From: Beijerinckiaceae bacterium RH AL1 | GTDB taxonomy: Bacteria; Pseudomonadota; Alphaproteobacteria; Rhizobiales; Beijerinckiaceae | Length of the DNA: 64,000 nucleotides | Direction: 5' to 3' | Assembly: GCA_901457705.2 (NCBI GenBank) | Contig: LR590083.2 | Span: 2,728,597 to 2,792,596 of the forward strand | Shown: positions 1 through 64,000 of the stretch, piece after piece | Position numbering within the stretch: position 1 is the stretch's first letter | Layout of the letters: every line of letters begins with the position of its first letter | Position numbers and translations under genes: made by a program | Notes under the pieces: model-generated | Told to the model about the DNA's origin: nothing | Seen by the model: the letters and a program-made list of their open reading frames with translations, nothing else | Databases searched by the model: none

Positions 1-27
1 TTAACGAGTTCGTGCGAATTGGCGCGA

Positions 28-1614
28 TCAGTGTCGGAAATGTCGCGTGCCGGTCAGCACCATCGCCAGCCCGGCCTCGTCGGCCGCCTGGATGACCAGG
101 TCGTCGCGCATCGAACCACCGGGCTGGATGACCGCCGTGGCGCCGGCCTTTGCGGCGGCGAGCAGGCCGTCGGCGAACGGAAAGAAGGCGTCGGACGCGA
201 CGACCGAGCCCTCGGCGAGCGATTGCGGCAGGCCGGCCGCCTGCGCCGCCTCGGCCGCCTTCATCGCCGCCATGCGGGACGAGTCGATTCGGCTCATTTG
301 CCCTGCCCCGATGCCGACCGTCGCCCCGTCCTTGGCGTAGACGATGGCGTTCGACTTGACGTGTTTCGCAACCGAAAAGGCAAAGCGCAGGTCGGCCATT
401 TCCGCCGCCGTGGGTGCCCGCTGCGTCACCACCCGCAGGTCCAGGTCGGCGACCACCGCGTCGTCGCGACCCTGCACCAGGAAGCCGCCGGCGACCGGGC
501 GGATCGTCAGGCCGGGCGCGCGCGGGTCCGGCAGCGCGCCGGTCAGCAGGAGCCGCAGGTTCGGCTTGGCCGCAACGAGCGCGATGGCCTCGTCGTCGGC
601 CTCGGGCGCGACGATCACCTCGGTGAAGATCTTGACGATCTCGCGCGCCGCCGCCGCGTCGAGCCTGCCGTTCAGCGCCACGATGCCGCCGAAGGCCGAG
701 ACGGGGTCGCAGCGCAGCGCCAGCTCGTAGGCCGCGACCAGGCTCGTCCCGCGCGCCACGCCGCAGGGGTTGGCGTGCTTGATGATCGCCACCGCCGGCC
801 CGTCGGCGGCCGGAAACTCGGCGACGAGCTCGAGCGCCGCGTCGGTGTCGTTGACGTTGTTGTAGGAGAGCGCCTTCCCCTGCACCTGACGTGCGGTGGC
901 AACGCCCGGCCGCGCCTCGGCGCCGGCGTAGAAGGCGGCCTGCTGGTGCGGGTTCTCGCCGTAGCGCAGCGCCTCGATCAGCGTGCCGCCGAAGGCGCGA
1001 TACTTCGGCGCCGTCTCGCCGAGCACGCCGGCCATCCAGTTCGAGATCGCCGCGTCGTAGACCGCGGTGCGAGCATAGGCTTTTTGCGCGAGGCGCTTGC
1101 GCAGCGCGAGGTCGGTGCCGCCCTCATCCAGCGCGGCCAGCACCGACGCGTAGTCCTCGGGGTCGACCACGACGGCGACGTCGGCGTGGTTCTTGGCGGC
1201 GCCGCGGATCATCGCGGGGCCGCCGATGTCGATGTTCTCGACGCAGGTCTCGTAATCGGCGCCGCGCGCCACCGTCGCCTCGAAGGGGTAGAGGTTGACC
1301 ACGAGCAGGTCGATCGCCCGGATGTCGTGCGCGAGCATCGCCGCCTCGTGCTCCGGGTTGCCGCGGATCGCCAAGAGACCGCCGTGCACCTTGGGGTGCA
1401 GCGTCTTCACGCGGCCGTCCATCATCTCGGGAAAGCCCGTGAGGTCGGCGACCTCCGAGACCGCGAGACCGGCCTCGACGAGCGCCTTGTGCGTGCCGCC
1501 GGTCGACACCAGCGCGACGTCGTGCGCCGCGAGGGCGCGGGCGAACTCGACGATGCCGGTCTTGTCGGAGACCGAGAGCAGCGCGCGGGCGATGGGGCGA
1601 CGATCTTCAGACAT
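28..1614 (-). CDS. purH: Bifunctional AICAR formyltransferase / IMP cyclohydrolase
   Basis: PurH carries out the last two steps of de novo purine synthesis: it formylates AICAR with 10-formyl-THF and closes the ring to IMP in the cytoplasm. The 528-residue product has the usual PurH length. It opens with the MGS-like cyclohydrolase domain ([10 protein letters not shown] near residue 12, then STGGT) and continues into the AICARFT domain ([16 protein letters not shown]). The ATG at 1614 gives the standard MSEDR-type N-terminus. The start overlaps the TGA of mtaB by 8 bases (ATGTCTGA), so it is probably translated from the same messenger as dapF and mtaB. Confidence 0.97.
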
Positions 1615-2832
1615 GGTGGGCCGTGCCGATGAGGCGGCGACCGTCGTCGCCGGTGATGGTCATGGGGACGACGCGGCCGGGCGGAAGCGCGCCGGTCGCG
1701 ACGGGCGAGAAGTCGGGGGCGTGGCCGCGGCCGCCGCGCTCGACGAGCACAGGCAGGACCTGCCCCGGCGCGCGGCAAGGTGGCGGCGCAGCGCCGCGTC
1801 GCCGGCCTCGCGCAGCCGCGCCGCGCGCTCGCGCACCAGCGCCGGTGCGACCTGCGGCATGCGCGCCGCCGGCGTGCCTGGGCGCGGCGAGAAGGGGAAG
1901 ACGTGGAGGTAGGCGAGGCCGCAATCCTCGACGAGCGCGCGCGTCGAGGCCGCCATCGCCTCGGTCTCGGTCGGGAAGCCGGCGATGAGATCCGCGCCGA
2001 ACGCCATGTCCGGGCGCAGCCGCCGGAGCGTCGCGCAGACCGCGACCGCCTCGGCGCGCGAATGGCGCCGCTTCATGCGCTTGAGGACGAGGTCGTCGCC
2101 GCTCTGCAGCGAGAGGTGCAGGTAGGGCATCAGCCGCGGCTCTTCCGCGAAGGCGGCAAGAAGATCCGCGTCGGTCTCGATGCAGTCGATCGAGGAGAGG
2201 CGCAGGCGCCGCAGCGCCGGGACCTCGCGCAGGATCGCCCGCACGAGGGCGCCGAGGCGCGGGCGCTCCGGGAGATCGCCGCCCCACGAGGTGAGGTCGA
2301 CGCCCGTGAGCACGATCTCGGCGAAGCCGCGCGCGACGAGGCTTTCCGCCCGGGCGACGACATCGGCCGTCGGCGCCGAGCGGGCCGCGCCGCGCCCGCG
2401 CGGGATCGCGCAGAAGGTGCAGGCATGGTCGCAGCCGTTCTGGATCGCCAGGAACGCGCGGGTCGAGGCCGTGCTTTCTTCCAGCGGGCTCGGCTTTTCG
2501 TCCGCGCTTTGGCGGGGAGTGGGAGAAGGAAGAGCCCAGGCTCCCGGCTGAGTCTTCAGCCCGTTCGGCACCAGCCCGTCGATCTCGGGCATGCCGGCAA
2601 AGGTCTCGCGCTCCATCTCTGCGGCGCAGCCGGTGACGAAGATGGCGCGCGACGGCCGCTCGCGACGCAGGCGCCGAATGGCCTGGCGCGCTTGGCGCAC
2701 CGCCTCGTTGGTCACGCCGCAGGTGTTGACGACGGCGACGTCGCGCCCGGCCAGCAGGCGGCCGATCGCCTCGCCCTCGACGAGGTTCAGCCGGCAGCCG
2801 AAGCTCGCGACCTCGGGCTCGGCGACGCTCAC
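1607..2832 (-). CDS. mtaB: tRNA (N6-threonylcarbamoyladenosine(37)-C2)-methylthiotransferase MtaB, apparent frameshift
   Basis: This radical-SAM methylthiotransferase converts t6A37 of ANN-decoding tRNAs to ms2t6A. The N-terminal UPF0004 domain carries the cluster cysteines ([22 protein letters not shown]). The radical-SAM core has CDHACTFC (C-x3-C-x2-C). The reading frame breaks at about 1763-1768. Upstream of it the frame reads to RRHLAARRG; downstream a different frame continues as [12 protein letters not shown] to the TGA at 1607, which is the expected C-terminal TRAM-like segment. Restoring one G in the GGGG run gives 408 residues. The GTG start at 2832 overlaps the dapF stop (GTGA). I read the break as a one-base sequence error, though a real mutation is possible. 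Confidence 0.88.
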
Positions 2833-3698
2833 GCCGCCCGCTCTCGCAGCGCAGCCGCCAGCGTCGTCTCGCCCTCGAGCTCGACCGGGCCCGTCATGAT
2901 CACGTGATCGTCGGCGCGCCACTCGACCGTGAGCGTGCCGCCGGGCAGCGTCACCTCGGCCTTGCGCCGCGTGCGCCCCGTCGCCGCGGCGGCAACGAGG
3001 GTGGCGCAGGCCCCGGTGCCGCAGGCCAGCGTCGCGCCGGCGCCGCGCTCCCACACGCGCAGGCGGATCGTCGCGTCGTCCACCACCTGCGCGAAGGAGA
3101 CGTTGGCGCGCTCTGGAAAGGCCGGCGCGTGCTCGACCGGCGGCCCGAGGCGGCCGATGTCGATGCCCGCTGCGTCCTCGACGAAGAAGACGGCGTGCGG
3201 GTTGCCCATGCTCAAGGCGTAGGGCCGGCCGAGCGCGGCCACGGCCGGATCGTCGATATGGAGGTCGAGCGCCTTGAAGTCGTCGGCGCCGGAGCGCAGC
3301 GGGATCCGCGCCCAGTCGAACACTGGCGAGCCCATGTCGACCGAAAAGTCCCAAGTGCCGACGCGGCGGCACTCGAGCTGGCCCGCCTGAGTCTCCAGCC
3401 TCAGCGTCTCGCGCGGCGAGCTCTGCAGCATGACCCAGGCGACGCAGCGCGTGCCGTTGCCGCAGGCGCCGGCCAGCGAGCCGTCTACATTGTAGATGCG
3501 CAAAAAAGCATCGGTGCCGGCGGTGACGGGATCGTGGATCGTCATCAGCTGGTCGAACGCCAAGCCGGGCGCGGCGGCGATAGCGCGCGCCTCGTCGGCC
3601 GTCGGCACGAGGTCGGTGCCGCGCAGGTCGGCGACGACGATGGCGTTGCCGGCGCCGTTCATGCGAACGAGGTTGCGGATGGCGAGGGCGTCGCGCAT
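2829..3698 (-). CDS. dapF: Diaminopimelate epimerase
   Basis: DapF interconverts LL- and meso-diaminopimelate, the penultimate step of lysine synthesis and the source of the peptidoglycan cross-linking residue. Both active-site cysteines are visible: C79 in ACGNGTRC and the second in LACGTGACA. The family N-terminus FxKMNGxGN appears here as [12 protein letters not shown]. Starting at the ATG at 3698 gives 289 residues, normal for alphaproteobacteria. The open frame extends much further upstream, but that part is low-complexity antisense sequence. The stop overlaps the GTG of mtaB, and a dapF-mtaB pair is common in this order. Confidence 0.96.
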
Positions 3699-3844
3699 GC
3701 GCCGTTCCGACACCAGTTCGGCGCAGGGGTCAAGCGAAGCCGAAGCGGGTCCGGCGATCGGCCTGCGCATACGCCTGCCGACGTCTGGCGGAAGGTTGCC
3801 GCGACGTATATGCGGGCGCGGTGGCAGCGCAGCCCGAGGGTGAG

Positions 3845-4723
3845 ATGCAAGGCAAGCCGGTTTCAAGTCGTTGGCTCGCGCTCTGTGTCGCCGCCGTGCT
3901 CGGAGCGGCGCCGTTGACGGCCACAGCGCAGACCGCCCCGGCGCCGGCCCCCGCGACGACCACGCCCGCTCCCGCCCAGCCAACGGCGCCGAGCACCACC
4001 CCGCCCGCAAAGGCCGCGCCGGCGACCCCCGACAAGGTCGGCACGCCGCCGGCCGCTGCCCCCGCGACGCCCGAGCCCAAGACGCAGGCGCCCGCACCCG
4101 CGTCACCGACGACGCCCAGCGCAACGCCCGATGGCGCGGCGCCGAAGCCCCCCTCCGCCGCGCCGAACGGCACCCCGGCGGCGCCGCTCGCGCCCGGCGG
4201 CGCGCCGCAGACGCACGAGGTCGAGCCCAACGCCGCCCCGCAGACACCCGGCACCGCGACGATGGAGACGATCCAGGTGCCGACGCAGCCGATCGTCTTC
4301 GTCGAGGGCCACTCGAGCTACGACGACGCCTTCAAGTCGATCAAGGAGTCGCAGGCGAAGGTGACGGCGGCGATGGACAAGGCCGGCCTGAAGCCGGTCG
4401 GGCACCCGATCACGATCTTCACCGACACCGACGACAAGGGCTTCAAGTACCAGGCCGCGATCCCGATCGCCGCCAAGCCCGAGGGCAAGGCCGATCTGGG
4501 CGACGGCGTGAAGGTCGGCGACTCGCCCGCCGGCAACGGGCTCAAGTTCCGCCATCGCGGGCCGTTCGACGAGATCGATTCGACCTACGATCTCATCGTC
4601 GCCTATCTCGACGAGAAGGGCCTCTCGATCGACCCGCCCTACATCGAGGAATATCTCACCCCGCTGACGACCCCGGACGACCCCAAGACCGAGGTCGACA
4701 TCTACACGTTCATCAGGAAGTAG
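3845..4723 (+). CDS. Secreted Pro/Ala-rich protein with GyrI-like effector-binding domain
   Basis: The 292-residue product begins with a signal peptide ([19 protein letters not shown]..., likely cleaved after ATA-Q near residue 26). A Pro/Ala/Thr-rich low-complexity stretch follows, to about residue 140. The C-terminal ~150 residues resemble the GyrI-like small-molecule-binding (AraC effector-binding) fold: [16 protein letters not shown], then [22 protein letters not shown] and a closing DIYTFIRK strand. I chose the ATG at 3845 because GAGGG lies just before it; a GTG at 3821 is in frame. Finding this usually cytoplasmic sensor domain behind a signal peptide and a flexible stalk suggests a periplasmic ligand-binding role, which is inference. 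Confidence 0.8.
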
Positions 4724-4829
4724 CGGGCGCTCTCTGCGGAGAGGTCGGCGACGGATTCATGGTAACCGACCGTCGGTGTTTCTCCCGACGGCGCCGCGTG
4801 CGAGGGTCGCGACAACCGCGGACCCAGCG

Positions 4830-5771
4830 ATGCAGAACGCCGCCTTCAAGAGCCACGACACTACGAGCCTGTTCCGCCTGGTCTCGAACCGCGCCGGGCC
4901 GATCTTCGCACTGTCCGGGCCGGAGGCGAGCGGCACGCCGCTCTTCTGCATCCATTCCGTGGCCGGCGACATCGAGGGTTTCGACAGGCTGGCGGCGGCG
5001 ATCGGCCCCGAGCAGCGCTTCTACGGCCTCCATGTCACCAAGACGCGGATGCGGCCGGACTGCGCAGCCTCGATCGAGGCCCTGGCGGCGACCTATGTTG
5101 CGGCGATCGACGCCTTCGCGCCGACGGGCCCGCTCGTCATCGCCGGCTTTTCCTGCGGCGCCATCGTGGCGCTCGAGGTCGCACAGCGCCTGCGCGCGCT
5201 CGGCCGCGACGTGCCGCTGCTCGTCGCGCTCGACGGCGCGCCCGACAACTCAGGCGCCGCCCTGCGGCGCCGCGACCCGCGCTACCTGCTCGCGCTCGCC
5301 CGCAACGTGCCGCGCTGGCTCGCTGCGCAGGACGCCGCCGACTGGTCGGTCCGCGGCCTGTCGCAGCGTGTCGTCAACCGCTTCGTCTTCGCGCCCGGTC
5401 GCGCGATCACGACGAAGGACGCCGGCACCGCGCATCTCGACTCCGTCTCGCGACTCGTCGACCGGCCGGAATGGCAGGCCGGCCAGCGCGCCTTCATCCG
5501 CGCGATGTTCAACGCGATGCAGGCCTATGTCCCGGCCCCCTACGACGGGCGCGCGATCCTCTACGAGACGCAGGCGCAGCCGCTGACCCACCTGCTCCAG
5601 CTCGCCCGCGTGTGGAAGGCCCTGGCGCGCGATCTCGAGATCGTGCCGCTGCCGGGCAAGCACCCCAGCTTCTTCCGCGGCGCGTGCACCGTCGGCGCCG
5701 TGGCGGCGCATCTCACGCCGGTCCTGACAGAGCTGCGGCACCCAGCTCCGCTCTTACGCCAGGTCAGCTGA
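4830..5771 (+). CDS. Thioesterase domain-containing protein (alpha/beta hydrolase)
   Basis: The product of about 313 residues resembles the thioesterase domains that release or edit non-ribosomal peptide and polyketide chains. It has the oxyanion-region motif PLFCIHSVAGD, the nucleophile elbow AGFSCGA (G-x-S-x-G), an aspartate in VALDGAP and a C-terminal histidine in PGKHPSFF. No NRPS or PKS gene lies within the window, so it acts alone or on another acyl carrier. The start is uncertain: an in-frame GTG at 4776 would add 18 residues, and neither start has a clear Shine-Dalgarno. It is followed by zwf on the same strand, probably independently transcribed. Confidence 0.8.
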   Translation: MQNAAFKSHDTTSLFRLVSNRAGPIFALSGPEASGTPLFCIHSVAGDIEGFDRLAAAIGPEQRFYGLHVTKTRMRPDCAASIEALAATYVAAIDAFAPTGPLVIAGFSCGAIVALEVAQRLRALGRDVPLLVALDGAPDNSGAALRRRDPRYLLALARNVPRWLAAQDAADWSVRGLSQRVVNRFVFAPGRAITTKDAGTAHLDSVSRLVDRPEWQAGQRAFIRAMFNAMQAYVPAPYDGRAILYETQAQPLTHLLQLARVWKALARDLEIVPLPGKHPSFFRGACTVGAVAAHLTPVLTELRHPAPLLRQVS

Positions 5772-5840
5772 GCGCGCACACGGCTTGACCGTTGCATCTG
5801 CCGCCCGTCATGAACGCGGGGTAGACACGGAGGCCTTGCC

Positions 5841-7325
5841 ATGACCAGCCGGATCATTGCCGTCGATCCCTTCGACCTGATCGTCTTCGGCGGCACCGGC
5901 GATCTCGCCTACCGCAAGCTGTTCCCGTCGCTCTACATGCGCGACCTCGACGGGCAGATCTCCAACCCGACCCGCATCTTCGGCCTGTCGCGGCAGGACC
6001 TCAACGACGCGACCTTTCGCACCACGGTCGAGGAGAAGCTGCACAAGTTCGTGCGCGCCGACGACCTGACGCCGGCCGCGCTCGACCGCTTCCTCGGCCG
6101 GCTGCACTACGTGCGCGTCGATGCCCTGGCGAACGCCGGCTGGGACGAGCTCAAGCAGAAGATCGCCGACGGCCTCGATCGGGTGCGGGCCTTCTACCTC
6201 GCCACGGCGCCGGAGCTGTTCGACCCGATCACCCACAAGCTCGCCGCGCACGGCCTGCTGACGCCGAAGACCCGAGTCGTCCTGGAAAAGCCGCTCGGCA
6301 AGGACCTGCGCTCGGCGCAGGCGATCAACTCGGCCGTCGGCGAGGTGCTCGACGAGCAGCAGATCTACCGGATCGATCACTACCTCGGGAAGGAGACGGT
6401 GCAGAACCTGATGGCGCTGCGCTTCGCCAACCTCTTGTTCGAGCCGGTCTGGAACAAGGCGCATGTCGACCACGTGCAGATCACGGTGGCCGAGACCGTC
6501 GGGCTCGAGGGCCGCGGCGGCTACTACGACACGGCGGGCGCGCTGCGCGACATGCTTCAGAACCACATGCTGCAGCTGCTCTGCCTCGTCGCGATGGAGC
6601 CGCCTTCGGCGATGGAAGCCAACGCGCTGCGCGACGAGAAGCTGAAGGTCCTGCGCGCGCTGGCGCCGATCGACGATTCCAACGTGCGCGCGCTTACCGT
6701 GCGCGGCCAGTACAAGGCCGGCGTCGTCGACGGCAAGGCGGTGCCGGGCTACCTCGAGGAGCTACCCGACAAGAACGAGAGCGCGACCGAGACGTTCGTG
6801 GCGCTGAAGGCCCATGTGCAGACGTGGCGCTGGGCGGGCGTGCCCTTCTACCTACGCACCGGCAAGCGGCTGCCCTCGCGGCTCTCGGAAATCGTCATCC
6901 AGTTCCGCGAGGTGCCGCTGTCGGTCTTCGGGCCGGCCTCGGGGCAGCTCTCGGCCAACCAGCTCGTCATCCGCCTGCAGCCGGACGAGGGCGTGAAGCT
7001 CTACCTGATGATCAAGGACCCGGGCCCGGGCGGAATGCGCTTCCGCGAGGAGAGCCTCAACCTCTCGTTCGCCGAGACCTTCAAGGGCCGCAACCCCGAC
7101 GCCTACGAGCGCCTGCTCATGGACGTGATCCGCGGCTCGCAGCAGCTCTTCATGCGCCGCGACGAGGTCGAGGCGGCGTGGACCTGGGCCGACCCGATCC
7201 TCGATGCCTGGTCGCGCTCGAGCCAGCCGATGGCGACGTACTCGGCCGGCGTCTGGGGGCCGTCGGCGGCGGTCGCGCTGATCGAGCGCGACGGGCGGAC
7301 GTGGCACGAGTCGCCGTCGCTGTAG
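5841..7325 (+). CDS. zwf: Glucose-6-phosphate 1-dehydrogenase
   Basis: Zwf oxidises glucose-6-phosphate to 6-phosphogluconolactone with NAD(P)+ and feeds the Entner-Doudoroff and pentose-phosphate routes. The 494-residue protein has the N-terminal nucleotide-binding motif FGGTGDLAYRKLFP and the active-site signature RIDHYLGKETVQN. The C-terminal domain ends with WGPSAA near the terminus. The ATG at 5841 follows an AAGG-poor leader but gives the standard length. The usual partners pgl and edd are not next to it, so the gene stands alone here. Confidence 0.97.
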   Translation: MTSRIIAVDPFDLIVFGGTGDLAYRKLFPSLYMRDLDGQISNPTRIFGLSRQDLNDATFRTTVEEKLHKFVRADDLTPAALDRFLGRLHYVRVDALANAGWDELKQKIADGLDRVRAFYLATAPELFDPITHKLAAHGLLTPKTRVVLEKPLGKDLRSAQAINSAVGEVLDEQQIYRIDHYLGKETVQNLMALRFANLLFEPVWNKAHVDHVQITVAETVGLEGRGGYYDTAGALRDMLQNHMLQLLCLVAMEPPSAMEANALRDEKLKVLRALAPIDDSNVRALTVRGQYKAGVVDGKAVPGYLEELPDKNESATETFVALKAHVQTWRWAGVPFYLRTGKRLPSRLSEIVIQFREVPLSVFGPASGQLSANQLVIRLQPDEGVKLYLMIKDPGPGGMRFREESLNLSFAETFKGRNPDAYERLLMDVIRGSQQLFMRRDEVEAAWTWADPILDAWSRSSQPMATYSAGVWGPSAAVALIERDGRTWHESPSL

Positions 7326-7423
7326 AGACCCTCGCCGCCGAAGGAATCCGGCCCAAAGGCGGCTAGGCGACGCGCGCTCAACGCCTATGCTTGCGGTCCC
7401 AAGCGAGCGGCATGGAGCGGAGC

Positions 7424-8152
7424 ATGACGAAGGACCTGGACGGCAAGGTCGCCGCCGTCACCGGCGCGGCGTCGGGAATCGGCCTCGCCAGCACCGAGGC
7501 GATGCTGGCGGCCGGCGCCCGCGTGGTGATGGTCGACCGCGACGAGGCCGCGCTCAAGCGACATTGCGACAGGCTCGGCAGCGCCGCCGTCCCGCTCGTC
7601 ATCGACCTGCTCGATCCCGCCGCCTGCGCCACGCTGCTTCCAAGGATCCTGGACGCTGCGGGCCAGCTCGACATCTTCCACGCCAACGCCGGCATCTATG
7701 TCGGCGGCGATCTCGTCGATGCCGACACCGCCGCCATCGACCGGATGCTGAACCTCAACGTCAACGTGGTGATGAAGAACGTGCACGACGTGCTGCCGCA
7801 CATGATCGCGCGCGGCACCGGCGATATCATCGTCACGAGCTCGCTGGCCGCGCATTTCCCGACCCCGTGGGAGCCGGTCTATGCCTCCTCGAAATGGGCG
7901 ATCAACTGCTTCGTGCAGACGGTGCGCCGCCAGGTGTTCAAGCACGGCATCCGCGTCGGCTCGATCTCGCCGGGGCCGGTCATCAGCGCGTTGCTCGCGG
8001 ACTGGCCGGCCGAGAAGCTCGCCGAGGCGAAAGCATCCGGCAGCCTGCTCGAGGCGAGCGAGGTGGCGAACGCCGTGCTCTTCATGCTGACGCGACCGCG
8101 CGGCATGACGATCCGCGACATCGTCATGCTCCCAACCAATTTCGATCTCTGA
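7424..8152 (+). CDS. SDR family oxidoreductase
   Basis: This is a classical short-chain dehydrogenase/reductase of 242 residues. It has the Rossmann motif TGAASGIG, the NAG of the NNAG motif (HANAGIY), the catalytic serine in TSSLAAH and the Y-x3-K pair in YASSK. The acidic residue after beta-strand 2 (VMVDRDE) suggests preference for NAD(H) over NADP(H). I chose the ATG at 7424 because GGAG lies ten bases upstream; an ATG at 7412 is also in frame. The substrate cannot be told from sequence. The gene converges with the transglutaminase-like gene at 8162. Confidence 0.9.
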   Translation: MTKDLDGKVAAVTGAASGIGLASTEAMLAAGARVVMVDRDEAALKRHCDRLGSAAVPLVIDLLDPAACATLLPRILDAAGQLDIFHANAGIYVGGDLVDADTAAIDRMLNLNVNVVMKNVHDVLPHMIARGTGDIIVTSSLAAHFPTPWEPVYASSKWAINCFVQTVRRQVFKHGIRVGSISPGPVISALLADWPAEKLAEAKASGSLLEASEVANAVLFMLTRPRGMTIRDIVMLPTNFDL

Positions 8153-8161
8153 AGCGAGCGT

Positions 8162-9001
8162 CTAGGCCGCCTGCAGCCGCTCCTGCAGCACGCTCTCGTC
8201 GACCTCGTCCGTCCACACCTTGAACACGTTCAAGAAATGCGGCCCGAACGAGGTGGCGAGCGGGATGTCGGTGGCATCGCGCCCTCGGGACACGGTGATG
8301 CGCCCGATGCGCGGCATGTTGTGGCGCGCATCGAAGATGTACCACTTGTGGTCGAGGTAGACCTCGAACCAGGCGTTGTAGTCCATCGGCGCGGGGTCCG
8401 GCGGGATGCCGATGTCGCCGAGGAAACCGTTGGCGTAGCGCGTCGGGATGTTCATGCAGCGGCAGAACGTCACCGCGAGATGCGCGAAGTCGCGGCAGAC
8501 GCCGAGCCGCTCCTCGTAGGCTTCGTAGGCAGTGCGGTCGGCCCGCGCGTGCTCGTAGCCGAAGGTCAGGTGCTGGTGCACGAAATCGCAGATCGCCTGC
8601 ACGCGCCGCCAGCCCGGCGGCACGTTGCCGAACAGGTTCCAGGCGATGTTCGAGAGCTTGTCCGTCTCGCAGTAACGGCTGCCGAGAAGGTACATGAGGT
8701 ATTCCGACGGCACCTCGTGCAGCGGCACCTCTCGTGCGTCCTCGACGACCGGGTCGGGCAGCCCGTCGCATTCGAAGACCTGGTCGCGCGAGATCCTGAA
8801 CTTGCCGGCCGGAGCCGTGAAGCGGCGCACGTCGTTGCCGTAGACGTCGCGGAACAGCTCGGTGCGGATCGCGGGGTCCGAAACGAAGTGGCCCTGCCAG
8901 CGCACCTGCCTGGCGTGATCGGAATGCGTGTCGAGAAGGCAGAGCATCTGGACCGGCTGCGGGCAGAAGAACTCAAGCTCGTAACCGTACCGGATCAGCA
9001 T
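8162..9001 (-). CDS. Transglutaminase-like family protein, catalytic His position altered
   Basis: The 279-residue protein has the bacterial transglutaminase-like architecture: a beta-rich N-terminal domain and a C-terminal papain-like core. The nucleophile is C169 in RLGVCRDFAHLA, and the acidic residue is in WYIFDARHN (D224). The position where the family usually has His (HAWFEVYL) is N209 here (DYNAWFEVYL). It may therefore be non-hydrolytic or may use another residue; this depends on my unaligned reading. Such proteins are thought to be cysteine peptidases or amidases rather than cross-linking enzymes. It stands alone, 12 kb from the related operon at 20.9-27.7 kb. Confidence 0.88.
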   Translation of the reverse strand: MLIRYGYELEFFCPQPVQMLCLLDTHSDHARQVRWQGHFVSDPAIRTELFRDVYGNDVRRFTAPAGKFRISRDQVFECDGLPDPVVEDAREVPLHEVPSEYLMYLLGSRYCETDKLSNIAWNLFGNVPPGWRRVQAICDFVHQHLTFGYEHARADRTAYEAYEERLGVCRDFAHLAVTFCRCMNIPTRYANGFLGDIGIPPDPAPMDYNAWFEVYLDHKWYIFDARHNMPRIGRITVSRGRDATDIPLATSFGPHFLNVFKVWTDEVDESVLQERLQAA

Positions 9002-9130
9002 CGGCCTGAGGCTCCCTGCGCGCGCTTCACATCTTGCGCACGGCCCGATGCAACGCGCAGGCCACGCTAACCCGCGACCGCGGGAAGCGTTGCACTTCGG
9101 AGCGTAGTCACTTGATTTTGCTAAGCTTGA

Positions 9131-10341
9131 CTACTCGGCGGCGAGCCCGGTGCGCATCTCGCCGACGAGAGCGCGACCCAGATCCTCGATGAGGTCGTCG
9201 GGATCCTCGAGGCCGACCGACAGGCGCAGCAGCCCGTCCGAGATGCCCATGCGCTGGCGCGCCTCGGGCGTCAGGCGCTGGTGCGTCGTCGTCGCCGGTG
9301 GGTGATGATGCTCTTGGCGTCGCCGAGATTGTTGGAGATCTCGACGATCTCCAACGCGTTGGCGAGCCGGAACGCCCCGGCCTTGCCGCCCTCGACCTCG
9401 AAGCTCACCAGCGTCGAGCCGCCCGTCATCTGCCGCTTCGCGAGCGCCGCCTGCGGATGGTCGGCGCGGCCGGGATAGAGCACGCGGCGGATGCCCGGCT
9501 GCTCGGCCAGCAAGTCGGCGATCTTACCGGCCGACGCCGTCTGGTGGGCGACGCGCACCGGCAGCGATTCAAGCGACTTCAGCATGACCCAGGCGTTGAA
9601 CGGCGAGAGCGCCGGCCCGGTGTGGCGCAGGAAGTTGTGCAGGTGTTCGTCGACGAAGGCCTGGCTCGCCAGGATGATGCCGCCGAGGCAGCGGCCGCCG
9701 CCGTCGACGTGCTTCGTCGCCGAATAGACCACGCAGTCCGCGCCGAGCGCGAGCGGGCGCTGCAGCAGCGGCGTCGCGAAGACGTTGTCGACGACGAGCT
9801 TGGCGCCGCCGCCATGCGCGATCTCGGCGATCGCCGCGATGTCGTAGATCTCGAGCGTCGGATTGGTCGGCGTCTCGAGGAAGGCGACCTTCGTCTGCGG
9901 CCGCATCGCGGCGCGCCACTGGTCGAGGTCGCAGCCGTCGACGAGCGTCGTCTCGACGCCGAAGCGCGGCAGCACGTCCTCGATGATGTAGAGGCACGAG
10001 CCGAATAGCGCGCGCGCCGCGACGACGTGGTCGCCGGCTTTGACCTGCCCCATCACCGACGCCGTGACGGCGGCCATGCCGCTCGCCGTCGCGCGGGCGG
10101 CCTCGGCGCCCTCGAGCAGCGCCATGCGCTCCTCGAACATCGCCACCGTCGGGTTCGAGTAGCGCGAGTAGATGAAGCCCGGCTCGAGGTTCTTGAAGCG
10201 GGCCTCGGCCTGCTCCATCGAGTCGTAGGAATAGCCCTGGGTGAGGAAGAGGCCCTCGGACATCTCGCCGAACGCCGAGCGCATGGTGCCGCCATGCACG
10301 AGCGTCGTTGCGGGTCGCAGGGGCGTCCTCGACTTGTCCAT
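9131..10341 (-). CDS. metZ: O-succinylhomoserine sulfhydrylase, apparent frameshift
   Basis: MetZ is a PLP enzyme that makes homocysteine directly from O-succinylhomoserine and sulfide in methionine synthesis. The Cys/Met-metabolism PLP family features are clear: SRYSNPT, the PLP-lysine motif [12 protein letters not shown] and [12 protein letters not shown]. The frame breaks at about 9295-9299, where one C is missing from ACCCACC-CGGCG. Past the break another frame continues as [13 protein letters not shown] and [14 protein letters not shown] to the TAG at 9131. Repairing the base gives 403 residues, the family length. I chose the ATG at 10341 ([10 protein letters not shown]), which matches typical MetZ starts. 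A one-base sequence error is more likely than a pseudogene. Confidence 0.88.
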
Positions 10342-10460
10342 CACCTTGCTCTCAAGCCATCGATCAAGCGCCGACATGTGCCACAGGTCGGACGGGATTG
10401 GCAGGGTTTTTTCCGCCGCGCGGGCCAGGATTGCCACCCGCCCACGGCCAAGCTAGCTTT

Positions 10461-10655
10461 TTGCGACTCCACCAAACGAGCGGGTGCCCTATCCCCGTCA
10501 CGGCGCTGACCGCCTCGGCCTGCCTCTTTGCCACCTGCGGCGTGGCGCTGCTCGACGATGCGCTGTTTATGGTGGTGGTGCTCACGACCTCGGCCACCGG
10601 GCTGGTGGCGTTCGGCGTCGCGAGGCTGCTCGCCGCCGCGCCGGGCCGGCGCTGA
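10461..10655 (+). CDS. Possible small membrane protein
   Basis: A short frame between metZ and the kinase gene could encode up to 64 residues from a TTG at 10461. Its last ~50 residues form two hydrophobic stretches (ALTASACLFATCGVALL and ALFMVVVLTTSATGLVAFGVA) separated by two aspartates, followed by a basic tail (PGRR). This is the pattern of a two-helix inner-membrane peptide. There is no convincing Shine-Dalgarno and no family I recognise. High GC alone can generate such frames, so this is only a candidate. Confidence 0.25.
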   Translation: MRLHQTSGCPIPVTALTASACLFATCGVALLDDALFMVVVLTTSATGLVAFGVARLLAAAPGRR

Positions 10656-10675
10656 CGCCTGGACGCGGGCGGGCG

Positions 10676-12487
10676 TTACCCCAGCGCCGCGCCGCTCGCC
10701 GGCACGTCGATCGACCAGACCACGCCTGTCGGCTCGAAGGTGACGGCCGACTTGCCGCCCATGCCGGTGCCGGTGGTGCGGTCCATCACGATCGTCCCAA
10801 AACCCTTGCGGGTCGGCGCGGCGACGGGCGGGCCGCCGGTCTCGCGCCAGCTCATCTGGAACCGGCGCGGCGTGGTCTCCGAGAAGCCCCAGGTGATCGT
10901 CACCGTGCCGGTGTCGTTGGAGAGCGCACCGTATTTCGAGGCATTGGTCGACAGCTCGTGCAGGGCGATCCCGATGTTCTGCGCCGCCTCCGGCCGCAGC
11001 AGCACGTCGACGCCCTTGAGCAGGATGCGGCTGCCGAACAGGTCCTCGTAATGGTTGAGCTGCGAGCGGATCAGCTCCATCAGCGAGGCGCCCTTGTAGT
11101 CGACGCTGGAGAGCAGGTCGTGCGAGCCGGCGAGCGCGGCGAGCCGCTCGCCGAAGCGGCGCACGAACTCTTCCGGCGGCAACCCGCTGGTGAGCGACTG
11201 GCGCGCCATCGCCTGGATCACCGCGAGCAGGTTCTTCGAGCGGTGGGTCAGCTCGCGCATGAGGAAGCGGACGTGATCCTCGCGCTGCTTCTGGGGCGTC
11301 ACGTCGCGCAGGATGAACGAGGAGCCGATGACGCGGCCGTCCGCCTCCCGCATCGGCGAGGACGTGACCCAAAGATCGCGCGTCTCGCCGTCGCGCAGCT
11401 TCTGGCGGATGTCGAACTCGTGCGAGCCGCCGTCGGCGAGCTGGGCGCGGTACCTGTCGTCCTCGGCCGGCGTCACCTCGGGGAAGGCCATGCGGAACGG
11501 CTTGCCGATGATCTCCTCCGCCCGCATCGCGAAGAGGCGCTCGGCGCCGGCGTTCCAGGAGGTCGCGTTGCCGGCGAGGTCGACGGAGACGATCGCGTCG
11601 ATCGACGTAGCGACGATCGACGCCAGCTCGGCGTTGCCGCGCTCGGCCGCCTTGCGATCGGTGACGTCGGAGGACAGCGACAGCATCCGCTGCGGCGTCC
11701 CGTCGGCGGCGAGGAAGAAGCGGCCGCGCGAGGCGATCCAGCGCACGCCGCCGTCGCCGCGCACGATGCGGAACTCGGTCTCGAAGGTCTCCGAGCGCTC
11801 GGCGGTCTTGGTGAACTGCTCGATGAGGCGCGCGATGTCCTCGGGGTGGATGCGGTCGATGAGCTGCGTCGGCTCGAGCGCCGCGCCGGGGTCCATCTCG
11901 ATGTCGAAGAGCTCGAGCAGGTTGTCCGAGTGCACGAAGGTGTTGGTGTCGACGACCCAGTCGAGGATCGCAAGGCCGGCCGCATCCTGCGCCAGGAGCA
12001 GCCGCTCCTCGCTGTCGCGCAGGTCGGCCTCGACCTTCTGCAGGCGCAGCAGCGAGCGGACCATGGCGATCAGCTCGCGCGGGTCGATCGGGTCGACGAG
12101 ATAGGCGTCGTGGTGGCCGTCCTCGCCGACTGCCGCCGGATCGTCCGCGAAGGTCGAGGAGATCTGCAGGATGAAGGTCTCGGGGCTGGCCTGCCGGATG
12201 CGGTGGCAGAGGTCGGCGCCGGCGAGATCGTCGCTCCCGCTGTCGACGATGACGAGTGGCGGCTGGTTGGCGGCGACGATGGCGAGCGCCTCGTCCGGGC
12301 TCGCCGCCTCGACGGTCTCGTGACCGGCGTGGGAAAGCAACGCGGCGTGGCTCGCGCGACGCACGTCGGATGCACCGACGACAAGGATCGTCCTGACGCT
12401 GGCCAAAGGCGGTAGCCCCCGAAAGGCCTGCCGCTTTCTGCCCGCGCCGATCCCCCCGGACCGGCCGCGATCAACGATCTGCGACAC
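10676..12487 (-). CDS. HWE-family PAS sensor histidine kinase with N-terminal pseudo-receiver
   Basis: The 603-residue cytoplasmic protein has no membrane segments. Residues ~32-150 form a receiver-like domain with an aspartate in LVIVDSGSDD. That domain lacks the acidic pair (LVVGASD) and the conserved Lys (YLVDPIDP), so it is probably degenerate. Two PAS/PAC domains follow (~160-285 and ~290-410). The C-terminal HWE kinase has HRSKNLLAVIQAMARQ with the phospho-acceptor His, an N-box HELSTNASKYGALS and WRETGGPPV. HWE kinases in this order often sense light or general stress through their PAS domains. The GTG start is supported by GGGGGAGG just upstream. Confidence 0.92.
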   Translation of the reverse strand: MSQIVDRGRSGGIGAGRKRQAFRGLPPLASVRTILVVGASDVRRASHAALLSHAGHETVEAASPDEALAIVAANQPPLVIVDSGSDDLAGADLCHRIRQASPETFILQISSTFADDPAAVGEDGHHDAYLVDPIDPRELIAMVRSLLRLQKVEADLRDSEERLLLAQDAAGLAILDWVVDTNTFVHSDNLLELFDIEMDPGAALEPTQLIDRIHPEDIARLIEQFTKTAERSETFETEFRIVRGDGGVRWIASRGRFFLAADGTPQRMLSLSSDVTDRKAAERGNAELASIVATSIDAIVSVDLAGNATSWNAGAERLFAMRAEEIIGKPFRMAFPEVTPAEDDRYRAQLADGGSHEFDIRQKLRDGETRDLWVTSSPMREADGRVIGSSFILRDVTPQKQREDHVRFLMRELTHRSKNLLAVIQAMARQSLTSGLPPEEFVRRFGERLAALAGSHDLLSSVDYKGASLMELIRSQLNHYEDLFGSRILLKGVDVLLRPEAAQNIGIALHELSTNASKYGALSNDTGTVTITWGFSETTPRRFQMSWRETGGPPVAAPTRKGFGTIVMDRTTGTGMGGKSAVTFEPTGVVWSIDVPASGAALG

Positions 12488-12587
12488 GCCTCCCCCAGGT
12501 CACTTCACGGAAGCGCGAGCGCCCTGTCAATTGTCATTGCAGCTAAGGCGCGAAGAATCGTGCGATTTAACCTTACGTCAGCTCGGC

Positions 12588-13136
12588 TTAGTCCGTCATC
12601 ATCAGCGCCCAGTAGGTCTTGAACCGCGTCCCGGGCGCGTCCGCCGCGGCAATGCCGAGGCGGCGCATCTTCTTGTCGAGCAGGTTGATGTTGTGGCCCG
12701 GCGAGTGCTCCCAGCCGACCAGCGCCGCATCGGCGGTGGCATAGCCGGCCGAGACGTTCTCGACGGCGTAGCCCTTGGCGTGGTGGGCGGCGTTGAGGCG
12801 CTGGTCGAGCGAGCCGGCGATCTCGTGGCTGAGGTGGTTGTTGCTCGCCATCACGTTGGCCTGCGACTGCGCGAGCGCCATCAGGCCGGGGTCGAGCACG
12901 ACCGGCGAAAGGCCGTGCGCCTCGCGGTAGGCCGAGACCGCGTGCTGGAAGGCGGCGGGGTCGAGGCGCACGACGACGCTCGGGTGCGTCTCGGCGACGT
13001 CGGGCGCGCTGTCGTTGGCGCCGACGCAGCCGGCGAGAGCCAGGCCGGCGAGCAGCCCGAGCCAGGTGGCGGGTTTGCCCTCCCCAAGCAAGGGAAAGCG
13101 GAACCGCGCTGCACGACGCAGCAACCCCGGTGTCAC
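12588..13136 (-). CDS. CAP (SCP-like) domain lipoprotein
   Basis: The 182-residue product has an N-terminal hydrophobic segment ending in a lipobox (LALAGC, Cys ~36), so it should be a lipoprotein. A CAP-superfamily domain follows: RLDPAAFQHAVSAYREAHGLSPVVLDPGL, HLSHE, and the late motif WEHSPGHNINLLD. Bacterial CAP proteins are exported and poorly understood; some bind lipids or peptidoglycan. The GTG start begins one base after the TGA of the mscS-like gene, so the two are probably co-transcribed. The long N-region before the hydrophobic stretch leaves room for a later start. Confidence 0.88.
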   Translation of the reverse strand: MTPGLLRRAARFRFPLLGEGKPATWLGLLAGLALAGCVGANDSAPDVAETHPSVVVRLDPAAFQHAVSAYREAHGLSPVVLDPGLMALAQSQANVMASNNHLSHEIAGSLDQRLNAAHHAKGYAVENVSAGYATADAALVGWEHSPGHNINLLDKKMRRLGIAAADAPGTRFKTYWALMMTD

Positions 13137-13137
13137 C

Positions 13138-15624
13138 TCAGCTCGCCTTCCGCGCCGCGGCGCGCGGCGCCCGCTCGGCTTCCGGAGGCCGCTGCGCGCG
13201 GCTCTCTCTGAGGATCGCCTCGAGCCGGTCGAGGCCGACGATGTCGATGCCAGTCGGCGGCGGGGCCGGGCCGTCGAAGAACTTCGCCGCGCTGAAGCGC
13301 TTGTAGAGCTCGAAATAGAGGTCGCTCTTGGTGCGGGCGATGTTGTCGACGTCGGGCACGAAGCAATACAGCTCGAAGGTCATCGAGCCGGCCTTGAGGT
13401 CGGTGAACCGCACCTGCGGCGCCGGAAACTTGGAGACGGAGTCGTTGTCGCGGGCAAGCTCGATCAGCGTCTCGCGCACCTTCTCGGGATCGGCCGAGGA
13501 ATGCACGGTGATCTCGATCGCCAGCCGCCCGACCTTGTCGGCGCGCATCAGGTTCTTCACGACGCCCGACACGAGGTTCGAGTTCGGCACGATGACGGCG
13601 GCGCGGTCGAAGGTCTCGATCTCGGTCGAGCGCACGTTGATCTTGCGCACGTAGCCCTGGTCGGCGCCGACGACGACCCAGTCGCCGACGCGCACCGCGC
13701 GTTCCCAGAGCAGGATCAGGCCGGAGACGAAGTTGTTGACGATCGACTGCAGGCCGAAGCCGATGCCGACCGACAGCGCGCCGGCGACGATCGCCAGCTT
13801 CTGGAAGTCGACGCCGAGATTGGCCGCGGCGACCGACACCGCCAGGATGACGCCGACATAGCCGAGGCTTGTCTTGATCGAGTTGCGCAGGCCGGAATCG
13901 AGCTTGGTCTGCGGCAGATACCGGTCCTCGAGCCAGTTCTGCACGCCGCGCGTCATCGCCAGGACGACGAGGAAGCTCACGATGGCGACGACGATGCCCT
14001 CGACCGAGATCGTGACGTCGCCGACCTTGAAGCCGAAGAAGATCGCCGACAGGTTGCCCGAGATGTCGGTCGACTGCATGCCCCAGGGCGCGGCGACGAC
14101 AAGGAGCGCGAGGCCGATGAGCGCGACACGCGCGACGCCGGAGATCAGGACCGACAGCTGGCTCAGCGTCTCGCGCCGCAGGCCGACAGTGTGGATCAGG
14201 TTGCGGCCGATGGGCGAGCCGGGCTTGAGGCCGATCTCGGCCGCCTTGTCGATCAGCCGGACGAGCAGGAAGAGCACCGCCACCGTGGCGAAGACGAGCA
14301 CGATCTGGTCGACAAGGAAGTCGGCGAACGGGCTGTAGCCGGCGACCACGGCGCCGACGAGGACGACGACGAGCGCCCAGATGCTGCCGCGGATGAGCCC
14401 GTACCAGTCGCGCCGGTCGGTGGCGGGCACCGTGCGGCTGCCGTGCTCGGGGTTCTCGGCCTCGGGATCGTTGCCGAGGTCGATCATCGCCGCCGCGAGC
14501 GCCGCGGCGACGAGGGCGGCGCCGACGCCGCGCGCCGCCACCGAGAAATCGTAGGAAGCGTAGATCGCGCCGTTCACCGCCTCGATGACCTTGATGCCGG
14601 AGACGATGATCGCGACGGCGACGGAAATGCGCACGAGCTTGTCGCAGGTCTTGTCGTCGAGGTTGGGCAGGCGCCAGCGCGAGCGCCCCGGGGCCAGCAC
14701 GCCGCGCGCGATGCCGGCGGCAACCGCGATCCGGATGATCCCGAACTGCATCGCCTCGAACACCGGCATGATGCGCGTGTCCGTCGTGGCGAAGAAGGAG
14801 AACACGTAGACGACGCCGTACATGACGGCGATCATCGCGCCCGACACCGAGATCGTGGTCCAGCAGGCGACAAGGATCTTGTGCCAGGTGTCCGGCTTCT
14901 CGTCCTTGAGCTCGCGCTTCAGCACGCGCTTGCCGAAGCGGGTCAGCGGCCAGTAGAGCACGATGACACCGAAGACGAGCAGCCAGAAGGTGACGAGCTT
15001 GCCGCCGGTCAAGCCGGCGTTGAAGTCGGCCAGCCACTGGTCGGCGAGCCGCGTGATGTCGGAGATGTTGCTCGGCGTCTCCTCCGCGACATGGCGCCAG
15101 AGGCGGGGGCTGAGCAGGCTCGACGAGCGCTTGAATAGCGATCCCGTGAACAGCGCGCGCTGGCGCTTGGTGATGATGGCCGCGTCCTGCTGCGCCTTGA
15201 CGTCGAGGAGCTTCGCGCGACGCAGCAGCGCGTCGGCGGTGTCGTAGGATTTCTGGAGCGTGTCGCGCTCCTTGGCGACGTCGGCGGGCTCCTTGTCGGC
15301 CTTGGGACCGAGCTGGTCGACGCGCAGCTTCAGGCCGGCGACGCGCGGCGTCAGGCGCTCGATCAGCCCCTGCGCGTCGAGCGACATCGGCGCGACGTCG
15401 GTGGCGAGCTTGGCGAGCGAGGCCTCGGTTTGGTCGCTCGAGAAGAGATCCTTCTCGAGGTTCGTCATCTTCGCCGTCAGCGCGTCGACATGCGCCGTGA
15501 GCTGCTCCTCCGTCTCGGTCGTCGCCGGGTTGGCGGCCGCCGCCGTCTGCGCGAGGCCGGCCGAGGGCGCGGCGCCCAGCGTCAGCGCGAGAAACAGCAG
15601 GATGGATCGAAGCAGACGAATCAT
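13138..15624 (-). CDS. Large MscS-family mechanosensitive channel (DUF3772 type)
   Basis: The 828-residue inner-membrane protein starts with a signal peptide (MIRLLRSILLFLALTLG..., ending SAGLAQ). A coiled-coil-rich periplasmic DUF3772-like region covers ~40-180 (LTAHVDALTAKMTNLEK). About ten membrane segments follow. The conserved MscS pore and beta domain begins near residue 600 (GALSVGIGFGLQSIVNNFVSGLILLWERAVRVGD, here abbreviated to its start and end; key residues are the glycine-rich helix and the RVGD turn). It should release solutes on hypo-osmotic shock. I chose the ATG at 15624 for the signal peptide; the frame stays open upstream as antisense to epmB. Confidence 0.93.
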   Translation of the reverse strand: MIRLLRSILLFLALTLGAAPSAGLAQTAAAANPATTETEEQLTAHVDALTAKMTNLEKDLFSSDQTEASLAKLATDVAPMSLDAQGLIERLTPRVAGLKLRVDQLGPKADKEPADVAKERDTLQKSYDTADALLRRAKLLDVKAQQDAAIITKRQRALFTGSLFKRSSSLLSPRLWRHVAEETPSNISDITRLADQWLADFNAGLTGGKLVTFWLLVFGVIVLYWPLTRFGKRVLKRELKDEKPDTWHKILVACWTTISVSGAMIAVMYGVVYVFSFFATTDTRIMPVFEAMQFGIIRIAVAAGIARGVLAPGRSRWRLPNLDDKTCDKLVRISVAVAIIVSGIKVIEAVNGAIYASYDFSVAARGVGAALVAAALAAAMIDLGNDPEAENPEHGSRTVPATDRRDWYGLIRGSIWALVVVLVGAVVAGYSPFADFLVDQIVLVFATVAVLFLLVRLIDKAAEIGLKPGSPIGRNLIHTVGLRRETLSQLSVLISGVARVALIGLALLVVAAPWGMQSTDISGNLSAIFFGFKVGDVTISVEGIVVAIVSFLVVLAMTRGVQNWLEDRYLPQTKLDSGLRNSIKTSLGYVGVILAVSVAAANLGVDFQKLAIVAGALSVGIGFGLQSIVNNFVSGLILLWERAVRVGDWVVVGADQGYVRKINVRSTEIETFDRAAVIVPNSNLVSGVVKNLMRADKVGRLAIEITVHSSADPEKVRETLIELARDNDSVSKFPAPQVRFTDLKAGSMTFELYCFVPDVDNIARTKSDLYFELYKRFSAAKFFDGPAPPPTGIDIVGLDRLEAILRESRAQRPPEAERAPRAAARKAS

Positions 15625-15674
15625 GGGGCTCGCAGGGGCAGACCTCGGTCCGGGGCGAGCGTCGGTAAAGGGGG

Positions 15675-16736
15675 TCAAAATCCGGTTTTGTTTTGGCGCG
15701 GGGGGTAAGCATGCGCCGCGCCGCGGAAGTCGGTGACGGTCGCGTCGCCGTTTTCGCCGACCACGACGTCGGCCGGCCCGAGCGCGACCTTGCCGTGGCC
15801 GCCCGGCACGTCGAGCACGTAGGTCGGCTGGCACAGCCCCGAAATGTGCCCGCGCAGCGCGCCGACGAGCGCCCTGCCCTCCTCGATCGTGAGCCGAAAA
15901 TGCGACGTGCCCGGTGCGAGGTCGGGATGATGCAGGTAGTACGGCTTGATCCGCGCCTCGACGAACGCGCGCATCAGCGCGGCCAGCGTCGCGACGTCGT
16001 CGTTGACGCCGCGCAGCAGCACGCTCTGGCTGACCAGCACGCAGCCCGCATCGGCGAGCCGCGCGCAGGCGGCGACGGCGTCTGGCGTCAGCTCGCGCGG
16101 ATGGTTGACATGGATCGCGACATAGACGGTCTTGCCCGCGGGGCGCAGCGCATCCGTCAGCGCCGCATCGATCCGCTCGGGCGCAACGACGGGGATCCGC
16201 GTGTGGACGCGGAGGATTTTGACGTGCGGGATGGCGGCAAGCCGCGCCGCGACCTCGGCGAGGCGGCGCGGCGTCGCGACGAGCGGATCGCCGCCGGTGA
16301 GGATCACCTCCCAGATCTCGGGATGGCCGGCAACATAGGCCAGCGCCGCCTCGAGCGCCCCCGGCGACAACCCAGTGGCGCGGCCCGGGCCGACCATCTC
16401 GCGGCGGAAGCAGAAGCGGCAGTAGACGGCGCAGACGCTGACGAGCTTCAGCAGCACGCGGTCGGGATAGCGGTGCACGAGGCCCTCGCACGGGCTGTGC
16501 GCCGCATCGCCGATCGGGTCGGCCCGCTCCTCAGGCGTGGTGTCGAGCTCGCGGGCGTCGGGCAGGAACTGCCGCGCGATCGGGTCGGCAGGGTCTGCGG
16601 GATCGATGAGTGCGGCGAGATCGGGCGTCAGGGCGATGGCGTATTTTTGGGCGACGGCCTCTGCGTGGTCATGGCGGTCTGGCGCGATGAGACCAGCCGC
16701 GACGAGATCCGTTGCGGAACGCAAGGTCATGGGCAT
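15675..16736 (-). CDS. epmB: EF-P beta-lysylation protein / lysine-2,3-aminomutase-like radical SAM enzyme
   Basis: EpmB-type enzymes isomerise (S)-alpha-lysine to (R)-beta-lysine for attachment to elongation factor P. The 353-residue protein has the radical-SAM cysteines CAVYCRFC (C-x3-C-x2-C), the aminomutase motif VILTGGDPL and the late segment HHPDLAPGTSHFR. It is shorter than clostridial lysine aminomutases, as EpmB is. The neighbours epmA and efp make this role much more likely than lysine catabolism. The start is the ATG at 16736; a second ATG lies two codons in. Confidence 0.93.
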   Translation of the reverse strand: MPMTLRSATDLVAAGLIAPDRHDHAEAVAQKYAIALTPDLAALIDPADPADPIARQFLPDARELDTTPEERADPIGDAAHSPCEGLVHRYPDRVLLKLVSVCAVYCRFCFRREMVGPGRATGLSPGALEAALAYVAGHPEIWEVILTGGDPLVATPRRLAEVAARLAAIPHVKILRVHTRIPVVAPERIDAALTDALRPAGKTVYVAIHVNHPRELTPDAVAACARLADAGCVLVSQSVLLRGVNDDVATLAALMRAFVEARIKPYYLHHPDLAPGTSHFRLTIEEGRALVGALRGHISGLCQPTYVLDVPGGHGKVALGPADVVVGENGDATVTDFRGAAHAYPPRQNKTGF

Positions 16737-16748
16737 GTCCGCGACGCG

Positions 16749-16902
16749 TTCTCCTTCTCCCGCCTGCGGGAGAAGGTGGCCCCGCGAAGCGGGGTCGGAT
16801 GAGGGGACTCTCCGTCTGGGGCACCATCGGACGAGAGACGGAAACGCCCCTCATCCGACCCGACTGCGTCGGGCCACCTTCTCCCGCAAGCGGGAGAAGG
16901 AA
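16749..16902. repeat. Long palindromic intergenic repeat (Rhizobiales type)
   Basis: The 180-base gap between epmB and epmA is almost filled by an imperfect inverted repeat. The left arm (16749-16806) starts TTCTCCTTCTCCCGC and ends GGATGAGGGG. The right arm (16847-16902) is its near complement. Each arm holds its own small hairpin (CTCCCGC-CTGC-GGGAG type), and an inner stem TCCGTCT/AGACGGA closes the centre. Sequences of this kind (CCCTCATCCGACC...CTTCTCCCGC) are widespread between genes in Hyphomicrobiales. They are usually regarded as non-autonomous REP-like or MITE-like elements; that they are mobile is inference. Confidence 0.85.
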
Positions 16903-16920
16903 TGCGTTGCAGCCTCGCCC

Positions 16921-17952
16921 TCATGCCACCGGCGCCCACAGGACGTCCTCAATGTGCTCGGCACCCGTGGCGAGCATCACGAGGCGGTCGAAGCCGAGCG
17001 CGATGCCGCAGGCCTCGGGCATGATCTCGAGCGCGGCGAGGAAATCCTCGTCGATCGGATAGGTCTCGCCGTAGATGCGCGCCCGCTCCGCCTCGGCCTG
17101 CATGAAGCGCCGCCGCTGCTCGGCCGGGTCGGCCAGCTCGTGGAAGGCGTTCGCCAGCTCGACGCCGCAGACGTATAGCTCGAAGCGATCGGCGAAGCGC
17201 GGGTCGTCCGGGCAGAGCCGCGCCAACGCGGCCTCGCTGGCGGGATAGCGCGTGAGGAACGTCGCGCGGCCGTGGCCGAGCTTCGGCTCGACCAGTGCCG
17301 TCACGAGCTTCGAGAACAGGTCCGACCAGGTATCGTCGGCCGCGACGCGCAGGCCGCGGGCGCGGGTCGCGTCGGCGAGCCGGGTGACGGCGTCGGGCTG
17401 GTCGGGCAGCAGGGACTCTAGGTCGAGCGCCGCATGACGTCGAAAGGCCTCGACGACGGTGAGGATTTCGGGCTCCGCGGCGGCCTCGACGACGGCGTCG
17501 CGGTGGCGCAGCAGGCCGTCCTGCGCGATCTCGCCGGCCAGGCCCAGGATGCCCGCGGCATCCCGCATGAGGAGGTCGAGGCTCCCGCCGACCCGGTACC
17601 ACTCCAGCATCGTGAACTCGGGATGGTGCAGCCGCCCACGTTCGCGGTTGCGGAAGGCGTGCGCGAAGGTGAAGAGGTCGCCGGCGCCGGCCGCCAGCAG
17701 CTTCTTGCAGGCGAACTCGGGGGACGAGTGCAGGTACATCGGCCGCGGCGTGTCGCCGAGCATTGCTGTCGCGAAGGCGGAAATGTGCGTCTCGTTGCCC
17801 GGCGACACCTGCAGCGCGGGCGTGTCGACCTCGACAAGGCCGGCCGCGGCGAAGTCGGCGCGGATCGCGGCGGCGAGACGGCCGCGCGCCGCCAGCGCGG
17901 GCCGACGGGCGGCGAAGACGTCCGGTCGCCACCAGGGCGAAGGTCGCATCAT
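16921..17952 (-). CDS. epmA: EF-P--lysine lysyltransferase (EpmA / GenX / LysX)
   Basis: EpmA is a truncated class II lysyl-tRNA synthetase paralogue. It activates beta-lysine and attaches it to a lysine of EF-P instead of tRNA. The 343-residue protein lacks the anticodon-binding domain and has class II motifs: motif 2 region [20 protein letters not shown] and motif 3 [12 protein letters not shown]. The substrate pocket signature [12 protein letters not shown] is also present. Two adjacent ATGs (17952, 17949) are plausible starts, and a GTG at 17985 is in frame. It is divergent from efp and lies in the same direction as epmB across the repeat. Confidence 0.94.
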
Positions 17953-18071
17953 CGGTGATTTCGCTTGAAAAGGGACGGGGAACACGGCTAGCGAGGGCGC
18001 GCCCGCTTCGCCGCCGTGCCGAGGGCCAGCGCGCGGACGCCCCCTCCTCCCGTTTCTATAAGGGCTTGCCC

Positions 18072-18641
18072 GTGAAAGTCATCGCCAGTTCCATCCGCAA
18101 GGGCAACATCATCGAGCGCGACGATGGCCAGCTCTATGTCGTGCTCACGGCGGAGAGCTTTCACCCCGGCAAGGGCACGCCGACGACGCAGATCGACATG
18201 CGCCGCCTCTCCGACGGGGTGAAGACGACCGACCGCTACAAGACGACCGAGCAGGTCGAGCGCGCCTTCGTCGAGGATTCGAACTTCTCGTATCTCTACA
18301 AGGATTCGGACGGCTACACGTTCATGAACCAGGAGAGCTACGACCAGGTCATCGTCCCGGACGAGGTGCTCGGCGACCAGGCCGTCTACCTGCAGGAGGG
18401 CATGGTCTGCGTGCTCTCGATGTTCAACGGCACGCCCGTCGGCATCCAGCTCCCGGCTCGCGTGACGCTCGAGATCGTCGAGACGGAGCCGGCGATGAAG
18501 GGCCAGACGGCCTCCTCCTCCTACAAGCCGGCGAAGCTCTCGAACGGCGCCCGCGTGATGGTGCCGCCGCACATCCAGACCGGGACGCGCGTCGTCGTGC
18601 AGACCGAGGACGGCTCCTACGTCGAGCGCGCCAAGGACTGA
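18072..18641 (+). CDS. efp: Elongation factor P
   Basis: EF-P relieves ribosome stalling at polyproline stretches. The 189-residue protein has the three-domain layout: an N-terminal KOW-like domain with the modification loop [10 protein letters not shown] (target lysine near residue 34), and two OB domains ending [23 protein letters not shown]. The GTG at 18072 gives the canonical [12 protein letters not shown] start and is preceded by AAGGG. The lysine in the loop together with adjacent epmA and epmB points to beta-lysyl modification rather than rhamnosylation. epmC was not seen. Confidence 0.97.
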
Positions 18642-18669
18642 TCGGGCGCTTCGGTGATCTGCTGAAACG

Positions 18670-18703
18670 AAAAAAGCCCCACGGCAAACGCCCGGGGCCT
18701 TTG
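18670..18703 (-). terminator. Rho-independent terminator between efp and the small gene
   Basis: GCCCC at 18676-18680 pairs with GGGGC at 18694-18698. On the minus strand the stem is followed by a run of T (complement of AAAAA at 18671-18675), as expected for the end of the small minus-strand gene. The plus-strand side (CCTTTGAAA) is weaker but could also end efp. Confidence 0.65.
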
Positions 18704-18723
18704 AAATCGGCTGAGCAACATGT

Positions 18724-18924
18724 TCAGCCGAGCTTGCCGTCGATCTTCTGCAGCGCCGTCTCGATCTCGCGCTTGCGATCGTTCGGGACGCCGTACAGCG
18801 AACCGAGCTTGCGGCCGATCATCTTGGGAGAGGACATGCCGGGACGGTACCCCGTCATCGACGGGGTCTCCAGCCTCCCATTGTCCTGTCGCTCCGCCAT
18901 CCTTCGTTCTTTCAACCTGCTCAT
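18724..18924 (-). CDS. Small hypothetical protein
   Basis: I do not recognise this 66-residue product. It is hydrophilic and basic (MSRLKERRMAERQDNGR..., then MTGYRPGMSSPKMIGRKLG and a C-terminal amphipathic helix DRKREIETALQKIDGKLG). It has no signal peptide or membrane segment. Its own terminator follows directly, and the upstream 160 bases are less GC-rich than the surroundings, as for a real promoter region. The start could instead be the ATG at 18900 or a TTG at 18939. Its composition resembles a small nucleic-acid- or ribosome-associated protein, but that is only an impression. Confidence 0.55.
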   Translation of the reverse strand: MSRLKERRMAERQDNGRLETPSMTGYRPGMSSPKMIGRKLGSLYGVPNDRKREIETALQKIDGKLG

Positions 18925-19084
18925 ATGCGTCAACGCCAAGCTGGCGTACCTTCGATCTGTTGGCCCGTGGGCCTACGTTTCGAGTAAGAACCATAAAATG
19001 ACATATTTCGTTCCGTGCCTCGCAAACCAATCTTTTGCATTTGATATCGTTGCGTTTTCGACCTGTGCCGGTTGACGAATCGCG

Positions 19085-19513
19085 TCATCCCAGCAGCTCC
19101 TCCAACGAAGGGATAAGCGGCGCGTCGGCCGGCGGCATGGCGAGGCCGCGCAGATCGCGGGCCTTGACCCAGCGTAGCGGCTGCCCCTCGCGCGGCTGCA
19201 CGAGTCCGCTCCAGCGCCGGCACACGAACAGCGGCATCAGAAGATGCATATCGGGGTAGGCGTGGCTGGCGAAGGTCAGCGGCGCCAGGCACGCCGCCTC
19301 GACGGCGATGCCGAGTTCCTCGCCCAGCTCGCGGATCAGCGCCGTCTCCGGCGACTCGCCCGGCTCGACCTTGCCGCCGGGGAACTCCCACAGGCCGGCG
19401 AGCGACTTGCCCTCCGGCCGCTGGCTGACCAGCACGCGGTCGTCGGCATCGAGCAGCGCCGCGGCGACGACGAGGAGGAGCTTCACGCGGGGCTCACGAG
19501 CGGTAGTCGCCAT
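19085..19513 (-). CDS. mutT: 8-oxo-dGTP diphosphatase / Nudix hydrolase
   Basis: MutT removes oxidised dGTP from the nucleotide pool. The 142-residue protein has a full Nudix box, [24 protein letters not shown], given here only for its key residues (G-x5-E-x7-R-E-L-x-E-E-L). It also has the MutT-type FPGGK lead-in and [16 protein letters not shown]. The ATG at 19513 lies inside the end of argJ (20-base overlap), so translation is probably coupled. The argJ-mutT pair is common in alphaproteobacteria. Confidence 0.93.
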
Positions 19514-20726
19514 TGATCGCGACGTATTCCTTGGTCAGGTCGCAGGTCCACACCGTCGCCTTGCCCTTGCCGAGGCCGATGTCGACCTTGATCGGCACGT
19601 GCGGCTTGCGCATCAGCTCCGAGACATGGCCCTCGTCGTAGGAGGGATCGCGCAGGCCCTTGTGGGCGACGCGCGTGCCGGCGAACCAGATCGCCAGGCG
19701 ATCGCGGTCGGCCGCCTCGCCCGCCTTGCCGACGGCCATGACGACGCGGCCCCAGTTGGCGTCCTCGCCGGCCACCGCCGTCTTGACGAGCGGCGAGTTG
19801 GCGATCGACAGCGCGATGCGCTTGGCCGCCTTGTCGCTCTCGGCGCCCTCGACCGCGACCTCGATGAACTTGCGCGCGCCCTCGCCGTCCTTGACGACCT
19901 GGTGCGCGAGATCGAGCAGCACCGCGTCGAGCGCCGCCTTGAAGCCCTTGAGCCGCCGGTCGTTACCCGTCGCGATGGCAGGCGCGCCGCGCGCCGCGGC
20001 GGCGCCGGTCGCAAACAGCAGCAGCGTGTCCGACGTCGACGTGTCGCTGTCGACGGTGATCGCGTTGAAGCTCGTCTTCACGCCCTTCGACAGCATCGAC
20101 TGCAGCGCGCCAGCGGCGATCGGCGCGTCGGTGAAGATGAAGGACAACATCGTCGCCATGTCGGGTGCGATCATGCCGGCGCCCTTGGCGATGCCGTTGA
20201 TCGTGACGCGGACTCCGGCGATCTCGGCCGTGGCGGTCGCGAGCTTCGGGAAGGTGTCGGTCGTCATGATCGCCTTGGCCGCCTCGCCGATGCCGTCGGG
20301 CGAAGCGGCCGTAGCCAATCCTTCGAGCACGCCGTCGAACTTTTGCGCGTCGAGCGGCTCGCCGATGACGCCCGTCGAGGCGAGGAAGACCTGCTTTTCC
20401 GGCACGCCGGTCGCCTTCGCCGCCAGCTTGGCGGAGAAGGCCGCGGCCTGGGCGCCGGTCTTGCCGGTGAAGGCGTTGGCGTTGCCCGAATTGACGAGCA
20501 GCGCCCGCGCCTTGCCCTGCGCGAGGCGGGCCCGGCACCAGTCGACCGGCGCCGACGGGCACTTCGAGGTGGTGAAGACTCCGGCGACCTGCGTGCCCTT
20601 GTCGAAGAGCGCGAGCAGGACGTCGGTGCGGTCCTTGTAGCGGATGCCGGCGGCGCCGGTCGCGAAGCGGACGCCGTCGATCGGCGGCATCTCGGGGACG
20701 AAGGCGGGAGCGAGGGGCGAGACCAT
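19494..20726 (-). CDS. argJ: Bifunctional glutamate N-acetyltransferase / amino-acid acetyltransferase
   Basis: ArgJ recycles the acetyl group from N-acetylornithine to glutamate in arginine synthesis and can also use acetyl-CoA. The protein is made as a precursor that cleaves itself before a threonine; the site is visible as [14 protein letters not shown]. It has the expected length (410 residues) and ends NGDYRS. The frame is open 93 bases further upstream, but the ATG at 20726 ([11 protein letters not shown]) gives the usual N-terminus. It is divergent from the transglutaminase operon, with about 165 bases between starts. Confidence 0.96.
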
Positions 20727-20890
20727 GGCCGCAGCGTCTACGCGAGCCGGCGCCGCCGCGGCAAGCCAAGAACCGCTGGGACTCGCCGCAGGGCGCGAGA
20801 TCGCCACGAGGCGAGGCACGAACGTTGCGTGCCATAACAGCGGAGCCTAAGTCTGCGCTCCGGTTCCCTCAGAACGCGAGAAGACGGCCC

Positions 20891-23800
20891 TTGCCCATCT
20901 CCGCCGGCGTCACGCATCTGACGCACTACACCTATGACAAGCCCATCTCGCTCGGGCCGCAGACGATCCGGCTGAGGCCGGCGCCGCATTGCCGGACGGT
21001 GGTGCCGAGCTACGCGATGAAGGTGACGCCGGCCAACCATTTCATCAACTGGCAGCAGGACCCGTTCGGCAACTGGCTGGCGCGTCTCGTCTTCCCGGAG
21101 AAGACCACCGAGCTGAAGATCGAGGTCGACTTCATCGCCGAGCTCGCCGTCTTCAATCCCTTCGACTTCTTCACCGAGCCCTACGCGGAAAGCTGTCCGT
21201 TCGACTATCCGGGCGAGCTGAAGACCGAGCTCGCGCCCTACCTCATGGTCGAGCCGCAGGGCACCGCCTTCGACGTCTATCTCGCGACGCTGCCCAAGGG
21301 CCCGATGCGCACCGTCGAGTTCCTGATCGCGCTCAACGGCGGTCTGGCGCAGACGATCAAGTACGAGGTGCGCATGGAGGCCGGCGTGCAGACGCCGCAG
21401 GAGACGCTGACGCGGCGCGCCGGCTCCTGCCGCGACTCGGCCTGGCTGCTCGTTCATCTGCTGCGCCACTGCGGCCTCGCGGCGCGCTTCGTCTCCGGCT
21501 ACCTGATCCAGCTCGTGCCAGACATCGACCCCGTCGAAGGCCCGAAGGGCACGCGGACCGACTTCACCGACCTGCATGCCTGGGCCGAGGTCTACATCCC
21601 AGGCGCCGGCTGGCTCGGGCTCGACGCGACCTCCGGCCTGTTCTGCGGCGAGGGCCACCTGCCGGTGAGCGCGACGCCGCACTACAGCTCGTCGGCGCCG
21701 ATCGCCGGCCTCGTCGAGCCGACGGGCGGCTCGTTCGCCTACGACATGAAGGTCACGCGGATCGCCGAGGCGCCGCGCGTCAGCGCGCCGTTCTCCGACG
21801 ACGCGTGGCGCCGGCTCGATGCGCTCGGCGAGGCGATCGACGCCGATCTGCAGAAGCAGGACGTGCGCCTGACGATGGGCGGCGAGCCGACCTTCGTGTC
21901 CATCGACGACTTCGAGGCGCTGGAATGGCGCATCGACGCGGTCGGCGAGACCAAGCGCACCTTCGCCGACAAGCTCATCCGCCGACTGCGCACGCGTTTC
22001 GCGCCCGGCGGCATGCTGCACTACGGCCAGGGCAAGTGGTACCCGGGCGAGACGCTGCCGCGCTGGGCCTTCTCGCTCTACTGGCGCAAGGACGGCAAGC
22101 CGATCTGGCGCGACCCGTCGCTGATCGCGGTCGTCGACATGACGAAGACCGCCGAGGAGCGCGCCAAGGAGCCGACGGCACCCGAGGAGATCGCCAACGC
22201 GCGCAGGAAGGCCGCGGCGATCGCCGAAGGCATCGCGCGCAACCTCGGCCTGCCGACGCGCAACGTGCTGCCGGCGTACGAGGACACGGTGAGCTGGGTC
22301 GGCAAGGAGGCCGCGCTGCCGACCAACGTCTCGGTGCTCGACCCGAAGATCAACGATGCGGAGGCGCGCAACCGCATGGTCCGCACCTTCTCGCAGGGTC
22401 TCTCGGAGCCGACCGGCTTCGTGCTGCCGGTGCAGAGCTGGAACGCCAAGCCGGTGGTGCAGCCGCGCTGGGCGAGCGAGCTGTGGCAGTTCCGGCGCGG
22501 CGAGCTGTTCCTCACGCCGGGCGATTCGCCTGTCGGCTACCGGCTGCCGCTCGATTCGCTGCCGCACGTGCCGCCGTCCGCCTATCCCTTCGTCAACGAT
22601 CCCGACCCGATCGCCGAGCGCGATCCGCTGCCCGACCACGGGCCGACGGGCATGCCGGAGTCCGGCGTGCCGGAAGTCGACGCGATCGACACCGCCGCCG
22701 CCGAAGGCGCCCGCGAGCGCGCCGAGCACGGGCTCGAGCCGCTCGACCAGAACCCCGATCGCGCCGACGACCTCGTGCACGGCGCCGTGCGCACCGCGAT
22801 CTCCGTCGAGCCGCGCGACGGCGTCGTCTGCGTGTTCATGCCGCCGACGAAGAAGCTCGAGGACTACCTCGACCTGCTCGACGCGGTCGAGCGCACCGCG
22901 GCCGAGAACGAGACGCCGGTGCACATCGAAGGCTACCCGCCGCCGATCGACCCGCGGCTCGACTTCATCAAGGTGACGCCGGACCCCGGCGTGATCGAGA
23001 TCAACGTGCATCCCGCCAAGAGCTGGCGCGAGGCGGTGGCGATCACGACGGGCGTCTACGAGGACGCGCGCCATTGCCGGCTCGGCGCCGACAAGTTCAT
23101 GACCGACGGCCGCCACACCGGCACCGGCGGCGGCAACCACGTCGTGCTCGGCGGCACGACGCCGGCCGACTCGCCGTTCCTGCGCCGGCCGGACCTGCTG
23201 AAGAGCTTCGTGCTCTACTGGCAGCGGCATCCCTCGCTGTCGTACCTGTTCTCGGGCCTGTTCATCGGCCCGACCAGCCAGGCGCCGCGCATCGACGAGG
23301 CGCGCCACGACTGCCTCTACGAGCTGGAGATCGCGCTCGGCCACGTGCCGAAGCCCGGCGAGAGCTGCCCGCTGTGGCTGATCGATCGTTTGTTCCGCAA
23401 CATCCTGACCGACGTCACCGGCAACACGCATCGCGCCGAGATCTGCATCGACAAGCTCTATTCGCCCGACAGCCCGACGGGGCGCCTGGGGCTGATCGAG
23501 TTCCGCTCGTTCGAGATGCCGCCGGACGCGCGCATGAGCCTCGCCCAGCAGCTCCTCCTGCGCGCCTTCGTCACCTGGTTCTGGCGCGAGCCGCAGGAAG
23601 GCGGCTTCACCCGCTGGGGCACGGCGCTGCACGACCGCTTCATGCTGCCGCACTACCTGTGGGAGGATTTCGAGGGCGTCCTCGCCGACCTCCGGCGCGC
23701 CGGCTACGCGTTCGATCCGACGTGGTTCACCGCGCAGCTCGAGTTCCGCTTCCCGCTGATCGGCACCGTGACGGCCGGCGGCGCGCACATGGAGCTGCGC

Positions 23801-24295
23801 CAGGCGCTCGAGCCGTGGCACGTGCTCGGCGAGAGCGGCTCGGCCGGCGGCACGGTGCGCTACGTCGATTCCTCGATGGAGCGGCTGCAGGTCAAGGTCG
23901 ACGGCTTCGTGCCGGGGCGCCATCTCGTCACCTGCAACGGCCGCCGCCTGCCCATGACGCCGACCAACGTCGCCGGCCAAGCCGTCGCCGGGGTCCGCTT
24001 CAAGGCCTGGAAGCCGCCGGAAGGGCTGCACCCAACCCTCGAGGTCGACGCGCCGCTGACCTTCGATCTCTACGACACCTGGTCGAAGCGTTCGCTCGGC
24101 GGCTGCGTCCACCATGTCGTGCATCCGGGGGGCCGCAGCTACGACACCTTCCCGATCAACGCCTTCGAGGCGGAGGCGCGCCGGCTGGCCCGGTTCGACA
24201 CGTTCGGACACACCCCGGGGGAATATGATATTCCCCACGAGCAACCGAGCCTGGAGTTCCCCTTGACGCTCGACCTGCGCAGGAAGGTGCTTTAG
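20891..24295 (+). CDS. Transglutaminase-like / DUF2126 (putative amidoligase) fusion protein
   Basis: This 1134-residue protein joins two parts. Residues 1-290 are a bacterial transglutaminase-like module with the triad C180 (AGSCRDS), H229 (DLHAWAEVY) and D245 (LGLDATSG). The remainder (~300-1125) is DUF2126, which domain databases describe as a putative amidoligase; it has [24 protein letters not shown] and other highly conserved stretches. I chose the TTG at 20891 because the family begins here ([22 protein letters not shown]) and AGAAG precedes it. It is first in an operon with the ATP-grasp/alpha-E and second transglutaminase genes. The cellular substrate is unknown. Confidence 0.92.
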
Positions 24296-24307
24296 CAAAA
24301 TGTCCGC

Positions 24308-26827
24308 ATGACGGGGGCTCAGGCGATCAGATCGGAATTGCCGGGCTTCTCCGAGCTCGACGAGACGGTTGCGCGCTATCGCCCCCTGCCGGGCGTCCCC
24401 GACGAGTTCATCGGGCCCGACGGGCGCCCGCGCGAGGCGTGGCTCACCTTCATCCGCCGCCTGCTGGAACTCGGCCGCGAGGAGACCGAGCGGCGCTTCG
24501 CCACGGCCGACCGCAACATCCGCGACAGCGGCGTCTCCTACCGCGCCTACGGCGACAAGAGCGAGAAGCCCTGGCCAATCGCCCACCTGCCGCTGCTGCT
24601 CGATGCGGAGGACTGGAAGGCGATCGCCGCCGGCGTCATCCAGCGTGCCGACATCCTCGAGACCGTGCTGCAGGACGTCTACGGGCCGGGCCGCCTCGTC
24701 GAGGACGGCCTGCTGCCCGCCGTGGCGATCGCGGGCGCCAGCGACTACCTGCAGCCGCTGGCCGGCGTGCTCGGCAAGGATCAGCATTTCCTGCATCTCT
24801 ATGCCGTCGACCTCGGTCGCGGGCCGGATGGGCGCTGGTGGGTGCTCTCCGACCGCGCGCAGGCGCCGTCTGGCGCCGGCTACGCGCTCGCCAACCGGCT
24901 CGTGCTGTCGCGCACCTTCCCGCAGCTCTATCGCGACATGAACGTCGAGCGCCTCGCGCCGTTCTTCGACGCCTTCCGCCAGGGCCTCGCCTCCAACGCC
25001 GAGCGCTCCGACCCGCGCATCTGTCTGCTGACGCCGGGCCCCTACAACGAGACCTATTTCGAGCAGGCCTATCTCGCCCGTTACCTCGGCCTGCAGCTCG
25101 TCGAGGGCGCCGACCTCACCGTGCGCGACGGCGACCTGCACGTGCGCACCATCGCCGGCCTGAAGCGCGCCGACGTCGTGCTCCGCCGCATCGATTCCGA
25201 TTTCGCCGACCCGCTGGAGCTCAACGCGCGCTCCCGGCTCGGCGTCCCCGGGCTGCTCGATGTGCTGCGCGGCGGCCGCGTCGTGATCGCCAACGCGCTC
25301 GGCTCCGGCGTCGTCGAATCGCCCGTCATGATGAGCTTCATGCCGAGCCTCTGCCGCTACCTCACCGGCGAGAGCCTGAAGCTGCCGAACATCGCGACCT
25401 GGTGGTGCGGCCATGCGCAGGAGCGCGAGACCGTGCTGTCGCGCCTCGATGGCCTGACGCTGCGCGGCGCCTACGGCAACTCGGTGCCGGGCGGCGACCT
25501 CGGGCAATCGGTGATCGGCGCTACGATGTCGGCGAGCGACCAGGACGCGCTTCGCGCCGCGATCGCCGCGCGCGGCGTCGACTGGGTCGGCCAGGAGATC
25601 GTCAAGCTCTCGACGACGCCGGTCTGGATGGACGGGCAGCTGCAGCCGCGCCCCTTCACGCTGCGCGTCTTCGCGGCGCGCACGCCGCAGGGCTGGGTCG
25701 TGATGCCCGGCGGCTTCTGCCGCGTCTCGCGCCGGCTCGACGCGCGCGCCGTGACGATGGGCGCCGAGACGCAGTCCGCGGACGTGTGGGTGCTCGGCGA
25801 CGCCCCGGTGCTGCCGACCTCGCTGCTGCCGAGCGAAGGCGGCGTAAGAATCCGCCGCATCCTCGGCAACCTGCCCTCGCGCGCCGCCGACAACCTGTTC
25901 TGGTTCGGCCGCTACCTCGAGCGCGCCGAGACCGTGCTGCGCGTCACCCGCGCCTTCGTCGGCCGGATGATCGAGTCCGCGACGCCGAACTCCGACGCGA
26001 AATGGACGATGGGACGGCTCGAGGTGCTGCTCGACCGCATCGGTGCCCTGCCGGAAGAGCGCTCGCCGGACCTCGGCGGCACCGCGCTCGCCGCCGTCGC
26101 GCTATTCGCCAAGGAGGAGTTCGGCTCGGCCTTCGCGCTCGTCGAGGACGCGCGGCGGGCCGCCTCGTTCATCCGCGAGCGGCTCTCGACCGACACCTGG
26201 CGCAACATCGAGGATGCCTACGAAGGTTTGAAGCGCGACCATGAGGCGCCGCTGGCCGAGGCCGACGTCGGCGAGGTCGTCGACACGTCGCTGCGCCGCC
26301 TCGTGGCCATCGCGGGTCTCGCGCAGGAGAACATGAACCGCGGCGCCGGCTGGCACCTGCTCGACATGGGCCGGCGCGTCGAGCGGGCGATCAACACCTG
26401 CCGCTTCGCGCGCCGCCTCGCCTGCCCCGAGGGCTACGCCGACGGGCTCTCCACCCTGCTCGAGCTCATCGACTCGCAGATCACCTACCGCTCGCGCTAC
26501 CTCGTCGGCGTCTCGCTCGAGCTGGTGCGCGACATGGCGATCCTCGATACCTACAACCCGCGCTCCGTCGCCTTCCAGGTGGAGCGGCTGTCCGAGCATC
26601 TCGCCAACCTGCCGCAGCTCAACAACGACGGCATGCTCGAGGAGCCGCGCCGCATCGTCCTGCAGCTCCACGCGGACCTGACGACAGCGGTCGCCGCCGA
26701 CCTCGACAACGAGGCGATCCTCGGCTTCGAGCAGCGCCTGCTGTCGCTCGGCGAGGCGATCGGCGTCCGCTACTTCCTGCACGGGCCCAATGCCGTGAAG
26801 GCCGACAAGGCGATGGGGATCGCTTGA
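24308..26827 (+). CDS. Circularly permuted ATP-grasp / alpha-E domain protein
   Basis: The 839-residue protein has an N-terminal circularly permuted type 2 ATP-grasp domain (~80-470; LLTPGPYNETYFEQAYLARYLG, ADVVLRRIDSDFADPLEL). An alpha-E domain follows (~520-830; NLFWFGRYLERAE, then YNPRSVAFQ and LSEHLANLP). ATP-grasp enzymes form amide bonds from acyl-phosphates; alpha-E is an all-helical domain of unknown role that travels with them. The start lies 13 bases after the upstream stop. Together with the flanking transglutaminases it looks like the ligating half of a peptide-modifying pathway, as proposed from comparative genomics for such clusters. Confidence 0.93.
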   Translation: MTGAQAIRSELPGFSELDETVARYRPLPGVPDEFIGPDGRPREAWLTFIRRLLELGREETERRFATADRNIRDSGVSYRAYGDKSEKPWPIAHLPLLLDAEDWKAIAAGVIQRADILETVLQDVYGPGRLVEDGLLPAVAIAGASDYLQPLAGVLGKDQHFLHLYAVDLGRGPDGRWWVLSDRAQAPSGAGYALANRLVLSRTFPQLYRDMNVERLAPFFDAFRQGLASNAERSDPRICLLTPGPYNETYFEQAYLARYLGLQLVEGADLTVRDGDLHVRTIAGLKRADVVLRRIDSDFADPLELNARSRLGVPGLLDVLRGGRVVIANALGSGVVESPVMMSFMPSLCRYLTGESLKLPNIATWWCGHAQERETVLSRLDGLTLRGAYGNSVPGGDLGQSVIGATMSASDQDALRAAIAARGVDWVGQEIVKLSTTPVWMDGQLQPRPFTLRVFAARTPQGWVVMPGGFCRVSRRLDARAVTMGAETQSADVWVLGDAPVLPTSLLPSEGGVRIRRILGNLPSRAADNLFWFGRYLERAETVLRVTRAFVGRMIESATPNSDAKWTMGRLEVLLDRIGALPEERSPDLGGTALAAVALFAKEEFGSAFALVEDARRAASFIRERLSTDTWRNIEDAYEGLKRDHEAPLAEADVGEVVDTSLRRLVAIAGLAQENMNRGAGWHLLDMGRRVERAINTCRFARRLACPEGYADGLSTLLELIDSQITYRSRYLVGVSLELVRDMAILDTYNPRSVAFQVERLSEHLANLPQLNNDGMLEEPRRIVLQLHADLTTAVAADLDNEAILGFEQRLLSLGEAIGVRYFLHGPNAVKADKAMGIA

Positions 26828-26837
26828 GCGGCAGCGC

Positions 26838-27716
26838 ATGATCTACGACATCCGCCATATCACCACCTACGAGTACGGCTCCTTCGTCACCTACTCGAAT
26901 TGTGCGCTGCGGCTGCTGCCGCGCGAGGAGCCGGGCCAGATCGTCTACGCGAGCCGCATCGACATCGATCCAGAGCCCGACATGACGAGCGAGCGCGTCT
27001 GCTTCTTCGGCAACCGCGTGACGCAGATGCAGATCGAGACCGCGCACAAGACGCTCGTCGTGGCGACGCGCACCACGGTCGAGATCGAGCGCGAGCCGCC
27101 GCCGCCCGAAGAGACGACGCCCGCGTGGGAGACCGTGCGCGATGCCGCCTTCGCCTCGCGCTCGCTCGATCCAGAGGCACCCGCGCACTACCTGCATCCC
27201 AGTCGTTTCGTCCCCCACTACCTGCCGGCGACCGATTATGCGCGCGCGAGCTTCCCGCCGGGCCGCCCGGTGCTTGCCGGCGCGCGCGAGCTGATGCACC
27301 GCATCAGGACCGAGTTCCGCTACGACCCGAAGGCGACGATCGTCTCGACGCCGCTCTCCGAGGCCTTCCAGAAGCGCCATGGCGTCTGCCAGGACTTCGC
27401 GCACATCATGATCTCGGGCCTGCGCGGGCTCGGCCTGCCGACGGCCTACGTCTCCGGCTACATCCGCACCATCCCGCCCGAAGGCAAGCCGCGGCTCGAG
27501 GGCGCCGACGCCACCCACGCCTGGGTCGCGGTCTGGTGCGGCGAGACGCTCGGCTGGATCGGCCTCGACCCGACCAACGACATCATGATCGGCAACGACC
27601 ACATCATCCTGGCGAAAGGCCGCGACTACGCCGACATCTCGCCCGTCGCCGGCATCATCCTGGGCTCACGCGAGCAGGACGTCGACGTCCAGGTGGACGT
27701 GATCCCGCGGGTGTGA
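26838..27716 (+). CDS. Transglutaminase family protein (cysteine amidase/peptidase-like)
   Basis: The 292-residue protein has the bacterial transglutaminase-like N-terminal beta domain (MIYDIRHITTYEYGSFV) and a complete core: C184 in HGVCQDFAH, H227 in ATHAWVAVW and D244 in IGLDPTND. It starts 11 bases after the ATP-grasp/alpha-E gene and is surely in the same operon. It has no signal peptide, so it is cytoplasmic. The intact triad suggests it hydrolyses or transfers an amide bond, perhaps one made by its neighbours. Its triad contrasts with the altered residue in the solitary homologue at 8162-9001. Confidence 0.93.
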   Translation: MIYDIRHITTYEYGSFVTYSNCALRLLPREEPGQIVYASRIDIDPEPDMTSERVCFFGNRVTQMQIETAHKTLVVATRTTVEIEREPPPPEETTPAWETVRDAAFASRSLDPEAPAHYLHPSRFVPHYLPATDYARASFPPGRPVLAGARELMHRIRTEFRYDPKATIVSTPLSEAFQKRHGVCQDFAHIMISGLRGLGLPTAYVSGYIRTIPPEGKPRLEGADATHAWVAVWCGETLGWIGLDPTNDIMIGNDHIILAKGRDYADISPVAGIILGSREQDVDVQVDVIPRV

Positions 27717-27779
27717 TGACAAGCGCCGACGCAACTCGGCAGCGGTGAATGCCGTTCTTCTGCGCCACCGGAGCCGACC

Positions 27780-28022
27780 ATGCGCCTCGTTTCGACCTTC
27801 CTCGTCGCTCTCTTCATCGCCGTGCCGGCCCTCGCGCAGGCGGCCGATGTCGATGCGGACGGGGCGATCCACGCGCTGACCGGCCCGCACCGCCACCATC
27901 ACCATCATCGCCACTACGTGCGCATCGCCCGCTTCGTGCATCACCGCCGTCACCTCGGCATCGCGCTGCCGCCGGGCACGGACAGGCCCGGGCGCACCCG
28001 CACCTTCCTGCCGGCGTTTTGA
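27780..28022 (+). CDS. Small secreted histidine-rich protein
   Basis: The 80-residue product has a clear signal peptide (MRLVSTFLVALFIAVPALAQA, cleaved near residue 21). The mature peptide of ~58 residues contains a dense histidine block (HRHHHHHRHY, then HHRRH) and many arginines, suggesting binding of Zn, Ni or Cu in the periplasm. It ends 14 bases before the MgtC-like gene. No homologous family comes to mind. The ATG is preceded by a GGAG-like sequence (ccGGAGccgacc). Confidence 0.72.
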   Translation: MRLVSTFLVALFIAVPALAQAADVDADGAIHALTGPHRHHHHHRHYVRIARFVHHRRHLGIALPPGTDRPGRTRTFLPAF

Positions 28023-28036
28023 GATCGTCGCACGAC

Positions 28037-28753
28037 GTGCCGCACGGGTTCTTCGATCTGACCGGCCAGGGCCTGCTGCAGCTCGAGGAGCTCGGCCTCG
28101 CCCTCGTCCTCTCGGCCCTGATCGGGCTCGAGCGCGAGATCCGGCAGAAGGCCGCTGGCTTGCGCACCTACACGCTCGTCGGCGTCTCGGCGTGCCTGTT
28201 CATGCTGATCTCCAAGTACGGGTTCGACAACGTGCTGGCCGAAGGCCGCGTGGTGCTCGATCCCTCGCGCGTCGCGGCGCAGATCGTCTCCGGCATCGGC
28301 TTCATCGGCGGCGGCGTCATCTTCATGCGCCGTGATGCGGTGCGCGGCCTCACCACGGCCGCCTCCGTCTGGCTCACCGCGGCGATCGGCATGGCCTGCG
28401 GCGCCGGCCTGCCGCTGCTGGCGATCGCGACGATGCTGCTGCACGTCGTGATCATGTTCGTCTTCCCGAAGATCACCGAGCGCCTGCCGCGCCAGGGGCG
28501 CACGACCTCGACCTTGCGCATCGCCTATGCCGATGGACGCGGCCTCCTGCGATCCGTGCTCGTGACCGCGACGCGTCTGCGCTTCGCGATCGAGCACGTC
28601 GACATCGAGCACGAGGACGGCGAGCGCGGGCGCGTCGTGCTCGGTCTCCAGGTGAAGGGCAAGCGCCCGGTGTCGCATCTCATCGCGGCGCTGAGCGATA
28701 TCGACGGCATCGCCAGCGTCGGCCTCGCCGACGACGGCGAGGAGATCGAGTGA
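28037..28753 (+). CDS. MgtC/SapB family membrane protein
   Basis: The 238-residue protein has the MgtC/SapB N-terminal membrane domain: ALIGLEREIRQKAAGLRTYTLV with the conserved E-R-E and G-L-R-T, then GIGFIGGGVIF and RGLTTAASVWLTAAIGMACG. A C-terminal cytoplasmic ACT-like domain covers ~150-235. Members affect Mg2+ limitation and ATP-synthase activity in some pathogens, but most are uncharacterised. The GTG at 28037 is the best start; a TTG at 28019 overlaps the upstream stop. The His-rich secreted gene just upstream suggests a metal-related operon, which is inference. Confidence 0.9.
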   Translation: MPHGFFDLTGQGLLQLEELGLALVLSALIGLEREIRQKAAGLRTYTLVGVSACLFMLISKYGFDNVLAEGRVVLDPSRVAAQIVSGIGFIGGGVIFMRRDAVRGLTTAASVWLTAAIGMACGAGLPLLAIATMLLHVVIMFVFPKITERLPRQGRTTSTLRIAYADGRGLLRSVLVTATRLRFAIEHVDIEHEDGERGRVVLGLQVKGKRPVSHLIAALSDIDGIASVGLADDGEEIE

Positions 28754-28780
28754 TCGGTCGCCGGTCGATCTAAAGCAGCG

Positions 28781-30904
28781 TCATCCCCCGATGCGCGAAA
28801 AATCTGCGACCGCGTGCACGGCGCCGCGGAAGCCGTCGAGCAGGCGAAGGCGGTTGAGGCGCAGCGCGGGATCGTCGGCATTCACGGTGACGTCGTCGAA
28901 AAAGGCGTCGAGCGGCGCGCGCAGCGTCGAGAGCACGCGCATCGCGTCCTCGAAATCCTCGCGCTGGACCGCCGCCGCGGCCTCGGGCGTCGCATCGGCG
29001 AGGCGCGCGGCCAGCGCTTTCTCGGCGGGCTCGGCGAGACGCGCGACCTCGTAGGGCTCGGCATAGCGCGCGGCCTCGCTTGGCGCCTTCTTGGCCTCGG
29101 CCTTCACGATGTTGGCGGCGCGGCGGTAGCCGGCGAGGAGGTTGGCGCCTTCGTCCGTCCCGAGGAAGGCGCCGAGCGCGCGCACACGGCGCACGACGAG
29201 CACGAAGTCGTCGGAGCCCGGGCCGCCGAACACCGCGTCGATGAGGTCGTGCCGCGCCTTGGTGTCGCGCAGGTAGACCTTGAGTCGCTCGGCGAAGAAG
29301 CCGAGCAGCGAGACGAGCAGCGACCGCTTCTCCTCCTCCGGCCACTCGGCGAGCTTCGGGTTGCGCAGCAGGGCCTCGGCGCCGATCGTCAGGATCGGCA
29401 GCCGCAGCTCGTTCTCCAGGATCAGCCGGATGACGCCGAGCGCGGCGCGGCGCAGCGCGTAGGGGTCCTTCGAGCCCGTCGGCTTCTCGTCGATGGCCCA
29501 GAAACCGACGAGCGTGTCGAGCTTGTCGGCGAGCGCGACGGCGATCGACACCGGCGCCGACGGCACCCGGTCCGACGGGCCCTGCGGCTTGTAGTGCTCC
29601 TCGCAGGCCGCGGCGACGGCCTCGGGCTCGCCCTGGCGCGCGGCGTAGTAGCGGCCCATGAGACCCTGCAGCTCGGGAAACTCGCCGACCATCTCGGAGA
29701 CGAGATCGGCCTTGCAGAGATGCGCCGCGCGCGCCGCCAGCTTGGGATCGGCCTTGATGAGCGCGGCGAGGTCGGCGGCGAGATGCTCGAGCCGCGCGAC
29801 GCGCTCGCCCTGCGTGCCGAGCTTGGCATGGAAGACGATCGCGTCGAGCTTCTTCACCCGCTCGTCGAGCTTCACCGCGAGATCGCTCTCCCAGAAGAAG
29901 CGCGCGTCCGAGAGGCGCGCGCGCACGACCTTGGCGTTGCCACGGGCGATCTCGGCGCCGCCGTCCGACGCCTCGATGTTGGAGACCAGCACGAAGCGGT
30001 TGGCGAGCCTGTCGGATCCCACCTCGCGCAGCACGAAGCACTTCTGGTTGGCGCGGATGGTCGCGCGGATGACCTCCGGCGGGATGTCCAGATACTCCTT
30101 TTCGAACTCGCCCATCAGCACCACCGGCCATTCGACCAGCCCGGCGACCTCGTGCAGGAGGCCGTCGTCCTCGATGAGCTCGAGGCCCTGCGCCATGGCC
30201 AGCGTCTTGGCGTCGTGCAGGATGATGTCGCGCCGCCGGGCCGCATCGAGCACCACCTTGGCGCGCTCCAGCGCCGGCACGTAGTCGTGGAAGCGGCGCA
30301 CGGTGAAGGGCTCGGGCGCCATGAAGCGGTGGCCGCGCGTCGTGTTGCCGGCCTTGATCCCGCCGACCGCGAACGGCACGACCTCGGGGTCCTCGGTCTC
30401 CGGCCCGAAGGTCGCGACGATCGAATGCAGCGGGCGCACCCAGCGCAGGCTCGCGCCGGCGGCCGAGGCCGCGCCCCAGCGCATCGACTTCGGCCACGGG
30501 AAGCTCTCGACGATCTGCGGCAGGATCTCCGCCAGGACCTCGATCGTCGGGCGCCCGGCCCGCTCGATGACGGCGACGTAGAAATCGCCCTTCTTCGGAT
30601 CGGCCTGCACCTTGGCCTCGTCGAGCGAGGCGAGGCCGGCGCTCTTGAGGAAGCCGGCGATCGCCGCCTCGGGCGCACCGACCTTCGGCCCCTTGCGCTC
30701 CTCGCGGGTGTCGGGCTGCGCCGCCGGCAGCTCGGAGAGATGCAGGGCGAGCCGCCGCGGCGTCGCGAAGGCGGCGCCGCCGGCCGAGAACAGCCCCCTG
30801 GCGGCGAGCGCGTCGGTGACGAGCCGCTTCAGGTCGTCGGCGGCCTGGGCCTGCATGCGGGCGGGAATCTCTTCCGAGAAGAGCTCGAGGAGGAGGTCTG
30901 GCAT
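28781..30904 (-). CDS. glyS: Glycyl-tRNA synthetase beta subunit
   Basis: GlyS is the large subunit of the heterotetrameric bacterial glycyl-tRNA synthetase; it binds tRNA(Gly) and carries an HD-like and an anticodon-binding region. The 707-residue product starts [18 protein letters not shown], the family signature, with GAAGGA as Shine-Dalgarno. It continues through [20 protein letters not shown] and ends near [15 protein letters not shown]. The alpha subunit gene glyQ, normally directly upstream, is not here; the upstream neighbour is divergent and unrelated. Confidence 0.97.
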
Positions 30905-31088
30905 CGGTCCTTCGGGGCGAAACGAGCGCCGCCTTTAGCGCGATCGTCCGGGCTTGTCGCCCTCGCTCGAGCATCCGGCCGGGCATCCGACCCACGTCGC
31001 ATGGCAGACGGCAGGCCCATGCGACGCAGTCGACAAAGCGGCATCAATTTGTCACGTTCGCCGCCAAGACGGCCTGCGAGCCCAAACC

Positions 31089-31412
31089 GTGGACAATGAC
31101 GTCGAGCTCATGCGCGAGCTCCTGCTCCAGCTCGAGGACTACCAGACCTCGCCACGCTCGGTCGTCGTGATCTCCGCGGAACTCGAGGCGGAGTCGCTCG
31201 AGCGCGACAGCGACGAGGTCGAGGCCTGCCTCGCCGTCCTGCACGACTTCGCCTACATCGACGGCCCCGGCCCCGACGCGCCGGGGTTCTTCCTGTTCCG
31301 CAAGCTGACCCAGAAGGGGGCGAGGTTCGTGCGGGAGTCCCGCGATCCCCGCGCCTGGGAAAAGATGAAGCGTCACTACGCGCAGCTGCGGCGCGAAGCC
31401 GAGCCGGATTAA
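31089..31412 (+). CDS. DUF2513-like protein
   Basis: The 107-residue product resembles DUF2513 proteins: an N-terminal ELMRELLLQLEDYQ followed by an alpha/beta segment and a late KLTQKGARFVRESRDPRAWEKMKR. The winged-helix-like arrangement (helix, EVEACLAVLHDFAYID, LTQKG wing) suggests DNA binding, but this is unproven. DUF2513 is often phage-associated, although no phage genes surround it here. The GTG start at 31089 is the best choice; the frame is open upstream without a better start. Confidence 0.7.
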   Translation: MDNDVELMRELLLQLEDYQTSPRSVVVISAELEAESLERDSDEVEACLAVLHDFAYIDGPGPDAPGFFLFRKLTQKGARFVRESRDPRAWEKMKRHYAQLRREAEPD

Positions 31413-31505
31413 GCATGCCGGCCAGGGGGTTGCCGCGTACGACGCCTCGCGTCTTGACAGGCCGGTCGTCGTCGCCGATCGATCGCGGGTGATAACGCCG
31501 TCGTG

Positions 31506-32573
31506 ATGTCTGATCGGAGCCGGGGCTTGCGGAAGTTCGTCGCGACCGCCCTGGTCGGCCTCGCTCTTCAGCTCCCGTCGTCCCTGCCCGCTGCCGCCGA
31601 TCGCGATGCCGCCGCGGCTCAAGCGGGGGGCACCCTGGAAGCGGTGAAGGCGCGGGGCAAGCTGCGCTGCGGCGCCAGCGCCGGCCTGCAGGGTTTCGGC
31701 CAGATCGACATCAACGGACGATGGTCGGGGCTCGAGGTCGACTTCTGCCGCGCGGTCGCGGCCGCCGTCTTCGGCGATCCCGACAAGGTCGATTTCATCA
31801 ACGTGTCGACGCGCCAGCGCTTCGACGCGCTCGAGAGCGGGTCGATCGATATTCTCCAGCGCACCACCACGTGGACGCTGTCGCGCGAGGCGACGCACCA
31901 CCTGCTCTTTGCCGGCATCGCCTACTACGACGGCCAGGGCTTCATGGTCCGCCGCGACCTGCGGGTCACCGCCGCGACCGCTCTGGCGAGCGACCAGATC
32001 TGCGTCGCGCAGGACACGACGACAGAGCTCAACCTCGCGGACTATTTTCGCCAGCGCGGGCTCCCCTACGCGCCGAAGGTGCTGCCGCCGGACGCCGCGG
32101 AAACCGCCTACGCCGACGGCAAGTGCGGCGCGGTGACGACGGACGCCTCGGCCCTGTTCGCACTCCGCGCCCGCCTGCCGCACCCCGACGACAACGTCAT
32201 CCTCCCGGAGATCATCTCCAAGGAGCCGCTCGGCCCCGCGGTGCGCCAGGGCGACGACCGCTGGTTCGAGATCGTGCGCTGGACGCTCTACGCGATGATC
32301 GAGGCCGAGGAGATGGGCGTCTCCCAGTCCAATGTCGACACGGTGATCAAGGGCGACAATCCCCGCATTCGCCGCCTGCTCGGGGTCGAGGGCAACTTCG
32401 CGCAGCCGCTCGGGCTCACCGCCGACTGGGCGTATCGGATCATCAAGTTCGTCGGCAACTACGGCGACGTCTTCGAGCGCAACCTCGGCGGCCGCTCGCC
32501 GCTGAAGATCAAGCGCGGGCTGAACGACCTTTGGACCCGCGGCGGCCTGCTCTACGCGCCGCCGGTGCTCTGA
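31506..32573 (+). CDS. Amino-acid ABC transporter substrate-binding protein (AapJ-like)
   Basis: The 355-residue protein has a signal peptide (through about residue 32, SSLPAAAD) and a periplasmic-binding-protein type 2 fold: GTLEAVKARGKLRCG at the mature N-terminus, GRWSGLEVDFCRAVAAA, and TTTWTLSREA. It matches the general L-amino-acid binding proteins (AapJ/BztA type). The permease and ATPase genes that normally follow (aapQMP) are absent, so it is an orphan receptor that probably docks to a transporter encoded elsewhere. A GTG directly before the ATG is an alternative start. Confidence 0.92.
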   Translation: MSDRSRGLRKFVATALVGLALQLPSSLPAAADRDAAAAQAGGTLEAVKARGKLRCGASAGLQGFGQIDINGRWSGLEVDFCRAVAAAVFGDPDKVDFINVSTRQRFDALESGSIDILQRTTTWTLSREATHHLLFAGIAYYDGQGFMVRRDLRVTAATALASDQICVAQDTTTELNLADYFRQRGLPYAPKVLPPDAAETAYADGKCGAVTTDASALFALRARLPHPDDNVILPEIISKEPLGPAVRQGDDRWFEIVRWTLYAMIEAEEMGVSQSNVDTVIKGDNPRIRRLLGVEGNFAQPLGLTADWAYRIIKFVGNYGDVFERNLGGRSPLKIKRGLNDLWTRGGLLYAPPVL

Positions 32574-32601
32574 GCCGCTGCGGCCGGGCCGATATTAGCT
32601 G

Positions 32602-32624
32602 AAAGTCTCGGACGCCTAGACTTT
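32602..32624. other. Inverted repeat after the solute-binding-protein gene
   Basis: AAAGTCT (32602-32608) and AGACTTT (32618-32624) form a perfect 7-base stem with a 9-base loop, 29 bases after the stop of the binding-protein gene, followed by a T-rich stretch. It could be a weak terminator or an operator for the next gene. Confidence 0.35.
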
Positions 32625-32720
32625 GGTCTTTCTTCGAAACGTCACGCATGCCGGCTATCTCTACCTCGCGGCGCCGCTGAGCTTTTAAGTAATTTCGGCT
32701 TCCTTCACGAGGAGAACACG

Positions 32721-32996
32721 ATGAAGACTGTATTTGCAGGGATTTCTGCTGCCGCCGTCGCTGCGATGGTCGTGGCCTCGCCGGCGCTCGCCATGCCGCG
32801 GCTGGCGACGCCGGCCGTCACCCAGGCGGCGACGCCGTCCATCGAGAAGGCCCGCGTGGTCTGCAATTGGCGCCGCTGCTACCACGTCGGCTACTATCGC
32901 TATTACCGCCGCCCCTACTACGGCTACTACCACCCCTACTACTATGCGCCGCACATCGGCGTCGGCATCGGGCCGTTCGGCGTCCGCGTCCTCTGA
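32721..32996 (+). CDS. Small secreted tyrosine-rich protein
   Basis: The 91-residue product has a signal peptide (MKTVFAGISAAAVAAMVVASPALA, cleaved at about 24). The mature part is striking in composition: two cysteines (VCNWRRC), then about 14 tyrosines with Arg, His and Pro in a short stretch (GYYRYYRRPYYGYYHPYYY), ending GVGIGPFGVRVL. Similar short tyrosine-rich exported proteins occur widely in Hyphomicrobiales without known function. A good Shine-Dalgarno (GAGGAGA) and a strong terminator downstream show that it is a real monocistronic gene. Confidence 0.78.
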   Translation: MKTVFAGISAAAVAAMVVASPALAMPRLATPAVTQAATPSIEKARVVCNWRRCYHVGYYRYYRRPYYGYYHPYYYAPHIGVGIGPFGVRVL

Positions 32997-33030
32997 TCTC
33001 CGTCTTCTGGTTCCCGGCAGACCACGAACG

Positions 33031-33064
33031 AAAAACGCCCGTCCAAAACGGGGCGTTTTGCTTT
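33031..33064. terminator. Strong bidirectional terminator
   Basis: AAAACGCCC (33032-33040) and GGGCGTTTT (33051-33059) form a perfect 9-base stem with a 10-base loop. T-rich tails follow on both strands. It serves the tyrosine-rich gene on the plus strand and the glycosyltransferase on the minus strand. Confidence 0.88.
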
Positions 33065-33085
33065 AAGCTTCCGGTGCCGTCGCTG

Positions 33086-34186
33086 TTATTCGGCCGCGAC
33101 GAGCTCGGGCGCAGCCGTCGTCTCCGGCGTACGGACCACCTGCAGCTTCGGCTGGCGCGGGCCGGACTGGCTCAGCAGCTTCTCGTAGGCGGCGACATAA
33201 TTTTGCGCCATGTGGCGCGAGGTGAACCGCGACTCGAAGTAGTGACGGACCTCAGCGCGATCGAGCGTCTTGACGCGTCCGACGGCGGCGACCGCCTCCT
33301 CGATCGACTCGACGATGTAGCCACCGCCGCCGCCCATCACCTCGGGCACCGAGCCGTTGCGCCAGGCGATCACCGGCGTGCCGGCCGACATGGACTCGAT
33401 CATCACGAGGCCGAAGGGCTCCTCCCAGTCGATTGGGAACAGCAGCGCCAGCGCGTTGCCGAGGAAGTCGCACTTCTGGCTTTCGTCGATCTCGCCGATG
33501 AACTCGATCAGCGGATGGTCGAGCAGCGGCTCGATCTCGCGCTCGAAATACTTCTTGTCGGCGTTGTCGACCTTGGCGGCGATCTTGAGCTTCACGCCGG
33601 CGCGCTTGGCGATCTCGATCGCGCGATCGGGCCGCTTCTCCGGCGCGATGCGGCCGAGGAACGCGAGGTAGTCGCCGCCCATCGGCTTGAAGGGACAGAC
33701 CTGCGCGGGCAGGCCGTGGTAGACCGTCGAGAGCCAGTTGACCGGCGCCGTCATCGGCTTGCGCTGGTTGTCGGAAATCGAGATCAGCGGCATGTGCGGA
33801 TAGGCGTCATAGACGGGCATGAAGTCGGGCACATCGAGCCGGCCGTGCATCGTCGAGATGGTCTTGTGGGCGTAGTCCTGGAACAGCGACATCGGCAGGA
33901 GATCGATGTGCGCGTGGATGATGTCGAACTCGTCGGCGCGGCGCCGCACGTTGTCGAGCATCACGAGGTTGCTCGCGGTGTGATCCTTCACCTGCTTCAG
34001 ACGCAGGCCGACGTCGCAGCCAGGTACGAGCTTGGCGGACGTCCGCGAATCGCCGGTGGCGAAGAGCGTGACGTCGTGGCCCAATGCGACAAGCTCTTCG
34101 GTCAACCAGGAGACCACGCGCTCCGTCCCGCCGTAAAGCTTTGGCGGCACGGCCTCGGCGAGGGGCGCAATCTGGGCGATACGCAT
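33086..34186 (-). CDS. Glycosyltransferase family 4 protein
   Basis: The 366-residue protein is a GT-B fold retaining glycosyltransferase. The N-terminal half begins MRIAQIAPLAEAVPPKLYGGTERVV (family: PxYGGxErv). The C-terminal half carries FLGRIAPEKRPDRAIEIA and the nucleotide-sugar motif EEPFGLVMIESMSAGTPVIA (E-x7-E). It is cytoplasmic or membrane-peripheral. Acceptor and sugar cannot be inferred. It stands alone rather than in a polysaccharide cluster. Confidence 0.9.
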   Translation of the reverse strand: MRIAQIAPLAEAVPPKLYGGTERVVSWLTEELVALGHDVTLFATGDSRTSAKLVPGCDVGLRLKQVKDHTASNLVMLDNVRRRADEFDIIHAHIDLLPMSLFQDYAHKTISTMHGRLDVPDFMPVYDAYPHMPLISISDNQRKPMTAPVNWLSTVYHGLPAQVCPFKPMGGDYLAFLGRIAPEKRPDRAIEIAKRAGVKLKIAAKVDNADKKYFEREIEPLLDHPLIEFIGEIDESQKCDFLGNALALLFPIDWEEPFGLVMIESMSAGTPVIAWRNGSVPEVMGGGGGYIVESIEEAVAAVGRVKTLDRAEVRHYFESRFTSRHMAQNYVAAYEKLLSQSGPRQPKLQVVRTPETTAAPELVAAE

Positions 34187-34588
34187 TGCGTTCTTCTCCT
34201 TCTGTCGTCGCTCGTTGCGAATCGTCTAGTCGGGCGAACCTGAATGGGCGCTGCACACGGCGGGTGTCCGGTCGCGAAACCGCATGGCAGCGTTGGATTT
34301 AGGGATGAGTTGGAGGGCAATGGATGCAGGACCAACTGGGACGCTTCCTAAGCGATACACCTGCTGCGCATGCATTCCCCCGCTCAGATGCCAGCCGTCC
34401 ACGCAGCCATCCTTCCCCGCTCGAAGGGCTGTGGCGGCACACGGCCGCGACATCATGTCCAGAACGCCGAACTACGGCTCAGGTTTCCCGGTGTGACGAC
34501 TAATCAACAGGCCGTGGCCGATACGTCACAGCAGGAGGGGCGCGCCTAGGGCGGGAGGGGCGCTTCGGGGCAAATCGCTCAAAGAAAA
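34187..34588. other. Intergenic region without a supportable gene
   Basis: About 400 bases between the glycosyltransferase start and the cspA terminator. GC content falls below that of the neighbouring genes. A short open frame at 34284-34496 (70 codons) has no Shine-Dalgarno and no recognisable features. The region probably holds the promoter of the glycosyltransferase gene; I see nothing else in it. Confidence 0.5.
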
Positions 34589-34612
34589 GGCCCCGACGAT
34601 TTCGTCGAGGCC
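34582..34612 (-). terminator. Terminator of cspA
   Basis: A hairpin GGCCCCGACGA-TTT-CGTCGAGGCC (34589-34612) is followed on the minus strand by TTTTCTTT (complement of 34582-34588 and beyond). It lies 25 bases after the cspA stop. Confidence 0.75.
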
Positions 34613-34637
34613 CGAAAAGTCAGCACTTAGTTGAAGC

Positions 34638-34847
34638 TTAGGCAGCGTGCAGGTTCGACGCCGCCGACTTGCCCGTACGCCGGTCGGGCACGACCTCGTA
34701 CGAGATCTTCTGGCCTTCCTGCAGGTAGCGCATGCCGGCCTGCTCGACCGCGCTCACATGCACGAAGACATCCTTACCGCCTTCGTCGGGCTGGATGAAG
34801 CCGTAGCCCTTCTCGGCGTTAAACCATTTCACAGTTCCAGTCGCCAT
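34638..34847 (-). CDS. cspA: Cold-shock protein (CspA family)
   Basis: The 69-residue single-stranded nucleic-acid-binding protein has RNP1 (KGYGFI) and RNP2 (VFVHVS) on an OB fold, starting [17 protein letters not shown]. It acts as an RNA chaperone or transcription anti-terminator. The leader between 34848 and 35065 is long and AT-richer than average, as for cold-shock 5' UTRs, but I cannot assign a structure. A terminator follows the gene. Several csp paralogues are usual in this order, so induction by cold is not certain. Confidence 0.95.
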
Positions 34848-35065
34848 CTCGGCAAGTCCTCAAGTCGTGAAGATTAAGCTGCGCCATCCGTGCAGCTCGA
34901 GCTGGGCAGAAAGTGCGATGTGGGCTCACAGCAAAAAATGATGTGACGCCAAACCTTTCAGCCGCGTTCGATTTATCCGAAGTAAGCGACAATCGCGGTC
35001 AAGACAAGGCAGGGACGAAGCTTGGCCGCGAAGAAAAGGTCGTGCATGAACTATCTTTTATGTGT

Positions 35066-35920
35066 TCACGCAATCTTGAGCCGACGCACCGATGTGACGT
35101 CGTTGCCGCTATCAGCGCGTATTCGCTCACGCGCGGCCTCCAGCGGCTCGCTTGCAACCAGCATGTGATGCGCATTGGCGTGCAGCAGCATCTTCGCGTC
35201 GCGCATGATACCAGTATGACCAGTCCAATATACTAGATCGCCGCGTTGAAGACCCTGACAATCATTGTCAAAAGACACAGAATCACCTTCGCGTGCCTGG
35301 AGGTCCGCGTCGCGCGGCATGCTGAGGCCGGCCGCCATGGTTGCGATCTGTACTAATCCAGAGCAATCGATCCCAAGTGACGATTTGCCGCCCCACAGAT
35401 AAGGCGTTCCGATGAAGCACTCGGCGACCTCGACGAAATCGGGCGCGACGACCTCGCGTGGTGCGAGATGGGCGCTGAACACAAAGCCGTGGTCGAGCCG
35501 GCTGAATGCGCCGCTCGTCCCCTTCACCGCGACCTCCCCGCCGAGAGGAATGGCGCCGATGATCGGGCGCTTCATGTCGGCTGCGGGATAGATCAGGGTG
35601 CGCTCGACGACGACACGATGCGTTGGCGCATCCACCCCGCGCGCTAGCGCCGCTGCCGCAACGTAGCCGACATAGCCGTCGCGCGAAGCCTGGACCCAGG
35701 CCCAGCCGTCATCCTCGTCGTAGACCGTGACGACCTCGCCGAAGAGCAGCTGCGTGTCGAGCGGCGCGTCCGGACGTGGCGCGCGCTTCAAGTCGACGAG
35801 CTCGTGAACGACCGTGAACGCTTCGCCGTCCACGTAGCGCTCGGCGTCGACGAGGCCGCGCAGCGACGAGGCGGCGAGGTCGCCGCGCGCCGGCGTCAGG
35901 CGCGGATCGAAAGCGCTCAC
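35066..35920 (-). CDS. NlpC/P60 peptidoglycan endopeptidase with SH3-like domains
   Basis: The 284-residue protein has two bacterial SH3-like domains (~38-155; ELVDLKRAPRPDAPLDTQLLFGE is the start of the first). An NlpC/P60 peptidase follows, with C186 (GIDCSGLVQ), H235 (WTGHTGIM) and a third polar residue near H247. It resembles gamma-D-glutamyl-L-diamino-acid endopeptidases that cut recycled or imported muropeptides. There is no signal peptide, which favours cytoplasmic peptide recycling. The GTG start overlaps the stop of the aminopeptidase gene (GTGA), so the two enzymes are co-translated and probably act in sequence on peptides. Confidence 0.92.
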   Translation of the reverse strand: MSAFDPRLTPARGDLAASSLRGLVDAERYVDGEAFTVVHELVDLKRAPRPDAPLDTQLLFGEVVTVYDEDDGWAWVQASRDGYVGYVAAAALARGVDAPTHRVVVERTLIYPAADMKRPIIGAIPLGGEVAVKGTSGAFSRLDHGFVFSAHLAPREVVAPDFVEVAECFIGTPYLWGGKSSLGIDCSGLVQIATMAAGLSMPRDADLQAREGDSVSFDNDCQGLQRGDLVYWTGHTGIMRDAKMLLHANAHHMLVASEPLEAARERIRADSGNDVTSVRRLKIA

Positions 35921-37308
35921 GCCCCACCTCTGCCGTAGCGCGCTTCGAGCAGCGAGAAGAGGCAGTGCGCCATGAGGATTTCGCCGCCCTCGGGACGTCC
36001 GGGCTTCGCCGACGGCGTCCAGCCGTAGACGTCGAAATGCGCCCAGACGGCGGCCCGCTCGACGAAGCGGCGCAGGAACAACGCCGCGGTCAGCGAGCCG
36101 GCGAAGGAGCCGCCGGAGATGTTGTTGAGATCGGCGACCTTGCTCTTCAGGAGCTTGTCGTAGGGGTCCCACAGCGGCATGCGCCAGCCCGGATCGTTGC
36201 TCGCGTGCGCATGCGTCTCGATGTCGGCGGCAAACGCGTCGCTTGTCGTGTAGTACGGCGGCAGATCGGGGCCGAGCGCCACGCGGGCGGCGCCGGTCAA
36301 CGTCGCGAAGTCGAGCAGCAGCTCGGGTGCCTCCTCGTCGGCGAGCGCGAGCGCGTCGGCAAGGATGAGCCGACCTTCCGCATCGGTGTTGCCGATCTCG
36401 ACCGAGAGACCTTTCCGGCTCGCCAGGACGTCACCGGGCCGGAAAGCGTTAGCCGAGATCGAGTTCTCGACGATCGGCAGCAGCACGCGCAGCCGCACCG
36501 GCAGGTTCGCGTCCATGATCATCGCCGCGAGCGAGAGCGCGGTGGCCGCGCCGCCCATGTCCTTCTTCATCAGGAGCATGCCGGAGCTCGGCTTGATGTC
36601 GAGGCCGCCGGTATCGAAGCACACGCCCTTGCCGACAAGCGTGACCTTCGGGGCGGCGACGTCGCCCCACGCGATATCAACGAGGCGCGGCGCCTCGGCG
36701 GCGGCGCGGCCGACGGCGTGGATCATCGGGAAATTGTCCCGGATGAGGTCGTCGCCCCGGATCGCGGCGACGTGCGCGCCGTGCGCCTCGGCAAGCTCGC
36801 GTGCCGCGGCCTCGAGCGCCTCCGGCCCGAGGTCGTTGGTCGGCCGGTTGATGAGGTCGCGGCCCATCGCGATCGCGCCAGCGATCGAGACGACGCGACG
36901 CCCATCGACGCCGTCCGGCACCCGCAGCCGCGCCGATGCCGGCTCGCCGCTCTTGCGAAACCGCGTGAACCTGTAGGCGCCGAGCTCGAAGGCAAGCGTC
37001 GCGAGCACAGGATCATCGAACCCGTCGGCCAGCCAGTAGTCGCCCGGCGGCACCGCTCCCGCCAGGCAGCCGGTAGCGAACGGCTCGTAGGTTCGCCGCT
37101 CGCCGGTGCCGACGAGCACCGCGGCCAGCGCCCCGGCCTCGCCTGGCGCCAGGAAGACCTCGCCGGCTTCGCCCTTGTAGCGGCAGGCGGCGGCGTAGCC
37201 GGCAGCGACCGCGGGCAGCTTCGCCAGCGTCGCCGAAAGCGTCTTGGGAGTCACGCCAAAGACCGGCACCAGCGCCTCGTCCGCCGCATCCTCGTCGTCG
37301 ATCAGCAT
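35917..37308 (-). CDS. M17 leucyl aminopeptidase family protein
   Basis: The 463-residue cytosolic dizinc aminopeptidase has the catalytic C-terminal domain: GKGVCFDTGGLDIKPSSGM with metal ligands, KKDMGGAA, and the family signature NTDAEGRL. The N-terminal domain is short, as in the PepB-like subgroup. I chose the ATG at 37308 because AGGAG lies just upstream; an in-frame start at 37332 would add eight residues. Overlap with the NlpC/P60 gene suggests a muropeptide or oligopeptide recycling operon. Confidence 0.94.
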   Translation of the reverse strand: MLIDDEDAADEALVPVFGVTPKTLSATLAKLPAVAAGYAAACRYKGEAGEVFLAPGEAGALAAVLVGTGERRTYEPFATGCLAGAVPPGDYWLADGFDDPVLATLAFELGAYRFTRFRKSGEPASARLRVPDGVDGRRVVSIAGAIAMGRDLINRPTNDLGPEALEAAARELAEAHGAHVAAIRGDDLIRDNFPMIHAVGRAAAEAPRLVDIAWGDVAAPKVTLVGKGVCFDTGGLDIKPSSGMLLMKKDMGGAATALSLAAMIMDANLPVRLRVLLPIVENSISANAFRPGDVLASRKGLSVEIGNTDAEGRLILADALALADEEAPELLLDFATLTGAARVALGPDLPPYYTTSDAFAADIETHAHASNDPGWRMPLWDPYDKLLKSKVADLNNISGGSFAGSLTAALFLRRFVERAAVWAHFDVYGWTPSAKPGRPEGGEILMAHCLFSLLEARYGRGGA

Positions 37309-37345
37309 CCGTGTCTCCTGCGGGCGCTCCAAAACGAGACGCCCG

Positions 37346-37368
37346 TTAAGCCTTCGTTAGCGTTAACC
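37346..37368. promoter_or_regulatory. CtrA-like box between pepB-like gene and tadD
   Basis: TTAA (37346-37349), seven bases, TTAG (37357-37360), then TTAACC (37363-37368). This is the CtrA layout TTAA-N7-TTAA with one mismatch plus an extra half-site. It sits 52 bases before the tadD ATG and 38 before the divergent aminopeptidase ATG. CtrA control of Flp pili is established in Caulobacter; here it is inferred. Confidence 0.5.
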
Positions 37369-37419
37369 TTTTATTGCTTCAGCCTGGCCGTTCAATGCGG
37401 CCCGACCGAGGCGCACCGC

Positions 37420-38277
37420 ATGTCCCGTTCCGCTTACTCCCCGCTTCGCGGCACCTTGGCGCCGGCGCTGCTCGTCGCCCTGGCGCTCGGCGGCTGCAAC
37501 AATCCCCTGCCCTCGGTCAGCGACCCGATCGCGTCCCGCCCGCCGCCGCCGCAGAGCGACCAGGTCGCCCTGCGCGCCTATGCCGAGCAGCTCGAGCCGA
37601 AATACGCGCAGAATGCGGATGACCGCGTGACCGCGCTGCACTACGCGCAGGCGCTGCGCGGCCTCGGCCAGCACGCGCAAGCCGTCGCCGTGCTGCAGGG
37701 TCTCGCCGTGAAGAACCCCCACGACATGCCCGTGCTCGCCGCCTACGGCAAGGCGCTTGCCGATGCCGGCCGCCTGCAGGAAGCGCAAAGCGTGCTGGAG
37801 CGCGCCCACACGCCGGACCGACCGAGCTGGAGCGTGCTCTCCGCGCAGGGCTCGGTGGCCGACCAGATGGGCGATCACGCGGGGGCGCAGCACTATTACT
37901 CGGCGGCCCTCAAGATCGTGCCGAACCAGCCGGACGTGCTGTCGAACCTCGGCCTCTCCTACGCGCTGGAGCGCAAGATGCCGCAGGCCGAGCAGGCCCT
38001 GCGCCTCGCCGCCGACCAGCCTTCGGCGGACTCGCGCGTGCGCCAGAACCTCGCGCTCGTGCTGTCGCTCGAAGGCAAGTATGCCGACGCCGAGCAGGTC
38101 TCGCGACGCGACATGACGCCGATCGATGCGGCCGAGAACGTCGCTCAGCTGAAGCAGACGATCGCCGGCTCGCCGACCTGGTCGCAGGCCGAGGCCGCCA
38201 GGCCCGGCCCGCGCCGCATCGCGCGCCAAACGGCCGACGCGCCGGTCCGCACGGCCTCGAGCGACACCGACCAGTAG
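37420..38277 (+). CDS. tadD: Tetratricopeptide pilus-assembly lipoprotein (TadD-like)
   Basis: The 285-residue protein has a lipobox signal sequence (LVALALGGC, Cys ~26) and four or five TPR repeats (~55-230; ALHYAQALRGLGQHAQAVAVLQ, VLAAYGKALADAGRLQEAQSVLERA). It ends in a basic, disordered tail. TadD is a periplasmic/outer-membrane lipoprotein needed for secretin assembly in the Flp pilus machine. It converges on tadC, 56 bases apart, so it belongs to the cluster but is transcribed separately, apparently under the CtrA-like box. Confidence 0.88.
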   Translation: MSRSAYSPLRGTLAPALLVALALGGCNNPLPSVSDPIASRPPPPQSDQVALRAYAEQLEPKYAQNADDRVTALHYAQALRGLGQHAQAVAVLQGLAVKNPHDMPVLAAYGKALADAGRLQEAQSVLERAHTPDRPSWSVLSAQGSVADQMGDHAGAQHYYSAALKIVPNQPDVLSNLGLSYALERKMPQAEQALRLAADQPSADSRVRQNLALVLSLEGKYADAEQVSRRDMTPIDAAENVAQLKQTIAGSPTWSQAEAARPGPRRIARQTADAPVRTASSDTDQ

Positions 38278-38333
38278 TCGCGCGCCGTTGCGCTTTCAGC
38301 TAGCCGGTATCGGCGCCGCAGACTTCCTATTCG

Positions 38334-39305
38334 TCACTTGCCGCCGACGACGCCGGAAATCTGGATGATCGCCGGCGTCAGAATGACGGCGAACAGAACC
38401 GGCAGAAAGAAGACGATCATCGGCACGGTCAGCTTCGGCGGAAGCGCGGCCGCCTTCTGCTCGGCGAGCATCAGGCGCGCGTCGCGGCTTTCCTGGCCGA
38501 GCACGCGCAGCGCATGCCCCAGCGGCGTGCCGTACTTCTCGGCCTGGGTCAGCACGGTGACGATCTGCTTCGTCGAGTCGATGCCCGTGCGCTTGGCAAA
38601 ATTCTCGTACGCCGTGCGCCGCTCCGGCAGGTAGGACAGCTCGGCTGTGGTCAGCGTCAGCTCCTCGGCAAGCGGGACGGATTGAAGACCGATCTCCTGG
38701 CTCACCCTGCGGAACGCCTGCTCGATCGACATGCCGGACTCGACGCAGATCAAAAGCAGGTCCAGCGCATCGGGGAAGGCGCGCGCCACCGACAGCTGGC
38801 GCTTCTTGATCTTGTTGGCGATGAATAGCTCGGGCGCCTTTATGCCGAGATAAGCGCAAGCGATGACTGCGCCGATCTTGATCGTAATCGGCCAGCTGAA
38901 GTTGGCGATGAAGAAGATGTAGAGGAGCCCGAAGCTAAAAAAGACCGCGGGCGTTACGAGGCGGAAGAATAGGAAGGCGACCTCGGCCTGCGCACCGCGA
39001 TAGCCGGCCATCAGCATCTGGTCCTTGGACTTTTCCGTGCCCAGCCAGCTCTTCAAGTTGAAGCGATCGACGATGCGCTTCATGTAGGCCTTCGGCTCGT
39101 AGCGAATGCTCTTCGTGCTCGCAGTAAGCTTCTCGCGCTCGCGCGCGCGGATGCGCTCGCGCTCTGTCGCGACGGAGCGCATGCGCTTATCGAGCTGGTC
39201 GGTCGACAGCAGCGGCATCGCGATCGTGACAATCGTCGCAAACGTCGCAATTGCGACGAGCGCAGCGCCGATCGTGTGTGGGTCCTCGAGCTGCTCAAAA
39301 GTCAT
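38334..39305 (-). CDS. tadC: Flp pilus inner-membrane platform protein TadC
   Basis: The 323-residue protein belongs to the type II secretion F family. It has an N-terminal membrane helix, a cytoplasmic stretch rich in basic residues (ERERIRAREREK), a pair of helices (~115-150), the T2SSF domain (ARAFPDALDLLLICVESGMSIEQAF) and a C-terminal helix (TVPMIVFFLPVLFAVIL). TadB and TadC form the platform on which the CpaF ATPase works. It starts 15 bases after tadB and is last in the minus-strand operon. Confidence 0.95.
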   Translation of the reverse strand: MTFEQLEDPHTIGAALVAIATFATIVTIAMPLLSTDQLDKRMRSVATERERIRAREREKLTASTKSIRYEPKAYMKRIVDRFNLKSWLGTEKSKDQMLMAGYRGAQAEVAFLFFRLVTPAVFFSFGLLYIFFIANFSWPITIKIGAVIACAYLGIKAPELFIANKIKKRQLSVARAFPDALDLLLICVESGMSIEQAFRRVSQEIGLQSVPLAEELTLTTAELSYLPERRTAYENFAKRTGIDSTKQIVTVLTQAEKYGTPLGHALRVLGQESRDARLMLAEQKAAALPPKLTVPMIVFFLPVLFAVILTPAIIQISGVVGGK

Positions 39306-39320
39306 CAGTTTTGACTCACA

Positions 39321-40295
39321 CTACATGTCGAAGTTGATCATCTTCTTCATGATGAAGATGCCGCATGACATCCACACCGCGCAACCGGCGAGCACCATAT
39401 GGCCGGTGCTCGTGTAGAAGAGGAGCGACATGTAAGCGGGGCTCGTCATATAAATCAGCGTGGCAACGATCGGTGGCAGCGCGCCTATGATGCCGGCAGA
39501 CGCTTTCGCTTCGGCCGACATGGCCTTGATCTTCGCCTTCATCTTCTTGCGGTCGCGCAGAACGACCGACAGGTTGCCGAGCGCCTCGGCGAGATTGCCG
39601 CCCGCCTTCGCTTGGATGTTGATGACGATCGAGAAGAAGTTTGACTCAGCAAGCGGCACACGTTCGATGATGCGATCGACAGCCTCGGGGATCGAGAGAC
39701 CCATTTGTTGCGCCTCGATGATCATGCGAAACTCGGTCTTGACCGGCTCGGCCGCCTCGGACGCGATGTTGCGCAGGCAATCGCCGAGCGGGATACCAGC
39801 CTTGATGCCGCGTACGATGATATCGACCGCGCTCGGAAACTCGTCGAGGAACTTCCTGAGCCGGCGCTTGCGCCGGAAGGAGACGACCCAGGACGGCAGG
39901 CCGAAGCCGCCGACGAAGAGCGCGCCGCCGGCCACGAACAGGTTCTGGCTCAAGATCAAAGCCACCGATGCCGCCAACAGCGCCGCCACCGCCGAGGCGA
40001 TGTAATACTTCTGCCTGGACCAGGCGATGCCGCCCTGCAGGAGCTTCGTCTCGAGCGAGAGCTTCTTGCTCCGCGTGCGCGCATCGAGCTCCCTCAAGCT
40101 CTCCGCGACCGCCTTGCGCCGCTTGGCCGCATCGTTGACGCGACCCGCAAGCTGCGCGGGCATGCGGGATTGCAACGCCGCCTTCCGCTTCTCCGCCTGC
40201 GAGTCGCCGACAAGCAGGGGATAGGCGATCGCATAGATGCCGCCCCCGACGGCAAGGAGCGCAAGCAGCGGAAGCAGGAGCTGGTGAACGTCCAA
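39321..40295 (-). CDS. tadB: Flp pilus inner-membrane platform protein TadB
   Basis: The 324-residue partner of TadC has the same fold: an N-terminal helix (LLLPLLALLAVGGGIYAIAYPLL), a double helix at ~95-130, the T2SSF domain (FPSAVDIIVRGIKAGIPLGDCLRNIASEA) and a C-terminal helix pair. Its ATG is 27 bases after the cpaF stop. Together with CpaF it drives pilin extraction and assembly. Confidence 0.95.
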   Translation of the reverse strand: MDVHQLLLPLLALLAVGGGIYAIAYPLLVGDSQAEKRKAALQSRMPAQLAGRVNDAAKRRKAVAESLRELDARTRSKKLSLETKLLQGGIAWSRQKYYIASAVAALLAASVALILSQNLFVAGGALFVGGFGLPSWVVSFRRKRRLRKFLDEFPSAVDIIVRGIKAGIPLGDCLRNIASEAAEPVKTEFRMIIEAQQMGLSIPEAVDRIIERVPLAESNFFSIVINIQAKAGGNLAEALGNLSVVLRDRKKMKAKIKAMSAEAKASAGIIGALPPIVATLIYMTSPAYMSLLFYTSTGHMVLAGCAVWMSCGIFIMKKMINFDM

Positions 40296-40322
40296 GCGAG
40301 CTTTCCTTCAGGGCGATGCGGC

Positions 40323-41759
40323 TCAGGCCGCGTCCTTGACCTCGGATGCGTCGAGCGCGGCGGCGAGGCGGGTCTCCTCGCCGAAGTAGCGGGCGCGCTC
40401 CCAGAAGCGCGGGCGACCGACGCCGGTCGAGCGGTGGCGGCCCTTGAGACGGCCGGCCGCATCCTCGCCGGTCAGCTCGTAGAGCAGGAGATCCTGCGTG
40501 ATGATGACGTCGCCTTCGAGCCCCATCACCTCGGTGACGTGCGTGATGCGACGCGAGCCGTCGCGAAGGCGCGCCGCCTGGATGATGACGTCGACCGACG
40601 AGCAGATCATCTCGCGGATGGTCTTCGAGGGCAGAGAGAAGCCGCCCATCGTGATCATCGATTCGAGACGCGACAGCGCTTCGCGCGGCGAGTTGGCGTG
40701 CAGCGTCCCCATCGAGCCGTCGTGGCCGGTGTTCATGGCCTGCAGGAGATCGAAGGCCTCGGGTCCGCGCACCTCGCCGACCACGATGCGTTCGGGTCGC
40801 ATACGCAGGCAGTTCTTCACGAGGTCGCGCATGGTGACGGCGCCGGAGCCTTCGAGGTTCGGCGGCCGCGTCTCGAGACGCACCACGTGCGGCTGCTGCA
40901 GCTGCAGCTCGGCGGCGTCCTCGCAGGTGATCACGCGCTCGTCGTGCTCGATGTAGTTGGTCAGGCAGTTGAGCAGCGTCGTCTTGCCGGAGCCGGTACC
41001 GCCGGAGATGACGACGTTGCAGCGAACCTTGCCGATGATCTTCAAGATCTCGCCGCCCTCCGGCGAGATGGCGCCGAACCTGATGAGCTGGTCGAGCGTG
41101 AGCTTGTCCTTGCGAAACTTTCGGATGGTGAGTGCCGGCCCGTCGATCGCCAGCGGCGGCGCGATCACGTTGACGCGGGAGCCGTCCATGAGGCGCGCGT
41201 CGCAGATCGGCGAGGCTTCGTCGACGCGGCGGCCGACCTGGCTGACGATGCGCTGGCAGATGTTCATGAGCTGCGCGTTGTCGCGGAAGCGGATGTTTGT
41301 GAGCTGGATCTTGCCGCCGACCTCGATGAAGGTACGCATTGCGCCGTTGACCATGATGTCGGCGATGTCGTCGCGCGCCAGCAGCGGCTCGAGCGGACCG
41401 TAGCCAAGGATGTCGTTGCAGATGTCGTTGAGCAGGTCGTCCTGCTCGGCGATCGACATCACGACGTTCTTGATCGAGATGATTTCCTGGACGATGTCGC
41501 GGATTTCGTCGCGCGCCGAGTCGGGATCGAGTCGCGAGAGCTGCGACAGGTCGATCGCCTCGATCAAGGCGCCGAAGATCATGCTCTTCGTGACGTAGTA
41601 TTCTTCCGAGCGCACCGGCTCCGCCGGCACGGGCGCGGACACCTTCGAATGATCCACGACCTTCGCGGCGACCGCGGGAACCTTGGGGATCACCGCGGCC
41701 GGCATCGTCCGCGGCTTCTCGTCCGCGCCGGGGCCCGCTATGGCACGCTTACCGAACAT
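40323..41759 (-). CDS. cpaF: Flp pilus assembly ATPase CpaF/TadA
   Basis: The 478-residue cytoplasmic secretion ATPase powers Flp pilus extension and retraction. It has the Walker A motif GGTGSGKTT, an Asp box, GTLHANSP (His box) and the CpaF-specific N-terminal helices. An alanine/proline-rich leader (residues 15-50) precedes the domain. The ATG lies 48 bases after the cpaE stop. Confidence 0.97.
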   Translation of the reverse strand: MFGKRAIAGPGADEKPRTMPAAVIPKVPAVAAKVVDHSKVSAPVPAEPVRSEEYYVTKSMIFGALIEAIDLSQLSRLDPDSARDEIRDIVQEIISIKNVVMSIAEQDDLLNDICNDILGYGPLEPLLARDDIADIMVNGAMRTFIEVGGKIQLTNIRFRDNAQLMNICQRIVSQVGRRVDEASPICDARLMDGSRVNVIAPPLAIDGPALTIRKFRKDKLTLDQLIRFGAISPEGGEILKIIGKVRCNVVISGGTGSGKTTLLNCLTNYIEHDERVITCEDAAELQLQQPHVVRLETRPPNLEGSGAVTMRDLVKNCLRMRPERIVVGEVRGPEAFDLLQAMNTGHDGSMGTLHANSPREALSRLESMITMGGFSLPSKTIREMICSSVDVIIQAARLRDGSRRITHVTEVMGLEGDVIITQDLLLYELTGEDAAGRLKGRHRSTGVGRPRFWERARYFGEETRLAAALDASEVKDAA

Positions 41760-41807
41760 GCTCGTCTCCGATCGGCCGAACGGCGTCGGACGAGCTCGCC
41801 CTTGCCG

Positions 41808-43052
41808 CTACGACGCCTTTTTTCGCGCGAGCTTAGTCATCAAAGGCTTAAGTATGTTTCTAGACGGCCGCCGGATTTCGCTTTTCCCGCTCACTGCGCG
41901 GGCTAGATCGGCGAAAAGCTCAGTCACCTTATGGGAGGCCTCGACCTCGACGATCATCTGGCCGTTGTTGGCAGCGGTCCCAAACAGCTTCGGCTCGAAG
42001 GGAATGACGACGTCGGCCGACATCTCGACGGCCTTGGCGAAGTCTGCGAGCCCGATCTCCGGGCGCTTCGGCATGCCGACGCCGTTCATCACCAGGCGCG
42101 GCGCGGCGTCGTGCGGACGCGCGGCGCGCAGCGAGTCGACGATGCTCTTGGCGTTGCGCAGGTTGGCGAGATCGGGGGCTGCGACGAGCACGATCTCGTC
42201 GGCGCCGACGAGGGCGCGGCGCGCCCACGCCGTCCAGACGTGGGGCACGTCGAGCACGATGCACGGCGTCGAGCTGCGCAGGAGATCGATCAGGTTGTCG
42301 AAGTCGGTCTCGGCGAAATCGTAGAGACGATCGAGCGTCGCCGGCGCGGCGAGCAGGCTGAGCCGATCCGAGCAACGCGACATCAGTCGGTCGAGCAGAT
42401 TGGCATCGAGGCGCTCCGGCGCGAACACCGCCTCGGCGATGCCCTGCGGCGGATCCTGGTTGAAGTCGAGCCCTGCCGTGCCGAACGCGAGGTCCATGTC
42501 GACGACGACGGTCTGAACATGCAGGTCGCGAGCGATCGTGAAGGCGAGGTTGTGCGCGACGACGGACGCGCCGACGCCGCCCTTGACGCCGGTGACGGCG
42601 ACGATCTTACCGAGCGGCTCCGACGTCGCGCTGTAGTAGATGCGCGAGACGACGCGAACGAACTCGATCGCCGTGAACGGCCAGACGAGGTAGTCGCTGA
42701 CGCCGCGTGCCATCAGATCGCGGTAGAGCATGATGTCGTTGACGCGACCGGCAACGATCACCTTGGTGCCGGAGTCGCAGTACTCGGCGAGCATGTCGAG
42801 CGCTTGGATGAGGTCGGCGCGCTCGGCGGTGCTTTCGATCACGATGACGTTCGGCGTCGGGGCATGTCGGAACGCCTCCACCGCGGCGGTGGCGCCGCCC
42901 ATGCTCTGCTTCGCGTGGGCGCGCTCCATGCGACGGTCGGCGAAGGCGGCCTGCATGACCTGTGCGACGTCCTGCGTCTCACAGAACGCCTGCACCGAAA
43001 TGCGCGGGACCGGCGCGATGAGCTCTATGTCCATATCGGTCGCCGCAGACAT
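41808..43052 (-). CDS. cpaE: Pilus polar-localisation ATPase CpaE/TadZ
   Basis: The 414-residue protein combines a receiver-like N-terminal domain (~20-145; NVIVIESTAERADLIQALDMLAEYCDSGTKVIVAG) with a MinD/ParA ATPase. The deviant Walker A is GVKGGVGASVVAHN, and the later motif VVDMDLAFGTAGLDF is present. CpaE directs the pilus machine to a cell pole in Caulobacter. Its ATG overlaps the cpaD stop by one base (TGATG). Confidence 0.95.
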   Translation of the reverse strand: MSAATDMDIELIAPVPRISVQAFCETQDVAQVMQAAFADRRMERAHAKQSMGGATAAVEAFRHAPTPNVIVIESTAERADLIQALDMLAEYCDSGTKVIVAGRVNDIMLYRDLMARGVSDYLVWPFTAIEFVRVVSRIYYSATSEPLGKIVAVTGVKGGVGASVVAHNLAFTIARDLHVQTVVVDMDLAFGTAGLDFNQDPPQGIAEAVFAPERLDANLLDRLMSRCSDRLSLLAAPATLDRLYDFAETDFDNLIDLLRSSTPCIVLDVPHVWTAWARRALVGADEIVLVAAPDLANLRNAKSIVDSLRAARPHDAAPRLVMNGVGMPKRPEIGLADFAKAVEMSADVVIPFEPKLFGTAANNGQMIVEVEASHKVTELFADLARAVSGKSEIRRPSRNILKPLMTKLARKKAS

Positions 43053-43770
43053 CAGCCTCCCCCTCCGACCGTACCGATATTGGAATTTTTAACCGACCAG
43101 CCGGTGTTCGGGTCCGAGCCGCTGCGCACCTGCGTTATCGCGCGATCGCGGATCTCGGTGTCGGGTCGCTCCTCGCCGCGCGGCGACACGAGGTCACGCG
43201 GATCGGAGGTTTGAGCGGCGATCATCTGTTGCGTGGAGCAGCCAAGGTTCCAGTAGGGCTCGTTTTCCCAGCCATCTATGCTCGAGCCCGAGCCGAGGTC
43301 GCGCGGCCACTGGCCGCACTGATTGACTTCCTTGGCCTTGACCCCGACGAACGACAGCCGCACCGGCGAGGCGAGCGCGGGTCGGCAATCGGGTAGGTCG
43401 AGACCTGCGCGCCGCTCTTGGCACCTCCGGAGGCAAGCACGCGGCGGATGTCGGCGACAATGGCCTGACGCGACGCGACGCCGGGCCCGCGAGGCACAAG
43501 AATGAGAACGGGGCCCTGCCCCGTATCGCGATATTGCTCGGCGAAGGCGAAAACCTGCTTGGCCGAGTGGCTATCGAGCCGGCCCTGTCCAATCGACGGG
43601 AAGATGTCGATCGACGTGCGCGCCTGCGCGATGACGATGGGGTGGCGCGCACGATAGTCATCGAGGGCGACGTTCGACGGCACGACGCGATCCGTGGTGC
43701 AGCCGGCGAGCGGTACCATCAGCAGAAGGAGTGTCGCCAGGCTCGGCCGTGATTTGAAGGAGCAGGCCAT
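43052..43770 (-). CDS. cpaD: Pilus assembly lipoprotein CpaD, apparent frameshift
   Basis: CpaD is an outer-membrane lipoprotein of the Flp pilus machine. The lipobox signal sequence is visible (LATLLLLMVPLAGC, Cys ~24), followed by HPIVIAQARTSIDIF. The frame breaks at about 43363-43380. Upstream it reads VSTYPIADPRSP; downstream another frame gives VRLSFVGVKAKEVNQCGQWP and NLGCSTQQMIAAQ, the conserved C-terminal half, to the TGA at 43052. Adding one base at about 43375 restores DPRLASPVRLSF and 239 residues, the family length. I read this as a one-base sequence error because every other pilus gene is intact. Confidence 0.85.
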
Positions 43771-43773
43771 GGG

Positions 43774-45330
43774 TCAGTCCTGGATGAAGCCGATGCGGGG
43801 ACCGCGGTAGTCTTGGACGGCTTGCGGATTGGTCGGCTGAGCGTTGCGGCGGTTCATGCGCCCAAGCAGCCAGGCCTGCGGATCGCTGGCGTCCGTGAAG
43901 CCGTCGTCGGGCCGCGCCAGCGCGGTTTGCGCCACCGGCTTCACGATGATCGGCGTGACGATGACGATAAGCTCGGTCTCGTTGCGCTGGTAATCGCGCG
44001 AGCGAAACAGCGTGCCGAGGATCGGGATGTTGAGAAGCCCCGGCAGCCCGTTGATGACCTGCTGCGACTGCTGGCGGATCAAGCCTGCTGTGGCGATCGA
44101 GCCGCCGGAGGGGAGCTCGATCGTCGTGTCGTTCTTGCGCACGATGAGACCCGGCGTCGGGGCGCCCCCGATGATGACGGCCTTCGTGAAGTCGAGATCC
44201 GTGACCTCGGTCGCCAGATGCAGGAGGATGCGGCCCTCCGACAGCACAACCGGCTCGAAGTTGAGGGTGATGCCGTAGTCCTTGAAGCCCGCGCCGGCGG
44301 TGCAGGTCGAGGTCGACGAGCTTGCGGTGCCGCTGGTGCCTGACGCTGCAGACGAGCAGAGAAGGCCGGTCGAATAGGGAAACTGTCCGCCGACGGTGAA
44401 GTGCGCGGCCTCGCCGGACACCGCCGTGACCGTCGGCTCGGCGAGCGTGCGGGTCACCCCGTAGCGTTCGAACGCCTGCAGCGTCGCGAGAAGGCCGTTG
44501 CCGCTGTTGATATTGAGCGCGCTCGTCGTCGGCTGGGCGACCGTGCTCCCAGGGAAGAACTGGCCAGACGTGTTGGCCGAGAGTGCGCCGTTGATGCCGA
44601 AGGGGTTGTACTGTGTCAGCGCACCCCAGCTCGACGACGAGATGCCGAGCTGCTTGGCGATATCGCGCCGCATCTCGGAAATCGTGACCTTGAGCATGAC
44701 CTGGTCGCGACCGCGGATCGTCAGCGAGTTGATGACGAGGCCACCGCCGTCACCCGCGGCGCCCCCAGTCGAGTTCGCCTGCTTGGCGAAGCCCTTGGCA
44801 ATGTCGACCGCGCGCTGCGAATCCTCGGCGGAGTCGACGCTACCCGAGAGGATAATCGTGTCGTTGATCGTCCGCGTCTGGATTGCGGCGTTCGGAATCG
44901 CGGCGCGAAGGATCTGCGACAGCTCGCCGATGTCGCGACCGATGCTGATCTCGAACGAGGCGATCTCGTTACCCTTCTTGTCGAGGGCGAAGAGCGATGT
45001 CTGCCCATTGCCGGTGCCGATGAGATAAATCTTGCGCGCCGTACGCACAACCGCGTTGGCGACGGTCGGATTGGCGACGAAGATTTCGGCCGCGTCCTCC
45101 GGCAGGTCGATGATCGTCGACTTACCGACACCCATGCTGATGCGGCGCGCGCCGTCGCTTGCGCCGGTCTGGATCATGGCCCGCGGTCGCGCGAACCCAG
45201 GCGCTGCCGTGCCGAAGCCGACCAGGCCGGCGAGCAGCAGGCGCAACGCCGTCGCCGCAGGCAGGAGGGGACGCAGAGCGCGACGCGGCGTCGTCATGGC
45301 AGGTCTCTCGTCGATCTGGTCGGCGGACAT
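43774..45330 (-). CDS. cpaC: Flp pilus secretin CpaC/RcpA
   Basis: The 518-residue outer-membrane secretin has a signal peptide (LRLLLAGLVGFGTAAPGFA), the pilus-secretin N domain (RRISMGVGKSTIIDLPEDAAEIFVANP), a BON-like region (IILSGSVDSAEDSQRAVDIA) and the secretin core (GITLNFEPVV, ELPSGGSIATAGL, FRSRDYQRNETELIVIVTP). A Ser/Thr/Gly-rich loop with two cysteines (~315-345) is unusual but within the variable pore region. The start ATG overlaps the cpaB stop by one base (TGATG). Confidence 0.95.
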   Translation of the reverse strand: MSADQIDERPAMTTPRRALRPLLPAATALRLLLAGLVGFGTAAPGFARPRAMIQTGASDGARRISMGVGKSTIIDLPEDAAEIFVANPTVANAVVRTARKIYLIGTGNGQTSLFALDKKGNEIASFEISIGRDIGELSQILRAAIPNAAIQTRTINDTIILSGSVDSAEDSQRAVDIAKGFAKQANSTGGAAGDGGGLVINSLTIRGRDQVMLKVTISEMRRDIAKQLGISSSSWGALTQYNPFGINGALSANTSGQFFPGSTVAQPTTSALNINSGNGLLATLQAFERYGVTRTLAEPTVTAVSGEAAHFTVGGQFPYSTGLLCSSAASGTSGTASSSTSTCTAGAGFKDYGITLNFEPVVLSEGRILLHLATEVTDLDFTKAVIIGGAPTPGLIVRKNDTTIELPSGGSIATAGLIRQQSQQVINGLPGLLNIPILGTLFRSRDYQRNETELIVIVTPIIVKPVAQTALARPDDGFTDASDPQAWLLGRMNRRNAQPTNPQAVQDYRGPRIGFIQD

Positions 45331-46100
45331 CAGTGCACCCGCGACTGGCTGGAGTTGCCGAAGCGTATGATCGTCATGGTCTGCGGCGCATCGGCCGTCT
45401 TGTCGATCTTCGCCGCGTCGGCGACGCTGCGCAGCGTGAGTGTCAGTTGCCCCGTACGCTGCGCGAGCACGACCTTCTCGGCCTGATCAGGCGTCAGCTC
45501 GAGCGTCGCGGTGCCGCCGATGACCGTGCGCTCCCCCGCCTTGTCCTGCACCGCTTGGCCGACCGCGAGAACGCGGACATTGGTGAGGATCGTCTCGCTG
45601 GCAAAGGCTCCCGGAGCGTCGTCGGGATGGAAGATGCGGATCACGTCGACGCGATCGTTGGGGAGGATGAATCCGCCGGCGGCGGACTTGCCCTGATCGG
45701 CGAGGTCGATCGCCACGGCGCGCGAGCCGCTCGGCAGCACTGCCGACATGAAGCCCGCGTCCTTGGCGAGGCGCTCGTTGCGCACCGGATCGCCGCTCAG
45801 CATCTCGGAGCGGACGACGAGGCCCTTAAGCTCCTGCACGGCGTTCGGCTGCACGCTTTGCTGGATCGAACCGGGCGGCACCTGCCCCTTCGGCCAAGGC
45901 TGCCAACGCAGGTCGCCATTCGCGAGGACGGTGCCGGGGCTGAGGTCGCGGGTCGCAACCAGCACGTTGTCGTTGATGACCGGCGGAGGCGCGACGACCT
46001 GCACTGGAGGCGGCGGCTCCTTGGTACCCATCATCATGTAGGCGGCGCCAAGTCCCGCGGCGACCGCGACGACGAGGACCAGCAGACGGGCAGATTTCAT
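45330..46100 (-). CDS. cpaB: Flp pilus assembly protein CpaB (SAF domain)
   Basis: The 256-residue periplasmic protein is anchored by an N-terminal helix (MKSARLLVLVVAVAAGLGAAY). It has an SAF domain (NVLVATRDLSPGTVLANGDLRWQPWP) and the RcpC/CpaB beta domain (VAIDLADQGKSAAGGFILPNDRVDVI). It contacts the secretin CpaC. I chose the ATG at 46100 because the added N-terminal residues of the longer frame would disrupt the anchor. A CtrA-like box lies 56 bases upstream, so the cpaB-tadC operon probably has its own promoter. Confidence 0.94.
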   Translation of the reverse strand: MKSARLLVLVVAVAAGLGAAYMMMGTKEPPPPVQVVAPPPVINDNVLVATRDLSPGTVLANGDLRWQPWPKGQVPPGSIQQSVQPNAVQELKGLVVRSEMLSGDPVRNERLAKDAGFMSAVLPSGSRAVAIDLADQGKSAAGGFILPNDRVDVIRIFHPDDAPGAFASETILTNVRVLAVGQAVQDKAGERTVIGGTATLELTPDQAEKVVLAQRTGQLTLTLRSVADAAKIDKTADAPQTMTIIRFGNSSQSRVH

Positions 46101-46140
46101 GGCTTCGGACCGTGCGCGCCCCGTTCGGACGCAGCGGCAA

Positions 46141-46171
46141 GTTGACCAGCGAAAGGTCAACTTATGGTTAA
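46141..46171. promoter_or_regulatory. CtrA-like box and inverted repeat upstream of cpaB
   Basis: On the minus strand TTAA-CCATAAG-TTGAC (46171-46156) fits CtrA TTAA-N7-TTAA with one mismatch and contains the half-site TTAACCAT. It overlaps a perfect inverted repeat, GTTGACC (46141-46147) and GGTCAAC (46155-46161). The site is 56 bases upstream of the cpaB ATG. Confidence 0.55.
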
Positions 46172-46217
46172 CGAAGCCTCTCGAACCGTATCATTTTGGG
46201 TTGCTGCGCGTCTCGTC

Positions 46218-46724
46218 TTACGCAAGCGACGCCGCACTCCAAAGCCCGGTGTCCGGATAGATCAGGAGCCCGGCGATCGCCAGCGCGATGCCATAGGGAA
46301 CGCCAGCCTTGTGGTCGTGCAGCCTAGCAACCCAAGCGTATCGCAAGGCGTAGTCGGGCATCGGCAGCTTGCGGAGCGCCAGGATGAGCAGCGTGAGCAC
46401 GCCGCCGAGCAAGGTCGCGTATAGACCGTAGTCGCCGAGATGCTGCCATCCGACCCAGACTGCGGTGGCTGCCGCAAGCTTGGCGTCGCCGCCGCCGATC
46501 CAGCCGAATGCGAACATGCCGAAGGTGAGAACAAGCACCCCGAAGCCGCATGCGAGATGGATCATGATGTCCTGTCCGGACAGTCCGACCAGCCACGCGA
46601 AGGGCACGAATACCGCAACGAGCGCGATCGAGATGCGGTTCGAGATGGTCATCGTGAAGAGGTCCGACAGCGCCGCAAAGGCCATCAGCATCGGAAAGAA
46701 CAGGAGGGTTGTGGCCTGCAGCAT
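46218..46724 (-). CDS. cpaA: Prepilin peptidase CpaA/TadV
   Basis: The 168-residue integral membrane aspartyl protease (A24 family) cleaves the Flp prepilin. Both catalytic aspartates are visible: D in ALSDLFTMTISN (the IxN neighbour is typical) and D in GGGDAKLAAA. About five membrane helices are predicted. It has the short TadV form without the N-terminal methylase domain. I chose the ATG at 46724 (MLQATTLLFF). It lies between flp and cpaB, separated from flp by a terminator. Confidence 0.94.
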   Translation of the reverse strand: MLQATTLLFFPMLMAFAALSDLFTMTISNRISIALVAVFVPFAWLVGLSGQDIMIHLACGFGVLVLTFGMFAFGWIGGGDAKLAAATAVWVGWQHLGDYGLYATLLGGVLTLLILALRKLPMPDYALRYAWVARLHDHKAGVPYGIALAIAGLLIYPDTGLWSAASLA

Positions 46725-46800
46725 GGGGAAGGACTCGCTCGCTCGTCGGCCGGAAGGGTAGACCGACAAAATTTACGCGATCGTTACCGTGTCGAGCCGG

Positions 46801-46832
46801 AAACAAAAAGAACGGCCCCGCCTGGCGGGGCC
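46801..46832 (-). terminator. Strong terminator after flp
   Basis: CGGCCCCGC (46812-46820) pairs with GCGGGGCCG (46824-46832). A T-rich run (complement of AACAAAAAGA at 46801-46810) follows on the minus strand. It limits read-through from the highly expressed pilin gene into cpaA. Confidence 0.9.
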
Positions 46833-46861
46833 GCTCTGAGGTTGACGATCGCTTGATGCGA

Positions 46862-47026
46862 TTACGTCAGAACGTTGCCGATGGCGATAAACTTCGTGTT
46901 CAGCCTGGTGCCGACGATAGTGACTGCGCTGACGATGACAACGGCGATGAGGCCGGCAATCAAGCCGTACTCTATGGCGGTCGCGCCGGACTGGTCGGCG
47001 GCAAAGCGGGAGAAGAGCTTCTTCAT
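46862..47026 (-). CDS. flp: Flp-type major pilin
   Basis: The 54-residue prepilin has a short basic leader and the cleavage region SGATAIEYGLIAGLIAVVIVSAV, given here for the conserved G/ATAIEYGL site (processing after Gly, Glu at +5 and Tyr at +6). It ends with a short tail, FIAIGNVLT. It is the structural subunit of the adhesive pilus and is exported after cleavage by CpaA. A good Shine-Dalgarno (AGGAAG) precedes the ATG, and a half-CtrA site (TTAACCAC) lies about 100 bases upstream. Confidence 0.95.
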   Translation of the reverse strand: MKKLFSRFAADQSGATAIEYGLIAGLIAVVIVSAVTIVGTRLNTKFIAIGNVLT

Positions 47027-47123
47027 AGTTTGGCTTCCTGCATTCGACTTCGAGGACCCCAGCCAGTTCCGTCGTGGAAGCCGCGCTGGAATGATCCGGA
47101 AGCTACCCGTCATGTCTTGAAAT

Positions 47124-47131
47124 GTGGTTAA
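47124..47131 (-). promoter_or_regulatory. CtrA half-site upstream of flp
   Basis: The minus strand reads TTAACCAC, one base from the CtrA half-site TTAACCAT, about 100 bases before the flp ATG. In Caulobacter the pilin gene is a direct CtrA target. It is weaker than the boxes at 37346 and 46156. Confidence 0.35.
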
Positions 47132-47314
47132 GTCCGCCTGCCGCATTGGCGTTACCTTACGTAATAAAGGCGGTAGTTAACGAGTTTCTTCGGTCTCCAA
47201 CCACGGGCTGCATCGCCCGCTTCTGCACACAAAAACGGCGGCGCGCGCTTTTCAGCAATCCTTTACCATTCCGGCTCTTTAGTGCGCGCATGCGTTCTGA
47301 GTGGTAGGTGTGCG

Positions 47315-47836
47315 ATGACGAGTCCGAAACTGGCATTCAAGAAAGCGATCGGCGCCGTCGCCGCTCTGCTCGGCCTTGCCGCCGCGCTTGCTTGCACGGC
47401 TCCTGCGTCCGCCCGGGCGGAGGACGCGGCCATCGTCGGCGTCGTCGACCAGGCCCGCCTCGTGAAGATCCCCGTCGGCACGGACACGCTGATCATCGGC
47501 AACTCGACCATCGCCGATGTTACCCTGCTCAAGCAGAAGGGTCTGATGGTGCTGACCCCGAAAGCCTTCGGCGAGACCAACTTCATCGCGCTCGACGCCG
47601 CGGGCAATCCGCTGGCCGCGTCGATGATCCAGGTGGTCAACTCGACCGACGCGCTCGTCGTGCAGCGCGGGATGGATCGCCAGTCCTACAGCTGCGCGCC
47701 GAAGTGCCAGCCCGTCGAGCGCCTCGGCGACGACGACAAGTACCTCAGCGCCGTCGCCGCGGCGGCGCAGGCGCACAATCAACGCCTCGCCGGCGCAACC
47801 GCTCCGACGCAGCCCGGCCTGATGTCGCCGCACTGA
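47315..47836 (+). CDS. Pilus-formation N-terminal-domain (secretin-N-like) secreted protein
   Basis: The 173-residue product has a signal peptide (through APASARA, about residue 34). Its domain matches the N-terminal pilus-formation domain of CpaC secretins (VDQARLVKIPVGTDTLIIGNSTIADVTLLKQKGLMVLTPKAFGETN, here for its pattern: D-x5-P-x3-T-x2-IG-N-x2-I-A-D). A short tail with two cysteines (SYSCAPKCQP) follows. It lacks a secretin pore. It is divergent from flp and is a frequent neighbour of tad clusters in this order, so it probably acts in the periplasm with CpaC. Confidence 0.88.
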   Translation: MTSPKLAFKKAIGAVAALLGLAAALACTAPASARAEDAAIVGVVDQARLVKIPVGTDTLIIGNSTIADVTLLKQKGLMVLTPKAFGETNFIALDAAGNPLAASMIQVVNSTDALVVQRGMDRQSYSCAPKCQPVERLGDDDKYLSAVAAAAQAHNQRLAGATAPTQPGLMSPH

Positions 47837-47849
47837 GGGCGAAACGCCC

Positions 47850-49349
47850 TCAGATCGTCTGGTTGTAGGCGCCGACCTCGGGGTTCTCGCGCAGGATCCC
47901 GTCGACCGCGGCGAACATCGCGCGCATGTTGGCTTCAGAGACCGGGCTCTCGACGACGACGACGAGCTCCGGCTTGTTCGACGAGGCGCGCACCAGCCCC
48001 CAGGTGCCGTCCTCGGCGGTGACGCGCACGCCGTTGACCGTCGTAACGTCGCGGATCTTCTGGCCGATGATCGGCTCGCCCGTCTCGCGCATGGCCGCGA
48101 TGCGCTTCGTCACGTTGTCGATGACGCCGTACTTCACCTCGTCGCCGCAGTGGGGCGACATCGTCGGCGAGCCCCAGGTCTTCGGCAGCTCGGCATAGAG
48201 GTCGGCCATGCTCTTCGTCGGGTTGCGATCGAGCATGTCGAGCACCGCGATCGCCGTGACGAGCCCGTCGTCGTAGCCGCGGCCCACCGGCGCGTTGAAG
48301 AAGAAGTGGCCCGACTTCTCGAAGCCGGCGAGCGCATTGAGGTCGCTGACCCGGCGCTTGATGTAGGAATGGCCCGTCTTCCAATAGTCGGCCTTCACAC
48401 CGTTGCGCTGGAGCACGGGATCGGTCGCGAAGAGGCCCGTCGACTTCACGTCGACGACGAAGGTCGCGCCCGGATGCAGCGTCGAAAGGTCGCGCGCGAG
48501 CATGACGCCGATCTTGTCGGCGAAGATCTCCTCGCCGTGATTGTCGACGACGCCGCAGCGGTCGCCGTCCCCGTCGAAGCCGAGACCGACGTCGGCGCCA
48601 CTCTCGCGGACCGCCGCCGCCATGGCGTGCAGCATCTCGAGATCCTCGGGATTCGGATTGTAGCGCGGGAAGGTGAAGTCGAGCTCGGTGTCGAGCGGCA
48701 CGACCTCGCAGCCCAGCGCCTCGAGAAGCTTCGGCGCGAAGGCGCCAGCCGTGCCGTTGCCGCAGGCGGCGACCACCTTGAGCTTGCGCTTGAGCTTCGG
48801 CCGGTTCCAAAGGTCGCTCAGATACACGGCCGGGAAGTCGTTCTCGAAGACGTACGAGCCGCCGTCGCGATAGGCGTAGTCGCCGGCGAGCACGATGTCG
48901 CGCAGGCGGCCCATCTCCTGCGGGCCGAAGGTGACGGGCCGCTGCACGCCCATCTTGACGCCGGTCCAGCCGTTGTCGTTGTGCGAGGCGGTCACCATCG
49001 CCACCGCTGGCACGTCGAGCGCGAACTGCGCGAAATACGCCATCGGCGACAGCGCGAGGCCGATGTCGTGGACGCGCACGCCCGCGGCCATCAGTCCCAG
49101 CATCAGCGCGTTCTTGATCGACGACGAGTAGGACCGGAAATCGTGGCCGGTGACGAGCTCGGGCTTCACGCCCATCTCGTGGATCAGCGTGCCGAGACCG
49201 AGCCCCAGCGCCTGCACGCCCATGAGGTTGATCTCTTTCTCGAAGAGCCAGCGCGCGTCGTATTCGCGAAAGCCCGTCGCCTTGACCATCGGCGAGGATT
49301 CATAGGCATAGGTGTTCGGGCGAAGCGCCTGGACCGGCTTGGGAAACAT
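47850..49349 (-). CDS. Phosphomannomutase / phosphoglucomutase
   Basis: The 499-residue alpha-D-phosphohexomutase has the phosphoserine loop VTASHNDNGWTG, the metal loop GFDGDGDR, the sugar-binding loop (FEKSGHFFFN in place of GEMSGH) and a C-terminal phosphate-binding domain. It makes mannose-1-phosphate or glucose-1-phosphate for polysaccharides. I chose the ATG at 49349 (MFPKPVQALRPN); the frame extends upstream without support. It converges with the secreted pilus protein, 13 bases apart. Confidence 0.94.
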   Translation of the reverse strand: MFPKPVQALRPNTYAYESSPMVKATGFREYDARWLFEKEINLMGVQALGLGLGTLIHEMGVKPELVTGHDFRSYSSSIKNALMLGLMAAGVRVHDIGLALSPMAYFAQFALDVPAVAMVTASHNDNGWTGVKMGVQRPVTFGPQEMGRLRDIVLAGDYAYRDGGSYVFENDFPAVYLSDLWNRPKLKRKLKVVAACGNGTAGAFAPKLLEALGCEVVPLDTELDFTFPRYNPNPEDLEMLHAMAAAVRESGADVGLGFDGDGDRCGVVDNHGEEIFADKIGVMLARDLSTLHPGATFVVDVKSTGLFATDPVLQRNGVKADYWKTGHSYIKRRVSDLNALAGFEKSGHFFFNAPVGRGYDDGLVTAIAVLDMLDRNPTKSMADLYAELPKTWGSPTMSPHCGDEVKYGVIDNVTKRIAAMRETGEPIIGQKIRDVTTVNGVRVTAEDGTWGLVRASSNKPELVVVVESPVSEANMRAMFAAVDGILRENPEVGAYNQTI

Positions 49350-49521
49350 CGCGGGCCTCTCTGCGAGCTGCGTCCCGTGCTTAGGGGCGTTCGCCGCGTC
49401 GAACAAGGCGCAGGGCTCCGTTCCCCGGCGGCAGAGGCGCGGTCTTTTGCGCATATCCTTTGCAAAAGACTGCCAAGCCTGCTTCTTCTCTCGGCCGGGT
49501 GCCATGTGGACACCCTCCCTT

Positions 49522-49539
49522 TCGTCATCCCATCGTCAC
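49522..49539 (+). promoter_or_regulatory. PHO-box-like repeat upstream of btaAB
   Basis: TCGTCAT (49522-49528), CCCA, TCGTCAC (49533-49539). Two 7-base direct repeats with a 4-base spacer match the PhoB box layout (CTGTCAT-N4-CTGTCAT) in the GTCA core of both halves. It lies 56 bases before the btaA ATG. PhoB control of betaine-lipid genes is known in Sinorhizobium. Confidence 0.5.
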
Positions 49540-49594
49540 TTGGCTCGCCTATCGGCGACCGCTACGTCTTTTTCCTGGCCAGAGATTCGCGCGA

Positions 49595-50848
49595 ATGACC
49601 CTGACCACGCAGGCGGTGCGCCGAGCCACGATTGATGGGCTCGATACCGCCGTCCATCAGAGCCGCGCGCTGTCCAAGGCCGGTCTGCTCGAGCGCCTGT
49701 TCACCTTCGCCTTCCGCGGCCTCGTCTATCCGCAGATCTGGGAAGACCCGGTCATCGACATGGAGGCGCTGGCGATCCAGCCGGACGATCACATCGTCAC
49801 CATCGCGTCGGGCGGCTGCAACGCGCTTTCCTATCTCACCGGCAACCCGGGCCGGATCAGCGCGATCGACCTCAACGGCGCGCACGTCGCGCTCGGGCGC
49901 CTCAAGCTCGCGGCGCTGAAGCACCTGCCCGACCATGCGAGCTTCCTGTCCTTCTTCGGCAACGCGGCGAACGCGGACAACATCGCCGCCTATCGCCGCT
50001 ACGTCCTGCCGCATCTCGACGCGACCACCGCCGCCTACTGGAACGGGCGCCGTCCGCACGGGCGCCGGCGCATCGAGGCCTTCGCGCGCAACTTCTATCG
50101 GTACGGCCTGCTCGGCAACTTCATCGGCTCTGGCCACCTGCTGGGGCGGCTCTACGGCTGCGATCCGTCGGCCCTGCTGACCGCCCGCTCGCTCGCCGAG
50201 CAGCGCCGCATCTTCGACCAGAAGATCGCGCCGATCTTCGACAAGGGCTTCGCCCTGTGGCTCTCGCAGCAGCCGGCCTCGCTGTTCGGCCTCGGCATCC
50301 CGCCGGCGCAGTATCATAAGCTCGCAGCCGACCGGCCCGGCGGCATCATCGCGGTGTTGCGCCATCGCCTCGAGCGCCTCGCCTGCGACTTCGACGTCAA
50401 CGACAACTACTTCGCCTGGCAGGCCTTCGGCCGCACCTACGCGACGGGCTCGACCAGCGACGGCGCACTGCCGCCCTACTTGCAGGCGCGCCACTTCGAC
50501 GCCATCCGCGATCGCGCCGACCGCCTCACCTTCAGCCAGACGGCGATGACCGCCTTCCTGCGCGCGCAGCCGGCGGCGAGCGTCGACTGCGTCGTGCTGC
50601 TCGACGCGCAGGACTGGATGACGGATGCCGATCTCACCGAGCTATGGACCGAGATCACCCGCGCGGCGCGGCCCGGCGCCCGCGTGATCTTCCGCACCGC
50701 CGCCGACGAGCGCCTGCTGCCCGGTCGCATCCCGGACGACCTGCTCGCCGCCTGGAGCTACGACGAGGCCGAGTGCCGCGAGTGGAACCGGCGCGACCGC
50801 TCGTCGATCTACGGCGGCTTTCACCTCTACCGGCTCGCGGCCGCGTGA
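49595..50848 (+). CDS. btaA: S-adenosylmethionine:diacylglycerol 3-amino-3-carboxypropyltransferase
   Basis: BtaA transfers the aminocarboxypropyl group of SAM to diacylglycerol, the first step to the phosphorus-free membrane lipid DGTS. The 417-residue protein has the DUF3419 pattern: FRGLVYPQIWEDPVIDMEAL, a SAM-binding ASGGCNALSYL, IDLNGAHVALGRLKLAAL and the late VVLLDAQDWM. It acts at the membrane. The PHO-box-like repeat upstream suggests induction by phosphate limitation. Its stop overlaps btaB (GTGA). Confidence 0.95.
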   Translation: MTLTTQAVRRATIDGLDTAVHQSRALSKAGLLERLFTFAFRGLVYPQIWEDPVIDMEALAIQPDDHIVTIASGGCNALSYLTGNPGRISAIDLNGAHVALGRLKLAALKHLPDHASFLSFFGNAANADNIAAYRRYVLPHLDATTAAYWNGRRPHGRRRIEAFARNFYRYGLLGNFIGSGHLLGRLYGCDPSALLTARSLAEQRRIFDQKIAPIFDKGFALWLSQQPASLFGLGIPPAQYHKLAADRPGGIIAVLRHRLERLACDFDVNDNYFAWQAFGRTYATGSTSDGALPPYLQARHFDAIRDRADRLTFSQTAMTAFLRAQPAASVDCVVLLDAQDWMTDADLTELWTEITRAARPGARVIFRTAADERLLPGRIPDDLLAAWSYDEAECREWNRRDRSSIYGGFHLYRLAAA

Positions 50849-51504
50849 GCGACGATGCCGGCGCGATCGGCCACGATCGGCTCATGGATCGCGTCTATGC
50901 GCGCCAGCGCCACATCTACGATGCGACGCGCAAGTACTACCTTCTCGGCCGCGACGAGCTGATTGCCGATCTCGATCCGCCCGCAGACGCGCATGTGCTG
51001 GAGATCGGCTGCGGCACCGGCCGCAACCTCATCAAGATCGCCAGGCGCTACCCGCAGGTCCGGCTCTACGGTGTCGACATCTCGCAGGAGATGCTGACCA
51101 CCGCCGCCGCGTCCGTCGCGCGCGCCGGCCTCGCCTCGCGCATCACGCTCGCGCAGGGCGACGCGACCTCGTGCGATCCCAAAGCGCTTTTCGGCGTCGG
51201 AAAGTTCGAACGGGTCGTGATCTCTTACGCGCTGTCGATGATCCCGCCGTGGCGCGAGGTGCTGCGCCATGCCGCCGGCCTGCTCGCGCCCGGCGGCGAG
51301 CTGCACATCGTCGATTTCGGCGACCAGGCGCGGCTGCCCGCGGCGTTCAAGCGCCTGCTTGCGGGCTGGCTCGCGCGCTTCCACGTGACGCCGCGCGAGA
51401 CGCTGCCGGCGGAGATCGATGCCGTCGGCGCGGCGCTGGGGCGGCAGGTGGTTTGTCGCCCCATCTTCCGCGGCTACGCGATACTGGCGCGGCTATCGGC
51501 GTAG
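50845..51504 (+). CDS. btaB: Diacylglyceryl-homoserine N-methyltransferase
   Basis: BtaB adds three methyl groups to diacylglyceryl-homoserine to give DGTS. The 219-residue class I methyltransferase has the SAM motif VLEIGCGTGRN, motif II region LYGVDISQEML and late motifs VISYALSMIPPW and LAPGGELHIVDFG. The GTG at 50845 overlaps btaA by four bases. It converges with the chemoreceptor gene, with one base between stops. Confidence 0.94.
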   Translation: MSDDAGAIGHDRLMDRVYARQRHIYDATRKYYLLGRDELIADLDPPADAHVLEIGCGTGRNLIKIARRYPQVRLYGVDISQEMLTTAAASVARAGLASRITLAQGDATSCDPKALFGVGKFERVVISYALSMIPPWREVLRHAAGLLAPGGELHIVDFGDQARLPAAFKRLLAGWLARFHVTPRETLPAEIDAVGAALGRQVVCRPIFRGYAILARLSA

Positions 51505-51505
51505 A

Positions 51506-53244
51506 TTACCGCAGCTTGTAGGCCATGCGCACGCAACCCCAATGGCGCCCGCGCAGGAACAGCGGCGCGTCGAACTCCATGCGCAGCTCGATCGCATCGC
51601 CCATGTCGCGAGCGTAGCTCTGCACCAGGAACGGCTTCAGGTTGCGCGCGGCGGCGAGCCCCGTCTTGTCGTCGAAGATGCGGCGCATGCGCGAGTAACG
51701 CAGGTTCCACACAGTGTCGCCGAGGCGCGGCGGTCGCGAGAAGCGCAGGTTGTGCACGGGGTTGAAGCCGTTGCGGTCCTGCAGCAGGCAGAAGTCGGGC
51801 AGCGGCGCGACTTCGAGCTCGCGTTCCACGATGTGGCGGACGTGCGGCTCCAGCGCGGCCACGGACTCGCACAGGTACTGCGCCGGCTCGGTGGCGCCGT
51901 CGCGGACGTAGGCCGTGGAGAAGACGTGGTCCTCCCTGATCACGCCGGCCGCCAGCGCCCGTTCGAGCGTCGCCATCACCTCGGCGGCGACCGCCTGGAC
52001 GCGATCGATGTAGGGCTGGTAGGTCACGCGGACGCGGCGCAGCTCGTCCTCGATCCGCGTCAGCAGGAGAGCCGACGGCGCGACGAGCATCGCCTCGAAG
52101 CCCGCCATGGTCGGCGTCAGCAGCCTGATCGTGAAGGCGCCGAGCGGCGCGAACTCCACCTCTGCGTCCTCGCCGAGACGCACCGAGGCCGCATCCATCT
52201 CGATCTGCAGCGCCTCGGGCGAGAGCTCGATGAGCCGCACCGCGTGGCGCTCGCCTTGGCGCCGCAGCGTGCCGGCGAGGTCGACGGGCCAGCGCTCGGA
52301 GCGATCGTCCCCGTCGACCTCGGCTTGGCGCAGCACGATCGACGCGCGCTCGCTCAGCCGCTGGAACGCCGCGCGCGCGGCCTCGGACGCCGATTCGGCG
52401 GACGCGGTCATGCTGTGCACCGCGCCGCCGATCTCGCGCATGCGAGCGGCATTCGCGCGCACCTTCTGGGCGAGCTTGGCGATCTCGTCAGAGCCGACGC
52501 CGATCTCGCGCGTCTGCTCGCCTTGCGCGATGACGGCATCGCTGACAGCCTTGAAGACCTCGTCGAGGCCGCTCATGACGGCATCGGCCGCCTGCACCTC
52601 GGTCATGTTGATCTGCGCGCGGCCGCGCACCCGCTGCACCGAGGCGGCGATCTCGCGCGTGGCGCGCTCGGTCTGCTGCGACAGCTCCTTCACCTCGCCG
52701 GCGACGACCCGGAAGCCGGCACCGGCTTCCCCGGCGCGTGCCGCCTCGATCGTCGCGTTGAGCGCCAGAAGGTTGGTCTGCGCCGCGATGCCCGAGATCA
52801 TCTTGATGACGCGCTCGATGTCGCCGATCGCCTCGATCAGCTCCTCGACGCTGCCGAGCGCGCGCGCGAGCGGCCGTGCGCCTGCGCAACGCTGTCGGCC
52901 GCGCCGGCGAGGCGCTCCTCGATGACGTCGGCATGGCTCTGCAGCCGGTCGACCGAGGCCGCGAACTGATCGGCGCGCGTGCGGGTCAGCTCGGCCGTGC
53001 CGTCGAACTCGGCGGAGAAGGCCGTCATCTCGTCGACGACGTCGACGGCATCGCGCAATACGCGGCCGAGCGCGATGTTGCTCTCGGTGGCCGTGCCGAT
53101 GCCGGCGAGCAGGTCGGTCTGCGCGGCACGACGCGTCGCGCTGGCGTCGAGCGTCGGCGACGGCGCAGGATGCGGCGGCGCGGGCGTCGGCACGGCCGCG
53201 GGCACCATCTCAGAAGCTTTTGATGCGTCGCGCCAACCGAACAT
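51506..53244 (-). CDS. Soluble methyl-accepting chemotaxis protein with PilZ-like and C-terminal sensor regions, apparent frameshift
   Basis: The protein has no membrane segments. The signalling tip is clear: [22 protein letters not shown]-terminal to it are a PilZ-like segment (~270-345; [13 protein letters not shown], but without clean RxxxR and D-x-S-x2-G motifs) and a region ending [20 protein letters not shown] and [16 protein letters not shown], which is seen at the end of some soluble receptors. The frame breaks at about 52869-52871 (AQAHGR, then [11 protein letters not shown] in another frame). One added C/G restores 579 residues. A perfect CtrA box lies 47 bases upstream of the ATG. 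Confidence 0.83.
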
Positions 53245-53290
53245 GCGTCAGTTTCTTGTGTCGTGCAAAACGATCAAGCACACGCAAAGT

Positions 53291-53307
53291 TTAAGCTCGG
53301 ATTAACC
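53291..53307. promoter_or_regulatory. Perfect CtrA-type box upstream of the chemoreceptor gene
   Basis: TTAA (53291-53294), GCTCGGA, TTAACC (53302-53307) is an exact TTAA-N7-TTAA match with the preferred CC extension. It lies in the 77-base gap between fdhD and the chemoreceptor gene and 47 bases before the latter's ATG. CtrA control of motility and chemotaxis genes is well known in alphaproteobacteria. Confidence 0.65.
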
Positions 53308-53321
53308 TTGATCGGCTTCCG

Positions 53322-54125
53322 CTATTTCTTCAGCCGATCGGCACCGTGAAAGACGGTGAGTGTGTCGCGGCGGGCGATCGCGACGAGGGTCACGTCGAGG
53401 GCGCGGGCGCGCTCGATCGCCAGCGACGTCGGCGCCGAGATCGCGACGAGGGTGCGGGCGCCGAAGCTCGCCGTCTTCTCGACCATCTCGAACGAGCAGC
53501 GGCTCGTGATCACGACGACCCCCGACGTGGGATCGACCTCGGCGCGCAGCGCGGCGCCGATCAGCTTGTCGAGCGCGTTGTGGCGGCCCACGTCCTCGCG
53601 CACCATCGCGATCTCGCCGTCTAGAGCGGCCCAGGCCGCGCCGTGCACGGCGCGCGTCGCGATGTTGAGCGTCTGGCGCGTGTCGAGCGCCTTCAGCGCG
53701 CGCTCGATCGCCTGGACCGAGACGTGTGGCGCCGGACCATCGGCGGCGCGGGCCCGGCGCAGCGCCTCGATGTCGTCGATGCCGCAGACGCCGCAGCCGG
53801 TGCGCCCGGTCATCGCGCGCTGGCGCGCGAGATGGGCGTGCAGGCGGTCGCCGGCGAGCGCGATGCGCAGCCGCACGCCGTCGTCCTGCGGGCTGACCTC
53901 GACGCCGCGGATCTGCGCGGCGCGCTCGATCACCCCCTCGGTCAGGCTGAAGCCGTAGGCGAAGTCGACGAGATCGGCCGGCGTCAGCATCATCACCGCA
54001 AACGGCACGTCCGCGAAGGCGACCTGCACCGGCGTCTCGACCGCGACTTCGCGCGTGTCGTCGCGGACGCTGCCGTCGCCGAAGGCGATGATGCGGGAGG
54101 GAACGCTCGTGGTGGGGTCGCTCAT
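53322..54125 (-). CDS. fdhD: Formate dehydrogenase accessory sulfurtransferase FdhD
   Basis: FdhD passes sulfur from IscS to the molybdenum cofactor of formate dehydrogenases. The 267-residue protein has the redox cysteines in GRTGCGVCGI (C-x2-C), AVHGAAW, REDVGRHNALDKLIG and SRCSFEMVEK, all family hallmarks. The start ATG overlaps the stop of the HAD gene (ATGA). No formate dehydrogenase subunit gene lies in the window. Confidence 0.95.
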   Translation of the reverse strand: MSDPTTSVPSRIIAFGDGSVRDDTREVAVETPVQVAFADVPFAVMMLTPADLVDFAYGFSLTEGVIERAAQIRGVEVSPQDDGVRLRIALAGDRLHAHLARQRAMTGRTGCGVCGIDDIEALRRARAADGPAPHVSVQAIERALKALDTRQTLNIATRAVHGAAWAALDGEIAMVREDVGRHNALDKLIGAALRAEVDPTSGVVVITSRCSFEMVEKTASFGARTLVAISAPTSLAIERARALDVTLVAIARRDTLTVFHGADRLKK

Positions 54126-54772
54126 GTCAGCTCGCTGAGCGAGCCGATCACCCGGTCCGGCGGCAGGTCGACGTACTCGTCCGGCTTGCCGGTGCGGTTG
54201 ACCCAATTGACGTCGAAGCCGAAGGCCTTGGCGCCGGCGACGTCCCAGCGGTTCGAGCTTTGGAAGGCGACATCGCCCGGCGCCACACCGAGCGTCGCCT
54301 CGACGAGCGCATAGACGCGTGGGCTCGTCTTGTAGATGCGCACCTCGTCGACCGAGATCACGGCATCCAGAAGGTCCGTCAGCCCCGCCGCGCGCGTGGC
54401 GTTGGCCAGCATCTCGCGCGAGCCGTTCGACAGGATCGCGGTCTTCGCCCCCGCCGCGCGCAGCGCCCGAAGGGCCGGCGCGACATCGGGATAGGCGTCC
54501 AGCTCCTCGTAGGCGGCGACCAGCTTGTCGCGCAGGCCCTCCGGCAAGCCGCCATGCAACGCCGCCGCCGTGTCGAGCGCGGCCGCCGTGAGGTCGCGGA
54601 AGTCGCGCCAGCGGCCCATCAGCGACGTGTTCCAGGTGTACTCGATCTGCTTGGTCCGCCACGTCTCCGACATCGCCTCGGCTTTCGGGCCGATCGTCGC
54701 CTTCTGGCGGGCGATCGCCGAATGCACGTCGAAGAGCGTGCCGTAGGCGTCAAAGACGTAGGCCTTGTGCAT
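54122..54772 (-). CDS. Haloacid dehalogenase, type II
   Basis: The 216-residue HAD-superfamily enzyme has the nucleophile motif YVFDAYGTLFD, motif II ILSNGS, the lysine in IYKTSPRVY and the L-2-haloacid dehalogenase signature SSNRWDVAGAKAFGF. The last separates it from phosphatases of the superfamily. Members hydrolyse (S)-2-haloalkanoic acids, though many genomic copies probably act on other substrates. It is the upstream partner of fdhD by translational overlap. Confidence 0.92.
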   Translation of the reverse strand: MHKAYVFDAYGTLFDVHSAIARQKATIGPKAEAMSETWRTKQIEYTWNTSLMGRWRDFRDLTAAALDTAAALHGGLPEGLRDKLVAAYEELDAYPDVAPALRALRAAGAKTAILSNGSREMLANATRAAGLTDLLDAVISVDEVRIYKTSPRVYALVEATLGVAPGDVAFQSSNRWDVAGAKAFGFDVNWVNRTGKPDEYVDLPPDRVIGSLSELT

Positions 54773-54780
54773 CTCGTCCC

Positions 54781-56379
54781 TCAGATCAGTGCGCGCATCG
54801 CCTCGAGATCGGCGGCCTTCCGCTCGGGCGTGGCGTGCGCCTCGCCGTTAAGGAAGATGCGGTAGGCCGGGTTCTCGCTCTCGTCCGCCCAGGGATACCC
54901 GAGCTCGTCGAGCGCCGCCGTGAATTCCGCGACCTCGCGATCCGGCACCGAGAAGGCCGCGAGCACGCGGCCGTAGTCGGCGCCGTGGTTGCGGTAGTGG
55001 AACAGCGTGATGTTCCAGCCCTGGGCAAGGCCGTCGAGGAACTTCATCAGCGCGCCGGGCCGCTCCGGAAACTGGAAGCGGAACAGCCGCTCGTCGGGCA
55101 GGCCATCGGCGCGCCCGCCCACCATGTAGCGGATGTGCACCTTGGCGGTCTCGTCGTCGGAGAGGTCGACCACGCCGTAGCCGGCGTCGCGCAGGCCCTT
55201 GAGCAGCGCCGCCTTCTCGCGCAGGCCGTCGGTGAGCTGGAGGCCGACGAAGACATGCGCGTCGCGGCCCTGCGCATAGCGGTAGTTGAACTCGGTGACC
55301 GGCTTCGGCCCGAGCGCCGCGATGAACGCGCGGTAGGAGCCCGGCTCTTCCGGGATCGTCACTGCAAACAGCGCCTCGCGCTGCTCGCCGAGCTCGGAGC
55401 GCTCGGCGATGTGGCGCAGGCGGTCGAAGTTGAGGTTGGCGCCGGAGTTGATCGTGAGGAGCGCGCCCGTCGACGGGGCGCCCGTCTCGGCTCGAGCCTG
55501 CGCCCATTTCTTGAGGCCGGCGAGCCCCACGGCGCCGGCGGGCTCGGTCGAGGCGCGGGTGTCGTCGAACGTGTCCTTCACGGCAGCGCAGATCTCGTCG
55601 GTCGACACGGTGACGATCTCGTCGAGAAGCTCGCGGCAGACGCGGAAGTTCTCCGCGCCGACCTGGCGCACGGCAACGCCGTCGGCGAACAGGCCGACCT
55701 GCGGCAGCGTCACGCGGCTGCCCGCCTCGATCGCCGCCTTCATCGAGGCGGCATCGTCGGGCTCGACGCCCACGATGCGGATCTCGGGACGCAGATACTT
55801 CGTGAACGCGGCGATACCGGCCGCGAGGCCCCCGCCGCCGATGGGGATGAAGATCGCCTCGATCGGATCGGGATGCTGGCGCAGGATCTCCATGCCGATC
55901 GTGCCCTGCCCGGCGATGACGTCGGGGTCGTCGTAGGGCGGCACGAAGGTGAGGCCGCGCTCCTCCACGAGGGCGAGCGCATGCGCCAGCGCGTCGTCGA
56001 AGCCGTCGCCAAAGAGCACGGCGTCGCCGCCTCTCGCGCGCACCGCCTCGACCTTGATGGAGGGCGTGGTGCGCGGCATGACGATCGTCGCCGTCAGCCC
56101 GAGCTTGCTCGCCGCCAGCGCCACGCCCTGCGCGTGGTTGCCGGCCGACGCCGTGATGATGCCCCGCGCGCGCACCTCCGGCGGCAGGCTGACGATCTTG
56201 TTGTAGGCGCCGCGCAGCTTGAACGAGAAGACCGGCTGCAGATCCTCGCGCTTGATGAGCACGGGCACGCCGAGCCGCTTCGACATCCGCGGCATCGGGT
56301 CGAGCGGGCTCTCGATCGCCACGTCGTAGACGCGGGCGGCGAGGATCTTCTTCGGGTAGTCGTGGGTCGGGGCGGACAT
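54781..56379 (-). CDS. ilvA: Threonine ammonia-lyase, biosynthetic
   Basis: IlvA deaminates threonine to 2-oxobutyrate, the first committed step to isoleucine. The 532-residue PLP enzyme has K54 in FSFKLRGAYNK, the phosphate-binding glycine loop GGGGLAAG and SAGNHAQGVA. Two C-terminal ACT-like regulatory domains follow (LFAVTIPEEPGSYRAF and RLFRFQFPERPGALMKFLD), consistent with isoleucine inhibition. It is likely co-transcribed with the HAD and fdhD genes (8-base gap). Confidence 0.96.
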   Translation of the reverse strand: MSAPTHDYPKKILAARVYDVAIESPLDPMPRMSKRLGVPVLIKREDLQPVFSFKLRGAYNKIVSLPPEVRARGIITASAGNHAQGVALAASKLGLTATIVMPRTTPSIKVEAVRARGGDAVLFGDGFDDALAHALALVEERGLTFVPPYDDPDVIAGQGTIGMEILRQHPDPIEAIFIPIGGGGLAAGIAAFTKYLRPEIRIVGVEPDDAASMKAAIEAGSRVTLPQVGLFADGVAVRQVGAENFRVCRELLDEIVTVSTDEICAAVKDTFDDTRASTEPAGAVGLAGLKKWAQARAETGAPSTGALLTINSGANLNFDRLRHIAERSELGEQREALFAVTIPEEPGSYRAFIAALGPKPVTEFNYRYAQGRDAHVFVGLQLTDGLREKAALLKGLRDAGYGVVDLSDDETAKVHIRYMVGGRADGLPDERLFRFQFPERPGALMKFLDGLAQGWNITLFHYRNHGADYGRVLAAFSVPDREVAEFTAALDELGYPWADESENPAYRIFLNGEAHATPERKAADLEAMRALI

Positions 56380-56420
56380 GGGCGCGGCTCTAAGCCATCG
56401 CGGCCCGAGGGTCCAGTTTT

Positions 56421-56516
56421 GCCGCCGTCATTGCGAGCCGCCATCATTGCGAGCCGCCGTCATTGCGAGCCGCCGTCATTGCGAGCCGCCGTCATTGCGA
56501 GCCGCCGTCATTGCGA
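56421..56516. repeat. Six tandem 16-base repeats (GCCGCCGTCATTGCGA)
   Basis: Six head-to-tail copies of the same 16-mer, with one base changed in the second (GCCGCCATCATTGCGA). The last copy merges into the first REP palindrome, whose outer arm is GTCATTGCGAG. The array is therefore an amplified REP arm. There are no unique spacers, so it is not a CRISPR. It lies between ilvA and eutB. Confidence 0.9.
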
Positions 56517-56599
56517 GCCGGAGGCGAAGCAACCCAGGGGCCGACGCGGCAATCTCCTCGCATGCGACACCTGGGTTGCTTCGCTTCGCTCGCAATGAC
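56507..56599. repeat. REP-like palindrome, copy 1
   Basis: GTCATTGCGAGCCGGAGGCGAAGCAACCCA at the left is given here by its ends only (GTCATTGCGAG...CAACCCA). It pairs with TGGGTTGCTTCGCTTCGCTCGCAATGAC at the right. About 93 bases long with an inner loop (GGGGCCGACGCGGCAAT...). This matches the REP-type sequences built on GTCATTGCGAGCG-AAGC that are frequent in alphaproteobacteria. Confidence 0.85.
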
Positions 56600-56616
56600 G
56601 GCCCGATTTTGCCGCC

Positions 56617-56709
56617 GTCATTGCGAGCCACAGGCGAGGCAACCCAGGGGCCAACGCGGCAATCTCTTCGTATGCGGACGCTGGGTTGCTTCGCTTCGCT
56701 CGCAATGAC
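56617..56709. repeat. REP-like palindrome, copy 2
   Basis: Second copy of the same element, about 90% alike by eye (GTCATTGCGAGCCACAGGCG at the left, same right arm). It ends ten bases before the eutB stop codon. The two copies lie in direct orientation, which would allow slippage or deletion between them. Confidence 0.85.
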
Positions 56710-56718
56710 GGGCCGATG

Positions 56719-58107
56719 CTACCGGCTCGCGAAATCCATCAGCCGCCCGATCCCCGCCTGCGGGCGCGGCTCGATCAGCCGCCCGTCGTCGTCGGCGAGG
56801 CCGATGCGGGCGAGCCAGGCCTCGAACTCCGGCGCCGGCTTCAGGCCGAACGTCGCGCGCAGCGCCACCGCGTCGTGGTTCGACAGCGACTGGTAGTTCA
56901 GCATCACGTCGTCGGCGCCCGGCACGCAGATCAGGAACGTCACGCCCGCCACGGTGAGCAGCGCGGCGAGGTTGTCCATGTCGTCCTGGTCGGCCTCGGC
57001 GTGGTTCGTGTAGCAGACGTCGCAGCCCATCGGCACGCCGAGCAGTTTCCCGCAAAAGTGATCCTCGAGACCGGCGCGGATGATCTGCTTGCCATCGTAG
57101 AGGTATTCCGGCCCGATGAAGCCGACTACCGTGTTGACGATCAACGGCTCGTAGTGGCGCGCCACCGCGTAGGCGCGCGCCTCCACCGTCTGCTGGTCGA
57201 GGCCGTTATGCGCGCCGGCCGACAGCGCGGCGCCTTGCCCGGTCTCGAAATACATGACGTTTTGCCCGACGGTGCCGCGGTTCAGCGCCAGGGCCGCCTC
57301 GCGCGCCTCCTGCAAGATCGCGAGCGTGACGCCGAAGCCCTCGTTCGCCGCCTGCGTGCCGGCGATCGACTGGAACACGAGATCCGTCGGCGCACCCTTG
57401 GCCATCGCCTCGATCGCGTTGGTGACGTGGGTGAGCACGCAGGTCTGGATCGGGATGTCGTAGTCCTGCCGAAACGTGTCGAGCATGTGCAGCAGCGTCG
57501 AGGCATTGGCGACGCTGTCGGTCGCCGGGTTGATGCCGACAACGGCGTCGCCGATGCCGTACATCAGCCCGTCGAGGATCGAGATCGCGATGCCGCGCGG
57601 GTCGTCGGTCGGGTGGTTCGGCTGCAAACGGGTGCCGATATGGCCCGGCAGCCCGAGCGTCGTGCGGAACGCGGTGACGACGCGAGCCTTCCTGGCGACC
57701 GCGATGAGGTCCTGGTTGCGCATCAGCTTGGAGACGGCGGCGACCATCTCGGGCGTCAGGCCCGGCGCGGCTCGCGTCAGCGCCGCGGCGTCGGTCTCGC
57801 GCGCGAGCAGCCAGTCGCGCAGGTCGCCGACCGTCATCGCGGCCAGCGGGGCGAAGGCGCGGGCATCGTGCGTGTCGACGATGAGGCGCGTCACCTCGTC
57901 GCTCTCGTAAGGCACGAGCGCCTCGGTGAGGAAGGTCTTCAGCGGCAGGTCGGCCAGCGCATACCGCGCCGCGACGCGCTCGGCGACGGAGGCGGCGGCG
58001 ACGCCGGCGAGCTCGTCGCCGGAGCGCTGCGGCGACGCGGCTGCGAGCATCGCGCGAAGATCGGCGAAGATGTAGCGCGTGCCCGCGAGGTCTTGCGTGT
58101 AGGCCAT
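56719..58107 (-). CDS. eutB: Ethanolamine ammonia-lyase large subunit
   Basis: EutB is the catalytic, adenosylcobalamin-dependent subunit that converts ethanolamine to acetaldehyde and ammonia. The 462-residue protein is complete: it starts MAYTQDLAGTRYIFADLR after GGGGGAG, has GLPGHIGTRLQPNHPTDDPRG with the substrate site, and ends GIGRLMDFASR. The small subunit eutC, which is needed for activity and normally follows directly, is missing; instead a REP cluster begins ten bases after the stop. Confidence 0.95.
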   Translation of the reverse strand: MAYTQDLAGTRYIFADLRAMLAAASPQRSGDELAGVAAASVAERVAARYALADLPLKTFLTEALVPYESDEVTRLIVDTHDARAFAPLAAMTVGDLRDWLLARETDAAALTRAAPGLTPEMVAAVSKLMRNQDLIAVARKARVVTAFRTTLGLPGHIGTRLQPNHPTDDPRGIAISILDGLMYGIGDAVVGINPATDSVANASTLLHMLDTFRQDYDIPIQTCVLTHVTNAIEAMAKGAPTDLVFQSIAGTQAANEGFGVTLAILQEAREAALALNRGTVGQNVMYFETGQGAALSAGAHNGLDQQTVEARAYAVARHYEPLIVNTVVGFIGPEYLYDGKQIIRAGLEDHFCGKLLGVPMGCDVCYTNHAEADQDDMDNLAALLTVAGVTFLICVPGADDVMLNYQSLSNHDAVALRATFGLKPAPEFEAWLARIGLADDDGRLIEPRPQAGIGRLMDFASR

Positions 58108-58283
58108 GACACTCCCCCTGCACGGGCAAGATAGGCGCCAACTTGGCAACGAGGCAATCCGAGGGTTGCCGCGAGACGATGCCCTTCCATCTTCAGGCTC
58201 GGTCGAAGCGACCCTTTCGCGCCCTAATTAATCGCTGTCGGCATACTTCGTCCTTCTGGACGGCCGTGCCTGCGACCCGAACC

Positions 58284-58979
58284 ATGGAGCCACCTTTGCC
58301 GGACAAGCATCTCGTTCTCATCCCCGCGCTCTTCTGCGACGAGGCGCTGTACGCGCCTGTCAAGGCGGAGCTCGCCAAGCATGCGACCGTCCACGTCATC
58401 GCCGCGCCGCGCGACACGATGGAGGAGAGCGTCGCGGCGATCCTCGAGCAGGCGCCGGAAAGCTTCATCGTCGCGGGAACATCGTACGGCGCAAGCCTAG
58501 CGATCGAGGTCGCTCTGGCGGCGCAGGACCGCGTCAAGGGGCTCTGGATCATGGGCTCGAACGCCGGCGCGCCCGACCCGGACCAGAGTGCAGGTCTCGT
58601 GCAAGGCATCGAGTCGAACACCGAGGGCGTTATCGGGATGCTGGCCGGCGTCGTCGCGCACCCCTCGAACCCGGACGCGATCCAGACCTTCAAGGACATG
58701 GCGGCGCGCGTCGGGCCCGAGCACGCCGGCAAGCAGGCGAAGTCGCTCGCCGCGAAGCGCTCCGTCGAGGCGCACGCGAGCACGCTCGGCATGCCGGTCC
58801 TGGCGATCTGGGGGGCCGAGGACAAGATCTCGCCGCCCGGGTCGGCCCGCGGGTTCGTCGCCGACGTCCCGAACGCCGAATGGCACGAGATCGCCGGCTG
58901 CGGCCACCTTCCCACCCTGGAGAAGCCCGCCGAGGTGGCGACGATCGCGGGCGCCTGGCTCGACAAGATCGTCGCCTAG
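58284..58979 (+). CDS. Alpha/beta hydrolase
   Basis: The 231-residue protein has an alpha/beta hydrolase fold with the nucleophile elbow GTSYGAS, the acid in AIWGAEDKISP and the catalytic histidine in AGCGHLPTLEKP. It resembles the small-molecule ester or lactone hydrolases near MhpC and is not specific enough to name a substrate. I chose the ATG at 58284; the frame is open further upstream. It is divergent from eutB and converges with dnaB. Confidence 0.85.
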   Translation: MEPPLPDKHLVLIPALFCDEALYAPVKAELAKHATVHVIAAPRDTMEESVAAILEQAPESFIVAGTSYGASLAIEVALAAQDRVKGLWIMGSNAGAPDPDQSAGLVQGIESNTEGVIGMLAGVVAHPSNPDAIQTFKDMAARVGPEHAGKQAKSLAAKRSVEAHASTLGMPVLAIWGAEDKISPPGSARGFVADVPNAEWHEIAGCGHLPTLEKPAEVATIAGAWLDKIVA

Positions 58980-59008
58980 GCCAGCGAAAGCCGGGCGGCT
59001 GCTCGCGC

Positions 59009-60507
59009 TCAGTGCGCCGGCAGCCGCTCGTCCTGCGCGAGGTTCGAGAAGCGCGTGTACTCGCCCTCGAAGGCCAGCTCGACGGTGCCGGTCGGCCCAT
59101 GGCGCTGCTTGCCGATGATTACCTCGGCCTTACCGTAGGCACGCTCCATGTCCTGCTGCCAGGCCAGGAACTCCTCTGTGCCCTCGCGCGGCTGCTTGTT
59201 CTTGAGGTAATACTCCTCGCGATAGACGAAGATCACCACATCCGCGTCCTGCTCGATCGAGCCGGACTCGCGAAGGTCGGAAAGCTGCGGACGCTTGTCG
59301 TCGCGGCTCTCGACCTGGCGCGAGAGCTGGGACAGCGCCACCACCGGCACGTTCAGCTCCTTGGCCAGCGCCTTCAGGCCGGTCGTGATCTCGGTCAGCT
59401 CCTGCACGCGATTGTCGCCGCGCGACTTCGAGCCGGAGAGCAGCTGCAGGTAGTCGACGACCAGAAGGTCGAGCCCGCGCTGGCGCTTGAGGCGGCGGGC
59501 GCGCGCGGTCAGCTGGGCGATCGAGATGCCGCCGGTCTGGTCGATGTAGAACGGCGTCTGCTGCATCTCGCGCGCGGCTTCGGCAATGCGGTGGAAGTCG
59601 TGCTCGGTGATGTCGCCGCGGCGGATCTTGTAGCCCGGCACCTGCGCCTGCTCGGCGATGATGCGGGTGGCGAGCTGCTCGGACGACATCTCGAGCGAGA
59701 AGAAGCCGACGATGCCGCCGTTGACCGTCTCGTGCGCGCCGTCGGGCTTGGTGCGGAATTCGTACGCCTTTGCGATGTTGAAGGCGATGTTGGTGGCGAG
59801 CGCCGTCTTGCCCATGCCGGGCGCCCCGCGACGATCACGAGGTCGGACGCCTGCAGGCCGCCCATCATCTTGTCGAGGTCGCTCATGCCGGTGGCGACGC
59901 CCGACAGGCCGCCGTCGCGCTCGAAGGCTTTGGCCGCCATGTCGACGGCGGTGGTCAGCGCGTCCGAGAAGCGCTGGAAGCCGCCGTCATAGCGGCCGGA
60001 CTCGGCGATCGAGTAAAGCTTGCGCTCCGCCTCCTCGATCTGCTCCCGCGGCGAGACGTCGACCGGCGCGTCGTAGGCGCCGTTGACGATATCCTCGCCG
60101 ATCAGGATCAGGTCGCGCCGCGTCGCGAGGTCGTAGACCGTGCGGCCATAGTCCTCGGTGTTGATGATCGCCGTCGCCTCGGCCGCGAGCCGCGCGAGGT
60201 ACTGCGGGATGGTGATGCCGCCGAGGTCGGCGTCGCCGAGGAACGTCTTCAGCGTGATCGGCGTCGCGACCTTGCCGGCGCGGATGAGCTGCGAGGCGAC
60301 ATCGAAGATGCGCCGGTGCACCTCCTCGGAAAAATGCTCGGGCTTCAGGAAGTCGGAGACGCGGTCGAAGGCGTCGTTGTTGATGAGGATCGCACCCAGG
60401 AGCGCCTGCTCCGCCTCGATGTTGTGGGGCGCGACGCGGAAGGCGGCGTCGGGCTCGCGGGAGGGCCGTGCGGGCACGCGGGCGCGCGCCTGATCCGTCA
60501 AGGTCAT
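59009..60507 (-). CDS. dnaB: Replicative DNA helicase DnaB, apparent frameshift
   Basis: DnaB unwinds DNA at the fork. The N-terminal primase-interacting domain (AEQALLGAILINNDAFDRV) and the RecA-like helicase domain (FFSLEMSSEQLATR, DLLVVDYLQLL, SQLSRQVE, HGPTGTVELAF) are complete. The frame breaks inside Walker A at about 59817: VIVAGRP reads in one frame and MGKTALATNIAF in the next. Adding one C/G (CCCGGGCATG) restores GRPGMGKTALA and 499 residues. Because dnaB is essential, a real null mutation is very unlikely, and a sequence error is the natural reading. Confidence 0.9.
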
Positions 60508-60742
60508 GCCGAATTTCTTTGAGTGTACAGTGGCTTGCGACCCGTTACGCCGCGCGGTCGCTGACCTTTTGTGGCACGAACCCGCGCCACATGGCTAACG
60601 AAAAATTAAGCGCCGAGCTTCGTTTGAAGGCGGTGTGGATTACGGGGTTTCGCGCCAGCCATGGCGAACGCGGAGCAACAATGCAACCTTGAGTTGCGCC
60701 GTAAGTTAGGCTTCACCGTAACAGGAAAGCTGGAGCTTTGAG

Positions 60743-60937
60743 TTGTCCTACAAGCCCGGGGACACCGTTCCCCAGTCAGGCATCTATCGCGTCACGCATG
60801 ACCCGACACATCGTCAACCGCATGAAGTGACTTGCATTGAGGGGAAGCGTTTTCCCCCTTGCCGTGGGTGCAACCACCCACGTTTCGAGCTGGTCCGCGG
60901 CGCCAAGCACATCGATAGCGACAGCGGCTTCGCTTAG
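60743..60937 (+). CDS. YjzC-like small protein
   Basis: The 64-residue product resembles the YjzC family: [48 protein letters not shown], with three cysteines (VTC, PPCRGC) that could bind a metal. It starts at TTG 60743 with GGAGC upstream; no ATG is available. The last residues overlap the stop of ispH on the other strand by four bases. Function is unknown. Confidence 0.78.
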
Positions 60938-61941
60938 CCCGCCGTTGCGGTCGCCGGCCGCAGCTCGCGCGGCAGCGGGAAGAAGACGCTCTCGTCGGCC
61001 GTCGAGACGGTCTCGATCTCGAGCTCGAAGCGCTCGGCGAAGGCGTCCATGATCTCCTCGACCAGGACCTCGGGCGCCGAGGCGCCGGCGGTGATGCCGA
61101 GCGTGCGCACCTTCGAGAGCTGGTCCCACTCGAGGTCCTGCGCGCGCAGGACGAGGCGCGCGTAGGGGCAGCCCGAGCGCTCGCCGACTTCCTTGAGGCG
61201 CTGGGAGTTCGACGAGTTCGAGGAGCCGACGACGATCAGCGCGTCGACGATCGGCGCGATCCGCTTTACCGCCTCCTGGCGGTTGGTCGTCGCATAGCAG
61301 ATGTCTTCTTTCTGCGGGCCGACGATCATCGGGAAGCGCTCGTGCAGCTTGTCGACCATCTGCTTGGTGTCGTCGAGCGACAGCGTGGTCTGCGTGACGT
61401 AGGCGAGGTTGGCCTCGTCGCGGACCTGCACAGTGTCGATGTCCTCCGGGTGCTGGACGAGGATGATCGAGCCCTCGGGCAGCTGGCCCAGCGTGCCGAC
61501 GACCTCGGGGTGGCCGGCATGGCCGACGAGCAGGATCTGGCGGCCGCGCTTGAAGTGGATCTGCGCCTCGCGATGCACCTTGGTGACCAGCGGGCACGTC
61601 GCGTCGATCGCGTGAAAATTGCGCCGCCCCGCCTCGGCGGGAATCGACTTCGGCACGCCGTGCGCGGAAAAGATCACCGGCTGCTGCGTGTCCGGCACCT
61701 CGGAGAGCTCCTCGACGAAGATCGCGCCTTTCGCCTTCAGCCCCTCGACGACGTACTTGTTGTGGACGATCTCGTGGCGCACGTAGACCGGCGCGCCGTA
61801 GAGCCGCAGCGCCTGCTCCACCGCGTCGATCGCTCGCACCACGCCGGCGCAGAAGCCGCGCGGCGCGCACAGGAAGATGCGCAGCTTGGGCTTCGCAGAA
61901 GCCTCGCCCGGCTTCGCGTCGAGGACAGTTGCGTCGGTCAT
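60934..61941 (-). CDS. ispH: 4-hydroxy-3-methylbut-2-enyl diphosphate reductase
   Basis: IspH makes IPP and DMAPP in the last MEP-pathway step with a [4Fe-4S] cluster. The 335-residue protein has the three cluster cysteines ([25 protein letters not shown]) and the substrate motifs VGHAGHPEV and [12 protein letters not shown]. The ATG at 61941 is the natural start ([12 protein letters not shown]); the frame extends upstream as antisense to the hydrolase gene. It is divergent from the dehalogenase-like gene. Confidence 0.97.
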
Positions 61942-62052
61942 GATCGCTCCGCGGGGCCTGAACGTTTGTCCGGGTATTGAGGTTGGGGCCCCGGGTGTCA
62001 AGGTTGCGCACCCTGCCCCACCGGGCGTGCCACGTGAGCGACAGACCCGAAC

Positions 62053-62952
62053 ATGCCCGACCTCGCCGACCTCTTCCCCGGCTTCGCCTCGCACTGGATC
62101 GACACCGCAGCCGGCCGCTTCTTCGCCCGCGCGGGCGGCAGCGGGCCGCCGCTGCTGCTGCTCCACGGCTATCCGCAAACGCATGTCGAGTGGCACAAGA
62201 TCGCGCCGCGCCTTGCCGAGCGCTTCACCGTCGTCGCCATGGACCTGCGCGGCTACGGCTGGTCGTCGCTGCCGGTGGGCGCCAACGGCGAGGGCATGGC
62301 CAAGCGGGCCCTCGCGCAGGACGCGATCGACGTCATGGAAAAGCTCGGCCACGTGCGCTTCAGCGTCGTCGGCCATGACCGCGGCGGCCGCGTCGCCTAT
62401 CGCCTCGCCTACGATCATCCCGGGCGGCTCGAGAAGGTTGCCGTCATCGACATCGTGCCGACCTTCGCGATGTTCGACGACATGGGGCAGACCGAGGCGG
62501 CGCTGAAGAAGTACCACTGGCTGTTCCTCGCCCAGCCCGCGCCGTTCCCGGAAACGCTGATCGGCGTCAACGCCCGCTACTTCCTCGAGCATGCGCTGGC
62601 GAACTGGTCCGCCGCGAAGGATCTCTCCGCCTACGCGCCCGAGGCGCTGGCGCACTACCGCGCCGCCTTCGAAGACCCCACGCGCATCGCGGCGAGCTGC
62701 GAGGACTATCGCGCCGGCGCGCTGATCGACCGGCTGATCGACAAGGCCGACCTCGACGCCGGCCGCAAGATCGAGGTGCCGCTGCTGGCGCTCTGGGGCG
62801 ACGCGGGCCTGCCGGCCGCCGGCGCCTCGCCGCTCGACGTGTGGCGCCAATACGCGCACGATGTGCAGGGCCACGCGATCAAGTCCGGCCATTTCGTGCC
62901 GGAAGAGAATCCCGACGCCTGCGTCGAGGCACTGCTCGCATTCCTCGCCTGA
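62053..62952 (+). CDS. Alpha/beta hydrolase, haloacetate (fluoroacetate) dehalogenase type
   Basis: The 299-residue hydrolase has the features of fluoroacetate dehalogenases. The nucleophile is an aspartate, not serine ([12 protein letters not shown] and R). RGYGWSSLP binds the substrate, [10 protein letters not shown] has the His-Trp halide pair and [11 protein letters not shown] has the catalytic His. A second acid lies near LWGDAG. This residue set separates it from esterases. Actual activity on fluoroacetate is inference. Divergent from ispH; no other degradation genes are adjacent. Confidence 0.88.
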
Positions 62953-63094
62953 GCTTCGTTCGCCTCTCTACGCGTCGCGCGAGAGAAGAAAGAAGGCGCT
63001 GAAGCACCGCCGCGTGGAATATCCTTCAAGACGTTGACGCGACAGGTTTTCCGACCCCAGATACCGGCCGATCGCGGGGCCGGAAGGGACGGGC

Positions 63095-63883
63095 GTGGAT
63101 TTCATCAGCCACATCAACTGGGCGTATTCGGTTTCCGGCTTCCTCGTCGGCGTGCTGGTCGGCTTGACCGGCGTCGGCGGCGGCTCGCTGATGACGCCCC
63201 TCCTCGTCCTGCTCTTCGGCATCGCGCCGGCCACCGCCGTCGGCACCGACCTGCTCTATGCCGCGGTGACAAAGAGCGGCGGCATCGTCGTGCACGGGCT
63301 GAACCGCACGATCGACTGGGCGATCGTGCGCCGCCTAGCGCTCGGCAGCGTGCCGGCGACGGCGCTCACCCTGCTCTATCTCGATCACATCGGCATCAAC
63401 GGCCATGCCCAGCACAGCCTGATCTCGACCGTGCTCGGCATCGCGCTCGTCCTCACGGCGATCTCGCTGATCTTCCGCCGCGTGCTGCTCGATCGCTTCG
63501 CGCCCGTCATGGAGCGGCTGAGCGAGCGCCGGCGCATCTTGCTGACCGTGCTGCTCGGCCTGTTCCTCGGTGTGTTCGTGTCGATCTCGTCGGTTGGCGC
63601 CGGCGCCATCGGCGTCACCGCGCTCCTGATCCTCTATCCGCGTGCGCAGCTGGTGCGCATCGTCGGCGCCGATATCGCGCATGCGGTGCCGCTGACGCTG
63701 ATCGCCGGCCTCGGCCACTGGTATCTCGGCTCGGTCAACTGGGCGGTGCTCGGCTCGCTGCTCGTCGGCTCGCTGCCGGGCATCGCCATCGCCAGCCAGC
63801 TCGCGAGCCGCGCGCCGGACAAGGTTCTGCGGCCGATCATGGCGGCGATCCTCGCGGTCGTCGGGTTGCGCCTCGCCTTTTGA
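63095..63883 (+). CDS. TauE/SafE family permease
   Basis: The 262-residue inner-membrane protein has about eight helices in two related halves. Each half has the family glycine motif (VGLTGVGGGSLMTPLL and ISSVGAGAIGVTALL). Members export sulfite, sulfoacetate or other organosulfonates; the substrate here is unknown. The GTG start at 63095 has a good Shine-Dalgarno (GGAAGGGA). Confidence 0.92.
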   Translation: MDFISHINWAYSVSGFLVGVLVGLTGVGGGSLMTPLLVLLFGIAPATAVGTDLLYAAVTKSGGIVVHGLNRTIDWAIVRRLALGSVPATALTLLYLDHIGINGHAQHSLISTVLGIALVLTAISLIFRRVLLDRFAPVMERLSERRRILLTVLLGLFLGVFVSISSVGAGAIGVTALLILYPRAQLVRIVGADIAHAVPLTLIAGLGHWYLGSVNWAVLGSLLVGSLPGIAIASQLASRAPDKVLRPIMAAILAVVGLRLAF

Positions 63884-63888
63884 AGGAG

Positions 63889-64000
63889 CTAGCGGCGCGC
63901 CGCGAAGAAGTCCTTCAGGAGCTTGCCGGCCTCTAGCGCCCCGATGCCGCCGAACACCTCGGGCGCATGATGGCAGGTCGCCTGGCCGAAGAAGCGCGGG
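63889..64000 (-). CDS. tadA: 3' end of a probable tRNA adenosine(34) deaminase
   Basis: Only the last 37 codons are inside the window. They read ...RFFGQATCHHAPEVFGGIGALEAGKLLKDFF-AARR to a TAG at 63889, here split for brevity. The segment RFF-Q-TCHH-PEV is typical of the C-terminal helix of alphaproteobacterial TadA deaminases, which make inosine 34 in tRNA(Arg). The catalytic domain is beyond the window edge, so the call rests on the tail alone. It converges with the TauE gene, five bases apart. Confidence 0.6.
   Translation of the reverse strand, partial: PRFFGQATCHHAPEVFGGIGALEAGKLLKDFFAARR

Follow-up and report, generated by a model that had tools for sequence, protein, structure and literature searches.

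The described systems closest to the locus analyzed here are the CtrA-bound promoters of Caulobacter crescentus and the CtrA-controlled chemoreceptor genes of Sinorhizobium meliloti. In the accessible part of the Caulobacter study (Zhou et al. 2015, PMC4287350), CtrA-bound promoters, among them those of rcdA, ftsK, and flagellar genes, carry a TTAA-N7-TTAA motif, and full motifs near −35 activate transcription in the predivisional cell. Our genome has this motif in common with Caulobacter, its targets overlap with those named in that part of the paper, and at our locus, as there, a single box stands a short distance before the gene; the transcription start and its timing in the cell cycle were mapped in Caulobacter, and we infer both here. 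In S. meliloti, which belongs to the same order of bacteria, CtrA directly controls mcpT, mcpU, mcpW, and mcpZ according to the available sections of Pini et al. (2015, PMC4433202). The likeness lies in the action of CtrA on chemoreceptor genes, predicted in our case; the genes themselves differ from ours, which encodes a soluble receptor of PilZ/Cache-like type. The CtrA consensus of Hyphomonas neptunium is given as TTAA-N7-TTAAC, with 211 of 222 sites intergenic, in the accessible text of PMC7200025, and our box matches that consensus exactly on the + strand; the words chemotaxis, chemoreceptor, and methyl-accepting are absent from the main text of that paper. The predicted alphaproteobacterial CtrA regulons, as far as the accessible part of the report goes (Brilli et al. 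2010, PMC2877005), do not name our receptor family. Like the receptor described here, methyl-accepting chemotaxis proteins (MCPs) of Magnetospirillum can carry PilZ domains, and Cache is a usual MCP sensor domain; unlike in our receptor, the Magnetospirillum Cache domains are extracellular, and the available text contains no occurrence of CtrA and no mention of the receptor layout found here (PMC12442639). Control of chemoreceptors by CtrA is already known in Sinorhizobium; what appears to be new in detail is this family of receptors and how widely the box is conserved; among titles and the opening parts of abstracts, in a search that most subscription journals fall outside, we recognized no paper on this receptor family.

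A CtrA-Type Box between fdhD and a Chemoreceptor Gene

The window (the whole 64-kb stretch of DNA that was analyzed) contains TTAA-N7-TTAA exactly once, at positions 53291 to 53307, where a direct check of the + strand reads TTAAGCTCGGATTAACC; the pattern appeared in 0 of 100 dinucleotide shuffles. All eight core bases of the CtrA box are matched (8/8), together with the C that follows the second TTAA on the + strand, so the perfect CtrA box reported in the initial annotation is present base for base and is unique in the window. TTAA is as rare in this DNA as had been said, with 20 occurrences in the window, five of them within called genes. The exact TTAA-N7-TTAACC consensus that had been placed before the receptor stands on the + strand, but its TTAAC end lies opposite to the receptor, on whose strand the box reads TTAATCCGAGCTTAAAC (pattern GGTTAATCCGAGCTTAA). 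Because the TTAA core is palindromic, the orientation of the box is ambiguous.

The upstream neighbor of the receptor gene, on the same (−) strand, is fdhD, encoding formate dehydrogenase accessory sulfurtransferase (53322 to 54125). The gap between the two genes runs from 53245 to 53321, bounded by the receptor ATG at 53242 to 53244 and the fdhD stop codon ending at 53322, and its 77 bases agree with the length first given. Within it, the box is separated by 14 bases from the 3′ end of fdhD and by 46 bases from the ATG of the receptor gene. We considered and rejected regulation of fdhD by the box, which lies beyond the 3′ end of that gene. No sigma-70-like promoter was found between 53200 and 53400, a point against the CtrA reading, though CtrA promoters need not carry one.

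CtrA in the Genome and Predicted Promoter Function

We looked for CtrA, whose absence had been named as speaking against a CtrA box, and found it encoded at G000:C1:2428121-2428801, with 83% identity over residues 1 to 227 to a Caulobacter CtrA query. The next-best regulators by the same query are paralogs at 39% and 37% identity. SciP, which modulates CtrA activity in Caulobacter according to the accessible text of PMC4433202, is encoded about 2 kb from ctrA. Upstream of ctrA itself, by 111 bases, is a TTAA pair of the N10 rather than the N7 form (L070; G000:C1:2428913). Matches to motility components in the genome number two for flagellin, three for the CheW domain (in two open frames), and eight for the MCP signaling domain.

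The 46 bases between box and ATG leave room for the box to lie near −35. Phosphorylated CtrA would bind both TTAA half-sites, close to promoter position −35, and recruit RNA polymerase, probably activating rather than repressing transcription; with the first base of the box at −37, the transcript would begin some 24 bases upstream of the ATG. Production of the receptor would coincide with that of flagella and other components of motility, presumably in the phase or cell type in which CtrA is active. It is improbable that CtrA or a paralogous response regulator instead binds and represses, or that binding acts mainly elsewhere than on the receptor. The genome does encode the paralogs at 39% and 37% identity, and half-sites over −10 repress in Caulobacter, whereas full motifs near −35 activate there (both from the accessible part of PMC4287350). 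Against an effect elsewhere is the arrangement of the gap, in which fdhD terminates and which only the start of the receptor gene faces.

Spacing of TTAA Pairs across the Genome

TTAA pairs separated by seven bases (N7 pairs) number 28 in the 4.35-Mb genome, against three for the reversed control pattern. A search of spacings 3 to 12 gave 56 forward matches. The 50 among the matches listed comprise 23 N7 pairs and 27 of other spacings (one N3, two N4, one N5, seven N6, three N8, three N9, four N10, four N11, and two N12), and with five further N7 sites added the N7 share becomes 28 of 56; one pair lies outside the matches listed and the five added sites, and its spacing is not among these per-spacing counts. 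The background expected at any one spacing is about three pairs (up to seven), and conservation aside, any single N7 site is perhaps roughly 10 to 25% likely to be background, that is, 75 to 90% likely to be more than that.

None of the 28 N7 sites falls within a called open reading frame (ORF), one of them (L009) overlapping a stop codon, and in that respect the motif is not equally frequent inside genes, the outcome that had been named as counting against a CtrA site. This comparison cannot discriminate, because all 27 other-spacing pairs among the matches listed are intergenic too, and we rejected intergenic location as evidence for CtrA. Where a genome is rich in GC, the intergenic position of a TTAA motif is no evidence; its spacing and conservation are. 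The evidence that discriminates is the N7 excess, the CtrA-type genes behind some other N7 sites, and the fact that the box is conserved ahead of related receptor genes. The intergenic controls also lend some substance to an explanation by chance, in which TTAA pairs gather in the AT-richer gaps of a GC-rich genome and an N7 pair came to lie before the receptor by luck. The roughly three pairs expected at each other spacing fit such an account; the 28 at N7, against one to seven at every other spacing, do not.

Genes behind Other N7 Sites

The nearest called start is 40 to 95 bases downstream of 18 of the 28 N7 sites. The window site was scored at 82 bases in this count, from a called start that is unsupported by same-genus proteins, homology placing the distance at 46. 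The genes behind other sites include those for FtsE (50 bases from site to called start), a PdhS-like cell-division kinase (55), FtsK (69), RcdA (77), a plasmid RepA (92), a CckA homolog (172), and ClpX (246). RcdA, ClpX, FtsE, HemE, RepA, and the ppsR subfamily model scored above NCBIfam cut-offs. FtsK and PdhS gave strong matches that fell short of theirs, and the gene matching CckA is truncated where its locus ends. The CckA-side site is also 68 bases from a divergent gene (L004), for which FliO had been a guess by reading, dropped for lack of any Pfam or NCBIfam match. For several of the 28 sites, no CtrA-type target is obvious, which counts against the CtrA reading: some stand before small proteins that match no family, one precedes a porin-like protein, and one a gene that by reading only is of recombinase type.

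The gap that separates hemE from its neighbor ppsR, the PEP-synthase regulator gene by profile match, contains two CtrA-type boxes at a distance of 61 bases (L066:3001-3015 and 3062-3076; G000:C1:4223354 and 4223415). We take this pair to resemble the CtrA-bound Caulobacter replication origin beside hemE, and the gap is a candidate replication origin. The box 92 bases before repA is on the 119.5-kb second contig (L067:3001-3015; G000:C2:7538) and hints that plasmid replication or partition genes may be tied to the cell cycle; our literature search for CtrA binding (ChIP-seq) at repABC found no paper.

The other receptors of the genome make a weak case as a CtrA-box family. With starts taken from our own gene caller, 8/8 core bases were matched before one of the eight MCP genes, that of the window itself. 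L051 and L055 have 7/8, L049 and L054 a TTAACC half-site with 6/8, and L053 6/8; L050 has no site in the scanned region, and the 5′ end of the L056 gene lies outside its locus. As to the flagellins, two TTAACC half-sites lie in intergenic DNA upstream of the flagellin gene at locus L167, and no TTAACC half-site was found at locus L168.

Conservation Upstream of Related Receptors

A first set of relatives comprised 12 loci, of which L018 is without the 5′ end of the gene. The upstream site matched 8/8 core bases in L022, 7/8 in L017 and L020, and 6/8 in L019, L025, L026, and L028, and no site with at least 6/8 was present in L021, L023, L024 (start not located), or L027. The L022 site, from another genus of the same family, is 47 bases before a GTG taken as the start. 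Three of the loci are from the same genus as the window: L018, L017 with 7/8, and L019 with only 6/8. This weaker match and the four loci where no site reached 6/8 count against the CtrA reading.

The second set consisted of the best 80 of 528 loci, 77 of them usable (L090 and L133 were left out for short upstream DNA and L073 for want of a suitable start); Bradyrhizobium contributes 33 of the 77, and L078 and the L017 locus of the first set are one and the same piece of contig. Within the 150 bases upstream, 55 of the 77 receptor genes have an N7 site with at least 7/8 core bases; among other genes from the same loci the count is 12 of 511. These control genes were called by a simple program that scores codons and had been trained on the window, and their starts were made differently from the ortholog starts. 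Forty-three of the 55 sites lie 45 to 58 bases before the assigned start, and 28 at exactly 50, distances that carry error since ortholog starts were assigned by an expected-length rule. Other spacings occurred in 1 to 16 of the 77 orthologs, the highest being N8 (16/77). TTAACC or GGTTAA within 150 bp was seen in 58/77 orthologs and 29/511 controls. Most Bradyrhizobium loci carry TTAACCCTGATTTCAT, or a close variant, on the sense strand, that is, a TTAACC half plus a TTCA half.

By genus group, hand-set from record titles, sites with at least 7/8 precede the receptor in Bradyrhizobium (29/33), Roseibium/Labrenzia (7/9), Rhodopseudomonas (4/5), metagenome-assembled genomes (MAGs) of Beijerinckiaceae (3/3) and Hyphomicrobiales (2/3), Afipia (2/2), Stappia (2/2), Methylopila (1/1), and a Hyphomicrobiaceae MAG (1/1). 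Weaker groups, counted against the CtrA reading, are Methylobacterium (3/8), Microvirga (1/8), Salinarimonas (0/1), and Pseudolabrys (0/1). Means over genera are 0.66 for N7, 0.30 for N8, and 0.01 to 0.10 for the remaining spacings, the raised N8 value again counting against. Taking the first-listed representative of each group gives 10/13 against 12/511 (Fisher p ~4 × 10−13, the groups not being fully independent).

A lucky N7 pair in an AT-richer gap is very improbable in the face of this frequency before related genes, at a largely constant distance, and its rarity before the controls. The box is very probably a genuine CtrA binding site that forms part of the promoter of the chemoreceptor gene. 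The tie between receptor and CtrA that was drawn from the motif at the outset is upheld as a prediction by the spacing excess, the CtrA-type targets, and the ortholog conservation, and CtrA control of the receptor is, as a sequence-based prediction, well supported.

The Receptor Gene and Its Frameshift

The receptor gene is one base short in the assembly and is read there as two ORFs on the − strand in different frames. The 5′ ORF (52837 to 53244; 135 aa) starts with MFGW, comparable to MFKW in L017 and MMFRR in L019, and stops after the frameshift, at 52837. The 3′ ORF (51506 to 52801; 431 aa from ATG) encodes the rest of the MCP signaling domain (PF00015), a PilZ-like barrel, and a Cache-like C-terminal domain. 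The frameshift falls in a GC-repeat stretch (52838 to 52884) that has 47 nt in the window and 48 nt in L017 and L019, where the frame is intact. The description of the gene as encoding a soluble chemoreceptor holds as far as domain and hydropathy go, but the initial annotation had overlooked that the gene is frameshifted in the assembly. PF00015 matches the 3′ ORF alone with E 5e-22 (100.9 bits in the genome search). No membrane segment is evident by hydropathy, the highest 19-residue Kyte-Doolittle means being 1.4 for the 3′ ORF and 0.99 for the 5′ ORF, with 1.12 in L017 and 1.08 in L019; a mean above 1.6 is reached in 8 of 77 relatives, the highest being 1.81.

The frameshift reflects either recent inactivation or an assembly error in the GC repeat, and in this assembly the predicted promoter would drive a frameshifted gene. 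It is possible, though the balance is against it, that the box is the relic of a CtrA site whose promoter persists without a working product, a reading compatible with genuine CtrA binding. The missing base relative to two intact same-genus genes and the stop soon after it would fit inactivation, and the still perfect box would date any such loss to recent times. However, assemblies commonly err by one base within GC repeats, and the 3′ part of the receptor matches same-genus proteins over its full length at 52 to 54% identity.

PilZ-Like and Cache-Like Domains

Behind the MCP hairpin of the soluble receptor is a module of PilZ-like and Cache-like domains (51509 to 52312, − strand). A structure model of the last 271 residues, built with 38 sequences (pLDDT 91), shows a barrel of PilZ type and, after it, a sensor fold resembling Cache/PAS. 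For the PilZ-like domain (52019 to 52312), the closest solved structure by sequence is a PilZ domain (E 0.0075), and Pfam PilZ was recognized in 29 of the 38 members, not including the window copy. The C-terminal sensor-type domain (51509 to 52054) was matched by no Pfam model, Cache models included, at E 0.01 in the 38 members scanned; its model resembles the YycG/WalK sensor domain (Z 13.3, rmsd 3.5 over 136 residues) and a Cache domain (5g4y; Z 11.6, rmsd 2.6 over 136).

The motifs RxxxR and [DN]xSxxG, which we take to be the c-di-GMP ligand motifs of PilZ, are absent from the window copy and from two aligned same-genus relatives. RxxxRxP is present in 67 of 77 relatives, and both ligand motifs in 37 of 77. 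We tentatively suggest, at somewhat less than an even chance, that across the Hyphomicrobiales CtrA directly times cytoplasmic chemoreceptors with a Cache-like sensor and PilZ behind the signaling hairpin, so that CtrA would decide which cell type can steer by an internal signal (c-di-GMP or a metabolite), and that the genus of the window has lost the PilZ ligand motifs and kept the CtrA-type site. The analysis as a whole turns a single motif into a testable prediction, a CtrA-driven promoter common to receptor genes of this kind across many genera, Bradyrhizobium, Rhodopseudomonas, and Roseibium among them; if it is true, a receptor for internal signals would be tied to the developmental cycle.

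The order fdhD–receptor is shared by L017/L078 (one contig) and L019. As a general rule this neighborhood was rejected: by tblastn over 93 loci (L016-L028 and L073-L152, some with only about 1 kb of upstream DNA and L018 without its 5′ end), fdhD was found only in L016, the window's own locus, L017/L078, and L019. Among these loci, L090 (JAVEEG010000368.1) is a contig labeled as a Frankiaceae MAG that carries the receptor type at 36% identity and is perhaps misbinned.
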